A DNA stretch of 42,571 nt, taken from NCBI GenBank assembly GCA_026786275.1, contig JAJAYJ010000168.1:1-42571 (forward strand), read 5' to 3'. Positions within the stretch are counted from its first letter, which is position 1. Each line of letters starts with the position of its first letter. The position numbers and the translations under genes were made by a program. Of this stretch, positions 1 to 42,571 are shown in pieces. Below the pieces are notes generated by a model. It searched no databases. It had not been told where the DNA came from and worked only from the letters and a program-made list of their open reading frames with translations. The DNA comes from Nocardioides sp. GTDB lineage: Bacteria > Actinomycetota > Actinomycetes > Propionibacteriales > Nocardioidaceae.

Positions 1-323
1 GGCGCGGGAGCCAGCACCTCGACGCCGCCTCCGAAGACCAGCACCGGCAGCACCCGACCAGCACCGCGAGCGTGCGGGTCAGCGACCACCACCGGGCCGC
101 GCGCCGGTCCCCGGCCCGCCGGGCCGCGAGGAACAGGGTGTGGGCGAGCACCACGGCGAAACCGATCTGCGGCAGGTCGGCGCTCCAGTGCGGCCGGCAG
201 CGCGGTCCAGCCGTGGAGCACCAGCCCCCAACCGACCGGGTCCGGGAGTAGGTCGTAGCCCCGGGCGGCGACCCTGAGCGCGACGATGACGAGCCCCATC
301 GCGATCCAGGGCAACGGCCTCAC
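1..323 (-). pseudogene. Frameshifted small membrane-type protein, runs off the left edge
   Basis: Reading the minus strand from a GTG at 323 gives VRPLPWIAMGLVIVALRV followed by GYDLLPDPVGWGLVLHGW, a hydrophobic start typical of small actinobacterial membrane proteins. Near 178-200 the sensible reading moves to another frame (DLPQIGFAVVLAHTLFLAAR, then WWSLTRTLAVLVG). Near 55-66 it moves again (VLPVLVFGGGVEVLAPA). No single frame carries the whole protein, so two indels are inferred. The gene continues past base 1. The family is not recognised with confidence. It could be a real pseudogene or the result of base-calling indels. Confidence 0.5.
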
Positions 324-344
324 CGACCCAGGATAGGGACGGTC

Positions 345-728
345 TCAGGGGTGCTCGTGCGTCACGGCCTCGACGTTGTGGCCGTCGGGATCGCGCACGA
401 AGACCGCGTAGTAGCTGTCGTGGTACTCGGGGAAGATCCGGGGCGCGTGCAGCACCTCGGCACCGGCCGCGAGCGCGGCGGTGTGTACGGCGTCGACCTC
501 TGCGGCGTCTGCCGCCCGGAAGGCCAGGTGGTCCTCGCGGGCCGCGCCGCACTCGTTCGGGCTCAGCCAAAAGGCCGGTCCGCCCTCGCGCCCGGCCAGG
601 CCCACCACCGGGCCGCCCGGTGTCTCGAAGCGGAGCACCTCGTGGAAGCCGAGGGGGGCGAACACCGAGGTGTAGAACCCCAACGACGCCTCGACGTCCG
701 CGACTTGGATGCCCACGTGGTCGAACAT
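345..728 (-). CDS. VOC-fold (glyoxalase/dioxygenase superfamily) protein
   Basis: A 127-residue protein beginning MFDHVGIQVADVEASLGFY, the usual opening of a single vicinal-oxygen-chelate module. The second beta-alpha-beta-beta-beta unit contains EDHLAFRA and ends YYAVFVRDPDGHNVEAV, the standard VOC C-terminal signature. Candidate metal ligands are His4, the His in EDHLAF and the Glu in NVEAV. An upstream in-frame start would add nine residues (MAVLREHRG), but the family normally begins at the MFDHV methionine. VOC proteins include glyoxalases, extradiol dioxygenases and thiol transferases acting on antibiotics, and the substrate cannot be read from sequence. It lies 53 bp downstream of the MATE exporter on the same strand, so the two may be cotranscribed. 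Confidence 0.85.
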   Translation of the reverse strand: MFDHVGIQVADVEASLGFYTSVFAPLGFHEVLRFETPGGPVVGLAGREGGPAFWLSPNECGAAREDHLAFRAADAAEVDAVHTAALAAGAEVLHAPRIFPEYHDSYYAVFVRDPDGHNVEAVTHEHP

Positions 729-781
729 GCCTCGATGCTCTCGCAGCACCGCCACGTTCGGAAGGGGTGCCGCGGATCAGA

Positions 782-2116
782 TCAACCCGCGCCGGTCACC
801 ATCCACGCCCCGCCCCGGGCCCGGGTGAGCAGCACGACGGCCCGCGCGCCCAGAAAGACGACTGAGAACACGACCCAGATCGTGACCAGCCCGCGGCTGG
901 AGGCGAGCAGCACCAGCGGCGCGTGCACGAGCAGCGCGACCAGGCCTCCCCAGGCCAGGTACCGACCGTCGCCGGCCCCGATCAGGACCCCGTCGAGCAC
1001 GAACACGACCCCCGCCAGCGGCTGGGTCACCGCGATCACGAGCAGCACCGGCACCAGCAGTTGCTGCACCCGGTCGTCGGTCACGAACAGGCCGCCGAGC
1101 ACCGGGCTGAGGCCGGCGAGGGCGAGCCCGGTGACGACGCCGCTGACCAGGCCCCACTGCACCATCCGTCGGGTGGCCGCGCGGGTGCCGCTCACGTCGC
1201 CCGCCCCCAGGAGCCGTCCGGTGATGGCTTGCGCGGCGATCGCCACCGCGTCGAGCACGAACGCCAGGAACCCCCACAGCGTCATCGCGAGCTGGTGGGT
1301 CGCCAGGTCGACGGTCAGGTCAGCCCCCGCGGCGCCGCGCGCCACGGCGTACGCCGTCACGAGCAGCGCCGTACGCAGGGTCAGGGTGCGCACCAGCAGG
1401 GGTACGCCGACGCGCGCGGCCGTGCGGATCCCGGCCAGGTCGGGGCTGAGCGGGCTGCCTTCGCGGCGGGCTGCCCGCACGACCACCGCGGTGAGGCCTG
1501 CCGCGCTGGCGACCTGGGCGATCACCGATCCGAGCGCCGAGCCGCCGATCCCCAGGTCGAGGCCGTAGACGAGCACCAGGTTGAGCACGATGTTGGCGAG
1601 GTTCCCGGCGACGGCCACGACCAGCGGGGTCCGGGTATCCTGCAGCCCGCGGAGCACGCCGGTGGCGGCGAGCATCAGGAGCAGCGGGGTGATGCCGAGC
1701 ACGGCGACCCGCAGGTAGGTCGTGGCCTGGGCCGTCACCGGGTCCGAGGCCCCGAAGAGACCGACGAGCGGCTCGGTCAGCAACAGCCCGGCGCCGGTGG
1801 CCATCGTCCCGATCACGACCGCGAGCCAGAGCCCGTCGACGCCCTGGGCCAGGGCACCCCGCACGTCACCGGCCCCGAGCCGCCGGGCGACCCCGGCGGT
1901 GGTGCCGTAGGCCAGGAAGACACAGAGCCCGACCACGCTCTGCAGCACGACGGCGGCGATGCCGAGACCGGCCAGCTCCGTGGTGCCGAGGTGCCCGACG
2001 ATGGCCGCGTCGCTCAGCAGGAACAGCGGTTCGGCCACAAGAGCCAGGAACGCGGGCACTGCAAGGCGCAGGATCTCCCGGTCCTGGGCTCCCGGCCGGA
2101 ACCGACGACGAGTCAT
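782..2116 (-). CDS. MATE family efflux transporter
   Basis: A 444-residue, strongly hydrophobic protein with about 12 membrane segments in two similar halves, the length and layout of MATE (multidrug and toxic compound extrusion) transporters. The N-terminus RLAVPAFLALVAEPLFLLSD followed by AAIVGHLGTTELAGLGIA is the typical DinF-like MATE opening, and the second half starts near LATHQLAMTLWGF. These are inner-membrane proton- or sodium-coupled antiporters that expel organic cations or other solutes; the substrate here is unknown. A MATE gene beside dnaB is a recurring arrangement in actinobacteria (recalled, not checked), though here it is transcribed away from dnaB. The ATG at 2116 has no strong Shine-Dalgarno sequence. 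Confidence 0.92.
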   Translation of the reverse strand: MTRRRFRPGAQDREILRLAVPAFLALVAEPLFLLSDAAIVGHLGTTELAGLGIAAVVLQSVVGLCVFLAYGTTAGVARRLGAGDVRGALAQGVDGLWLAVVIGTMATGAGLLLTEPLVGLFGASDPVTAQATTYLRVAVLGITPLLLMLAATGVLRGLQDTRTPLVVAVAGNLANIVLNLVLVYGLDLGIGGSALGSVIAQVASAAGLTAVVVRAARREGSPLSPDLAGIRTAARVGVPLLVRTLTLRTALLVTAYAVARGAAGADLTVDLATHQLAMTLWGFLAFVLDAVAIAAQAITGRLLGAGDVSGTRAATRRMVQWGLVSGVVTGLALAGLSPVLGGLFVTDDRVQQLLVPVLLVIAVTQPLAGVVFVLDGVLIGAGDGRYLAWGGLVALLVHAPLVLLASSRGLVTIWVVFSVVFLGARAVVLLTRARGGAWMVTGAG

Positions 2117-2339
2117 GTAAGAGACACTATCGGCACCTGACCCTTATCCGAACGCATCATTCGGCCGGTGGATAACCACGCGTGCGCCAACCGAATAGAC
2201 GCCAAGTCGACATCGGCGGGGCTCGACGGCAGGACAGGAGCCCACCATCCCATCGTGGCGCCAACTATTTCTCCTCCACACTCGTGTGCCATCCGTTCTT
2301 GCAGGTCACAGCGATGTGGAGGGTTCAGATCGCGAGCCC

Positions 2340-2426
2340 GTCCACAGGCTCGTCCCCAACCTCTGCACACCCCTGGGCGTGTCGTCCACGGGCTTTGCCG
2401 AGTTATCCCCAACCCCTGTGGACAAC
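2340..2426. promoter_or_regulatory. Cluster of DnaA-box-like motifs upstream of dnaB
   Basis: The roughly 500-bp gap between the MATE gene and dnaB (2117-2614) holds no convincing gene. It contains TTATCCCCA at 2403-2411 (one mismatch to TTATCCACA), a perfect TTGTCCACA on the minus strand at 2417-2425 facing it, GTCCACAG at 2340-2347 and GTCCACGG at 2393-2400. TTGTCCACA is the known actinobacterial DnaA box. Whether DnaA binds here, and whether it controls dnaB, is inference. No AT-rich unwinding stretch is visible. Confidence 0.45.
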
Positions 2427-2614
2427 GGGCTGTGCGGGCCGGTCACCCAGGCCGTACGGTCACGTCGTCGTGAGTGGCGGCGCTCGGCTCGTCCGTCGGC
2501 CCCAGCGGGGTGTCGGTGCCGCCCCCTAGCGTCGTGCACGCGCCGCCACCCAGCCCCCGAGGCACCCCCCGAGCAGCACCGCGTACCTCCCCCGACCGCA
2601 GCACCGGAGTCCTT

Positions 2615-4033
2615 GTGAGCCTCACCGAGTCCGACACCCGGGGCCTGCCCGAGCCCCCGTTCGAGGAGTGGGGCGACGGCCCGGCGCCGTACGCCCCAGG
2701 CGAGCGGCCGACGACCCCGGGTGACCGCACCCCGCCCCAGGACATGGCCGCCGAGCAGTCGGTGCTGGGCTCGATGCTGATCTCCAAGGACGCGATCTCC
2801 GACGTCTCCGAGGCCGTCCGCGGAGTCGACTACTACCGCCCCATCCACGAGACGATCCACGACACGATCATCGACCTCTACGGCCGCGGCGAGCCGGTCG
2901 ACATGATCACGGTGGCCGCCGAGCTGCACCGCCGCGGCGAGCTGGCCCGGATCGGCGGGGCGCCCTACCTGCACACGCTCTCGGCCAACGTCCCGATCGC
3001 CGCCAACGCCGCCTACTACGCCGAGATCGTGCGGGAAAAGGCGATCCTGCGGCGCCTGGTCGACGCCGGCACCAAGATCGTGCAGAGCGGGTACGCCGGC
3101 GAGGGCAAGGTTGACGACATCGTCGACAACGCCCAGGCCGAGATCTACCAGGTCACCGACCGCCGCTCGGCCGAGGACTACGCCCCGCTCAGCGACATCA
3201 TGGACGGCGTCCTCGACGAGATCGAGGCGATCGGCAACCGCGAGGCCGGCCTCTACGGCGTGCCGACCGGCTTCGCCGACCTTGACGACCTGACCAACGG
3301 CCTGCACGCCGGCCAGATGATCATCGTCGCGGCTCGACCGGCCATGGGGAAGTCGACCCTGGCCCTCGACCTGTGCCGCGCGGCGTCGATCCACAACAAC
3401 CTGGCCAGCGTCTTCTTCAGTCTCGAGATGACGCGTTCCGAGATCACCATGCGGTTGCTCTCCGCTGAGGCGCGGGTGCCGCTGAACCACATCCGCAACG
3501 GCCAGATGAACGACGACGACTGGCACCTGCTGGCCCGCAAGATGGGCGAGATCTCGGGTGCGCCGATGTTCATCGACGACTCGCCCAACATGACGATGAT
3601 GGAGATCCGGGCCAAGGCGCGCCGGCTCAAGCAGCGCCACGACCTACGGCTGATCGTGATCGACTACATGCAGCTGATGAGCTCGGGCAAGAAGGTCGAG
3701 TCCCGCCAGCTCGAGGTCTCCGAGTTCTCCCGCCAGATCAAGCTGCTGGCCAAGGAGCTCGGGCTCCCGCTCATCGCGCTCTCCCAGCTCAACCGTGGTC
3801 CCGAGCAGCGCTCGGACAAGAAGCCGATGATGAGCGACCTGCGCGAGTCGGGCTCGTTGGAGCAGGACGCAGACATGGTCATCCTGCTGCACCGCGAGGA
3901 CGTGTACGAGAAGGAGTCGACCCGCCCCGGCGAGGCCGACCTGATCGTGGCCAAGCACCGCAACGGTCCGACCCGCGACATCACCGTGGCCTTCCAGGGC
4001 CACTACTCCCGCTTCGTGGACATGGCGCACTGA
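2615..4033 (+). CDS. dnaB: Replicative DNA helicase DnaB
   Basis: A 472-residue hexameric replicative helicase that unwinds DNA ahead of the fork and recruits primase. After a roughly 40-residue acidic/proline-rich actinobacterial leader, the DnaB N-terminal domain starts at PPQDMAAEQSVLGSML. The RecA-like domain carries Walker A ARPAMGKST (about 240-248), Walker B LIVIDYMQLM (about 346-355), the SQLNRGPEQR segment and the arginine-finger region SDLRESGSLEQDADMV. The sequence runs straight through the ATPase core with no intein. GTG 2615 is chosen because GGAG lies six bases upstream and the leader length fits; the frame is open further upstream (to 2474), but those residues look non-coding. 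dnaB is normally essential. Confidence 0.97.
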   Translation: MSLTESDTRGLPEPPFEEWGDGPAPYAPGERPTTPGDRTPPQDMAAEQSVLGSMLISKDAISDVSEAVRGVDYYRPIHETIHDTIIDLYGRGEPVDMITVAAELHRRGELARIGGAPYLHTLSANVPIAANAAYYAEIVREKAILRRLVDAGTKIVQSGYAGEGKVDDIVDNAQAEIYQVTDRRSAEDYAPLSDIMDGVLDEIEAIGNREAGLYGVPTGFADLDDLTNGLHAGQMIIVAARPAMGKSTLALDLCRAASIHNNLASVFFSLEMTRSEITMRLLSAEARVPLNHIRNGQMNDDDWHLLARKMGEISGAPMFIDDSPNMTMMEIRAKARRLKQRHDLRLIVIDYMQLMSSGKKVESRQLEVSEFSRQIKLLAKELGLPLIALSQLNRGPEQRSDKKPMMSDLRESGSLEQDADMVILLHREDVYEKESTRPGEADLIVAKHRNGPTRDITVAFQGHYSRFVDMAH

Positions 4034-4051
4034 CCGATCCCTCCTGGACCG

Positions 4052-4684
4052 TTGGCCCCGATCGAGGTCGCGGTGTCGTTCGCGCTGTTCCTCGTCGTCT
4101 GCATCTCGGGGCTCATCCTCGCGGTGGGCGCGGTCGACCTAGCTCTGACCGGATCGACGTCGGTGTCGTTGGCCGGCGTGGGCGATCGTCCGTGCGTCGA
4201 GGTCGATACGTGGGGGGTCGGAGCCATCACTGCCCACGAGTCGGACCTGGTCCAGCTGCGGACCGAGGCGTCAGCCGTGCCGCGCCGGTGGGACCTGTGC
4301 CTGGAGGACGCGAGCACCCCGCAGCACGCCGCGGCGACATCGATCGTGCTCGGTCCGTTCTTGTTCGGGGTGGGCGCGCTGCTGATGATCCGTCGTGCCG
4401 TGCGGGTCGCGCGACGCCGTGGCCTGTTCACCGACACCACGGCCCGGGTGGTCCCTCAGCTGGGCCTCTACCTCGTGCTCGGCGCCGTCGGCGGCTCGTT
4501 CGCGGTCGCTGCCCTGCGCGGAGCCGTGGTGAGTGCGGCGCTCGATGGCGTGAGCTGGACCAAGCAGCTGTGGGCACCGGACCTGCCGTGGATCCTGATT
4601 CTGGTCGGGGTCGGGGTGCTCAGCTTCGCCCGTGTCCTGCGCTCGGCGGTGCCGCTCCAGGCCGAGGTCGACGCGACCGTATGA
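4052..4684 (+). CDS. DUF2975-type membrane protein
   Basis: A 210-residue protein with four predicted membrane segments: about residues 8-30, the long one around TSIVLGPFLFGVGALLMI, LGLYLVLGAVGGSFAVAAL, and DLPWILILVGVGVLSFARVL. A polar extracytoplasmic loop lies between the first two, and RRAVRVARRRGLFTD precedes the third. This layout, with the FTDTTAR stretch, matches DUF2975 proteins, which are usually coupled to a small HTH partner, as here. The function is unknown; a membrane sensor or partner of the regulator is inferred. The open frame begins with TTG at 4052. A GTG at 4073 with GAGG five bases upstream is an equally good start. It lies 18 bp after dnaB and may be transcribed with it. 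Confidence 0.75.
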   Translation: MAPIEVAVSFALFLVVCISGLILAVGAVDLALTGSTSVSLAGVGDRPCVEVDTWGVGAITAHESDLVQLRTEASAVPRRWDLCLEDASTPQHAAATSIVLGPFLFGVGALLMIRRAVRVARRRGLFTDTTARVVPQLGLYLVLGAVGGSFAVAALRGAVVSAALDGVSWTKQLWAPDLPWILILVGVGVLSFARVLRSAVPLQAEVDATV

Positions 4685-4923
4685 CGCCGCGGGACCGCGA
4701 GTCGCCACAGGTTGTCGTGGTTCGTCTCGACCATCTTCTTCGAGACCGTGACATGACCCGCACCGCGCTCGCCGAGAGGGTCGGCATCAGTGTGGTCAAC
4801 CTGTCGATCCTCAAGAACGGTCGCGCCCGGGCCATCCGGTTCAGCACCCTGATCGCGATCTGCGACGTCCTGGACTGCCAGCCCGGAGACCTGCTGGGCC
4901 TAGAGCAGACTCCCGCCTCGTGA
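4681..4923 (+). CDS. Small Cro/C1-type HTH regulator, partner of the DUF2975 protein
   Basis: An 80-residue protein whose ATG overlaps the stop of the DUF2975 gene by four bases (ATGA), so translation is coupled. It reads VVVRLDHLLRDRDMTRTALA, then ERVGISVVNLSILKNGRARA, then IRFSTLIAICDVLDCQPGDL and LG. This is the classic compact helix-turn-helix of the YozG/HTH_26 group, ending in CDVLDCQPGDLL. Such proteins bind operator DNA as dimers. Pairing with a DUF2975 membrane protein is a known recurring two-gene unit, and autoregulation or membrane-linked signalling is likely but unproven. Confidence 0.9.
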   Translation: MTPRDRESPQVVVVRLDHLLRDRDMTRTALAERVGISVVNLSILKNGRARAIRFSTLIAICDVLDCQPGDLLGLEQTPAS

Positions 4924-5017
4924 CCGGGCGGGCAGCACCGGCCTGCCGCTGATGGCCTCCCCGCTGGGCACGGGCACCCTCTGCCCGACTGATCCGACTC
5001 TGCGGCGACTGCGACCC

Positions 5018-5635
5018 TCACCACGGGGCGCGGCGCGGCCGGTCGCGGAGTGCGTTCTCGATGATGACCGCCAGCATCACGATGCCGGTCAGCACGGCGA
5101 TCGCGGCCGTCGCCGTTGCGGTCCAGATCAGTCCGACGACGACGGCCAGCACCCCGAGGATGGCCATGGCCAAGCCCAGCCGCCGGAACATGGGCGTGTG
5201 GAACGCACGTGCGAACGGGAGGAAGTGCAGTCCGACGGCAAGCACGATCACGCCGGGGATGACGGCCGGCGCCCCGCGGGCTTCCAGGACGATCCGACCG
5301 ACCTGGATCAGGACGATCATCCCGGCAACACTGCCGAGGTAGACCAGCCCCGCTGTCCGGGGCACCGGCCGTGGCCGGGTGAACCGCCGGGGCATCACGT
5401 AGACCGCCCAGGCAAAGGCGACCAGCGCCGCCGCCCAGACGACGACCGCACCGAGCGACCAGGCGGCCGACAGGTGTGCGCGGTTGGCGTGGACGAAGAC
5501 GCTGGCGCCGACTGCGCCGATGAGAGCGCCCCCAGTGCGCGGGTCGGCCAACCGCCGGAACCCGCGATCGACGGCGTCGTCGTCCGGAGCGGACGGCGAC
5601 CGGGTTGGTTGCTGGGGCCTGGCCATCCGCAGCAC
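5018..5635 (-). CDS. Six-TM integral membrane protein of unknown function
   Basis: A 205-residue protein with a polar N-terminus (PQQPTRSPSAPDDDAVDRGF) and about six membrane helices: GGALIGAVGASVFVHA, LGAVVVWAAALVAFAWAVYV, TAGLVYLGSVAGMIVLIQVG, APAVIPGVIVLAVGLHFLPF, LGLAMAILGVLAVVVGLIW and IAVLTGIVMLAVIIENAL. The GLHFLPFARAF segment is reminiscent of several uncharacterised bacterial membrane families, but no function can be assigned. The GTG at 5635 has AAGG about five bases upstream; ATG 5626 is an alternative. It lies 32 bp after the broken YceI gene on the same strand. The 94 bp between its stop and the HTH gene contain only a weak imperfect hairpin. Confidence 0.75.
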   Translation of the reverse strand: MLRMARPQQPTRSPSAPDDDAVDRGFRRLADPRTGGALIGAVGASVFVHANRAHLSAAWSLGAVVVWAAALVAFAWAVYVMPRRFTRPRPVPRTAGLVYLGSVAGMIVLIQVGRIVLEARGAPAVIPGVIVLAVGLHFLPFARAFHTPMFRRLGLAMAILGVLAVVVGLIWTATATAAIAVLTGIVMLAVIIENALRDRPRRAPW

Positions 5636-5667
5636 GATAGCCTTGCTGCCGTCACAGGAGGATCCCG

Positions 5668-6225
5668 CTATGCGCTGCCGGCAGACGTCGTCGTCGCCGC
5701 GGCGACGAGATCGAACTCGAGGGTTACCTGCCGGCCGGCCGGCCGGCCATGCCTTTGACGCCCGTCACCCCGAAGGCGTACCGATCCAGCTGTGCGACGG
5801 CGTGGAGCCTGATGTCGGTCCCGGAAGCGGTGGCCCGGTCGACGGTGATCTCGACGGTGAGTGCTGCCGTGCGCCGTGACGTCGCCGCTCACCCGCCACT
5901 GGTCACCGTCCGCGCGTACGGCAGTGCTGCGAAACGAGATCTCCGGGTACTGCTCGACGTCGAGCAGCGCCTTCGACGTGACGTGCTTGTCCCGCCGCGT
6001 CTTGTCCGAGGTGAACGTCGCCGGATCGACGCTGAGTCGTACCTCCGACGCGGAGGTCGGTTCGGCGACCTCGATCGCGCCAGCGGCGACCGCAAAGGTC
6101 GCCTGCACTGCGCCCAGTCCGAACATGTGCCGTCCGGTGTACCGGACGCTCGATCGCATCGGGTCGACCCGGTACGTGCCAGGAGGTGGCAGCTGCACGA
6201 CATTGTCCGAACCGGTCCCGGTCAT
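5668..6225 (-). pseudogene. YceI-family lipid-binding protein, two compensating frameshifts
   Basis: The N-terminal part reads VVQLPPPGTYRVDPMRSSVR, then YTGRHMFGLGAVQATFAVAA, then SKALLDVEQYPEISFRST, clear YceI-family sequence (a lipocalin-like barrel that binds isoprenoid-type lipids). After SGDVTAHGS near 5862 the homologous reading switches frame to LTVEITVDRATASGTDIRLH, then AVAQLDRYAFGVTGVKGMAG, which would stop at 5724. The end VTLEFDLVA is back in the first frame. The second switch falls at a CCGG-repeat run (about 5733-5750), a likely slippage site. An unshifted reading gives an Arg/His-rich nonsense middle, so the product is probably inactive. Start ATG 6225 has GGAAGG upstream. Real mutation and sequencing error cannot be told apart here. 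Confidence 0.8.
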
Positions 6226-6346
6226 GCTGCACGTCCTTCCGCCCTGCCCCCGCAACTGATCTGAACCCACAACGACGGCAGGACAGCCGGAAAGCCTGCC
6301 TGCATGCGCTCGTCCGTCTGCTGGTCGACTCCCACTCGATCCGGAC

Positions 6347-6367
6347 GTCTACCAGAAGTAGACTGGT
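6347..6367. promoter_or_regulatory. Nested inverted repeats, candidate operator of the toxin-antitoxin pair
   Basis: Just before the antitoxin ATG (6371) lie GTCTAC (6347-6352) and GTAGAC (6358-6363), a perfect 6-bp inverted repeat with a 5-bp spacer. Interleaved with it are ACCAG (6351-6355) and CTGGT (6363-6367). Type II antitoxins usually repress their own operon by binding such palindromes. That role is inferred from position. Confidence 0.45.
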
Positions 6368-6370
6368 GTC

Positions 6371-6610
6371 ATGGCTGATACAACGACCGTCAAGGTGCAC
6401 ACGAGCACGCGCGACCTCCTCTTGGCACTCGGGGCCTCCAGGCGGGAGAGTGCCGACCAGGTCATCCGAGCAGCGCTGGCGGCAATGCAGCGCGACGAAC
6501 GTCGCCGGGTCGCGGCGGCCGAGGCCCGGGCGATCAAGGACGACCCGGAGGATCGCGCCGAGATCGCGGCGATCCAGCGGGACCTGGCCGCGCTGCGGGC
6601 GGGGTCATGA
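6371..6610 (+). CDS. Type II antitoxin (MazE/RHH-like), partner of the PemK/MazF toxin
   Basis: A 79-residue protein. The N-terminus MADTTTVKVHTSTRDLLLAL is a short beta strand followed by helices, as in ribbon-helix-helix DNA-binding antitoxins. The rest (RRESADQVIRAALAAMQRDE, then AAEARAIKDDPEDRAEIAAI) is a charged helix likely to wrap the toxin. It is expected to neutralise the downstream toxin and repress the operon. Its stop overlaps the toxin ATG by four bases, a normal antitoxin-toxin arrangement. The exact antitoxin family is assigned mainly from the partner. Confidence 0.8.
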   Translation: MADTTTVKVHTSTRDLLLALGASRRESADQVIRAALAAMQRDERRRVAAAEARAIKDDPEDRAEIAAIQRDLAALRAGS

Positions 6611-6912
6611 GGGGTGAGGTCTATCGGCTGCCTGCCCGAGGCAAGGGGCACGAGCAGCGGGGCCGACGGTACGCCGTCGTACTTCAACCGGACTGGCTCA
6701 CCCTGAGCACCTGGGTCGTCGCCTTCACCAGCACCAGCGCCCGTGAAACCAGCTTCCGCCCATCGGTCGAGATCGGAGGCCGTGGAACCCTGGTGATGTG
6801 CGACCAGATCGCCACCGTGAATCTGAACCGCCTCGCCGAGCCCGCCGTCTTCCTCACGCTCGAGGAGATGCAGCGAGTCGACGCTGCACTCTCCTTGGTT
6901 CTTGACCTGTAG
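6607..6912 (+). CDS. PemK/MazF-family mRNA interferase toxin
   Basis: A 101-residue toxin of typical MazF length. The N-terminal MRGEVYRLP and the GRRYAVVLQPD strand are the PemK/MazF SH3-like barrel signature (RGEVY...RRPAVVLQ). VVAFTSTSARETSFRP supplies the conserved Thr/Ser segment, and GTLVMCDQIATVNLNRL matches the family's CDQ-R-VD--RL motif. Family members cleave mRNA at short specific sequences and arrest growth when the labile antitoxin is lost. The reading frame is intact, so the toxin is probably functional. The unit sits beside a zone of gene remnants (6929-7590), which suggests a locus shaped by gene turnover. Confidence 0.88.
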   Translation: MRGEVYRLPARGKGHEQRGRRYAVVLQPDWLTLSTWVVAFTSTSARETSFRPSVEIGGRGTLVMCDQIATVNLNRLAEPAVFLTLEEMQRVDAALSLVLDL

Positions 6913-6928
6913 CTCTCGCCGGACCAGG

Positions 6929-7100
6929 TCACGCCAACAGCTCCATCCTCGACGAACTGCCGAACGTCACCCGGGGATCCCACTGGCACGCCCGCGCCGG
7001 CCGCGGCTGGGCGAGTCTGGCCCCGGCCCGTTGGACGAGCAGACAGAACGGATGCCCAGCCGGATCGGCCATCACGTAGAGGGGTTCACCCTCGTCAGAG
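6929..7100 (-). pseudogene. C-terminal remnant of a VOC-fold protein
   Basis: On the minus strand one frame reads EGEPLYVMADPAGHPFCLLV and then stops after about 30 more residues at 6929. The YVMADPAGHPFCLLV stretch is the hallmark end of actinobacterial VOC (glyoxalase-like) proteins. No start codon or N-terminal half is found; a stop in the same frame cuts it off just upstream. It is therefore a decayed fragment with no expected product. Confidence 0.55.
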
Positions 7101-7296
7101 CCTCACGAGTCGACTGCAGCTGTGCTTGCAGGTACTCCTTCGCGAACTGATCGATCACGAGGCACGAGACCGCCACGCGGGCCCTGCTGCAACAACAGGT
7201 GACCCCTCGAACCCGTCCCACGCCACGAGTGCCAGTCACGAGCCATCAGCGGTGTGAGGTCGGGCGCACCGGTACCTGCCAGGCTGCTGTCATGTC

Positions 7297-7470
7297 TTGT
7301 ACGACCAACCAGCTCGCACCCGACCCCGTCATCCTTGCGTTTTCCCCTTCGGGGCTCCTGCCGCGTGCAGAACAGCCCGGTCAATCGGGTGCCTAGCCAC
7401 GGCACGAACGCCTTCGGGTCCTCCTACGCGATCGACCTGGTCCGGTCGACGAGCACGGGCGATCTGCGCC
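7297..7470 (+). pseudogene. Remnant of an M23-type metallopeptidase-like gene
   Basis: Around 7350-7443 a plus-strand frame reads RVQNSPVNRVPSHGTNAFGS, then SYAIDLVR. From memory, this resembles the segment N-S-P-x-x-x-V-P-S-H-G-T-x-x-[FY]-G-x-x-Y-A-I-D-[LF]-V found in actinobacterial M23-family (lysostaphin-like) proteins. A neighbouring frame carries VFPFGAPA just before, suggesting a frameshift. No start, catalytic HxH motif or continuation was found, so this is a fragment. The rest of 7100-7593 shows nothing coding that I can support. Confidence 0.45.
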
Positions 7471-7593
7471 TCGGACCTGGCGGGGCCTCGTCGCCCCCGA
7501 ACCACCGGAAACTTCGTGCCTCCGCGGGAACCCTCCGCGGCAACCTTGCACGTCAGCCCCTGCCCCGGGTGTCGCGCCGGCGACAATCGACCT

Positions 7594-8037
7594 ATGAGCG
7601 CACAGGAACCACATCGATCGGTCTTGCGGGTGGGTGGAGCTGACTCCGACCTGGACCAGCTGCTCTCCCACCACCTCGACGAGTTCAACCGAGCGGCCAC
7701 ACCGGGCCAGTCGCCGGCTCGCGAGCTGACCGTGCAGCGGCACAACGACGCCGGCGAGCTCCTCGGGGGGATCAGCGGCTGGACCTGGGTCGACGCGGGC
7801 GCGATGGGGATGGTGTGGGTACGGAACAACAGCCGGGGTGTGGGAGTGGGCGGCCTCCTGCTGGGTGACTTCGAAGCCGAGGCGAAGGACCGCGGGTGCA
7901 CCCACCTGTTCGTCACGTCGTTCACGTTCCAGGCGCCAGGCTTCTACGAGCGGCACGGCTACCAGGAGATCTTTAGGTGGGACGGCGTACCGACCCCCGA
8001 GCACGCCGACGCGCACTTCCGGAAGGACCTGACGTGA
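7594..8037 (+). CDS. GNAT-family N-acetyltransferase
   Basis: A 147-residue GNAT protein. The core has LTVQRHNDAGELLGGISGWT, then GMVWVRNNSRGVGVGGLLLG, containing the acetyl-CoA pyrophosphate-binding loop of motif A (R-G-x-G-x-G-x-L-L variant). It continues DFEAEAKDRGCTHLFVTSF and ends FQAPGFYERHGYQEI, the standard motif B helix with the catalytic-region Tyr. It transfers an acetyl group from acetyl-CoA to an amine; the substrate is unknown, and small molecules or antibiotics are common for this subfamily. ATG 7594 fits the family length. It lies directly downstream of the gene-remnant zone and stands alone. Confidence 0.88.
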   Translation: MSAQEPHRSVLRVGGADSDLDQLLSHHLDEFNRAATPGQSPARELTVQRHNDAGELLGGISGWTWVDAGAMGMVWVRNNSRGVGVGGLLLGDFEAEAKDRGCTHLFVTSFTFQAPGFYERHGYQEIFRWDGVPTPEHADAHFRKDLT

Positions 8038-8110
8038 ACCGCTGCACCCGTGCTGAGGAACATCCACGCGGTCCCCGACCGGGTCGCCATTTCTACCTGA
8101 TCGGGGCACG

Positions 8111-8299
8111 ATGACGGGCATGCAGGAGCCGGAGCAGGACCCAGCCGCGGCGGAGCGGGCGCAGGAGGAAGTCGCGATGCAGCATCGGATCGAGCAGGTC
8201 CGCGCCGACGCTCGCCGGGCCCGGGCCCGTGACGCCGAGCGTGACGACACCGTCGCGTTCGTCCGCGAGCTCGGTTTCGACGACCTGCTCGAGGACTGA
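8111..8299 (+). CDS. Small charged hypothetical protein
   Basis: A 62-residue, highly charged protein: EPEQDPAAAERAQEEVAMQH, then RIEQVRADARRARARDAERD, ending AFVRELGFDDLLED. It is predicted to be almost wholly helical, probably a coiled coil. No family is recognised. The regular heptad-like charge pattern and intact frame favour a real gene, but such Ala/Arg/Glu-rich frames also arise by chance in high-GC DNA. ATG 8111 and ATG 8120 are both possible starts. Confidence 0.5.
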   Translation: MTGMQEPEQDPAAAERAQEEVAMQHRIEQVRADARRARARDAERDDTVAFVRELGFDDLLED

Positions 8300-8320
8300 T
8301 CCATCGACCTGCCGAGCGCC

Positions 8321-8337
8321 CTGACCTGGGCGGTCAG
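8321..8337. terminator. Hairpin between convergent genes
   Basis: CTGACC (8321-8326) and GGTCAG (8332-8337) form a 6-bp GC-rich stem with a 5-base loop. It overlaps the stop of the minus-strand lipoprotein gene and follows the plus-strand small ORF by 21 bp. The position suits a shared terminator, but no U-tract follows on either strand. Confidence 0.35.
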
Positions 8338-8963
8338 CCCTGCAGCGTGAGCGATGCCAGCACGGGGGCGGCGAGGGCGTCGCGCTCGGCCTGGGGCATG
8401 TCGAGAGGGGTGGAGATGACGACGGTGATGTCGTGGCCCTGGTAGCGGAAGCCGTACTCGTCGGCCCAGGAGTTGAAGGCGACGTCCTTGCCGGCGAGGT
8501 GGTAGGCGGGTTGGCCGGCCACGACGATGTCGGGCTGTCGCTTCAGGGGCGGGTCGATGAAGCCGCCCTCCTGCGAGGACTTCGCCATGTAGTCGAGGGA
8601 CTCGTCGGGCACGTCGATCGCCAGGTCGTCGAGCAGCACGTTGGCGAAGTCGGGGCCGCTGACGTTGCCGCCCAGCGAGGTCAAGGTCGGGTTGTCGTTG
8701 AAGTCGGCCGGGGCGTTGATGCTGGCGATCGATCCGGGGATGAGTACCCCGGTCGCGGTGGCCACGGTCGGCTCGGTCGGCTCCGGGGTCTCCGCGGGCT
8801 CGGTCGGTGCCGGGGTCGACGAGGGGGCGATGTCGGAGGAGGAGGACGGTGTGGCGGTCGTCGAGGTCGGTGGCGAGCTGGTCGGCTCGGCTTCGTCGCC
8901 TGCGCAGGCACCGGTGGTCAGGACGAGGGCGGCGGTCAATGAACCGAGAACAAGCCGACGCAT
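8334..8963 (-). CDS. Secreted lipoprotein with a Thr/Ser/Pro-rich linker
   Basis: A 209-residue protein beginning MRRLVLGSLTAALVLTTGAC, a signal peptide with a lipobox (TTGA-C) predicting lipid attachment at Cys20. A low-complexity Ser/Thr/Pro/Glu linker follows (about residues 25-75). The globular C-terminal domain (VLIPGSIASINAPADFNDNP to LAAPVLASLTLQG) resembles LpqN/Mog1-type surface domains in length and ends with a PVLASLTL strand, but the match is loose. ATG 8963 has an AGGAG-type ribosome-binding site. It is expected on the outer face of the cytoplasmic membrane; its function is unknown. It is divergent from the type VII-like cassette that starts 152 bp away. Confidence 0.82.
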   Translation of the reverse strand: MRRLVLGSLTAALVLTTGACAGDEAEPTSSPPTSTTATPSSSSDIAPSSTPAPTEPAETPEPTEPTVATATGVLIPGSIASINAPADFNDNPTLTSLGGNVSGPDFANVLLDDLAIDVPDESLDYMAKSSQEGGFIDPPLKRQPDIVVAGQPAYHLAGKDVAFNSWADEYGFRYQGHDITVVISTPLDMPQAERDALAAPVLASLTLQG

Positions 8964-9115
8964 CGAGATCTCCTGAGGTGAGGAGTCCTCAGCGTAACCA
9001 GGTGGCGGGTGCCGGGGGCGACCCGCGATCAACCTCCCGACGTGAGGTTTGGCTCGTGGGTGATCGGGTACGGGTCCCGCGACCGCGTCGTCGAGACAGT
9101 GAGGACTGACCCATC

Positions 9116-9514
9116 GTGCTAGTACCCGACTTCGGCGGGATGATCACCAAGATCACCACGGCAGCGACCGGCTCGATCGAGGTCGTGATGGACCGCGCGA
9201 CCGTCGAGTCCGTCCGCACGCACCTCGTTGACGCGCGCCAACTCTTGACGGAGGCGCAAGCGAGCATGGGGTCCATCCCGGCCAGCGTCGTGGGGGGCTC
9301 GCCGTACGCCGAGCAGCTGGTGCAGCACTCCAAGCTGGCCAACACGCACCTGCTGGACAGCATCGCGCAGATCAACATCGGGCTGGAGAACTACGACGCG
9401 GCGATGGGGGCCTCGCTGCGCGACGTCGAGGGCACCGAGGACCTGATCGTGACCGACCTGGCCCGCGGCCACACGAACATCGGCGCGGGCACCAGCCCGA
9501 CAGGACAGGGGTGA
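9116..9514 (+). CDS. WXG/EspC-like small helical protein, candidate type VII secretion substrate
   Basis: A 132-residue protein, apparently a helical hairpin: VESVRTHLVDARQLLTEAQA, a glycine-containing turn (GSIPASVVGGS), then YAEQLVQHSKLANTHLLDSI and an IAQINIGLENYDAAMGASLR helix. This size and two-helix pattern resemble ESX-secreted WXG100/EspC-type proteins, which are exported as heterodimers, but no clear WXG motif is present. The gene ends seven bases before the next gene, which encodes a larger protein with a similar helical N-terminus; the two may form a dimer. The GTG at 9116 is used; ATG 9140 (MITKITT) is an alternative. Assignment to type VII secretion is an inference from architecture. 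Confidence 0.65.
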   Translation: MLVPDFGGMITKITTAATGSIEVVMDRATVESVRTHLVDARQLLTEAQASMGSIPASVVGGSPYAEQLVQHSKLANTHLLDSIAQINIGLENYDAAMGASLRDVEGTEDLIVTDLARGHTNIGAGTSPTGQG

Positions 9515-9521
9515 GGCGAGC

Positions 9522-10958
9522 ATGACGCAGAAGGGGCCGCAGCGGGAGCGGCTGGAGAAGTACCTGCTGGGCGCCAGCGACCAGGGCATCGCGGAGATGT
9601 CCGACGGCCTCCGGGCCTACCGAGCGGCGCTGCTTGCCGCGTCGGATCAGCTGACCCAGGCCGCCGAGAAGGTGCAGGCCAACCTGAAGGGCCACATGGC
9701 CGAGCGGGCTGCACCCGAGTTCACGACGTCGTCCGCGGGGATGACCGAGCGCGGCGACGTGGTCCTGCCGGCCAACACCAGCGTCATCATGGCGGCCTCG
9801 AAGATCGTGCACGCCAAGGCGGTGCACAGCTCCTTGGCCGACATCCCCTCCGACCCGGACCCGGTGGATCCCACCGTCCGGTACACGCCGGAGGGCGAGA
9901 AGGAAGCAGCCAGCCGGCAGGCCCAGGCCAGCCAGAACGCCGCCGCGCTCGCCGACCAGGAGGCCAAGTCCAAGGCTGCCGCCGACGGGGTCGACGAGGA
10001 GTACCAGCGGGCCATCGAGGAGATGAAGAAGATCCACGGGATCCCGGATCCGCCGGCTCCGGTGGCCGGCGCCTCGGCGACCGAGGCCGGTGGCGCGCAC
10101 ACCTCCACCTTCGCCGGCGACGGTGGCAGTGGCCCCGTCCCGACCAACGGGCCCCCGGCCGGGCCCCCGGGCGGTCCCCCGAGAGAGCCTCCGAACGAGC
10201 CCCCCCACGGGACCCCGAACGTGCCGCCGAGCGGTGTGCCGCAAGGCCCGCCGAGCGGCCCGCTGGGTCAGCCCCCGAGCGCCGGTCCCGTGATCGGTCC
10301 GCCGAGCGGGACGCCCCCGACGGTGAACCCCACGATCAGCAACCCCTTCCCGGGCTCGACGGCGGTCGGCCACGGCGCCACCTCGTCGTCGGGCGGCGGC
10401 GGTGTCGGCCTGCCGGGTGCCGGCACGGCCGGCCTGATCGCCGGCGGCGCAGGGCTGGGCGGCATGATCGCCCAGGGCATCGGCGCCAAGATCGCGGGTG
10501 GTCTGTCCGCTGGTGGAGCGGCCAAGATCGGCGCCACGGCCAAGTCGGCGGGCTCTGCGATCACCGGCAAGTCGGCCACGAGTGGCAGGTCCGGGCGCGC
10601 GGGCACCGGGGCGTCCTCGGGGCGGGCCGGGTCGTCCGGCAAGGCGGGTGCCGGAGCAGGAGCCGGTCGCGGGACCGGAGGTCGCGGCGGTGCCGGAGGT
10701 CGGGGTGCCGCTGGAGGTCGCGGGACGGGTGCGACCGCAGGCACCGGATCGCGGAGCGGGGCAGCGGGCAAGGCAGGCGCTGGCAAGGCAGGGGCCGGCA
10801 GGGCAGGCGCCGGCAGGGCAGGCGCCGGAGCCGGTCCGGGCGCCGGGCGCGGCGGTACGAAGAAGGACCGCAAGAAGGGCGACCTGTGGAACGAGGAGCT
10901 CGAGGACGGCAAGCAGTGGCTGGACGACGACGCCGCAGGTGACGCCGTCATCCAGTGA
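9522..10958 (+). CDS. Large PPE-like putative type VII substrate with Pro-rich and Gly/Ala/Lys-Arg-rich regions
   Basis: A 478-residue modular protein. Residues 1-175 form a helical domain (GIAEMSDGLRAYRAALLAAS and QLTQAAEKVQANLKGHM, then a long charged helix to EEMKKIHG). Residues about 205-275 are a proline-rich linker built on GPP/PPS units. Residues 295-350 are a Gly/Ala-rich, possibly membrane-inserting stretch. Residues 350-450 are Gly/Ala with regularly spaced Arg/Lys. The tail KKGDLWNEELEDGKQWLDDD, then AAGDAVIQ, is acidic. A helical head, low-complexity middle and acidic WLDDD tail recall actinobacterial ESX-associated PPE-like proteins. No EccC, EccB or mycosin genes are nearby, so secretion would rely on a system encoded elsewhere. 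Function unknown. Confidence 0.7.
   Translation: MTQKGPQRERLEKYLLGASDQGIAEMSDGLRAYRAALLAASDQLTQAAEKVQANLKGHMAERAAPEFTTSSAGMTERGDVVLPANTSVIMAASKIVHAKAVHSSLADIPSDPDPVDPTVRYTPEGEKEAASRQAQASQNAAALADQEAKSKAAADGVDEEYQRAIEEMKKIHGIPDPPAPVAGASATEAGGAHTSTFAGDGGSGPVPTNGPPAGPPGGPPREPPNEPPHGTPNVPPSGVPQGPPSGPLGQPPSAGPVIGPPSGTPPTVNPTISNPFPGSTAVGHGATSSSGGGGVGLPGAGTAGLIAGGAGLGGMIAQGIGAKIAGGLSAGGAAKIGATAKSAGSAITGKSATSGRSGRAGTGASSGRAGSSGKAGAGAGAGRGTGGRGGAGGRGAAGGRGTGATAGTGSRSGAAGKAGAGKAGAGRAGAGRAGAGAGPGAGRGGTKKDRKKGDLWNEELEDGKQWLDDDAAGDAVIQ
10767..10826 (+). repeat. Four tandem 15-bp repeats inside the PPE-like gene
   Basis: Units start at 10767, 10782, 10797 and 10812. The consensus is GGCARGGCAGGCGCC, with a few substitutions in the first two units and the last two identical. 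They encode GKAGA, GKAGA, GRAGA, GRAGA. The in-frame pentapeptide repeat can expand or contract without breaking the gene. Confidence 0.85.
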
Positions 10959-11044
10959 CGCCGATGCGTCGTCGTCGTGGTCGGGACCCAGTCCACACCC
11001 GTACGACGCTGCGCCGGCCGGTGCCCTCGGATCCGGCCCGGCAT

Positions 11045-11076
11045 CACTCCCGCCTGCGCAGGCTCAGGCGGGAGTG
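11045..11076. terminator. Strong bidirectional hairpin terminator
   Basis: CACTCCCGCCTG (11045-11056) and CAGGCGGGAGTG (11065-11076) form a perfect 12-bp stem with an 8-base loop. It lies between the plus-strand PPE-like gene (stop 10958) and the minus-strand TSUP gene, whose stop codon (11064-11066) touches the right arm. There is no U-tract, as is usual for actinobacterial hairpin terminators. Confidence 0.65.
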
Positions 11077-11960
11077 AGGGCGCCCTCGCGCTCGGTCGCC
11101 GCGGCGGCGCGGAGCTCTTGCCGGACCGCCCAGGCGATACCGGTGACCCACAGCACGGCCAGCAGGCCGCAGACCACGGCAACCAGCGCGCCGGTGGCGC
11201 CCGCGGACTCCGCGATCGTCTTGGAGTTCGTCACCACGATCAGGCCTCCCGCCGCGACCCCGAGCACCCGAGCGGCGAGCTTCTTGACCAGCCAGGCGGC
11301 GATCGGGGCGGCGATCACTCCGCCCACCAGCAACGCGGCGGCGTAGGACCACTCGATACCCTGAGAGCCCAGCGCGATGATGAAGCCCAGCGAGCCGCCC
11401 ACGGCGACCACGAACTCCGAGGTGTCGATCGAGCCGATCACCTTGCGGGGCTCCAAGCGGCCCGAGGAGAGCAGCGTGGTGGTGCCGACCGGACCCCAGC
11501 CGCCGCCACCGATGGCGTCGAGGGCGCCGCCGATGATGCCCATCGGTGCGAGCATCGCCGCGGAGGGGCGGGACTTGAAGGTGGGTCGCCGGCCGCCGAG
11601 GACCAGGAAGCGCCAGATCACGTAGAGGCCCAGGCTGAAGAGGATGCCGGCCACCCACGGCTTGGCGGTGTCGCTGTCCAGGCTGACCAGGAACGTCGCA
11701 CCCGCGAACGCGCCCACGAAGCCAGGCACCGCCAGGATCGAGACCGTGCGCCAGTCCACGTTGCCCAGCTTGTGGTGGGCGAAGCCGGAGACCAGCGAGG
11801 TGCCGATCTCGGAGAAGTGGACGGCGGCCGATGCGGCGGCCGGGGCGACGCCTGCGGCCAGCAGCAGCGTGGACGACGTGACGCCGTAGGCCATGCCGAG
11901 GGAGCCGTCGATGAGCTGGGCCAGAAACCCCACGAACCCGAGGACGATGAGCTTGCGCAT
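11064..11960 (-). CDS. TauE/SafE (TSUP) family sulfite/organosulfonate exporter
   Basis: A 298-residue protein with about eight membrane helices. The N-terminus MRKLIVLGFVGFLAQLIDGS followed by LGMAYGVTSSTLLLAAGVAP is characteristic of TSUP permeases, as are the paired motifs HFSEIGTSLVSGFAHHKLGN and GALDAIGGGGWGPVGTTTLL. Characterised members export sulfite or sulfoacetate, and others move various small anions, so the substrate is an inference. ATG 11960 is preferred over upstream starts because homologous proteins begin at this hydrophobic segment. A strong promoter and a leader of about 75 bases precede it. An exported sulfatase lies about 1.2 kb away on the same strand, a possible but unproven sulfur link. 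Confidence 0.9.
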   Translation of the reverse strand: MRKLIVLGFVGFLAQLIDGSLGMAYGVTSSTLLLAAGVAPAAASAAVHFSEIGTSLVSGFAHHKLGNVDWRTVSILAVPGFVGAFAGATFLVSLDSDTAKPWVAGILFSLGLYVIWRFLVLGGRRPTFKSRPSAAMLAPMGIIGGALDAIGGGGWGPVGTTTLLSSGRLEPRKVIGSIDTSEFVVAVGGSLGFIIALGSQGIEWSYAAALLVGGVIAAPIAAWLVKKLAARVLGVAAGGLIVVTNSKTIAESAGATGALVAVVCGLLAVLWVTGIAWAVRQELRAAAATEREGALTPA

Positions 11961-12043
11961 GCGGGAAGCACCCTTCGGCAGGAGCGGCAGGAGCGGCACC
12001 GCTACGGGGGCCGATGTCGAGCTCGGTTAGCACGACTAGTGAG

Positions 12044-12072
12044 ATAGTAGAGATAGCACGTTTGGGTGTCAA
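12044..12072 (-). promoter_or_regulatory. Consensus sigma-70-type promoter of the TSUP gene
   Basis: On the minus strand, TTGACA (12072-12067) is followed by exactly 17 bases and TACTAT (12049-12044). This is close to the housekeeping-sigma consensus, which is rare in this GC-rich window. Transcription would start about 75 bases upstream of the TSUP ATG at 11960. The leader contains a tandem 9-base motif, GGCAGGAGC, around 11976-11995. Confidence 0.65.
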
Positions 12073-12153
12073 AGACGTCTAGCGCTCGTCTGGTCGTACG
12101 CAGGCAGGTTCGCGTTCACCTGCCCGTCTCCGGTGGGTGGGACCGTGCCCGGC

Positions 12154-12621
12154 ATGCGAGGGGTCGTGGTCTCCGCGGCCGGGTGGGTGGTGACGCTCAT
12201 CGGCGTCGTACTGTTCCCGCTGCCGGGTCCTGGTCTGCTGCTGATCGCGGTCGGCCTGTGGCTGCTGGCCACCCAGCACGACTGGGCCGCGCGCCGCGTC
12301 GACCGGGTCCGCCTGCAGGCGCTGCACGGGGCCGCCCGCGGCGTCGCCACGGTGCCGCGGGCGTGCTGGTCGGTCGTGCTCAGCCTCGCCCTGGCGGCCT
12401 CCGGGCTGCTCTGGCTGTGGGTGCCCGCCCCGCCCGGCTGGTGGTCGGCCTCCCTGCCCGACTGGCTGTGGCTGCCCGGTGGGACGTGGTCGGGAGTGGG
12501 ACAGATCGTGTCCGGTCTGATCACGCTGGGGGTCCTCGGCTACGCCTGGGTCCGCTTCCACGGCAGGCCCGAGGAGCTGGCCGAGATCCAGGAGCGGCTG
12601 CGCGCGCTTGATCCGGTCTGA
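12154..12621 (+). CDS. PGPGW-family membrane protein (first tandem copy)
   Basis: A 155-residue protein with about four membrane segments. The N-terminal RGVVVSAAGWVVTLIGVVLF, then PLPGPGLLLIAVGLWLLA, carries the PGPG signature of the putative transmembrane PGPGW family. A basic cytoplasmic stretch (WAARRVDRVRLQALH) separates it from a second hydrophobic pair that includes PAPPGWWSASLPDWLWLPGG. Function unknown. It is adjacent to and clearly paralogous with the next gene (13 bp apart, same strand). ATG 12154 is chosen so that the protein begins at the conserved segment; a GTG at 12133 would add seven residues. Confidence 0.85.
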   Translation: MRGVVVSAAGWVVTLIGVVLFPLPGPGLLLIAVGLWLLATQHDWAARRVDRVRLQALHGAARGVATVPRACWSVVLSLALAASGLLWLWVPAPPGWWSASLPDWLWLPGGTWSGVGQIVSGLITLGVLGYAWVRFHGRPEELAEIQERLRALDPV

Positions 12622-12633
12622 GAGGCTCCTGGT

Positions 12634-13125
12634 ATGGGAGTCCCTGGCGGTGGTGTGGCCAAGCGGGTCGTGCTGGAGAGTCTGGGTTGGATCCTGGTCG
12701 TGGTCGGCGTCGCGGCCCTGGTGCTGCCCGGCCCCGGCCTGATCGCGATCTTCGCGGGCCTGGTGCTGCTCTCACAGCAGTACGAGTGGGCCGACCGTCG
12801 GGTCGAGCCGGTCCGGCTGCGGGCCATGCGGGGGGCCGCCGACAGCGTCGAGACCTGGCCCCGGATCGTCGGCTCGTGCCTCGCGGCGCTGGTGCTGATG
12901 GGCTTCGGCGTGCTGTGGATCATGGACCCGCCCGCGCCGGGCTGGTGGAGCCTGCGCGAGTCGTGGTGGCTGCCCGGCGGCATCTGGACCGGGGTCACCC
13001 AGGTCGCCTCGGGCCTCTTCGCCATCGGGCTGATCATCTACAGCTACCGGCGCTTCCACCACCGGCCCGAAGCGCGTGCTGAGCTCGACGAGGACATCTC
13101 GACCGCGGACTCCGCTGCGGACTAG
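12634..13125 (+). CDS. PGPGW-family membrane protein (second tandem copy)
   Basis: A 163-residue paralogue of the previous protein with the same architecture. KRVVLESLGWILVVVGVAAL, then VLPGPGLIAIFAGLVLLSQQ, carries the PGPG motif, followed by a basic loop EWADRRVEPVRLRAMRGAAD. The second helix pair includes DPPAPGWWSLRESWWLPGG, and a tail YRRFHHRPEARAELDED ends in acidic residues. The WADRRV-PVRL and PAPGWW blocks align with the upstream copy, so the pair arose by tandem duplication and later diverged. GAGAGG lies seven bases before ATG 12634. The function is unknown; membrane-stress roles have not been established. Confidence 0.85.
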   Translation: MGVPGGGVAKRVVLESLGWILVVVGVAALVLPGPGLIAIFAGLVLLSQQYEWADRRVEPVRLRAMRGAADSVETWPRIVGSCLAALVLMGFGVLWIMDPPAPGWWSLRESWWLPGGIWTGVTQVASGLFAIGLIIYSYRRFHHRPEARAELDEDISTADSAAD

Positions 13126-13149
13126 GACCCTCGGGCACCGATCGACAGG

Positions 13150-14649
13150 TCAGTCGACCCGAATCGGCCGGTTGCAGGCCGCCCCACGGCAGTTCTTGAG
13201 CCTGTCGAGCCCCGACCTCATGGCCTTCGCCAGAGCGGGGTCGCGCAGCGAGTCCAGCTGGCGCGGGTCGGCACGCAGGTCGTAGAGCTCGGACGCGCCG
13301 TTGACGTACTGGATGTAGGAGTGGTCCCGGGTGCGCAGGCCGAGGAAGAACCGCCGGTCCGGTGACGTGCGGCCCAGCTCGCGGGTGCTGCCCATGATCC
13401 CGCCGCTCTCGTAGAGCACGGCGCGGTCGGCGTACGCCGCGGGGTCGGCGACGACGTCGAGCAGGGAGACGCCGTCCTGCCGACGCCCGGCCCTGGCCCC
13501 CGCCAGGTCGGTGATGGTGGCGGTGATGTCGTGCAGCGTCACCAGGGTGTCCTCGTGCGCGCCGATCGGGACCCCCGGGCCGCGCATGATCAGCGGCACA
13601 CCGGTGACCTCCTCGTAGGGCAGGTCCTTGCCGGAGGGGATGTTGTGCTCGCCGAGGGCGAAGCCGTTGTCGCTGGCGAAGATGATCAGGGTGTCGTCGA
13701 GCTCGCCACTCGCCTCGAGCCGGCCGATGGTCCTGGCGATCATCCGGTCCACGCCCCGCACGGCCTGAGCCATCAGCAGGCTGTGCCGACGGATCGTGGC
13801 CCGACGGCCCGGCTGCAGGACCGGCAGCCGCTGGCGCAGGAACCGCGGCTTGTCGGACATGTCGGGCTCGTGCGGCGTGGGCGGCACGTCCAGCGCCCGC
13901 CGATCGGCCCTCATCGGCTCCGGCTGGTGCCAGCCACGCTCGGGGGACCACGCGTCGTGCGGGGCGAGGTAGCCGGACCAGACGAAGAACGGCTTCGCGG
14001 TGTCGATCGCCCGGGCCGTGAACTTCTCGGTCGCCTGCGTGCTGTGGCCCGGGACCCGGCGCAGGGTGCCGTCGACGTTCCAGACCTGGTCGGTGTAGTC
14101 GTAGGCCTGCTGGCCCGGCGGCACGCTCCAGGTGTCCCAACCGGGCGGGACCTCGCGGGGGTCGCCGTCGCCGTAGCGGTTGAGGAACTTGCCGACGAGC
14201 GAGGTCCGATAGCCCCGCTTGCGCATCCACGTCCCGATCGTGTCCTGCGGGTCGCTGTGCCTTGTGAACCAGTAGTAGCCGCCGTGCTGCTCGGCGTCGT
14301 TGCCCATCACGCGGTGGTTGTGCGCGTACTGCCCGGTCAGGATCGAGGTGCGGGCGGGGCAGCAGAGGGGGAAGGTCGAGAAGGCGTTGTCGAACGTGGT
14401 GCCCTGGTCGGCGATCAGCTCCTGGACGTGGGGCATGTGGACCAGCTGGTCCTCGCGCATGTCGTCGACGAGGATGAGGAGCACGTTGGGCCTCGACGTG
14501 CTCGCCGGCGGGCCGAGGGCGACCGCGGGCGGTTCTCCCGCGGTGGCGGGCCCGGGCCCGGCCACCCCCACGCCCAGCAGCGAGGACGCCAAGGCCGCGA
14601 CCAGGGCGAGCAGCACGACCTGCGCGGCGCGGGCACGGTGGGCGGTCAC
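13150..14649 (-). CDS. Exported sulfatase (alkaline phosphatase superfamily)
   Basis: A 499-residue type I sulfatase. From GTG 14649 it begins with a signal-like stretch (VTAHRARAAQVVLLALVAAL), then RPNVLLILVDDMREDQLVHM supplies the two metal-binding aspartates. STFPLCCPARTSILTGQYAH contains the C-x-P-x-R motif whose first Cys is converted to formylglycine by a separate maturation enzyme. FASDNGFALGEHNIPSGKDL gives the second metal site (D-N) and the active-site Lys. It hydrolyses sulfate esters outside the cell; the substrate is unknown, and glycan or aryl sulfates are the usual ones. An upstream ATG (14688) would add 13 residues. It is divergent from recC, with starts about 85 bp apart. Confidence 0.92.
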   Translation of the reverse strand: MTAHRARAAQVVLLALVAALASSLLGVGVAGPGPATAGEPPAVALGPPASTSRPNVLLILVDDMREDQLVHMPHVQELIADQGTTFDNAFSTFPLCCPARTSILTGQYAHNHRVMGNDAEQHGGYYWFTRHSDPQDTIGTWMRKRGYRTSLVGKFLNRYGDGDPREVPPGWDTWSVPPGQQAYDYTDQVWNVDGTLRRVPGHSTQATEKFTARAIDTAKPFFVWSGYLAPHDAWSPERGWHQPEPMRADRRALDVPPTPHEPDMSDKPRFLRQRLPVLQPGRRATIRRHSLLMAQAVRGVDRMIARTIGRLEASGELDDTLIIFASDNGFALGEHNIPSGKDLPYEEVTGVPLIMRGPGVPIGAHEDTLVTLHDITATITDLAGARAGRRQDGVSLLDVVADPAAYADRAVLYESGGIMGSTRELGRTSPDRRFFLGLRTRDHSYIQYVNGASELYDLRADPRQLDSLRDPALAKAMRSGLDRLKNCRGAACNRPIRVD

Positions 14650-14732
14650 GCGGTGAAGAGTAAAGGACGTCGCCGCGATCGGTGCCATGATCGGGCCGCC
14701 CGGAGGTCGTCGAGGTCCCGAGGGGGTTGTCG

Positions 14733-17700
14733 GTGGCCCGTGCGATGCTGCGGCTCGTGTCGCTCCACCTGCACCGCGCACCGCGCACCGACGTCCTCGC
14801 CGACGCCCTCGGCGAGCTGCTGGCGACCCCGCCGGCCGACGTCTTCGCCGCTGAGCTGGTGCTGGTGCCGGCCCACGGCACCGAGCGCTGGCTGAGCCAG
14901 CGGCTCTCGCACCGGCTGGGCCGCGGTGCAGGCGACGCGGACGGGGTCTGCGCGGGTGTGGAGTTCCGCTCGCCGCGCTCGTTGGTGGCCGAGCTGACCG
15001 GAGCCCGGGAGCAGGACCCGTGGGCGCCCGACGCCCTGGCCTGGCCGTTGCTCGGGGTGATCGACGACAGCCTCGCTGAGCCCTGGGCCCGCACCCTGGC
15101 GCTGCATCTGGGCGCGGAGCACACCGGCGACGAGGCCGAGTTCCGCGCCGGGCGACGCTACGCGGTGGCCCGCCGGCTCGCAGGCCTGTTCGCGTCGTAC
15201 GCCGACCAGCGCCCGCAGCTGCTGCAGGACTGGCTCGAGGGCCGGGCCACCGACGGCCTGGGCGGTGACCTCGGCGCCGACCTGGCCTGGCAGCCGCCCC
15301 TGTGGCGGGCCCTGGTCGACCTGGTGGCGGCCCCGGCGCCGCACGAGCGGCACGCGGCCACGACCCGGCGGCTGCGCAGCGGTCCGGGCGAGCTGCCGGC
15401 CCGGGTCTCGCTGTTCGGTCACACCCGGATGTCCTCGACCGAGATCGACCTGCTGTGCGCGGTGGGCGTGCACCACGACCTGCACCTGTGGCTGCCGCAC
15501 CCCAGCGACGCGCTGTGGCGGGCGCTCGCGGGTCGCTCCGGGGCCGTGCCCCGGGTCGAGGACCGCAGCCACCACCTGGTGGAGCACCCGCTGCTGGCCA
15601 GCCTGGGCCGTGACCTGCGCGAGCTGCAGCGGGCGTTGCCGACCGACCCGGCGACCGGACCCGCCAGCGACGAGGCGCACGAGCCTCCCCGGTTGCCCGA
15701 CACGCTGCTGGGCTGGTTGCAGGCCGACCTGCGTGACAACGCGCAGCGGCCCGCGGGCAGGGCCCTGGCCGAGGGGGACCGCTCGGTGCAGGTGCACAGC
15801 TGCCACGGGCCCGCTCGGCAGGTCGACGTGCTGCGGGAGGTGCTGCTGGGGCTGCTGGCCGACGACCCCACCCTCGAGCCCCGCGACATCGTGGTGATGT
15901 GCCCCGACATTGAGAGCTACGCCCCGCTGGTGACCGCGGCGTTCGGGTTGGGTGAGGTGATCCGGGGTGGCCACCCCGCCCACCGGCTGCGGGTCCGGCT
16001 GGCCGACCGTGCCCTGACTCAGACCAACCCCCTGCTGGCCGTGGCCGCCCAGCTGCTCGAGGTGGCCGGCGGCCGGGTGCCGGCCAGCCAGGTGCTCGAC
16101 CTGGTGCAGCACCCGGCGGTGCGTCGCCGCTTCGCGTTCAGCGACGACGACCTCGCCGCGGTGACGGCCTGGGTCCGGGAGTCCGGGGTGCGGTGGGGTC
16201 TGGACCGGGAGCATCGCACGCCGTACGGGCTGGAGCAGTTCGTGCAGAACACCTGGTCCTTCGGGCTCGACCGGGTGCTGGCCGGGGTGGCGCTCTCCGA
16301 CGACTCCCAGGGCTGGATCGGCACCACCCTGCCGCTCGACGACGTGGGCAGCAACCGGGTCGAGCGGGCGGGCCGGTTCGCCGAGCTGGTGCAACGGCTC
16401 CGGACCGCGGTCGGCGAGCTGACCGGCCAGCACCCGCTGGCCGAGTGGCTGCAGGCGGTGACCCGCGGCGTGTTGTCGCTGACCAAGGTGGAGCGCGACG
16501 ACCAGTGGCAGACCGGCCAGCTGCAGCGGGAGCTGGCCGGCGTGGTGGCCGACGCGGGTGACCGGGTGGCGACGACGATGCGGCTCAGCGACATCCGCTC
16601 CCTGCTCGGCGGCCACCTGGCGGGCCGCCCGACCCGTGCGAACTTCCGCACCGGCACGCTCACCGTCTGCACGATGGTGCCGATGCGTTCGGTGCCGCAC
16701 CGGGTGGTGTGCCTGCTCGGCCTGGACGACGGCACCTTCCCCCGGGCCGGGCTCGTCGACGGCGACGACGTGCTGGCTCGCACCCCGGTGACCGGTGAGC
16801 GCGATCCCCGTTCCGAGGACCGTCAGCTGCTGCTCGACGCGGTCGGGTCCGCCACCGAGCACCTGGTCGTGACCTACACCGGCGCCAACGAGCACAGCGG
16901 CCAGCCCCGGCCACCCTCGGTGCCGCTGGGCGAGCTGCTGGACGCGCTCGAGGGCACCACCGGCTCCCCGGTGCGAGCCTCGATCCTGGTCGAGCACCCG
17001 CTGCAGCCCTTCGACGAGCGGGCCGTGACCCCGGGCTGGCTGGGCGGCACCGAGCCGTTCAGCTTCGATCCCGCGATGCTGGCCACCGCCCGGGCCGCGG
17101 TGCCCGACCGGTCCGCGGCGCCGGGCTTCCTGGCCGAGCCGCTCGCCCCGCCCGCCCCCGACGACGTGTCGCTGGCCGACCTGCTCGCCTTCTTCCGGGA
17201 CCCGGTGAAGGGATTCTTCCGTGCCCTGGACCTGACGCTGCCCTGGGAGGTCGACGGGGTGTCCGACGAGATGCCGGTCGAGATCGACCAGCTGGAGTCC
17301 TGGGGCGTGGGTGAGCGGATGCTGGCCGACATGCTGCGCGGCATCCACCCCGACCAGGCGCTCGCGGCCGAGTGGCGTCGCGGGGCCCTGCCGCCGGGCC
17401 AGCTCGGCTGGCGCAAGGCCCGCGAGGTCCGGGACCACGCGATGGCGCTCGCCACGGCGGCCCTCACCCACCGCCAGGTGTCGCCTCGAGCCGTCGACGT
17501 GGACGTCCGGCTGCGGGGCGGGCGCCGGGTCACCGGCACCGTGACCCCGGTCTACGCCGACCGTCTGGTCTCCGTCGGCTACTCGCGGCTGCACGGCAAG
17601 CACCTGCTCGACTCCTGGGTCCGGCTGCTCGCGCTGGCCGCGGGACGGCCCGAGCACAACTGGACGGCGCTGACCATCGGCCGGGGCGGTGCACGGGGCA

Positions 17701-18077
17701 CCGCGGTGGCGCAGCGGCTGCTCGGCCCCGCCACCGAGGAGCCGCTCGGCCTGCTCGAGGACCTGGTCGCCATCTACGACGCCGGACGACGCGAGCCGCT
17801 GCCCCTGCCGGTGAGGACGTCGTTCGCGTGGGCCAGCGCCCGCTCCCTGGGCGACGACCCGGTCAAGGCGGCCAAGGACACCTGGCACCCGGGTCGCTTC
17901 GACGGCGAGGACACCGCGCCTGCGCATGTGCGGGTCTGGGGCGACCACGCCCCGATCGACCGGCTCCTGGGCCCGGTGCCGGTGGGTGAGGAGGCCGACG
18001 GCGAGGCCACCCGGCTCGGTGCCCTCTCGGCCCGGCTGTGGCTGCCGATGCTGCGCTGCGAGCGGGCGGGGCTGTGA
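14733..18077 (+). CDS. recC: Exodeoxyribonuclease V subunit gamma (RecC)
   Basis: A protein of about 1114 residues, matching the usual RecC length. The N-terminus LHLHRAPRTDVLADALGELL and VLVPAHGTERWLSQRLSHRL is the RecC opening. Internal landmarks include VQVHSCHGPARQVDVLREVL, the family's H-S-C-H-x-x-x-R-E-x-E-V-L-type block, and VVCLLGLDDGTFPR, corresponding to the inactive-helicase core LLGMNDGVYPR. RecC is the Chi-reading scaffold of the RecBCD helicase-nuclease that processes double-strand breaks. GTG 14733, six bases after a GAGGGGG box, is used; ATG 14745 or GTG 14757 are alternatives. It is the first gene of the recCBD operon. Confidence 0.95.
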   Translation: MARAMLRLVSLHLHRAPRTDVLADALGELLATPPADVFAAELVLVPAHGTERWLSQRLSHRLGRGAGDADGVCAGVEFRSPRSLVAELTGAREQDPWAPDALAWPLLGVIDDSLAEPWARTLALHLGAEHTGDEAEFRAGRRYAVARRLAGLFASYADQRPQLLQDWLEGRATDGLGGDLGADLAWQPPLWRALVDLVAAPAPHERHAATTRRLRSGPGELPARVSLFGHTRMSSTEIDLLCAVGVHHDLHLWLPHPSDALWRALAGRSGAVPRVEDRSHHLVEHPLLASLGRDLRELQRALPTDPATGPASDEAHEPPRLPDTLLGWLQADLRDNAQRPAGRALAEGDRSVQVHSCHGPARQVDVLREVLLGLLADDPTLEPRDIVVMCPDIESYAPLVTAAFGLGEVIRGGHPAHRLRVRLADRALTQTNPLLAVAAQLLEVAGGRVPASQVLDLVQHPAVRRRFAFSDDDLAAVTAWVRESGVRWGLDREHRTPYGLEQFVQNTWSFGLDRVLAGVALSDDSQGWIGTTLPLDDVGSNRVERAGRFAELVQRLRTAVGELTGQHPLAEWLQAVTRGVLSLTKVERDDQWQTGQLQRELAGVVADAGDRVATTMRLSDIRSLLGGHLAGRPTRANFRTGTLTVCTMVPMRSVPHRVVCLLGLDDGTFPRAGLVDGDDVLARTPVTGERDPRSEDRQLLLDAVGSATEHLVVTYTGANEHSGQPRPPSVPLGELLDALEGTTGSPVRASILVEHPLQPFDERAVTPGWLGGTEPFSFDPAMLATARAAVPDRSAAPGFLAEPLAPPAPDDVSLADLLAFFRDPVKGFFRALDLTLPWEVDGVSDEMPVEIDQLESWGVGERMLADMLRGIHPDQALAAEWRRGALPPGQLGWRKAREVRDHAMALATAALTHRQVSPRAVDVDVRLRGGRRVTGTVTPVYADRLVSVGYSRLHGKHLLDSWVRLLALAAGRPEHNWTALTIGRGGARGTAVAQRLLGPATEEPLGLLEDLVAIYDAGRREPLPLPVRTSFAWASARSLGDDPVKAAKDTWHPGRFDGEDTAPAHVRVWGDHAPIDRLLGPVPVGEEADGEATRLGALSARLWLPMLRCERAGL

Positions 18078-18079
18078 GC

Positions 18080-21000
18080 ATGCGGCCCTTCGACCTCTAC
18101 GGCCCGCTGCCCACCGGCGCCACCACCACGGTGCTCGAGGCCAGTGCAGGCACCGGCAAGACGTTCACGCTGGCCGGGCTGGTCACCCTGTACGTCGCCG
18201 AGGGCGAGGCCACCCTCGACCAGATGCTGCTCATCACCTTTGGTCGCGCCGCCAGCCAGGAGCTGCGCGAGCGGGTCCGCGAGCAGCTGGTGGTGGGTTG
18301 CCGCGCCCTGGAGGACCCCACCCTGCCCGCCGCCAGTCGGCTCGTCGAGCACCTGCGCCGCGGCAGCGCCGAGCAGGTGACCCGGCGCCGGCTGCTGCTG
18401 CGCGACGCGCTGGCCGGCTTCGACGCGGCCACCATCGCCACGACCCACCAGTTCTGCCAACTGGTGCTGCGTTCGCTCGGGGTCGCCGGTGATACCGACG
18501 CCGGGGTCACCCTGGTCGAGAGCCTCGACGAGGTGGTCACCGAGATCGTCGACGACCTCTACCTGCAGCGTTTCGCCCACGAGCGCGACGCCCCCGGGCT
18601 GACCCGGTCGCAGGCCCTCGGTCTGGCCCGGGACGTGGTGGGCAACCCCGGTGCCACCCTGACCCCGGAGCAACCCGACGCCGGCTCTGCCGCCGAGGTC
18701 CGGGTCCGGTTCGCGCAGGACGTGCTGGCCGAGCTGGAGCGGCGCAAGCGACGGATGGGCATCCTGGGCTACGACGACCTGCTCAGCCGGCTCGCCCACG
18801 CCCTCGCCGCCGCCGACGCCCCGGCCCGCGACCGGATGCGCGCCCGCTGGCGGATCGTGATGGTCGACGAGTTCCAGGACACCGACCCCGTGCAGTGGGA
18901 CGTGATCGAGCGGGCCTTCGTCGGGCACAGCACCGTGGTGCTGATCGGCGACCCGAAGCAGGCCATCTACGCCTTCCGCGGCGGCGACATCGTCACCTAC
19001 CTGCGGGCCCGTCGCGCGGCCGACCAGCACTGGACCCTCGACGTCAACCACCGCAGCGACGCGGTGCTGGTGGAGCGGTTGCAGTCGGTCCTACTCGGGG
19101 CCGCGCTGGGCCACGACGAGATCGTGGTGCACCCGGTCACCGCCGAGAACCCGGGCCACCGGCTGGTCGGCGCGCCCCACGGCGACCCTTTCCGGCTCCG
19201 GGTGGTGACCCGGGAGAAGTTCGGCCTGACCAGCGGCACGGTCAAGATGGAGGACCTGCGGCCCTGGGTGGCCCGCGACCTCGCGACCGACGTCAAGGCC
19301 CTGCTCGCCAGTGGTGCGACCTGGGCCGGTCGGCCCCTGCAGGCCGGTGACGTCGCGGTCATCGTGGAGGCACACCGCGACGCCCGTGCCTGCCGCGACG
19401 CGCTGGCCGAGCTCGGGGTGCCGGCCGTCTACACCGGCGACCAGGACGTCTTCGCCTCGGCCGCTGCCGCGGACTGGCTCTGCCTGCTGGAGGCCTTCGA
19501 GCAGCCGCACCGCAGCGGCCTGGTGCGCGCGGCGGCCCTGACCCGCTTCTTCGGCGAGAGCGCCAGCACGCTCGCGGCCGGCGGCGACGCCGTGACCGAC
19601 CGGGTGGCCGAGACGATCAGGTCGTGGACCGACCACGCGCGCGAGCGCGGCGTCGCGGCGGTCTTCGAGGCGGCGATGGCGGCCGGCATGGGCCCGCGGG
19701 TGCTGGCCTGGCGGGGCGGCGAGCGCGACATGACCGACCTGTCCCACCTCGCTCAGGTGCTGCACGAGACCGCCCACCGGGAGGGCTACGGACTGCCCGC
19801 CCTGCTCGACTGGTTGCGCACCCAGTGCCGTGAGCGGAACGGAGCAGCCGAGCGCAACCGGCGCCTGGACAGCGACGCCGCCGCGGTGCAGGTGATGACG
19901 GTGTGGGTCAGCAAGGGCCTGCAGTACCCCGTGGTCTACCTGCCCTTCGCGTTCAACCGCCACGTGCCCTCGCGTGAGGTGGTGCTGCACCACCGTGACG
20001 ACGAGCGGTGCCTCGACATCGGCGGCAAGCGGGCGGGCTTCGCGCAGGTCGAGGCCCTCGGCCGGCGCGAGATGGCCGGGGACGACATCCGCCTCACCTA
20101 CGTCGCCCTGACCCGGGCCCAGTCCCAGGTGGTCGCGTGGTGGGCACCCACCTGGGACGAGCCCAACGGTGGCCTGTCCCGGCTGCTGCGCGGCCGGGTC
20201 CGGGACCAGGCCGAGGTGCCAGACCACGCGTCGGAGAAGGTCTCGGACGCCGAGGCGCTGGCCGCGTTCCGGGCGTGGCAGCAGGTCGGCGGGCCCCGGG
20301 TGGAGCAGGCCCTGCCGGTCCAAGCGCCCGCGCTGGTGCCCGCCGGGCGGGCCGGGCGGTTGGCGGTGCGCCGCTTCGACCGCGCGATCGACACCGACTG
20401 GAAGCGGACGTCGTACAGCGGGCTGGTGCGAGCTGCCGAGCAGGCCCGCGGCGTCACCAGCGAGCCCGAGCAGCCGGTCCTGGACGACGAGCTCGACGAC
20501 GACAGCGATGACGGCACCGACCCCCCGCAGGCCCGGCTGCCCCGCGACGGTGCGCTGGCCTCACCGATGGCCGACCTGCCGGCCGGGGCGGGGTTCGGGT
20601 CCCTGGTGCACGGGGTGCTGGAGACCGCCGACCCGTCGGCGCCCGACCTGCTCGCCGAGCTCACCGCCCAGGTCGCCGAGCACCGGCAGTGGTGGCCGGT
20701 CGAGGCCGGTACGAACGAGCTGGCCGAGGCGCTGGTGCCGATGCACCACACCCCGCTGGGGCCGCTCGTGCCCGGGTTGACCCTCGGCGGGATCGGTCTG
20801 GGCGACCGGTTGCGGGAGCTGGACTTCGAGATCCCCCTGTCGGGAGGTGACCGGGCACCCGGTGCGTCGGTGACCCTGGCCGACGTGGGTGCGCTGCTGC
20901 GCGCGCATCTGGCCCCCGACGACCCGGTGCTGCCCTACGCCGACCGGTTGGCCGAGCCGGGCCTGGGCGGCCAACCGCTGCGGGGCTACCTGTCCGGTTC

Positions 21001-21391
21001 GATCGACGTGGTGCTGCGGGTGCCGGGTCCCGACGGGGAGCCGCGCTACCTGGTCGTGGACTACAAGACCAACCGCCTCGGGGAGCGCGAGCGGCCGCTG
21101 AGCGCCGACGACTACTCCCGCGAGCGCGTGCTGGCCGCGATGCTGCACTCCGACTACCCCCTGCAGGCCCTGCTGTACGTCGTTGTCGCGCACCGCTACC
21201 TGCGCTGGCGCCAGCCCGGTTACGACCCTGGCCGGCACCTCGGGGGCGTGCTCTACCTCTACGTCCGCGGCATGTGCGGGCCGGACACCCCGCTCGAGGA
21301 CGGCCACCCCGCCGGCGTGTTCAGCTGGGTACCGCCACCGTCACTCGTGCTCGCCCTCTCCGACCTGCTCGACGGTCGGAGGCCGCGATGA
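18080..21391 (+). CDS. recB: Exodeoxyribonuclease V subunit beta (RecB helicase-nuclease)
   Basis: A 1103-residue SF1A helicase with a C-terminal nuclease. Walker A is LEASAGTGKTFTL (Lys27), Walker B is VMVDEFQDTDPVQW, motif III is GDPKQAIYAFRGGD, and motifs V-VI are VMTVWVSKGLQYPVVYLPF and LTYVALTRAQSQV. The RecB-family nuclease near residues 970-1000 retains the catalytic aspartates in SGSIDVV and VVDYKTNRLG (D and K of the DYK motif), so both activities are expected. It is the 3'-to-5' motor and sole nuclease of RecBCD. The start overlaps or abuts the recC stop (GTG 18074 would give a 4-base overlap; ATG 18080 is preferred). An acidic linker (DDELDDDSDDGTD) separates the helicase and nuclease. 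Confidence 0.96.
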   Translation: MRPFDLYGPLPTGATTTVLEASAGTGKTFTLAGLVTLYVAEGEATLDQMLLITFGRAASQELRERVREQLVVGCRALEDPTLPAASRLVEHLRRGSAEQVTRRRLLLRDALAGFDAATIATTHQFCQLVLRSLGVAGDTDAGVTLVESLDEVVTEIVDDLYLQRFAHERDAPGLTRSQALGLARDVVGNPGATLTPEQPDAGSAAEVRVRFAQDVLAELERRKRRMGILGYDDLLSRLAHALAAADAPARDRMRARWRIVMVDEFQDTDPVQWDVIERAFVGHSTVVLIGDPKQAIYAFRGGDIVTYLRARRAADQHWTLDVNHRSDAVLVERLQSVLLGAALGHDEIVVHPVTAENPGHRLVGAPHGDPFRLRVVTREKFGLTSGTVKMEDLRPWVARDLATDVKALLASGATWAGRPLQAGDVAVIVEAHRDARACRDALAELGVPAVYTGDQDVFASAAAADWLCLLEAFEQPHRSGLVRAAALTRFFGESASTLAAGGDAVTDRVAETIRSWTDHARERGVAAVFEAAMAAGMGPRVLAWRGGERDMTDLSHLAQVLHETAHREGYGLPALLDWLRTQCRERNGAAERNRRLDSDAAAVQVMTVWVSKGLQYPVVYLPFAFNRHVPSREVVLHHRDDERCLDIGGKRAGFAQVEALGRREMAGDDIRLTYVALTRAQSQVVAWWAPTWDEPNGGLSRLLRGRVRDQAEVPDHASEKVSDAEALAAFRAWQQVGGPRVEQALPVQAPALVPAGRAGRLAVRRFDRAIDTDWKRTSYSGLVRAAEQARGVTSEPEQPVLDDELDDDSDDGTDPPQARLPRDGALASPMADLPAGAGFGSLVHGVLETADPSAPDLLAELTAQVAEHRQWWPVEAGTNELAEALVPMHHTPLGPLVPGLTLGGIGLGDRLRELDFEIPLSGGDRAPGASVTLADVGALLRAHLAPDDPVLPYADRLAEPGLGGQPLRGYLSGSIDVVLRVPGPDGEPRYLVVDYKTNRLGERERPLSADDYSRERVLAAMLHSDYPLQALLYVVVAHRYLRWRQPGYDPGRHLGGVLYLYVRGMCGPDTPLEDGHPAGVFSWVPPPSLVLALSDLLDGRRPR

Positions 21392-23205
21392 GCCAGCCCG
21401 ACCCGGCCCCGGCCTGCACGCCTCCCGCCGTCGACGACCCGTTCGACCACCGCGTGGTGCTCGGCGCCGAGGGCCTGTTGGCGGCCTTCAACGTGGCCGG
21501 TGTGCTCGAGGCCGCTGACGTGCACGTCGCGTCCCGGCTGGCCCTGATGGGCGAGGAGACCGACCCCGACGTGGCCCTGGCCGTGGCCCTGGCCGTGCGG
21601 GCCGTGCGGGGCGGGTCGGTCTGCGTCGACCTGACCACGGTGCGCTCCGAGCTGGCCCTCGACCCCGACACGGCGGGGCTGCCCTGGCCGGACGCCTCGT
21701 CCTGGGTGGCCCGGGTGGCCGGGAGCGCCCTGTCTCGTCCGGGAGCGGGCGGCGTGTGCGTGCTCCGGCTGCTCAAGGACCGGTTGCTCTACCTCGACCG
21801 CTACTGGCGCGAGGAGGCTCAGGTCTGCGACGACCTGCTGGCTCGGACCGTCGCGCTCGGCTCGGCTCCCGGCGGGGCGGCGACAGCAGTGCTCGAGGCA
21901 GGGCTGGCCCGGGTCTTCGCGACCGACGAGCACGACGAGCAGCGGGAGGCAGCCCGGATCGCGCTGCGCCAGCGCACCACCGTGCTGACCGGTGGGCCGG
22001 GCACCGGCAAGACCACCACCGTGGCCGGTCTGCTCGCGCTCCTCGTGGAGCAGGCCGAGGGCCAAGGCCGGCCGGCGCTGCGGATCGCGCTGGCCGCACC
22101 GACCGGCAAGGCCGCGGCGCGCTTGCAGCAGGCGGTGCTCGAGAGCCAGATCCCCGACGCCGACAAGGCCCGGCTCGACGGTCTGCTCGCCGTCACCCTG
22201 CACCGGCTGCTGGGCTCACGGCCCGACAGCTCGGTCCGGTTCCGGCACCACCGGGAGAACCGCCTGCCGCACGACGTGATCGTCGTCGACGAGACCTCGA
22301 TGGTGTCGCTGAGCATGATGGCCCGGCTGCTGGAGGCGGTGCGGCCCGAGACCCGGCTGATCCTGGTGGGAGATCCCGACCAGCTCACCTCGGTCGAGGC
22401 CGGAGCCGTGCTGGCCGACCTGGTCGAGGGGCTGGGCGCCCGCGACGACGTGGCGATCGCGACGCTGACGACCTCGCACCGCTACGGCGAGTCCATCCGT
22501 GAGCTGGCCCAGGCCGTCCGGGTCGGTGACGCCGACCTGGCGCTCGAGCTGCTGCGTGCCGGGGGTGACCACCTCGAGCTGGTCGACGACGCCGACCCCG
22601 CACCCCGGCTGCACGAGGTGCTGCTGCCCCGGGCCCTCACCCTGGTCCGGGCCGGCGAGTCCGGCGATGTCGCCGTCGCGCTCGCGGCGCTCGAGGAGCA
22701 GCGACTGCTCTGCGCCCACCGCGAGGGGCCCCACGGTGTGCACCACTGGAACCGGGTCGTCGAGCGCTGGATCGGCGAGCAGACCGGTGAGGGCATCTGG
22801 TCGGCGTGGTACCCCGGGCGTCCCCTGCTCGTCACCGCCAACGACTACGGCCTCGGGGTGCACAACGGCGACGTCGGGGTCGCCGTGCGCACCCACGAGG
22901 GCCTGCGGGCCTATGTCGCGACCACCGGCGAGCCGGTGCCGCTGGCCACCAGTCGGTTGGGCCAGGCCGAGACCATGCACGCCATGACCATCCACAAGAG
23001 CCAGGGCAGCCAGGCCTCCGACGTCGTCGTGGTGCTGCCCCCGCCGGAGTCCCGACTGCTGACCCGGGAGCTCTTCTACACCGCGATCACCCGGGCCCGG
23101 GAACGGGTCGTGGTCGTGGGGTCGGAGGCCGACATCCGCGCGGCCATCGGGCGCCGGGCGGTCCGGGCGACCGGCCTGCGCCATCGGTTGGCCGCGGCCA
23201 CCTGA
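21388..23205 (+). CDS. recD: Exodeoxyribonuclease V subunit alpha (RecD helicase)
   Basis: A 605-residue SF1B helicase, essentially the length of E. coli RecD. After an N-terminal domain contacting RecC (about 1-190), Walker A is VLTGGPGTGKTTTVAGLL, Walker B is VIVVDETSMVSLSM, motif III is LVGDPDQLTSVEAGAVLADL, and the C-terminal motifs are MTIHKSQGSQASDVVVVLP and LFYTAITRARERVVVVG. It is the 5'-to-3' motor that regulates RecBCD nuclease and RecA loading. Its ATG overlaps the recB stop (ATGA), so all three subunits are translationally coupled. No AddAB- or AdnAB-type genes lie in the window. Confidence 0.96.
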   Translation: MSQPDPAPACTPPAVDDPFDHRVVLGAEGLLAAFNVAGVLEAADVHVASRLALMGEETDPDVALAVALAVRAVRGGSVCVDLTTVRSELALDPDTAGLPWPDASSWVARVAGSALSRPGAGGVCVLRLLKDRLLYLDRYWREEAQVCDDLLARTVALGSAPGGAATAVLEAGLARVFATDEHDEQREAARIALRQRTTVLTGGPGTGKTTTVAGLLALLVEQAEGQGRPALRIALAAPTGKAAARLQQAVLESQIPDADKARLDGLLAVTLHRLLGSRPDSSVRFRHHRENRLPHDVIVVDETSMVSLSMMARLLEAVRPETRLILVGDPDQLTSVEAGAVLADLVEGLGARDDVAIATLTTSHRYGESIRELAQAVRVGDADLALELLRAGGDHLELVDDADPAPRLHEVLLPRALTLVRAGESGDVAVALAALEEQRLLCAHREGPHGVHHWNRVVERWIGEQTGEGIWSAWYPGRPLLVTANDYGLGVHNGDVGVAVRTHEGLRAYVATTGEPVPLATSRLGQAETMHAMTIHKSQGSQASDVVVVLPPPESRLLTRELFYTAITRARERVVVVGSEADIRAAIGRRAVRATGLRHRLAAAT

Positions 23206-23283
23206 GCCGGGGCCGGTGACGGCGACACGCCTGGGCCGCTCACCGCAATGCGCGCGTCATCCGTCGTGGCTATGGTCTGCCCC

Positions 23284-23892
23284 GTGCCCTTCCTGCTGCG
23301 TGTCGAGCTGCCCGACGTACCCGGGTCGTTGGGACGGGTGGCGAGCGCCATCGGTGAGGCCGGCGGAGACATCGAGGCCATCGAGATCGTCGAGAAGCGG
23401 CACGACGGCACCGCGGTCGACGACGTGCTCCTCGAGCTCACCCCGGGCAAGATGCCGGACTCCGTGGTCTCGGCGTGCAGCGCGATCGAGGGCGTACGGG
23501 TGCTGTGGATCAACCGCTACACCGCGGGCGGCAACCTCTTCCTCGACCTGGAGGCCCTCGAGGAGCTGACCGAGGACCCCGCTCAGGCCCTCGACCGGGT
23601 CGTGGAGCTGATCCCGATCACGTTCCGCAGCGACTGGGCCGTGCGGGTGCACCGGGTGCGCGGCACGGGCCACCACACCGGGGCGGCCCCGACCGACCTG
23701 CCGTTCGTGGAGATCGAGCGGGCTCGGGTGATCGAGGTGCCCGAGGATGACGTGACCTTGTACGCCGGCGCCCGCATCGACGGCAACGAGATCATCGTGA
23801 CCGGGCGCCGCGGCGGCCCGGCGTTCGTGGACTCCGAGCTGGCCCGGCTGGGCCACCTCGTGGGCCTGGCCGCCTCCCTCGCGCGGCCCTGA
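23284..23892 (+). CDS. ACT-domain amino-acid-binding regulatory protein
   Basis: A 202-residue protein opening PFLLRVELPDVPGSLGRVAS, then AIGEAGGDIEAIEIVEKRHD, a standard ACT ligand-binding fold (beta-alpha-beta with a P-G-x-L-G turn). ACT domains bind amino acids at dimer interfaces and regulate metabolic enzymes. The rest (GNLFLDLEALEELTEDPAQA to AFVDSELARLGHLVGLAASL) has a GAF-like feel near its end but is not firmly identified. GTG 23284 is chosen because the ACT strand begins directly after it; ATG 23272 is an alternative. It is convergent with the deazaflavin oxidoreductase gene, 9 bp away. Confidence 0.82.
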   Translation: MPFLLRVELPDVPGSLGRVASAIGEAGGDIEAIEIVEKRHDGTAVDDVLLELTPGKMPDSVVSACSAIEGVRVLWINRYTAGGNLFLDLEALEELTEDPAQALDRVVELIPITFRSDWAVRVHRVRGTGHHTGAAPTDLPFVEIERARVIEVPEDDVTLYAGARIDGNEIIVTGRRGGPAFVDSELARLGHLVGLAASLARP

Positions 23893-23901
23893 CCGGCTGA
23901 G

Positions 23902-24345
23902 TCAGACCCGCTCGAGCAGGAAGACCGGGATCTCTCGGTCGGTCTTCTGCTGGTACCCCGCGTACGGCGAGTACTGCGACACACAGCGCTCCCACCAGTC
24001 TGCCCGCTCGGCGCCCTCGGCGACTCGGGCCCGGTAGAGCGCCGGCTCGGGGCCGTCCTGCAGCTGGACCTCGGGGTGGGCCAGGAAGTTGTGGTACCAG
24101 ACGGGGTGCTCGGGGTCGCCGCCCTTGGACGCGACCGCGGCGTACACGCCGTCCTTCTCGACCCGCATCACCGGGTTCTTGCGCAGCTTGCCGGAGCGGG
24201 CGCCCGTCGAGGTGATCACCACGATCGGCCACTCGGGGTGCCCGGCCAGCGTGTTGGCCTCGACGCCGCCGGTGGCCTCGTACTGCTCGACCTGGTTGCG
24301 GACCCACTCGGTCGGGCTGGGCTCGTACTCACCGTGGAGTGTCAT
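23902..24345 (-). CDS. Deazaflavin (F420)-dependent nitroreductase family protein
   Basis: A 147-residue protein resembling the Ddn/FDOR-A family. It has EWVRNQVEQYEATGGVEANT, then PIVVITSTGARSGKLRKNPV, in which TTGA/STGARSGKxRxxP binds the F420 phosphate. VYAAVASKGGDPEHPVWYHN, then FLAHPEVQLQDG, is the standard S-x-G-G-x-x-x-x-P-x-W-x-x-N-L motif. The end WWERCVSQYSPYAGYQQKTD, then IPVFLLERV, is also diagnostic. Members reduce quinones, nitro compounds or enones with F420H2, but some only bind the cofactor, so the native substrate is unknown. ATG 24345 fits the family start. It is divergent from menB, a possible quinone-pool link. Confidence 0.92.
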   Translation of the reverse strand: MTLHGEYEPSPTEWVRNQVEQYEATGGVEANTLAGHPEWPIVVITSTGARSGKLRKNPVMRVEKDGVYAAVASKGGDPEHPVWYHNFLAHPEVQLQDGPEPALYRARVAEGAERADWWERCVSQYSPYAGYQQKTDREIPVFLLERV

Positions 24346-24400
24346 GTCCACCAGCACACCACGCACGCGAGGCAGATTCCAGCGGGGATAGCCTCCGGGG

Positions 24401-25336
24401 ATGAGTGCCATCGAGGTCGTGTCCGAGATCTTCGACGCCGAGGCGTGGGACGTCGTCCCGGGCTTCGAGGACCTGACCGACCTGACCTACCACCGGGCCA
24501 GGGAGCACGGCACGGTCCGGATCGCCTTCGACCGGCCCGACGTCCTGAACGCGTTCCGGCCGCACACGGTCGACGAGCTGCTGCGCACCCTGGAGCACGC
24601 ACGCACCAGCGGCGACGTGGGCTGCGTGCTGCTGACCGGCAACGGTCCCAGCGCGAAGAACGGCAAGTGGGCGTTCTGCACCGGCGGCGATCAGCGGATC
24701 CGGGGCCGGGCGGGCTACCAGTACCAACAGGAGCACCGCGCCGAGGGCCAGACCGCGGGCACGACGGTCGACAAGGCCAGGATGGCGCGGCTGCACATCC
24801 TGGAATGCCAGCGGCTGATCCGGTTCATGCCCAAGATCGTGATCTGTGTGGTGCCGGGCTGGACCGCCGGCGGGGGGCACAGCTTGCACGTCGTGTGTGA
24901 CCTGACCCTGGCCAGCACCGAGCAGGCCCGCTTCAAGCAGACCGACGCCGACGTCGGCTCCTTCGACGGCGGCTACGGGTCGGCGTACCTCGCCAAGCAG
25001 GTGGGCCAGAAGTTCGCCCGCGAGATCTTCTTCCTGGGGGCTGAGTACTCCGCCGAGGACGGCATGCGGATGGGGGCGGTCAACCGGGCCGTGCCGCACG
25101 CCGAGCTGGAGGCCACCGCGCTGGAGTGGGGTCGGATCGTGAACGGCAAGTCGCCGACCGCGCAGCGGATGCTGAAGTACTCCTTCAACTTGCTCGACGA
25201 CGGACTGGTCGGCCAGCAGCTCTTCGCCGGCGAGACGACCCGGCTGGCCTACATGACCGACGAGGCGGCCGAGGGCCGCGACCAGTTCCTGGAGAGGCGC
25301 GAGCCGGACTGGTCGCCGTACCCCTGGTACTACTGA
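24401..25336 (+). CDS. menB: 1,4-dihydroxy-2-naphthoyl-CoA synthase (MenB)
   Basis: A 311-residue crotonase-fold enzyme that cyclises o-succinylbenzoyl-CoA to DHNA-CoA in menaquinone biosynthesis. Diagnostic segments are VRIAFDRPDVLNAFRPHTVD, WAFCTGGDQRIRG, VVPGWTAGGGHSLHVVCDLT (oxyanion-hole glycines) and DADVGSFDGGYGSAYLAKQV, the MenB signature with the catalytic Asp and Tyr-containing loop. It ends SPYPWYY, the usual actinobacterial MenB terminus. The final 15 bases including the stop are repeated at 33266-33280, and an integrated element starts immediately after. The reading frame is left intact by the insertion. No other men genes are in the window. Confidence 0.96.
   Translation: MSAIEVVSEIFDAEAWDVVPGFEDLTDLTYHRAREHGTVRIAFDRPDVLNAFRPHTVDELLRTLEHARTSGDVGCVLLTGNGPSAKNGKWAFCTGGDQRIRGRAGYQYQQEHRAEGQTAGTTVDKARMARLHILECQRLIRFMPKIVICVVPGWTAGGGHSLHVVCDLTLASTEQARFKQTDADVGSFDGGYGSAYLAKQVGQKFAREIFFLGAEYSAEDGMRMGAVNRAVPHAELEATALEWGRIVNGKSPTAQRMLKYSFNLLDDGLVGQQLFAGETTRLAYMTDEAAEGRDQFLERREPDWSPYPWYY
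25322..25336 (+). repeat. Left attachment site core (attL), encodes PWYY-stop of MenB
   Basis: CCCTGGTACTACTGA is identical to 33266-33280. It encodes the last residues of MenB and its TGA, so insertion preserved the protein. The bases on either side differ between the two copies (C/T before, T/G after), so 15 bp is the exact identity. Confidence 0.85.
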
Positions 25337-25341
25337 TCTGG

Positions 25342-25397
25342 CGCGTTTGTGCAGCTCAGAGGCCTAATGGACCCCGATGCGTGGCAGATGCGTGGCA
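25342..25397 (+). repeat. Left-end integrase-type repeats
   Basis: CGCGTTTGTGCAGCTCAG at 25342-25359 matches 33197-33214 in 16 of 18 positions. TGCGTGGCA occurs at 25378-25386 and 25389-25397, an 11-bp period, and the same doubled motif is at 33137-33156. All copies point the same way. They are probable arm-type integrase or excisionase sites, inferred from their position just inside both ends. The rest of 25398-25485, before the integrase stop, shows nothing else clear. Confidence 0.7.
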
Positions 25398-25485
25398 AGA
25401 AGTGCGATGGACAGTCTCGACGGCCCGACTTCCCTCCGGTTCGCCGGTGCCGACTGGTACGACGAGCGCGAGGTCGGAGTCGGTT

Positions 25486-26657
25486 CTACTGGCGCGAGCG
25501 AGTGACCTCGACCTGACCACTCCGGGACACGGTAAGCACGGCCGAAGCCATGCCCGAGGCGGCTGCCCTGGTTTTGTCCTCGGCCGTCGGCCAGAGATGG
25601 GCGTAGGTGCTCAGCGTCGTGGTCGCGGATGCGTGGCCCATGGCTCGTTGCACGGTGACCACGTCGCACCCGGCGGCGATCAGGCCGCTGGCGAAGTAGT
25701 GCCGTAGGTTATGGAGTCTGTGGGTCGAGCCGGCGTCAGTGCGGGTTGAGCGCCAGCGGTAGTCGACGAGGTTGTCGTGCCACGGCTTGCCGTCCTCGTC
25801 GAAGAGCCACCGGGACGGCTCGCCGTCCGGGGTGTGCTGGCCTACGTGCTCCGAGAGAATCGTGACGAGCTCGTCGGGCAGGTAGATCGTGCGCTCTGAC
25901 TCGTACTTCGGCGGCCGAATCATGACCGTGATGCCACCGGCCGCATTCACGAGATCCTTGCCTGCCTCGACACTGGCGGCCTTCGCCCGCTGGAGTTGGC
26001 GGGTGACCCGGAGCGTCCGAGCAAGGAAGTCGATGTCACCGACCTGTACGCCGAGCGCCGCGGCGCAGGCCGGCGAAGGCGCACAACGCGACGCATGCGG
26101 TGAAGCCTGGTCGTGACTGCGGTCGATTCGGTGGCTCAGCCGCGTTGAGCAACTTCGCCACGTCGACGTTGGTCGGGATGGTCATCGCAGCCTCGGCCTT
26201 CCGCTTCCGAGGCAGCACCAAGCCGATCGTCGGATCGCTGGCGATCAGGCGATCTGCGACCGCTGCCCTGAACACGCCACGCACAATCGTGAACCGAGTG
26301 TCGATCGTTGTCGCCGCGAGCGTGGCCGTCATGTGCTTCACCCACGCCTCGACGTGCGAGCGTCGGACTGAGCGCAGCGGCAGGTCCCCGAAGGTCACCC
26401 CGGCGACGGCCAGGTTGGCGTTCTCCCGCGTGGACGACACCCAGACCTGACGAGGCGCCCAATCGACGTAGAACGCGCCGAAGGTGACCTTCCCTGCCGA
26501 GGGGTCGATCCAGTCTCCGCGGACGACCTTCGACTCCTCGGTCGCGACCCACCGCTTTGCGTCAATCTGTCGCTTGAACGACTTGGTGTGCTGCTTGCCG
26601 CCCTCGTCGCGGTACCGAACCGCGCCAGGATTGGCGCTCTTTCCAGACCCAGCCCAT
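25486..26657 (-). pseudogene. int: Tyrosine-type site-specific integrase, inactivated
   Basis: The N-terminal part reads GAVRYRDEGGKQHTKSFKRQ, then RWVATEESKVVRGDWIDPSA (arm-binding/AP2-like domain). The core-binding part is LPLRSVRRSHVEAWVKHMTA, and the catalytic part ends HRLHNLRHYFASGLIAAGCD, then GHASATTTLSTYAHLWP, with H-x-L-R-H, GH and the Tyr nucleophile. Near 26056-26065 the frame breaks: GLR is followed by out-of-frame RGARRTGR and a stop, while the other frame resumes AAALGVQVGDIDFLARTLRV. A normal GLRLGEAAAL box I is expected, so about 8-11 bases are missing, including the conserved Glu. A second shift is needed at the start: ATG 26657, which has AAGGAG upstream, is out of frame with the protein. 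No functional enzyme is expected. Confidence 0.88.
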
Positions 26658-26719
26658 GGCTGTCACTCCTTCCGATATGTCTTCATGATGCGCCCGCGCG
26701 CAGACAGAGTCGGGCGGGC

Positions 26720-26953
26720 TCAGTGGTGCTGTGGACGGTTGGTCTGCTCGGAGAGCCAGAGGATGACGTCGACGCGCCAGTAGCGGACGTGGCGCCCGAC
26801 CTTGAAGCTCCTCGGCCCGGAGCCGAGGTGGCGCCAGTAGCGCAGCGTGTTCTCCGGGACGCGGAGGAAGCGGGCGGCTTCCTTGATGGTGAGCATCTCG
26901 GCGCCAGGGTTGTGCCGGGGGTCGTTGTCGAGGTTGAAGGGCTGAGCGGTCAT
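26720..26953 (-). CDS. xis: Excisionase-like helix-turn-helix protein
   Basis: A 77-residue protein: EMLTIKEAARFLRVPENTLR, then YWRHLGSGPRSFKVGRHVRY and WRVDVILWLSEQT. This is the winged-helix HTH_17/MerR-like fold of actinobacterial excisionases, with the typical LTIKEAA start, the YWR-x-x-G-x-GP-x-x-x-K-x-G-x-x-x-RY wing and the W-LSEQ end. It bends attachment-site DNA and biases the integrase toward excision. It is intact, 60-odd bp upstream of the broken integrase on the same strand, with GAGGGGA before the ATG. Without a working integrase it can act only with one supplied from elsewhere, or as a regulator. Confidence 0.88.
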   Translation of the reverse strand: MTAQPFNLDNDPRHNPGAEMLTIKEAARFLRVPENTLRYWRHLGSGPRSFKVGRHVRYWRVDVILWLSEQTNRPQHH

Positions 26954-26991
26954 CAGAAGTCCCCTCGGTGGGGTTGTCGACCTGGTGGCCG

Positions 26992-27010
26992 GGAGGGGTG
27001 GTTCCCCTCC
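26992..27010. promoter_or_regulatory. Inverted repeat between divergent xis and XRE-type gene
   Basis: GGAGGGG (26992-26998) and CCCCTCC (27004-27010) are a perfect 7-bp inverted repeat with a 5-base spacer in the 87-bp divergent intergenic region. A second, shorter CCCC/GGGG repeat lies near 26961-26973. Either could be an operator for the XRE regulator or excisionase; this is an inference from position. Confidence 0.35.
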
Positions 27011-27040
27011 ACGACGTAGGTATGCAGGGCCTTCCTATCG

Positions 27041-27622
27041 ATGATCAGCGATAATCGGCTGACGCAGGCGAGGACATCGATCATCGAGACGGCTCGGCGT
27101 GCGGCGGGCATGTCGCAGCAGGAGTTGGCGCGTGAGGCTCGTACGGCGCAGTCGGCGGTCTCGGAGTACGAGAGTGGCCCAAGTCACCGACGTTGGCCGT
27201 CTCCGAGCGGCTACTGGCCGCCGCGAGTGCCGATCTGGTGGTGGTGCCCAGAATCGAGTTCTTCTACGACGAGGAACCGGGTGGGCGACTGTTCTTCGTA
27301 CCCGATCGGCTGTGGTCGGTGCCGCCGCCGTTGTGCTTCGCGCGGGTGCGGCTGTTGGGCTTCGAGGCGCTCGGCGAGAAGGGCGTGAGGGATCTGTCCA
27401 AGCGCCGTGATCGGATCCGGTTCTATGAGCTGGTGGTTGATCCACGGCACCCCGGAGATGATCCGGGAGGCGGTGGACGGGGCGCTGCTGGTTGATGCGT
27501 GGAGGCACCTGACACTTCCGGAATCGATACGGGAAGCGTGGGATCCGCTGATCGCTGCGGCGAAGGGTCGACGTGACACGGTCCGCAATATCGTCCCGGC
27601 ACCCGAGGACGAATGGATCTAG
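27041..27622 (+). pseudogene. XRE-type HTH protein, two frameshifts
   Basis: From ATG 27041 the frame gives LTQARTSIIETARRAAGMSQ, then QELAREARTAQSAVSEYESG, a complete Cro/C1 HTH. The conserved continuation, SPTLAVSERLLAAASADLVV and LFFVPDRLWSVPPPLCFARV, is in a second frame from about 27185. The end, IREAVDGALLVDAWRHLTLP and ESIREAWDPLIAAAKGRRDT, is in a third frame from about 27420. Together they form one HTH protein of about 190 residues with a conserved LWxxPPPLxxARV / VDGALLVDxW domain of unknown function found in actinobacteria (recalled). Two indels are needed, so it is most likely a pseudogene. If translated as is, only a truncated HTH protein would be made. It is convergent with the relaxase stub, stops touching. 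Confidence 0.7.
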
Positions 27623-28371
27623 AGCCCGAGGCCCTGCCCGGCCACCTCTGCCGGCGGCCGGTAGGTCGGCGGCGAGGTCGGCGGTCGCCGAGGCCGCTGG
27701 TTGGGCCCGTACCGGTCGATGGCGTCGACGGCAAGGGTCCGGGCGTGGCCGGGTCCGAGGTCGGCGCGATCGCGGCTGAAGACGTCGATCCACTGGTTCT
27801 TGGCTTCATCCAGGTTGTCGGCGACGAGGTGCGCTGTGTTGCTGTGACGGCCTCGGGTCATGGCGACGTACGCAGCCGCGGCGCCGGTGGCCTCGCTGAT
27901 GGCGACGTGCGCCTGGTCGACGGTCTCGCCCTGCGCCCCGTAGACGGTAGTGGCGTAGGCCAGCTCGACGTGCGCTTGCACGTATTCGCCAGGCAGGAGG
28001 CGGTCGCGACCGTGGCCATGGACGACCAGGGACCCGTCGTCCCCGAGGCCGGCGACGATCCACGTCTGCCGGTTCGCCACTCCGAGCGCCGGGTCGTTGT
28101 GGCGGGTCGCGACCAGGTCGCCGAGCCCAATCTCCTCGCCCCGCTCCGTGCTGATCGCGGGGCGGTCGTCAGTGGCGCGGCGACGTTCGCGGATGGCGGC
28201 GTTGAGGTGTACGACCTGTTCGCGGCTGTCGGCGATGACCAGCCCGTCGACCGTTGCCAAGGCCTCGGTGCGTTCGACCTCACTGGCGTGGAGCACGACG
28301 GCCGACCCCCTGCCTAGTGTGTGAAGCGTCCGCACAACAAGCATGAGCGGACGTTTGAGTGTCGCCGACAT
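27619..28371 (-). pseudogene. C-terminal stub of a MobF/TraA-type conjugative relaxase-helicase
   Basis: The open frame of 250 residues contains TVDGLVIADSREQVVHLNAA, then GEEIGLGDLVATRHNDPALG and VANRQTWIVAGLGDDGSLVV. It continues YVQAHVELAYATTVYGAQGE, then TVDQAHVAISEATGAAAAYV and AMTRGRHSNTAHLV. The last part is motif V/VI of the RecD-like helicase domain of MobF relaxases (YGAQGxTVDxAH and YVAMTRGR). The N-terminal relaxase domain (three-His metal site, catalytic Tyr) and Walker motifs are absent. Full-length relatives exceed 1000 residues, so this is a 3' fragment joined near 28371 to the two-component region. It shows that the element once carried a conjugation or mobilisation gene. Confidence 0.85.
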
Positions 28372-28421
28372 GCGGCGCCACCTAAATCAGCGAACCTGAA
28401 TCACCGACGGTGGATCAGGGC

Positions 28422-29072
28422 TCAAGCGGACGGGGTGGTCGCGGTGAGGTAGGCGAGCACCGCCAGCACCCGGCGGTGGCTCAGCCCGTCGTCCAGCAGG
28501 TCGAGCTTCTGGAAGATCGCGCGCATGTGGCTCTCGGCCGTCCGTTCGGCGCAGGCGAGCTCGGCCGCTATCCGGGCGTTGGTGTGTCCTTCGGCCGCGA
28601 GGGCCAGCACCTGTCGTTCGCGGGCGCTGAGGGCGCCCAGCCGGTCGGCGCGCAGGGAGTCGCCGACCAGGGAACGGACGACGGTGGGGTCCACCGCAGC
28701 GCCCCCCGACGCCACCACGGCGAGGGAACGGTGGAAGTCGTCGATCGCCAGGACCCGGTCCTTGAGCAGGTAGCCGAACCCGGGCTGGCCGAGCAGGGGC
28801 GCGCAGTGCCGCAGCTCGACGTGCTGGGACAGCAGCACGACCGGCAGGGTCGGGTCGTCCTCACGCAACCTCGCCACCGCTCGGGCTCCGTCGCCACCGT
28901 CGGGGGACGGCATCCGAATGTCGGCGATCACCAGCTCCGGGCGGCGCCGCCGGACCTCGACGACGAGCGCGCCGGCATCGCCCACCGCGCGGATCTCGTG
29001 CCCTGCCTCGCGCAGGATCCGTTCGAGACCCTCGCGGAAGAGGACGCTGTCCTCGGCCACCACGATGTCCAT
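28422..29072 (-). CDS. NarL/LuxR-family response regulator
   Basis: A 216-residue two-domain regulator. The receiver domain begins MDIVVAEDSVLFREGLERIL with the acidic Glu7/Asp8 pair; the phospho-acceptor is Asp51 in PELVIADIRMP and the conserved Lys is in GYLLKDRV. The C-terminal LuxR HTH reads LSARERQVLALAAEGHTNAR, then IAAELACAERTAESHMRAIF and QKLDL. Phosphorylation by the adjacent kinase should promote dimerisation and DNA binding. Its ATG overlaps the kinase stop by one base (TGATG), so the two are coupled. The target genes are unknown. It is intact, unlike most mobility genes in the element. Confidence 0.93.
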   Translation of the reverse strand: MDIVVAEDSVLFREGLERILREAGHEIRAVGDAGALVVEVRRRRPELVIADIRMPSPDGGDGARAVARLREDDPTLPVVLLSQHVELRHCAPLLGQPGFGYLLKDRVLAIDDFHRSLAVVASGGAAVDPTVVRSLVGDSLRADRLGALSARERQVLALAAEGHTNARIAAELACAERTAESHMRAIFQKLDLLDDGLSHRRVLAVLAYLTATTPSA

Positions 29073-31000
29073 CACAGGACCGCCTCGATCGTCGTACCGA
29101 CCCCGGACGGGCTGGTCACCGTAATGCTGCCACCGAGCGGATCGACCCGGTCGCGCAGGGCCGTCGGCGTGTGCTCGGGATTGACGCCGCCGATGCCGTC
29201 GTCCCGGACCACGATCGCGAGCCGACCGTCCCGAACCGCGATCTCGACCACGACCTCCGTGGCGTGCGCGTGCTTCAGCGCGTTGGCCACGGCCTCGGCG
29301 ACGACGTAGTAGGCGGCCTGCGCGACGGTCTCGTCCAGGCCGTCGCGGTTGACCTGTTCGTCGACCCGCAGGACGAGGGGAACTGGGCTCGAGTCGCGCA
29401 GCACCTCCAGCGCCGGCCCGAGGCCGTCGTCGAGCCGGGACGGCCGGACACCCTGGGAGATCCGGCGCAACTCCTCGACGGTGCCGGCGAGCTGGGTGAT
29501 CGCGGTCTCGATGTCGGCGTGCTCGGCGGTGTCTGTCGCCAGTCCGGCCTGTGCCGATCGCAGCCGCATCCCGATGGCGACCAGTGCCTGCTGGGCCCCG
29601 TCGTGCAGGTCTCGCTCGAGCTTGCGCCGTTCGGTGGACGCGGCGACGTTCAGCCGCTCACGGCTCGCCTCGACCTCCTCCAGCGCCACCCGCAGCCCTG
29701 CCCGGAGCCGGGCGCTCTCGAAGGCGCTCCAGCAGTGGCGGGCCGCCTCCTGCGCCAGACGACGGCGGCGAGCGCTGACCCGGCCGAGCTCGACGACACC
29801 GATCCGGGCGCTCCCCGCGCGCAGGACGACGTCGGCGCGCAGGTCGGTCGCCCGCCCACTCGGGTCGACCAGCCGGGGCTGACCGGGGACGGCGAGCCCG
29901 ACCCGCAGCCCGGGGTCGCGGAGCACCTCGCGCAGCACCTCCTGCACGTCCTCCGGCTCGCGCACACCCTGGTGGACGTCGGCGGCGAAGGCGCGCACGG
30001 CTGCCAGCAGCACGGTGCGCTCGCGGTCGAAGGTGGCGCCGCTCCACCGGTGGGCCCGGCGGTAGGTCGGCACCAACGCCAGGGCGGTGAGGAAGGCGGC
30101 CGCGCCGGTCTCCAGCCCGGCGGCGTCCCGGACGGCCTCGTGGACGAGTACCACCGATGCCGCCCAGACCACGGCGGCGACCGCGGAGGTGGCGACCACC
30201 GCCACTGTGTCACTGAGCAGCCGCTCGATGTCGAACAGGTCGTACCGGATCACAGCGACGGCGACCGCGGTCGGCACCAGGACGTACAGCGTGACCAGGA
30301 ACGAGGCGTACCCGACCTCAGGCGGCACCACGTCCGGAACGGTCAACCAGCTCAGCACCATCAGGACCAGGACGCAGCCGGTCGCGAGGAGCAGCCACCG
30401 GGCCTGGGCCCGTTCGGCAGCTCCCGTGCGGCGCGAGCGCCGGACGAGGTCGACCGTCGCCAGCAGCAGGGCGGTCACCAGCAGCGCCAGCCCGGTGATC
30501 GCGACGGGGACCCGCCAGCCGGTGAACTCGGCGTCCGCTCGGGTGCCCCAGTTGCCGATCAGGATCAGCACGGTGCCGGCGCCACCGGCGACCAGCACGC
30601 GGCGGGCGAAGCGCCGGCCGAGCGGCGCGGCCGGGAAGGTCAGCAGCAGCAACCCGAAACCGACCAGCTGGAGCGGCCAGATGGCCTGGACGAGCGGTGA
30701 GGCGATGTCTGCTCCCGGCCATGGGTCGGTCGTGTCCGCCGAGGCTCCCCAGTCCTCGACGGCTGGGGTGGCGGTGGCGAGGGCCGCGATGGTCGCCAGG
30801 GCCAACGGGACAGGGTTGCGGGGAGCTTTGACGGCGATCAACCAGGCGAGGACCAGGCCGGCGCCGGCGACGAGGACCTCGAGCGCGGTGCCGGTCGTGG
30901 CGGCCGCGTCGGGCAGCTCGGCGACGACCAGGACCGCGCCGCTCGCCACGGCAAGCACCGTCAACGCGCTCAACGTGACGGGCACCGGCCGGATCTGCAT
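29072..31000 (-). CDS. NarL-type sensor histidine kinase (HisKA_3)
   Basis: A 642-residue membrane kinase. The first half (about 1-290) holds roughly nine to ten membrane helices, for example VLVAGAGLVLAWLIAV and QLVGFGLLLLTFPAAPL, ending at YDLFDIERLLSDTVAVV. A GAF-like cytoplasmic segment follows. The dimerisation box is STERRKLERDLHDGAQQALV with the phospho-accepting His of DLHDGAQQ (about residue 465). The HATPase domain has YYVVAEAVANALKHAHATEV (N box) and VVRDDGIGGV (G1). The C-terminal LRDRVDPLGGSITVTSPSGV, then GTTIEAVL, is typical. It senses an unknown signal and phosphorylates the coupled regulator. The divergent gene at 31151 is an obvious candidate target. Confidence 0.93.
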   Translation of the reverse strand: MQIRPVPVTLSALTVLAVASGAVLVVAELPDAAATTGTALEVLVAGAGLVLAWLIAVKAPRNPVPLALATIAALATATPAVEDWGASADTTDPWPGADIASPLVQAIWPLQLVGFGLLLLTFPAAPLGRRFARRVLVAGGAGTVLILIGNWGTRADAEFTGWRVPVAITGLALLVTALLLATVDLVRRSRRTGAAERAQARWLLLATGCVLVLMVLSWLTVPDVVPPEVGYASFLVTLYVLVPTAVAVAVIRYDLFDIERLLSDTVAVVATSAVAAVVWAASVVLVHEAVRDAAGLETGAAAFLTALALVPTYRRAHRWSGATFDRERTVLLAAVRAFAADVHQGVREPEDVQEVLREVLRDPGLRVGLAVPGQPRLVDPSGRATDLRADVVLRAGSARIGVVELGRVSARRRRLAQEAARHCWSAFESARLRAGLRVALEEVEASRERLNVAASTERRKLERDLHDGAQQALVAIGMRLRSAQAGLATDTAEHADIETAITQLAGTVEELRRISQGVRPSRLDDGLGPALEVLRDSSPVPLVLRVDEQVNRDGLDETVAQAAYYVVAEAVANALKHAHATEVVVEIAVRDGRLAIVVRDDGIGGVNPEHTPTALRDRVDPLGGSITVTSPSGVGTTIEAVL

Positions 31001-31150
31001 GCGACCAGTGTGTCCGGTCGGGAGGCGAACCGCCTACGTGCTGACCCTTACGGAGGATCAGCAGCGGTGGCCGGGTTGGTGCGGATGGCAACGGCCGCGG
31101 ACCCGGCCAGACTCGAGGGTGTCAAGCTCCCGACCCGAAGGACACCTCCC

Positions 31151-31471
31151 GTGATCATCATCTTGTCCGTTCTCGCCGCGTTCCCGCTCGGCTACCTGGT
31201 CCGCAGCCGGACCTCCGCGTTCCTGGTCTTCGGACTCGCGTTCGCGCACCTCTTCACCTTCCAGACGGCCCAGCTCGTGCTCGAGGCCACCCGCGGGTCG
31301 GAGGACGCCTTCGGCGATGTCTCCGACCCGGCCTGGAACTGGTTCGGCGACACCGTCGGCTATCTGGCCTTCACCACCGTGATCTACGGCCTGGGGCTGG
31401 CCCTGGTGGCGGGCGGGCACGCCGTCAACCAGCGCCGGGCGCGTCGCCTGGAAGACGTCAGCGTCGCATGA
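31151..31471 (+). CDS. Small membrane protein, divergent from the two-component system
   Basis: A 106-residue protein with three predicted membrane helices: VIIILSVLAAFPLGYLVRSR, AFLVFGLAFAHLFTFQTAQL and VGYLAFTTVIYGLGLALVAG, with an acidic loop (RGSEDAFGDVSDP) and a basic tail (NQRRARRLED). AAGGA lies eight bases before GTG 31151, which sets the start; longer upstream readings are unlikely. The family is not recognised. Sitting 150 bp from the kinase start in divergent orientation, it may be controlled by the regulator or take part in sensing. Its stop overlaps the next ATG by four bases. Confidence 0.75.
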   Translation: MIIILSVLAAFPLGYLVRSRTSAFLVFGLAFAHLFTFQTAQLVLEATRGSEDAFGDVSDPAWNWFGDTVGYLAFTTVIYGLGLALVAGGHAVNQRRARRLEDVSVA

Positions 31472-31689
31472 GCGCCGAGATCATCGCCGTCCCGAGACAG
31501 CACCAGATCCCCGCCGGGGCGATGGGCCCGGACCCGGTCACGCTCGACGTCCGGGCCCACCTGGTGCCGTGCGAGACGGGGCTGGTGCTGGTCGACACCG
31601 GCATGGACCTCTCCGGCGAGGCGATCGACAATGCGCTCGTCGCCGCGGGTGCGTCCTGGTCGGACTGTCCCACGTCGTGCTGACCTACG
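31468..31689 (+). pseudogene. N-terminal fragment of a metallo-beta-lactamase-fold hydrolase
   Basis: ATG 31468 overlaps the preceding stop (ATGA). The reading VTLDVRAHLVPCETGLVLVD, then TGMDLSGEAIDNALVAAGAS, is the N-terminal strand region of a metallo-beta-lactamase-fold hydrolase (LVDTG motif). After SWSD one base is missing and the frame shifts: SHVVLT follows in another frame, but the expected H-x-H-x-D-H zinc motif is absent (TYGRP instead). Sequence of a different kind begins at about 31690. Only about 75 residues remain, so no enzyme is expected. Confidence 0.7.
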
Positions 31690-31921
31690 GGCGGCCTCTC
31701 TCGCCGCGGCCTTCGGCCTCGGTGTTGTCCTCGCATCGGCGAACATCACCGATGTGCCTCGGTCGCTGCTCGTCGCCGTACTCGTGTGGGTGTGCTTCAC
31801 CGTCGCCATCGAGCTACCAGCCTTCGCACTAGAGCGCGCGCCACGCAGATTCGCCATCGGTGCCGGCCACGAGCTCCTCGTCTACCTCGCTATCGCCGTG
31901 GTCTTCGGGCTTGGGAGATAG
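31690..31921 (+). pseudogene. C-terminal fragment of a small membrane protein (possibly DUF1761-like)
   Basis: The reading LAAAFGLGVVLASANITDVP, then RSLLVAVLVWVCFTVAIELP and AFALERAPRRFAIGAGHELL, ending VYLAIAVVFGLGR, looks like the last two or three helices of a small membrane protein. The layout (helix, F-E-R-R-P-like loop, helix) recalls DUF1761, a tentative call. It has no start of its own and is joined directly to the metallo-beta-lactamase fragment, so it marks a deletion or recombination junction. Confidence 0.45.
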
Positions 31922-32202
31922 GAACTTCTCCGACAGCGCTGAAATTGCCGAAACGCAATACCCAGCCAGTCTGCGTCAGGAGACGAGTCGGGGCAGCGCT
32001 AACGCTCTGTCATCGGCATCCGGTAAATGCGTCGTGGACAGGTGGGAGGCAACGGGGTCGATCGCGGGATGACGCGGCTTCGGCGGACGCGTTGATCGCT
32101 GCAGCAGCGACTTCGCCGCCGGAGTGGCGTCGACTAGGCCTGGGGAACGCAGCCAGAGCTCGGAGTCATTTCGGGCCTCACGCTGCTCGGGACGGACGAT
32201 GC
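31922..32202. other. Intergenic stretch with no recognisable gene
   Basis: About 280 bp within the island. I found no coding frame with a recognisable product, no strong hairpin and no clear repeat. It is probably decayed sequence between two gene fragments. Confidence 0.5.
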
Positions 32203-32505
32203 TCACGCGGCGACGGAGACGTCGGTAGGCGTCGCTGCAGAGGCGTTCTGTCGACGCGACATGATGATCGCCGCAGCGATGAGCCAGAACGGCAGCAGCA
32301 GCTAGTTCACCAGGCCGCCAGGTGGGATGCTCGCTGCCCCGAGCATCGCCAGGACGCCCAGGACGCCCAGGACGATGGTGGTGATGGCGAACCACTTGGG
32401 CAGCACCTGGCTGCGGACGCCGCCCAGTCCCATCGCGATGAAGGCAGTGGAGATCCCGATGCCCATCGCCAGCCAGCCCGCATCCGCGTGGTTTGGGCTG
32501 CTCAA
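32203..32505 (-). pseudogene. Membrane-protein fragment interrupted by an in-frame amber stop
   Basis: On the minus strand a frame reads AGWLAMGIGISTAFIAMGLG, then VLPKWFAITTIVLGVLGVLA and MLGAASIPPGGLVN, then TAG (32302-32304). It continues in the same frame LLLPFWLIAAAIIMSRRQNA and SAATPTDVSVAA to TGA at 32203. The hydrophobic sequence resumes directly after the TAG, so the stop is best explained as a point mutation. The N-terminal half is missing upstream of about 32505. The family is not identified with confidence; it looks like the last three helices of a four-helix protein. Confidence 0.6.
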
Positions 32506-32544
32506 GGCCTGCTGGTCGCCGCAGGCGGCGCGTACCCTGACCGC

Positions 32545-32790
32545 ATGTCGTTGAGCGCATCGGAGTTCTACGAGGCTGGGATGTCCTTGCCTCCTGAGGT
32601 GCGCAAGGATGTGGCGCTGCGGCTTCTCGAATCGGTCGAGTCGGATGACGGTTTCGACCAGGCTGCCGAGGAATGGCTGCACACCACGGCCGCTCCGGCG
32701 TTCGATGCGTTGAAGGCCGACCCGTCGCGCGCGATCCCGGCCGAGGACGTCAGGGCTCGCTTCGAAGCCAAGTGGGCCGCCCGTTCATGA
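32545..32790 (+). CDS. Addiction-module antitoxin of the ParE/RelE-type pair
   Basis: An 81-residue protein: ASEFYEAGMSLPPEVRKDVA, then LRLLESVESDDGFDQAAEEW, ending AFDALKADPSRAIPAEDVRA. The LPPEVRxxxALRLLES start and the AIPAEDVRARFEAKW end match short addiction-module proteins that pair with RelE/ParE toxins (helical, unstable). It should bind and neutralise the toxin and repress the operon. ATG 32545 is used. The four-base overlap with the toxin start and the intact frame, in an otherwise decayed segment, suggest selection to keep it. Confidence 0.83.
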   Translation: MSLSASEFYEAGMSLPPEVRKDVALRLLESVESDDGFDQAAEEWLHTTAAPAFDALKADPSRAIPAEDVRARFEAKWAARS

Positions 32791-33128
32791 CGGGCCGGAT
32801 CAACTACACCCCTGAACCCGAGCAGCAACTCCAGGATCTCGACGACTGGATCACCAAGGCGGCGTCGGCCGAGATCGCCCAGCAGTTCGTGTCGGCGATC
32901 CTCGACCACATCGACGGCATCTTGGTGTTCCCGCTCGCCGGCCGAGCGCGAGACGACGTCCGACCGGGCATGCGGACAACCACCTTCAGGAAGAGGACCC
33001 TCGTCGCCTACGAGGTCGATGAGGCGTCCGGCGAGCTCGTGGTCAACATCCTCGGTGTCCTCCACGGTGGCCAGGACTGGGAGTCCGCACTCGGCGAGGA
33101 CCCGGGCGACTCGGAGGCAGGTCGGTGA
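32787..33128 (+). CDS. ParE/RelE-family toxin
   Basis: A 113-residue toxin: RINYTPEPEQQLQDLDDWIT, then AQQFVSAILDHIDGILVFPL, AGRARDDVRPGMRTTTFRKR and TLVAYEVDEASGELVVNILG, ending VLHGGQDWESAL. This is the ParE/RelE fold: N-terminal helical hairpin, the G-R-x-R-D-D-x-R-P-G-x-R strand, and the V-L-H-G-x-Q-D end. Family members either poison gyrase (ParE-like) or cut mRNA on the ribosome (RelE-like); the VLHGGQDW end favours ParE-like. It lies only 138 bp from the attR core, so loss of the element would remove the antitoxin and penalise the cell. Confidence 0.88.
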   Translation: MTGRINYTPEPEQQLQDLDDWITKAASAEIAQQFVSAILDHIDGILVFPLAGRARDDVRPGMRTTTFRKRTLVAYEVDEASGELVVNILGVLHGGQDWESALGEDPGDSEAGR

Positions 33129-33136
33129 CGCGTCCG

Positions 33137-33214
33137 TGCGTGGCAAATGCGTGGCAGTAGAGCCAGCGGCGACCGGTCGCAGTCAACGCCCGCCAACGCG
33201 TTTGCGCAGGTCAG
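33137..33214 (+). repeat. Right-end integrase-type repeats
   Basis: TGCGTGGCA occurs at 33137-33145 and 33148-33156 with the same 11-bp period as at the left end. CGCGTTTGCGCAGGTCAG at 33197-33214 matches the left copy at 25342-25359 in 16 of 18 positions. All have the same orientation as at the left, but the order relative to the core is mirrored (arm pair, then 18-mer, then core). Confidence 0.7.
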
Positions 33215-33265
33215 CCGCACATTGCCAACAACGACCGCCAGTACCCGCTGAGCGTGCCGCGCTTT

Positions 33266-33280
33266 CCCTGGTACTACTGA
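33266..33280 (+). repeat. Right attachment site core (attR)
   Basis: CCCTGGTACTACTGA, identical to the end of menB. The sequence before it does not encode MenB, so this is an attachment-site copy rather than a gene duplication. cobB starts 34 bp further on, after a tandem 11-12-bp repeat (CCCCGTGAGAG at about 33282 and 33294). Confidence 0.82.
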
Positions 33281-33314
33281 GCCCCGTGAGAGCCCCCGTG
33301 AGAGTCCCGAGAGC

Positions 33315-34013
33315 ATGAGAGTCGTGGTCCTGACCGGTGCCGGCATCTCCGCGGAGAGCGGGGTGCCGACCTTCCGTGACGCCGACGGACTCTGGGAGGG
33401 CCACCAGGTGGAGGAGGTCGCGACGCCCGAGGGCTACGACCTCCAGCCCACGATGGTGCAGCGCTTCTACGACGACCGGCGCGCGGCCCTGGCCCACGTG
33501 CAGCCCAACCCGGCCCACCTCGCACTGGCCCGCCTGGAGCAGGTGCTGGGCGACGACTTCCTCGTGGTGACCCAGAACATCGACGACCTGCACGAGCGGG
33601 GCGGCTCCACCCGGGTGCTGCACATGCACGGCGAGCTGCTCTCCGCCCTGTGCCGTGGCTGCCGGCAGCGGATGCGGTGGGAGCAGGACCTTGTCGACTT
33701 CCCGCCCTGCCCGCGGTGCGGGGTGGCCGAGCTGCGACCCGACGTGGTGTGGTTCGGCGAGGTGCCCTACGAGATGGACCGGATCGCCTTCGCGCTGGAG
33801 CGGTGCGACCTGTTCGTGTCCATCGGCACCTCGGGTGCGGTCTACCCGGCGGCCGGCTTCGTGCAGGCCGCGACGACGTACGGCGCCCGCACGCTCGAGC
33901 TCAACCTGCTGCCGAGCGAGGGCGCGTCGCACTTCGCGGAGTCCCGCCAGGGCCTCGCGGGCACCCTGGTGCCGCAGTGGGTCGCGCAGCTGCTGGGGGA
34001 GGGCCCGTCCTAG
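33315..34013 (+). CDS. cobB: NAD-dependent protein deacylase, SIR2/CobB class III
   Basis: A 232-residue sirtuin. VVLTGAGISAESGVPTFRDA is the NAD-binding motif, TQNIDDLHERGG and HMHGEL give the catalytic His region, and CRGC with CPRCG supplies the four zinc-binding cysteines. RFYDDRRAAL holds the Tyr-x-x-Arg pair that distinguishes desuccinylating/demalonylating class III sirtuins (SIRT5 and E. coli CobB type). It removes acyl groups from protein lysines using NAD+ and so can reactivate acyl-CoA synthetases. ATG 33315 follows the attR core by 34 bp. Before insertion of the element this gene would have lain directly downstream of menB. Confidence 0.94.
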   Translation: MRVVVLTGAGISAESGVPTFRDADGLWEGHQVEEVATPEGYDLQPTMVQRFYDDRRAALAHVQPNPAHLALARLEQVLGDDFLVVTQNIDDLHERGGSTRVLHMHGELLSALCRGCRQRMRWEQDLVDFPPCPRCGVAELRPDVVWFGEVPYEMDRIAFALERCDLFVSIGTSGAVYPAAGFVQAATTYGARTLELNLLPSEGASHFAESRQGLAGTLVPQWVAQLLGEGPS

Positions 34014-34062
34014 AACGCCGGCGGGCCGGAACAAATCCGCACGCCCTCCGGGTTGGTCCCCC

Positions 34063-35511
34063 GTGAGTGCCCCGCAGATCACCCGCGCCAGCGTGGGGCT
34101 GCGCAGCGAGCGCGGGCCGATCCTGCTCGCGGTGATGCTGAGCATCGGGCTGGTCGCGATCGACGCCACGATCCTGGCCACCGCCGTCCCGGCCGTCGTC
34201 GACGACCTCGGTGGGTTCACCTCGTTCCCGTGGCTGTTCTCGATCTACCTGCTGTCCCAGGCGGTGTCGGTACCGATCTACGGCAAGGTGGCCGACCTGT
34301 TCGGCCGCAAGCCCGTGATGCTGCTCGGCATCGGGTTGTTCGTCCTCGGCTCCCTGCTCTGCGGGATCGCGTGGAGCATGCCCGCCCTGATCGCCTTCCG
34401 CCTGGTCCAGGGCCTGGGTGCGGGCGCGGTGCAGCCGATGGGCATGACGATCGTGGGCGACCTCTACTCGCTGCAGGAGCGGGCCACGGTGCAGGGCTAC
34501 ATCGCCGGGGTCTGGGCCGTGGCGTCGCTGATCGGCCCGACCCTGGGCGGCATCTTCTCCGACTACCTGTCGTGGCGCTGGATCTTCTTCGTCAACCTGC
34601 CGCTCGGCATCGCTGCCGCCTGGGTGCTCTGGCACCGCTTCGAGGAGCAGGTCGAGCGTCGTCGGCACTCGATCGACTACGCCGGGGCGGCGCTGCTGGC
34701 CGCGGGCGGCACCCTGCTGCTGCTCGGTCTGCTCGAGGGCGGTGTGCGGTGGGCCTGGGTCTCGGTGCCCGGCGTGGGCATCTTCAGCCTCGCGGCGCTG
34801 CTGCTGGTCGCCTTCGTGGCCGTCGAGCGGCGAGCGCCCGAGCCGGTGCTGCCGCTATGGATCTTCCGTCGCCGCGCCCTGAACGCGGCCAACGCCGGGT
34901 CGCTGGTCGTCGGGGTGCTGATGCTCGGGCTGACGTCCTACGTGCCCCTCTACGCCCAGGGCGTGCTCGGGACCGGCGCGCTGGTCGCGGGACTGACGCT
35001 GGCCGCGATGACCATCGGGTGGCCGATCGCGGCCGCCACCGCCGGCCGGTTCTACCTCACGCTAGGCTTTCGCACGACGCTGCTGATGGGTTCGGCCTTC
35101 GTGCTCGCCGGGGCCGCCCTGCTGACCACGGTCGACGCCCAGAGCTCGGTGCTCCACCTCGCGCTGTCGTGCTTCGTGATGGGCATCGGCTTCGGCTACG
35201 TCGCCAGCCCGGCCGTCGTGGTCGCGCAGTCGGCGGTCTCCTGGGAGCACCGCGGCGTGGCCACCGGGACCATCATGTTCGCCCGCTCGATGGGCAGCGC
35301 CGTGGGGGTGGCCGTCTTCGGCGCGATCGTCAACAGCATGATCGCGGCCCGCCTCGGCGAGGTGCCGCCCGCGCTCGACGCCCTGCCCGCGGACGTCCTG
35401 GCGCCCGCCATCCACACCGTCTTCGTCTGCTCGGCCATGGTGGCGGTGCTGCTGGTCGGCGCCGGGCTGCTGATGCCGCCGCGGGTGGTGGAGCGCTCGG
35501 CGTCGGGGTAG
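34063..35511 (+). CDS. MFS transporter, DHA2 (EmrB/QacA-like) drug exporter family
   Basis: A 482-residue protein with about 14 membrane helices, the DHA2 layout. VAIDATILATAVPAVVDDLG is the family's helix-1 motif (D-x-T-I-V-N-V-A-L-P variant). GKVADLFGRKPVMLLGIGLF is the MFS motif A (G-x-x-x-D-x-x-G-R-K/R) and RLVQGLGAGAVQPMGM is motif B. The N- and C-terminal halves are joined by a loop at HRFEEQVERRRHS. It exports hydrophobic or cationic compounds by proton exchange; the substrate is unknown. GTG 34063 is chosen because it directly precedes the family-like start and is 50 bp after cobB, so the two are probably an operon. Confidence 0.9.
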   Translation: MSAPQITRASVGLRSERGPILLAVMLSIGLVAIDATILATAVPAVVDDLGGFTSFPWLFSIYLLSQAVSVPIYGKVADLFGRKPVMLLGIGLFVLGSLLCGIAWSMPALIAFRLVQGLGAGAVQPMGMTIVGDLYSLQERATVQGYIAGVWAVASLIGPTLGGIFSDYLSWRWIFFVNLPLGIAAAWVLWHRFEEQVERRRHSIDYAGAALLAAGGTLLLLGLLEGGVRWAWVSVPGVGIFSLAALLLVAFVAVERRAPEPVLPLWIFRRRALNAANAGSLVVGVLMLGLTSYVPLYAQGVLGTGALVAGLTLAAMTIGWPIAAATAGRFYLTLGFRTTLLMGSAFVLAGAALLTTVDAQSSVLHLALSCFVMGIGFGYVASPAVVVAQSAVSWEHRGVATGTIMFARSMGSAVGVAVFGAIVNSMIAARLGEVPPALDALPADVLAPAIHTVFVCSAMVAVLLVGAGLLMPPRVVERSASG

Positions 35512-35513
35512 TC

Positions 35514-35537
35514 CGGGTCTGGGACGTCCCCGACCCG
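35514..35537. terminator. Hairpin between convergent MFS and treZ genes
   Basis: CGGGTC (35514-35519) pairs with GACCCG (35532-35537), and the intervening GGGACGTCCC is itself a palindrome. The result is a long, nearly complete inverted repeat in the 27-bp gap between convergent genes, touching the MFS stop. It likely ends transcription in both directions; there is no U-tract. Confidence 0.45.
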
Positions 35538-35538
35538 C

Positions 35539-37296
35539 TCACGCCAGCGGCCGCAGCAGCGCCCCGGCGTGCGCCGGCAGCACCAGCAGGTCCCCGCCCG
35601 CGTCGACCCCGGACCCGGTCTCGAAGAGCAGCTCGGCAGCCCCCACGTCGAGGCGCGCCTGCTCGTCACCGAAGTTGACGAACACCAGCAGGTCGCCGCG
35701 GCGCATCCGCAGCACCCGCGCCTGCTCGTCCACCTCGCACGACGTACGAGCGAAGGCCGGGTCGGTCAGGTCGGCGTACGACGCCCGCAGCTCGGCCAGG
35801 CGCCGGTAGAGCGCCAGCATCCGGGCTCCGCGGGGCGCCTCGGCCTCCGACCAGTCCAGCTTCGAGCGCCGGTAGGTCTCCGGGTCCTGCGGGTCGGGCA
35901 CCGCGGCGGGGTCCCAGCCCATCTGCTCGAACTCCGCGATCCGGCCCTCGGCGGTGGCCCGGCCCAGGTCGGGCTCGGGGTGGCTGGTGAAGAACTGGAA
36001 CGGCGTGGCCGCCGCCCACTCCTCGCCCTGGAACAGCATCGGCGTGAACGGCCCACACAGGGTCAGCAGGGCCGCGCAGGCCAGCTGGTCGTCGTCGAGC
36101 GCGTCGGTGATCCGATCGCCCACCGCCCGGTTGCCGATCTGGTCGTGGTTCTGGGTGCAGACCACGAGCCGCCAGGTGGGCATCGCGGCCGTGTCGATCG
36201 GCGCGCCGTGGTCGCGTCCGCGGAACGACGAGTGGGTGCCGTCGTGGAAGAAGCCACGCTCGATCACCTTGGCCAGCGCCCCCAGCGGCTCGAAGTCGGC
36301 GTAGTACCCGGTCGTCTCGCCGGTCAGCGCCACGTGCACGGCGTGGTGGAAGTCGTCGCTCCACTGCGCGTCCAGGCCGTAGCCGCCGGCCTCGCGTGGC
36401 GTGATGAGCACCGGGTCGTTGAGGTCGGACTCCGCGATCAGGGTCAACGGGCGGCCCACGTGGGCCGAGAGCGCGGCCACCTCGAGCGCCATCTCCTCCA
36501 GCAGGTGGGTGGCCGAGGAGTCCTTCAACGCGTGCACGGCGTCGAGCCGCAGCCCGTCGACGTGGTAGTCGCCCAGCCACATGGCGACGTTGTCGAGGAT
36601 GTAGCGCCGGACCTCCGCCGAGCCGTCCTGGTCGAGGTTGACCAGGTCACCCCACGTGTTGCGGCCCGCGGTCAGGTAGGGACCGAAGACCGGCAGGTAG
36701 TTGCCGGACGGGCCCAGGTGGTTGTGCACGACGTCCTGGATCACGCCCAGGCCCGCGGCGTGGCAACCGTCCACGAACCGCTGGTAGGCCCGCGGCCCGC
36801 CGTACGTCTCGTCGACCGCGAACCAGGCCACCCCGTCGTAGCCCCAGTTGTGGGTGCCGTTGAACGAGTTGACCGGCATCACCTCGACCAGGTCCACGCC
36901 GAGGGAGACCAGGTGGTCGAGACGACCCAGCGCCGCGTCCAGGGTGCCCTCGGGCGTGAAGGTGCCGACGTGCAGCTCGTAGACCACGGCACCGGCCAGC
37001 TGGCGACCGGTCCAGGTCTGGTCGCTCCAGGCGAACGCCGAGGTGTCGAAGGTCCGGGAGCGCTCGTGGACGCCGCCCGGCTGTCGCCGCGACCGGGGAT
37101 CCGGCACGGGCCGGTCGGCGTCGTCGACCAGGTAGCCGTAGTCGATGTCGCCCTGGGTCGGGTCGGGGGTGGGCTCCGCGGGGGTCCACCAGCCGTCGGC
37201 GGCCTGTCGCATCCCCACCGTGGTGTCGTGCACCGAGAGCCGCAGGGTAGCCGCCCTCGGCGCCCACACGTCGTACGGGCCTCGCGTGTGCGACAT
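35539..37296 (-). CDS. treZ: Malto-oligosyltrehalose trehalohydrolase (TreZ)
   Basis: A 585-residue GH13 enzyme that releases trehalose from maltooligosyl-trehalose, the last step of the TreX/TreY/TreZ route. An N-terminal CBM48/E-set domain ([20 protein letters not shown]) precedes the (beta/alpha)8 barrel. GH13 regions are [20 protein letters not shown] (I), [13 protein letters not shown] with the catalytic Asp (II), [14 protein letters not shown] with the acid/base Glu (III) and [17 protein letters not shown] (IV). [20 protein letters not shown] is diagnostic of TreZ. ATG 37296 overlaps the treY stop (TGATG), giving translational coupling. Trehalose protects against osmotic and desiccation stress. 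Confidence 0.96.
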
Positions 37297-39656
37297 CAGG
37301 ACTCCTTGACCAGCAGGGCGACCGGCAAGGTCGCGAGCATGTCGTCGAGCCGGGCGCTGACGACCCGGTCGGTCAGCAGGTCGCGCCAGGTGCCCTCGGG
37401 CAGCGCGAGGGTGGTCTCGCCCCAGCCACCGGCGTCGGCCAGGCCGACCGGCAACCGGGTGGCCACGCTGATGGCCCCGCCCCGGTCGAAGGCCAGCACG
37501 TGCGCAGCCGCGGATCCCGAGGCGTCGAGGGGCGCGTACGAGGCGAACAGCTCGGGTCGGCCCCGGCGCAGCCGCAGCGCGGTCGCCGTGACCAGCAGCT
37601 TGGTGGCCCCGACGTCGTGCAGACCGGTCGGTACGACGGCCGCGGGCGGCCCGGCCAGCAGCACCGACCGGGCGTCGAAGTCGACCGGGCGCCGGTTGTC
37701 GGGGTCGACCAGCGACTGCTCCCACAGCTCGGAGCCCTGGTAGACGTCGGGCACGCCCGGCATCGTGAGGGCGACCAGCTTGGCCACCAGGGCGTTGGAC
37801 CAGCCCGGGTCGACGACGCGGGCCAGAAGCGCGTCCAGCACCGCGGTCACCTCGGCGGTGTCGAACGCGGCGTCCACAGCGCCGTGCACCGCCGCCTCGT
37901 ACGCCGCGTCCGGCGCGGTCCAGGTGGTGGAGTCACCGGCCTCGCGCATCGCCTTCTCGGCGTAGCCGTGCAGGCGGTCGCGGAGCACGTCGTCGGGCGA
38001 GGAGCCCCAGGCGCCGAGCACGGCCTGCCACAGCAGCGCACCGAAGCCGGGGTCGGGCAGCGGCACCAGGGCCAGCAGCTCGTCGAGCGCCGCCTCCCAC
38101 GCGGCGGACTGCTCGGCCAGCACGGTGATCCGGGCCCGCACGTCCTCGCCGCGCTTGGTGTCGTGGGTGGACAGGCAGGTCATCGCGTGCGGCCACTCGG
38201 CCTGCCGTTCCAGCATGGCGGCGTGGAAGCCGGCCACGCCCAGGGCGAACACCGACGGGTCCCCACCGACCTCGTTGAGCGAGGTGAGCCGGGACCAGCG
38301 GTAGAATGCGCAGTCCTCGACGCCCTTGGCCATCACCATCCCGCTGGTCTGCTGGAAGCGTCGGGCGGGTGGGGTCCAGCCGTCACCCAGCACCGGCTGG
38401 AGGATGTCGAGGGCGTCGGTGAGGTCCGGTCGGTGCCGGCGGGCCAGCCCGAACGCCGCGTCCAGGTGCTCCAGGCCGCCGGCCGGTAGGTAGGACCGGT
38501 AGACGCCGAAACAGGCCAGCAGCTCCCCGATCGCGTCGGTCAACCGGTCGGTGTCGGCGGTGGGCGTCACGCTGCCGTGCAGCACGTGGTCGACCTCGCG
38601 GGCGATCCGGTTGACCTCGGAGTGCAGGATGCCGTCGACGACGTGCCGCTTCCGGTCGTGCACGAGCTGCTCCCAGTCGACCGGCGCACCCCGCAACCGG
38701 GCCTCCAGGGCGTCCAGGGGGGCCTGGCCGCTGGGGTCGGTGAGCACCCGGTCGAGGTGGGCCAGGGCGTCGTACCCGGTGGTCCCGGCGGTCGCCCAGG
38801 TCGTCGGCAGCTGCTCCCCGGGCTCCACGATCTTCTCGACGAGCACGTAGGCCCCACCGGTCAGGTCGGCCAGGTCACGCAGGTAGCGCTCGGGGTCGCG
38901 CAGGCCGTCGGGGTGGTCGACACGCAGCCCGTCGACCAGGCCCTCGGTGAACCACCGTCGGATCTCGGTATGGGTCTCGGCGAAGACGTCGGGGTCCTCC
39001 ACACGCACGGCGGCGAGCGTGTTGACCGCGAAGAACCGGCGGTAGTTCAGCTGGTCGTCGGCGGTGCGCCAGCCGACCAGCTCGTAGTGCTGACGCGCGT
39101 GCACGGCGTCGGCGTCGGCACCGTCGTCAGCCGTGCCGGGAGCGAGCGGGTAGCGGTGGTCGTGGTAGCGCAGCTCGGCCTGCTCGCCGGAGCCGACGAC
39201 CCGCAGGTGGTCGATCGGCCCACCGGGCGCGGCCTGGTCGTCGTCGCCCACGACGGGGATCCGCAGCCGACCGCCGCCGGCGGCCCAGTCGACGTCGAAG
39301 GCACCGGCCCGCTCGGACGCGCGACCCAGCCGCAGCACGTCCCACCACCACGACGCTCCGTCGGGCACGGCCACGCCGACGTGGTTGGGCACGATGTCGA
39401 CCAGGACACCCAGCCCGTGCTCCCGCGCCGCGGCCGAGAGCGCGGCGAGGCCCTCGGGCCCGCCGCGGGTCTCGTCGACGCGGTCGTGCGCGACGACGTC
39501 GTAGCCGTGCGTGGAGCCGGGCTCGGCCGCCAGCAGCGGCGACAGGTAGACCCAGTCCACCCCGAGCTCACGCAGGTAGGGCACCCGGGCGGCGGCCTGG
39601 TGCAGCGTGAACTCCTGCGAGATCTGGAAGCGGTACGTCGAGACCGGCACCCGCAT
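37296..39656 (-). CDS. treY: Malto-oligosyltrehalose synthase (TreY)
   Basis: A 786-residue GH13 enzyme that converts the reducing-end alpha-1,4 glucose of maltodextrins to an alpha-1,1 linkage. The start [20 protein letters not shown], then [20 protein letters not shown], is the TreY opening. GH13 landmarks are [28 protein letters not shown] with the nucleophile Asp, [14 protein letters not shown] with the acid/base Glu, and [20 protein letters not shown] with the third carboxylate. The end [20 protein letters not shown], then DNRRPVDF, is also conserved. It starts four bases after the glgX stop and its own stop overlaps treZ. Confidence 0.97.
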
Positions 39657-39660
39657 CGGC

Positions 39661-41865
39661 TCAGTCCCCCTTGCCGCGCGACTGCGCGGCGACCGAGGCG
39701 GCCACCGAGTGGTCGGGCTCGGCCTCGGGCTCGGAGTGCTCGATCAGCACCACCAGGGAGCGGTGCTCCATGTGGATGGTGCCGCCCGCACTCACCGTGG
39801 GGTCGTCGTCGGGGTTGCCCCCGGTGTCGATGACGACGTCCCACGCCGCGGCGTACTCCTCGGGCGGCAGCGTGACCTGCGCCGGTCCGTCGGCGTTGAA
39901 GTAGAGCAGGAAGTGGTCGTCGGTGATGCTCTGGCCGCGGGCGTCCTTGCCTGCGATGCCCTGGCCGTTGAGGTACATCCCGATGGCCTCGTTGCCGTTC
40001 GTCCAGTCCTGGTCCTCCATCGGTCGGCCGTCGAGGTGCAGCCAGACGATGTCGTTGAGCCGGTCACCCTCGCCGCCGGCGACCGCGGTCCGCACGGCGT
40101 TACCGGTGAAGAAGCGCTTGCGGCGGAACGTCGGGTGGTCGCGACGCAGCTTGATCACCGTCGAGGTGAAGTCCGTCAGCGGCTTGTCGACGTCCTCCCA
40201 GTCCATCCACGCGATCGTGGAGTCCTGCGCGTAGGTGTTGTTGTTGCCGTCCTGGGTGCGCCCCATCTCGTCGCCGTGCAGCAGCATCGGCACACCCTGG
40301 CTCAGGAGCAGCGTGGCCAGCACGTTGCGCTGCTCGCGGGCCCGGAAGGCCTGGATCTCCGGGTGGTCGGTCGGGCCCTCGACGCCGTGGTTCCAGGAGC
40401 GGTTGTGGTTCTCGCCGTCGTTGCTGTCCTCGCCGTTGGCCTCGTTGTGCTTCTCGTCGTAGGAGACCAGGTCGCGCAGCGTGAAGCCGTCGTGCGCGGT
40501 CACGAAGTTGATGCTCGCGACCGGGCGGCGGCCCGAGGTCTCGTAGAGGTCGGAGGAGCCGGCCACCCGGGACGCGAACTCGCCCAGGGACGGCTCGCCG
40601 CGCCAGAAGTCGCGCACGGTGTCGCGGTAGGCGCCGTTCCACTCGGTCCACTGCGGCGGGAAGCCGCCGACCTGGTAGCCACCGGGGCCGATGTCCCAGG
40701 GCTCCGCGATCAGCTTCACCTGCGACACGACCGGGTCCTGCTGCACGAGCTCGAAGAACGCGGCCAGCCGGTCGACCTCGTAGAACTCGCGGGCCAGGGT
40801 CGAGGCCAGGTCGAAGCGGAAGCCGTCGACGTGCATCTCGGTGACCCAGTAACGCAGCGAGTCCATGATCAGCTGCAGGGCGTGCGGGTTGCCGACGTTG
40901 AGACTGTTGCCGGTCCCGGTGTAGTCCATGTAGAACTTCCGGTCGTCCTCGACTAGGCGGTAGTAGGCCGCGTTGTCGATGCCGCGCATGCTCAGCATCG
41001 GGCCCAGGTGGTTGCCCTCTGCGGTGTGGTTGTAGACCACGTCGAGAATCACCTCGATGCCCGCGGCGTGCATGGCCTTGACCAGGGACTTGAACTCCTG
41101 GACCTGTTGGCCCATGCCCTGGGGGGTGCGGGCTGCCGCGGAGTAGTCGGCGTGCGGGGCGAAGAACCCGAGGGTGTTGTAGCCCCAGTAGTTGCGCAGC
41201 CCCTTGTTGAGCAGGGTGCTGTCCTGCACGAACTGGTGCACCGGCATCAGCTCGATCGCGGTCACGCCGAGCTTCGAGAGGTGCTCGGTGACCGCGGGGT
41301 GCGCCAGCCCGGCATACGTGCCGCGGATGTCCTCGGGCACGTCGGGGTGCAGCTGGGTCATGCCCTTGACGTGGGCCTCGTAGATGACCGACTCGTTCAG
41401 CGGGTAGTTCAGCCGACGGTCGCCCTCCCAGTCGTAGAACGGGTTGACGACCACGCCCATGGTCATGTGGGCCGCGGAGTCCTCGTCGTTGCGGGAGTCC
41501 TCGTCGCCGAAGGTGTAGCTGAAGATGCTCTGGTCCCACTCGATCTCGCCGGCGGTGGCCTTGGCGTAGGGGTCGAGCAGCAGCTTGTTCGGGTTGCAGC
41601 GGTGGCCGGCGTCGATGTCCCACGGCCCATGCACCCGGTAGCCGTAGCGCTGACCGGGCTGGACCCGCGGCAGGTAGGCGTGCCAGACGAACGCGTCGAC
41701 CTCGGTCAGCTCGACCCGGGTCTCGGTCATCGGACCACCGCCCGTCTCGTCGAAGAGGCAGAGCTCGATCTTCTCGGCCACCTCGCTGAACAGGGCGAAG
41801 TTGGTGCCCGTCCCATCGAACGTCGCGCCTAGGGGGTACGCCGATCCCGGCCAGATCTCCACCAC
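39661..41865 (-). CDS. glgX: Glycogen debranching enzyme (GlgX/TreX type)
   Basis: A GH13_11 isoamylase-type enzyme of about 734 residues that cuts alpha-1,6 branches of glycogen to supply linear maltodextrins for TreY. The CBM48 region is [20 protein letters not shown], then [19 protein letters not shown]. The barrel has [46 protein letters not shown] with the catalytic Asp, [20 protein letters not shown] with the Glu, and [20 protein letters not shown], then NEANGEDNDG-like sequence. GTG 41865 with AGAGGA seven bases upstream is chosen; ATG 41907 would add 14 non-conserved residues and lacks a clear ribosome-binding site. It is the first gene of the glgX-treY-treZ operon. Confidence 0.95.
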
Positions 41866-42054
41866 GTGGGGGTCCTCTCGTGCTGCTCGTGTCGTGCTGC
41901 TGGTCATCAGAAAGCCGCGCCCGGGTGATGGCTTGGAACGATCCAACCACGGGCGCCGGCCCGGTCGGCCCACCCGACCGGGGGTCACACTCTCCACGGT
42001 GCGCGGGGTCGGCGCCACCCGGCCCGGGAACCGGCCCCTGGGTACGGTCGGAGG

Positions 42055-42198
42055 GTGACCCGATCCGTGCGCGCCCGTGCCGCCCTGACCGTCGCCGCCC
42101 TGACGGCGGTGCTCGCCCTGGCCGGCTGCTCCGGCGAGCCGCTGCCGCGCGACGCGGGGTCGGGCTCGGGCGACGGGTACGGCGTACCGCAGAAGTAG
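42055..42198 (+). CDS. 47-residue putative lipoprotein
   Basis: From GTG 42055 (GGAGG-like sequence just upstream) the frame reads VTRSVRARAALTVAALTAVL, then ALAGCSGEPLPRDAGSGSGD and GYGVPQK, then TAG. It has a basic n-region, a hydrophobic stretch and a clear lipobox (LALAGC) predicting lipidation of the Cys near residue 25. The mature part would be only about 22 Gly/Ser-rich residues. The gene is short but has every feature of an exported lipopeptide. It is divergent from glgX and lies upstream of the RNA ligase gene. Function unknown. Confidence 0.65.
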   Translation: MTRSVRARAALTVAALTAVLALAGCSGEPLPRDAGSGSGDGYGVPQK

Positions 42199-42269
42199 GT
42201 CGTGAGCCGGGGTCACCAGCTGACCCGGTCTCACGAGTGACAGGTCCTGAGGGGCCTAGGCTGCCGACC

Positions 42270-42571
42270 GTGCGCCTCTTCACCGCCCTCGTCCCGCCCG
42301 ACGAGGTGGTCGAGCACCTCGACGACTTCCTGGACGTGCGCCGCTCCGCGGCCGACTTCCGTTGGACGTCGCCCGCCCAGCTGCACCTGACGCTGTCCTT
42401 CATGGCCGACGTCGACGACTGGCGCCTCGACGACCTGCTGGAGGGCGTCGCCGCCGCCGCGGCCCGTCGTACGCCGCTGAGCCTGCGGGTCACCGGGGGA
42501 GGGGCGTTCCCGGCCCCGGTCGCGGCCACCGTGCTGTGGGCCGGGCTGGACCTGGACGGGCCGGGCGGCAC
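42270..42571 (+). CDS. thpR: 2'-5' RNA ligase family protein (RNA 2',3'-cyclic phosphodiesterase), partial
   Basis: The first 100 residues of a LigT/ThpR-type two-histidine phosphoesterase: VRLFTALVPPDEVVEHLDDF, then FRWTSPAQLHLTLSFMADVD and PLSLRVTGGGAFPAPVAATV. The HLTLSFM segment is the first H-x-T/S-x catalytic motif (His39, Thr41). The second H-x-T lies beyond the window. Family members open 2',3'-cyclic phosphates or reversibly ligate tRNA halves. GTG 42270 fits the family start (RLFTALVPP). The gene is cut by the right edge. Confidence 0.9.
   Translation, partial: MRLFTALVPPDEVVEHLDDFLDVRRSAADFRWTSPAQLHLTLSFMADVDDWRLDDLLEGVAAAAARRTPLSLRVTGGGAFPAPVAATVLWAGLDLDGPGG

What the first reader, a model, noticed from the sequence alone, without database searches (positions are those of the whole stretch)
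25322..33280. Integrative element inserted in the 3' end of menB
A 15-bp direct repeat (CCCTGGTACTACTGA) lies at the end of menB and again 7.9 kb away, just before cobB. It spans the final codons and stop of MenB, so insertion leaves the protein unchanged. Between the copies are int, xis, a relaxase stub and a toxin-antitoxin pair. Elements of this kind usually use tRNA genes; a menaquinone-biosynthesis gene as the attachment site is unusual and I do not recall it described.
Basis: partly seen in the sequence, partly recalled or inferred. Interest (0 to 1): 0.85.

Follow-up and report, generated by a model that had tools for sequence, protein, structure and literature searches.

The report
Decayed mobile element docked in menB
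A worn-out mobile DNA element sits at the very end of a vitamin K2 (menaquinone) gene in an actinobacterium, and relatives show that this gene end is a repeatedly used docking site that leaves the gene's product unchanged.

Summary
The 15-mer CCCTGGTACTACTGA occurs exactly twice in the window and in the whole MAG: at the last codons and stop of menB, and 34 bp before cobB. Paired TGCGTGGCA sites lie at both ends and nowhere else in the window. Both ends match a complete 21.3-kb relative, G153. In the genus, 24 of 215 genomes carry two or more 15-mers; in 20 of these menB ends in the first copy. Twelve relatives with 132-751 bp between menB and cobB hold one copy and no post-core motif. Among 341 genomes of the family, the 16 best-scoring full-length integrases all lie 0.05-8.2 kb after menB, in 4 genera. 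The window copy is decayed: integrase and regulator frames are broken and the relaxase is a C-terminal stub. Four complete relatives encode a TrwC relaxase; no transfer apparatus appeared among the ORFs tested, so they look like integrative mobilizable elements. Sister integrases sit at the 3' end of ychF, one at a 3-hydroxyacyl-CoA dehydrogenase gene. My literature searches found no report of menB as target. Known kind, new site.

The parts
24401..25336 (+). menB, target gene, intact
   Evidence: NF006186 equivalog, 555 bits
25322..25336 (+). attL core: last four codons and stop of menB
25352..25359 (+). post-core motif CAGNTCAG, 15 bp after the core
   Evidence: core plus motif in 37 of 215 genus genomes, control 0; spacing
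25378..25397 (+). pair of putative arm sites TGCGTGGCA (left)
   Evidence: binding is inferred
25486..26671 (-). tyrosine integrase, reading frame broken twice
26720..26953 (-). excisionase-like HTH protein
   Evidence: HTH_17, weak TIGR01764
27041..27622 (+). XRE-type regulator, frames broken
27619..28371 (-). relaxase stub (C-terminal part)
   Evidence: TraA_Ti match, residues 632-878 of the G153 relaxase
28422..29075 (-). response regulator, cargo
29072..31000 (-). histidine kinase, cargo
31010..31471 (+). membrane-type protein, weak VanZ-like match
   Evidence: below cut-off
31631..31921 (+). DUF1761 C-terminal fragment
   Evidence: profile 51-123 of 123
32545..32790 (+). putative antitoxin
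   Evidence: PF09720 below cut-off; start
32787..33128 (+). ParE-family toxin
   Evidence: PF05016, E 1.9e-12
33137..33156 (+). pair of putative arm sites TGCGTGGCA (right)
   Evidence: binding is inferred
33137..33280 (+). element right end, matches the last 144 bp of G153
   Evidence: same block before second cores of relatives
33266..33280 (+). attR core
33315..34013 (+). cobB (Sir2 family), right flank

Best explanation
The 7.9 kb are the remains of a site-specifically integrated element. Its tyrosine integrase recombined an attP on a circular form with attB, the last four codons and stop of menB (Pro-Trp-Tyr-Tyr-stop). The core is identical on both sides, so menB stays whole at attL and a spare copy marks attR before cobB. 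The paired TGCGTGGCA sites are most likely where the integrase N-terminal domain binds the attP arms, and the xis-like protein would drive excision. Complete relatives encode a TrwC relaxase and no transfer apparatus that I saw, so they most likely move as integrative mobilizable elements helped by a conjugative element or plasmid. The window copy has lost most of the relaxase and has a broken integrase, but keeps cargo and a toxin-antitoxin pair next to attR, so it probably no longer moves by itself. Shown by sequence: repeat, ends, integrase family, empty sites, recurrence. Inferred: recombination chemistry, arm binding, mobilization, immobility.
For: Repeat and uniqueness. TGCGTGGCA only at the two ends of the window's element. 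Both ends match the complete element G153: three blocks within its first 2,984 bp, and its last 144 bp. 24 of 215 genus genomes have 2 or more copies, the reversed control 1 match in all; 22 of the 24 have them on one contig and strand, and in 20 of these menB ends in the first copy. L022 (Aeromicrobium MAG) has a different menB end and repeats its own version exactly 1,367 bp downstream. Empty sites: 12 genomes, 132-751 bp from core to cobB, one core each, none with the post-core motif. The 16 best full-length integrases in 341 genomes lie 49-8,196 bp after menB. Core plus motif in 37 of 215, control 0, and in 12 of 12 genus genomes with a full-length menB-clade integrase. TrwC relaxase in G153, G062, G090, G092.
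Against: No excised circle and no experiment. Of the 24 genomes with 2 or more copies, G134's second copy is on another contig in unrelated sequence, G183's copies are on different contigs, and G199 and G208 show no menB in the stretch fetched. Six of the 20 menB pairs show no integrase of this family at the threshold used. G102 and G167 have the integrase after menB but one exact core only. Only the top 9 or 5 first-look candidates per genome were scored. The window's broken frames could be assembly errors in a MAG. T4SS genes were not exhaustively sought. For G016 no relaxase ORF was put to Pfam, only a tblastn match seen.
Confidence: 0.93

Rival explanations
1. Defective prophage rather than a mobilizable element (a rival for the kind of element, not for the site).
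For: The wider integrase family occurs in 28 IMG/VR contigs at up to 52% identity, one of them with ychF in the fetched stretch; phage integrases match at about 30% in the rows listed.
Against: Four complete relatives encode a TrwC relaxase and the window has a relaxase stub; no phage structural gene appeared among the ORFs tested with Pfam; none of the 28 fetched viral stretches held menB or the menB core (flanks of at most 5 kb, not whole contigs).
Confidence: 0.03
2. An integrative and conjugative element with its own type IV secretion system, whose transfer genes are lost in the window copy. This concerns only the transfer clause of the best explanation; integration at menB holds either way.
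For: Some pairs are 24-60 kb apart and were not annotated in full (G157, G035, G060, G108).
Against: Among the ORFs tested in G153, G062, G090, G092 and G016 no VirB4/VirD4-type match appeared; not every ORF was tested.
Confidence: 0.12
3. The second 15-mer is chance or a simple duplication of the menB end.
For: Only 15 bp are shared, and menB ends are conserved in sequence.
Against: About 3e-6 expected in 10 kb; recurrence in 20 genomes; the sequence before the second copy is an element right-end block, not menB.
Confidence: 0.01
4. The middle (RR/HK, 28.4-31.0 kb) is ancestral chromosome and only the flanks are foreign.
For: Its GC is 72-75%, like the chromosome, against 66-70% for the parts on either side.
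Against: RR/HK relatives of 80 bits or more lay in 1 of the 80 menB loci, a distant one (L031); the 12 shortest empty sites have room for one small gene at most.
Confidence: 0.04

Closest known systems
Integrative mobilizable elements with tyrosine integrase, Xis and TrwC/MobF relaxase (general class, recalled)
   Same: int-xis-regulator-relaxase at one end, variable cargo, direct-repeat att sites
   Different: Attachment site is the menB 3' end; the window copy is decayed
Islands at the 3' end of a protein gene, such as SGI1-type islands at trmE (PMC8409611, PMC7449626: search listing and start of abstract only)
   Same: Site-specific insertion at a protein-gene end
   Different: Different host group and target gene; integrases not compared here
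TIGER/Islander genomic island survey (PMC12424338, whole text read)
   Same: Reports 43.4% of about 1.75 million islands in protein genes, so this kind of site is common
Pneumococcal prophage next to ychF (PMC6375853, passages only)
   Same: Involves ychF, the target of the sister integrases found here
   Different: There ychF lies downstream of the prophage, its expression is affected and the core is another 14-bp repeat; here the 3' end of ychF is used

Membership tests
Site-specific integrative element (tyrosine integrase) | Direct-repeat att cores, one spanning the target gene end | tested here: met
Site-specific integrative element (tyrosine integrase) | Empty site in relatives with a single core | tested here: met
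   12 genomes, 132-751 bp from core to cobB
Site-specific integrative element (tyrosine integrase) | Integrase gene near an att site | tested here: met
   About 150 bp from attL in the window, frame broken; 16 of the 16 best-scoring full-length ones in the family after menB
Site-specific integrative element (tyrosine integrase) | Intact integrase frame in this copy | tested here: not met
   Two frame breaks; sequence errors not excluded. The window copy is therefore filed as a remnant; excision itself is not testable here
Integrative mobilizable element (IME) | Relaxase encoded | tested here: met
   TrwC in G153, G062, G090, G092; in the window only a stub
Integrative mobilizable element (IME) | No own type IV secretion system | tested here: inconclusive
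   None among the ORFs tested in five elements; not all ORFs tested
Integrative mobilizable element (IME) | Origin of transfer and actual mobilization | not testable with these tools
   Mobilization needs an experiment; oriT was not sought
AICE (actinomycete integrative conjugative element, recalled) | FtsK-type TraB translocase and replication initiator, usually a tRNA target (recalled) | tested here: inconclusive
   Not seen among the ORFs tested; no tRNA in the window

The most novel reading that the evidence does not exclude
One lineage of mobilizable elements has switched its docking site among the 3' ends of unrelated protein genes (menB, ychF, a 3-hydroxyacyl-CoA dehydrogenase). It keeps its xis-relaxase backbone and a post-core motif and reads a loose code, C.C....AC..CTGA, that includes the TGA stop codon, while the type of arm site follows the integrase subclade. 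These gene ends then act as accretion hotspots for defence and toxin-antitoxin cargo.
Probability: 0.4. Interest if true: 0.6.

Novelty: new member of a known kind. Interest (0 to 1): 0.48.

Why it matters
It gives actinobacterial genetics a recurrent attachment site in a conserved biosynthetic gene, with many natural attL/attR pairs and two sister targets. That is a compact natural series for asking how tyrosine integrases change target, and a possible integration tool for Nocardioides. It also helps to explain why the menB-cobB interval is so variable and can carry restriction-modification and CBASS-like genes.

Tried and rejected
Chance repeat and menB-end duplication rejected. tRNA target rejected: no tRNA in the window nor in four menB-clade loci scanned, L169 and L176-L178. 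Prophage origin considered, not supported. Plasmids: 29.3% identity at most in the 15 of 325 records listed; phages: 30.6% at most in the 15 of 1180 listed. A discrete 2.3-kb mini-element was considered because five pairs are 2.32-2.37 kb apart (G028, G096, G175, G208, G216); the interiors are not one sequence: G216, G208, L011 and part of G188 are alike, G028 and G096 share 1.2 kb, and G175 resembles the window (its output was cut). I read them as separately shortened elements. Literature: the listings showed nothing on menB as attachment site; passages of PMC2909200 are unrelated; a term search of PMC12884075 found no 'menB'. Mageeney et al. 2020 (gkaa156) is not held and was not read. Distances between menB, cobB, ychF and integrases were compared by eye or from typed coordinates; the listings are truncated.
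Full report
OBSERVATION. The 15-mer CCCTGGTACTACTGA is at 25322-25336 and 33266-33280 and nowhere else in the window or in the source MAG (G000, 2.7 Mb, 189 contigs, 77.6% complete; the window is G000:C168:1-42571). menB (24401-25336) is a full menB equivalog and ends with the first copy, so the protein ends Pro-Trp-Tyr-Tyr. cobB starts at 33315, 34 bp after the second copy.

ANATOMY. TGCGTGGCA occurs four times in the window: 42 and 53 bp after the left core's last base, and twice shortly before the right core. A CAGNTCAG motif follows the left core after 15 bp. The integrase lies antisense to menB; its halves are in different frames and its start in a third. Next come an excisionase-like gene, an XRE-type regulator with broken frames, and the relaxase stub. 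An intact response regulator and histidine kinase, smaller ORFs including a DUF1761 fragment, and a ParE toxin with a putative antitoxin fill the rest. GC is 66-70% on both sides and 72-75% over the RR/HK part. The element between the two cores of G153 is 21.3 kb. The window matches it in three blocks within its first 2,984 bp and over its last 144 bp, and nowhere between at the threshold used.

EMPTY SITES. From coordinates I fetched 15 genomes with short menB-cobB intervals. All 15 have one core in the stretch; core to cobB is 132 bp in G003, 461-751 bp in 11 others and 1.1-1.3 kb in three. None of the 12 shortest has the post-core motif. Elsewhere the interval can reach tens of kilobases (about 89 kb in G120).

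RECURRENCE. The genus is Nocardioides by inference: G004 and G011 share menB coordinates with the named records L007 and L004. Of its 215 genomes (own included), 182 have the 15-mer and 24 have two or more; the reversed control gave 1 match. Of the 24, 22 have copies on one contig and strand; G134 and G183 do not. In 20 of the 22 menB ends in the first copy; in G199 and G208 no menB lies in the stretch fetched. Of these 20, eight have a long integrase match in one frame (G016, G060, G062, G090, G092, G108, G153, G207), the window has a broken one, five have fragments (G028, G128, G157, G175, G195) and six none at the threshold used (G035, G080, G096, G151, G188, G216). Core plus motif occurs in 37 of 215 genomes, control 0, and in 21 of the 24 with two or more cores. 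The Aeromicrobium MAG locus L022 repeats its own variant core.

INTEGRASE CLADE. A nine-sequence alignment searched in the genus gave 12 full-length integrases at 654-751 bits, all shortly after a menB core. The next full-length ones are at 526 bits or less, and none of those whose coordinates I could compare is beside menB. Partial copies beside menB do occur (G014, G034, G128, G175, and G714 in another genus). In the family (341 genomes, 26 genera) 16 score 638 bits or more, all 16 within 49-8,196 bp after menB, in four genera (12 in the genus, then G640 and G651, G753, G713). At most 9 and 5 candidates per genome were scored in these two searches. In G713, at 8.2 kb, a mutated core lies next to the integrase, which suggests two elements in tandem. 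In a 396-genome phylum sample only three other genomes reached E <= 1e-80, at 304-442 bits; menB was not found in their 4- to 7.5-kb stretches.

SISTER TARGETS. Of 40 genomes checked for ychF (TIGR00092), 29 have a sister integrase within 20 kb beyond the ychF 3' end by my reading of the coordinates. Three (G670, G024, G120) have it far away on the same contig, six have the two on different contigs (G021, G707, G680, G149, G195, G022), G197 had no ychF match, and G714's integrase is the menB-side one. Second copies of the last 15 bp of ychF were found in 5 of 12 fetched regions, two exact and three with one mismatch. G707's integrase overlaps the end of a 3-hydroxyacyl-CoA dehydrogenase gene; no second exact copy of those 15 bp is in the fetched stretch. 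A FastTree of 38 sequences (the window's halves not included) puts the 16 menB integrases together (local support 0.844), G707 as sister (0.975), and 18 others together (0.917): 17 beside ychF and G021, whose target is undecided. The last 15 bp of the three genes share C.C....AC..CTGA, each pair 9 of 15. I set these windows at the stop codon, so three of the shared letters are given; this is suggestive only.

WHAT MOVES. G153, G062, G090 and G092 encode TrwC relaxases. Cargo: a chromate transporter, MFS and ABC transporters in G153; type I restriction-modification plus a CBASS-like cyclase and phospholipase in G062; type I restriction-modification in G090; a MmeI-like type IIG enzyme in G016. 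Some shortened elements keep ParE-like, PIN/Phd-like or Fic genes. I infer integrative mobilizable elements; absence of a T4SS is not fully tested.

NOVELTY. The listings showed no paper on menB as attachment site; the library is open-access only. Protein-gene sites are common in surveys (PMC12424338). So this is a new site and family of a known kind. Target switching within one integrase lineage is the more interesting lead.

Noticed in passing
L200, L206-L209, L219-L230: Sister integrases of the same family sit beyond the 3' end of ychF, with repeats of the ychF end in 5 of 12 fetched regions and a similar post-core motif.
   Followed up: partly
L231:14333-16689 (G707): A third target: the integrase overlaps the end of a 3-hydroxyacyl-CoA dehydrogenase gene.
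   Followed up: partly
L115 (G062), L118 (G090), L129 (G016): Elements at menB carry anti-phage-type cargo: type I RM plus CBASS-like genes, type I RM, and a type IIG enzyme.
   Followed up: partly
L117 (G080), L130 (G175), L116 (G028), L139 (G208), L140 (G216), L011: Shortened elements of 1.6-2.4 kb keep toxin-antitoxin-like or Fic genes although the integrase is lost or cut short; persistence by addiction is possible.
   Followed up: partly
post-core regions shown: Three kinds of arm-like repeats (TGCGTGGCA, AGTCCGCA, TGCCCTCAC) seem to follow integrase subclades; not counted.
   Followed up: no
L113/L114 (G060), L115, L118, L129, L127, L140, G713: Three cores in G060, and more than one core followed by the post-core motif in G060, G062, G090, G016, G157 and G216, suggest tandem accretion of elements at menB.
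   Followed up: partly
window 28422-31000: Intact two-component system in the middle of an otherwise decayed element, with chromosome-like GC; origin unknown.
   Followed up: no
L202:2025-2113, L183:78-166: ARAGORN calls a tRNA-Ser (gga) within the stretch matching the relaxase end of two sister elements; not checked, may be false.
   Followed up: no
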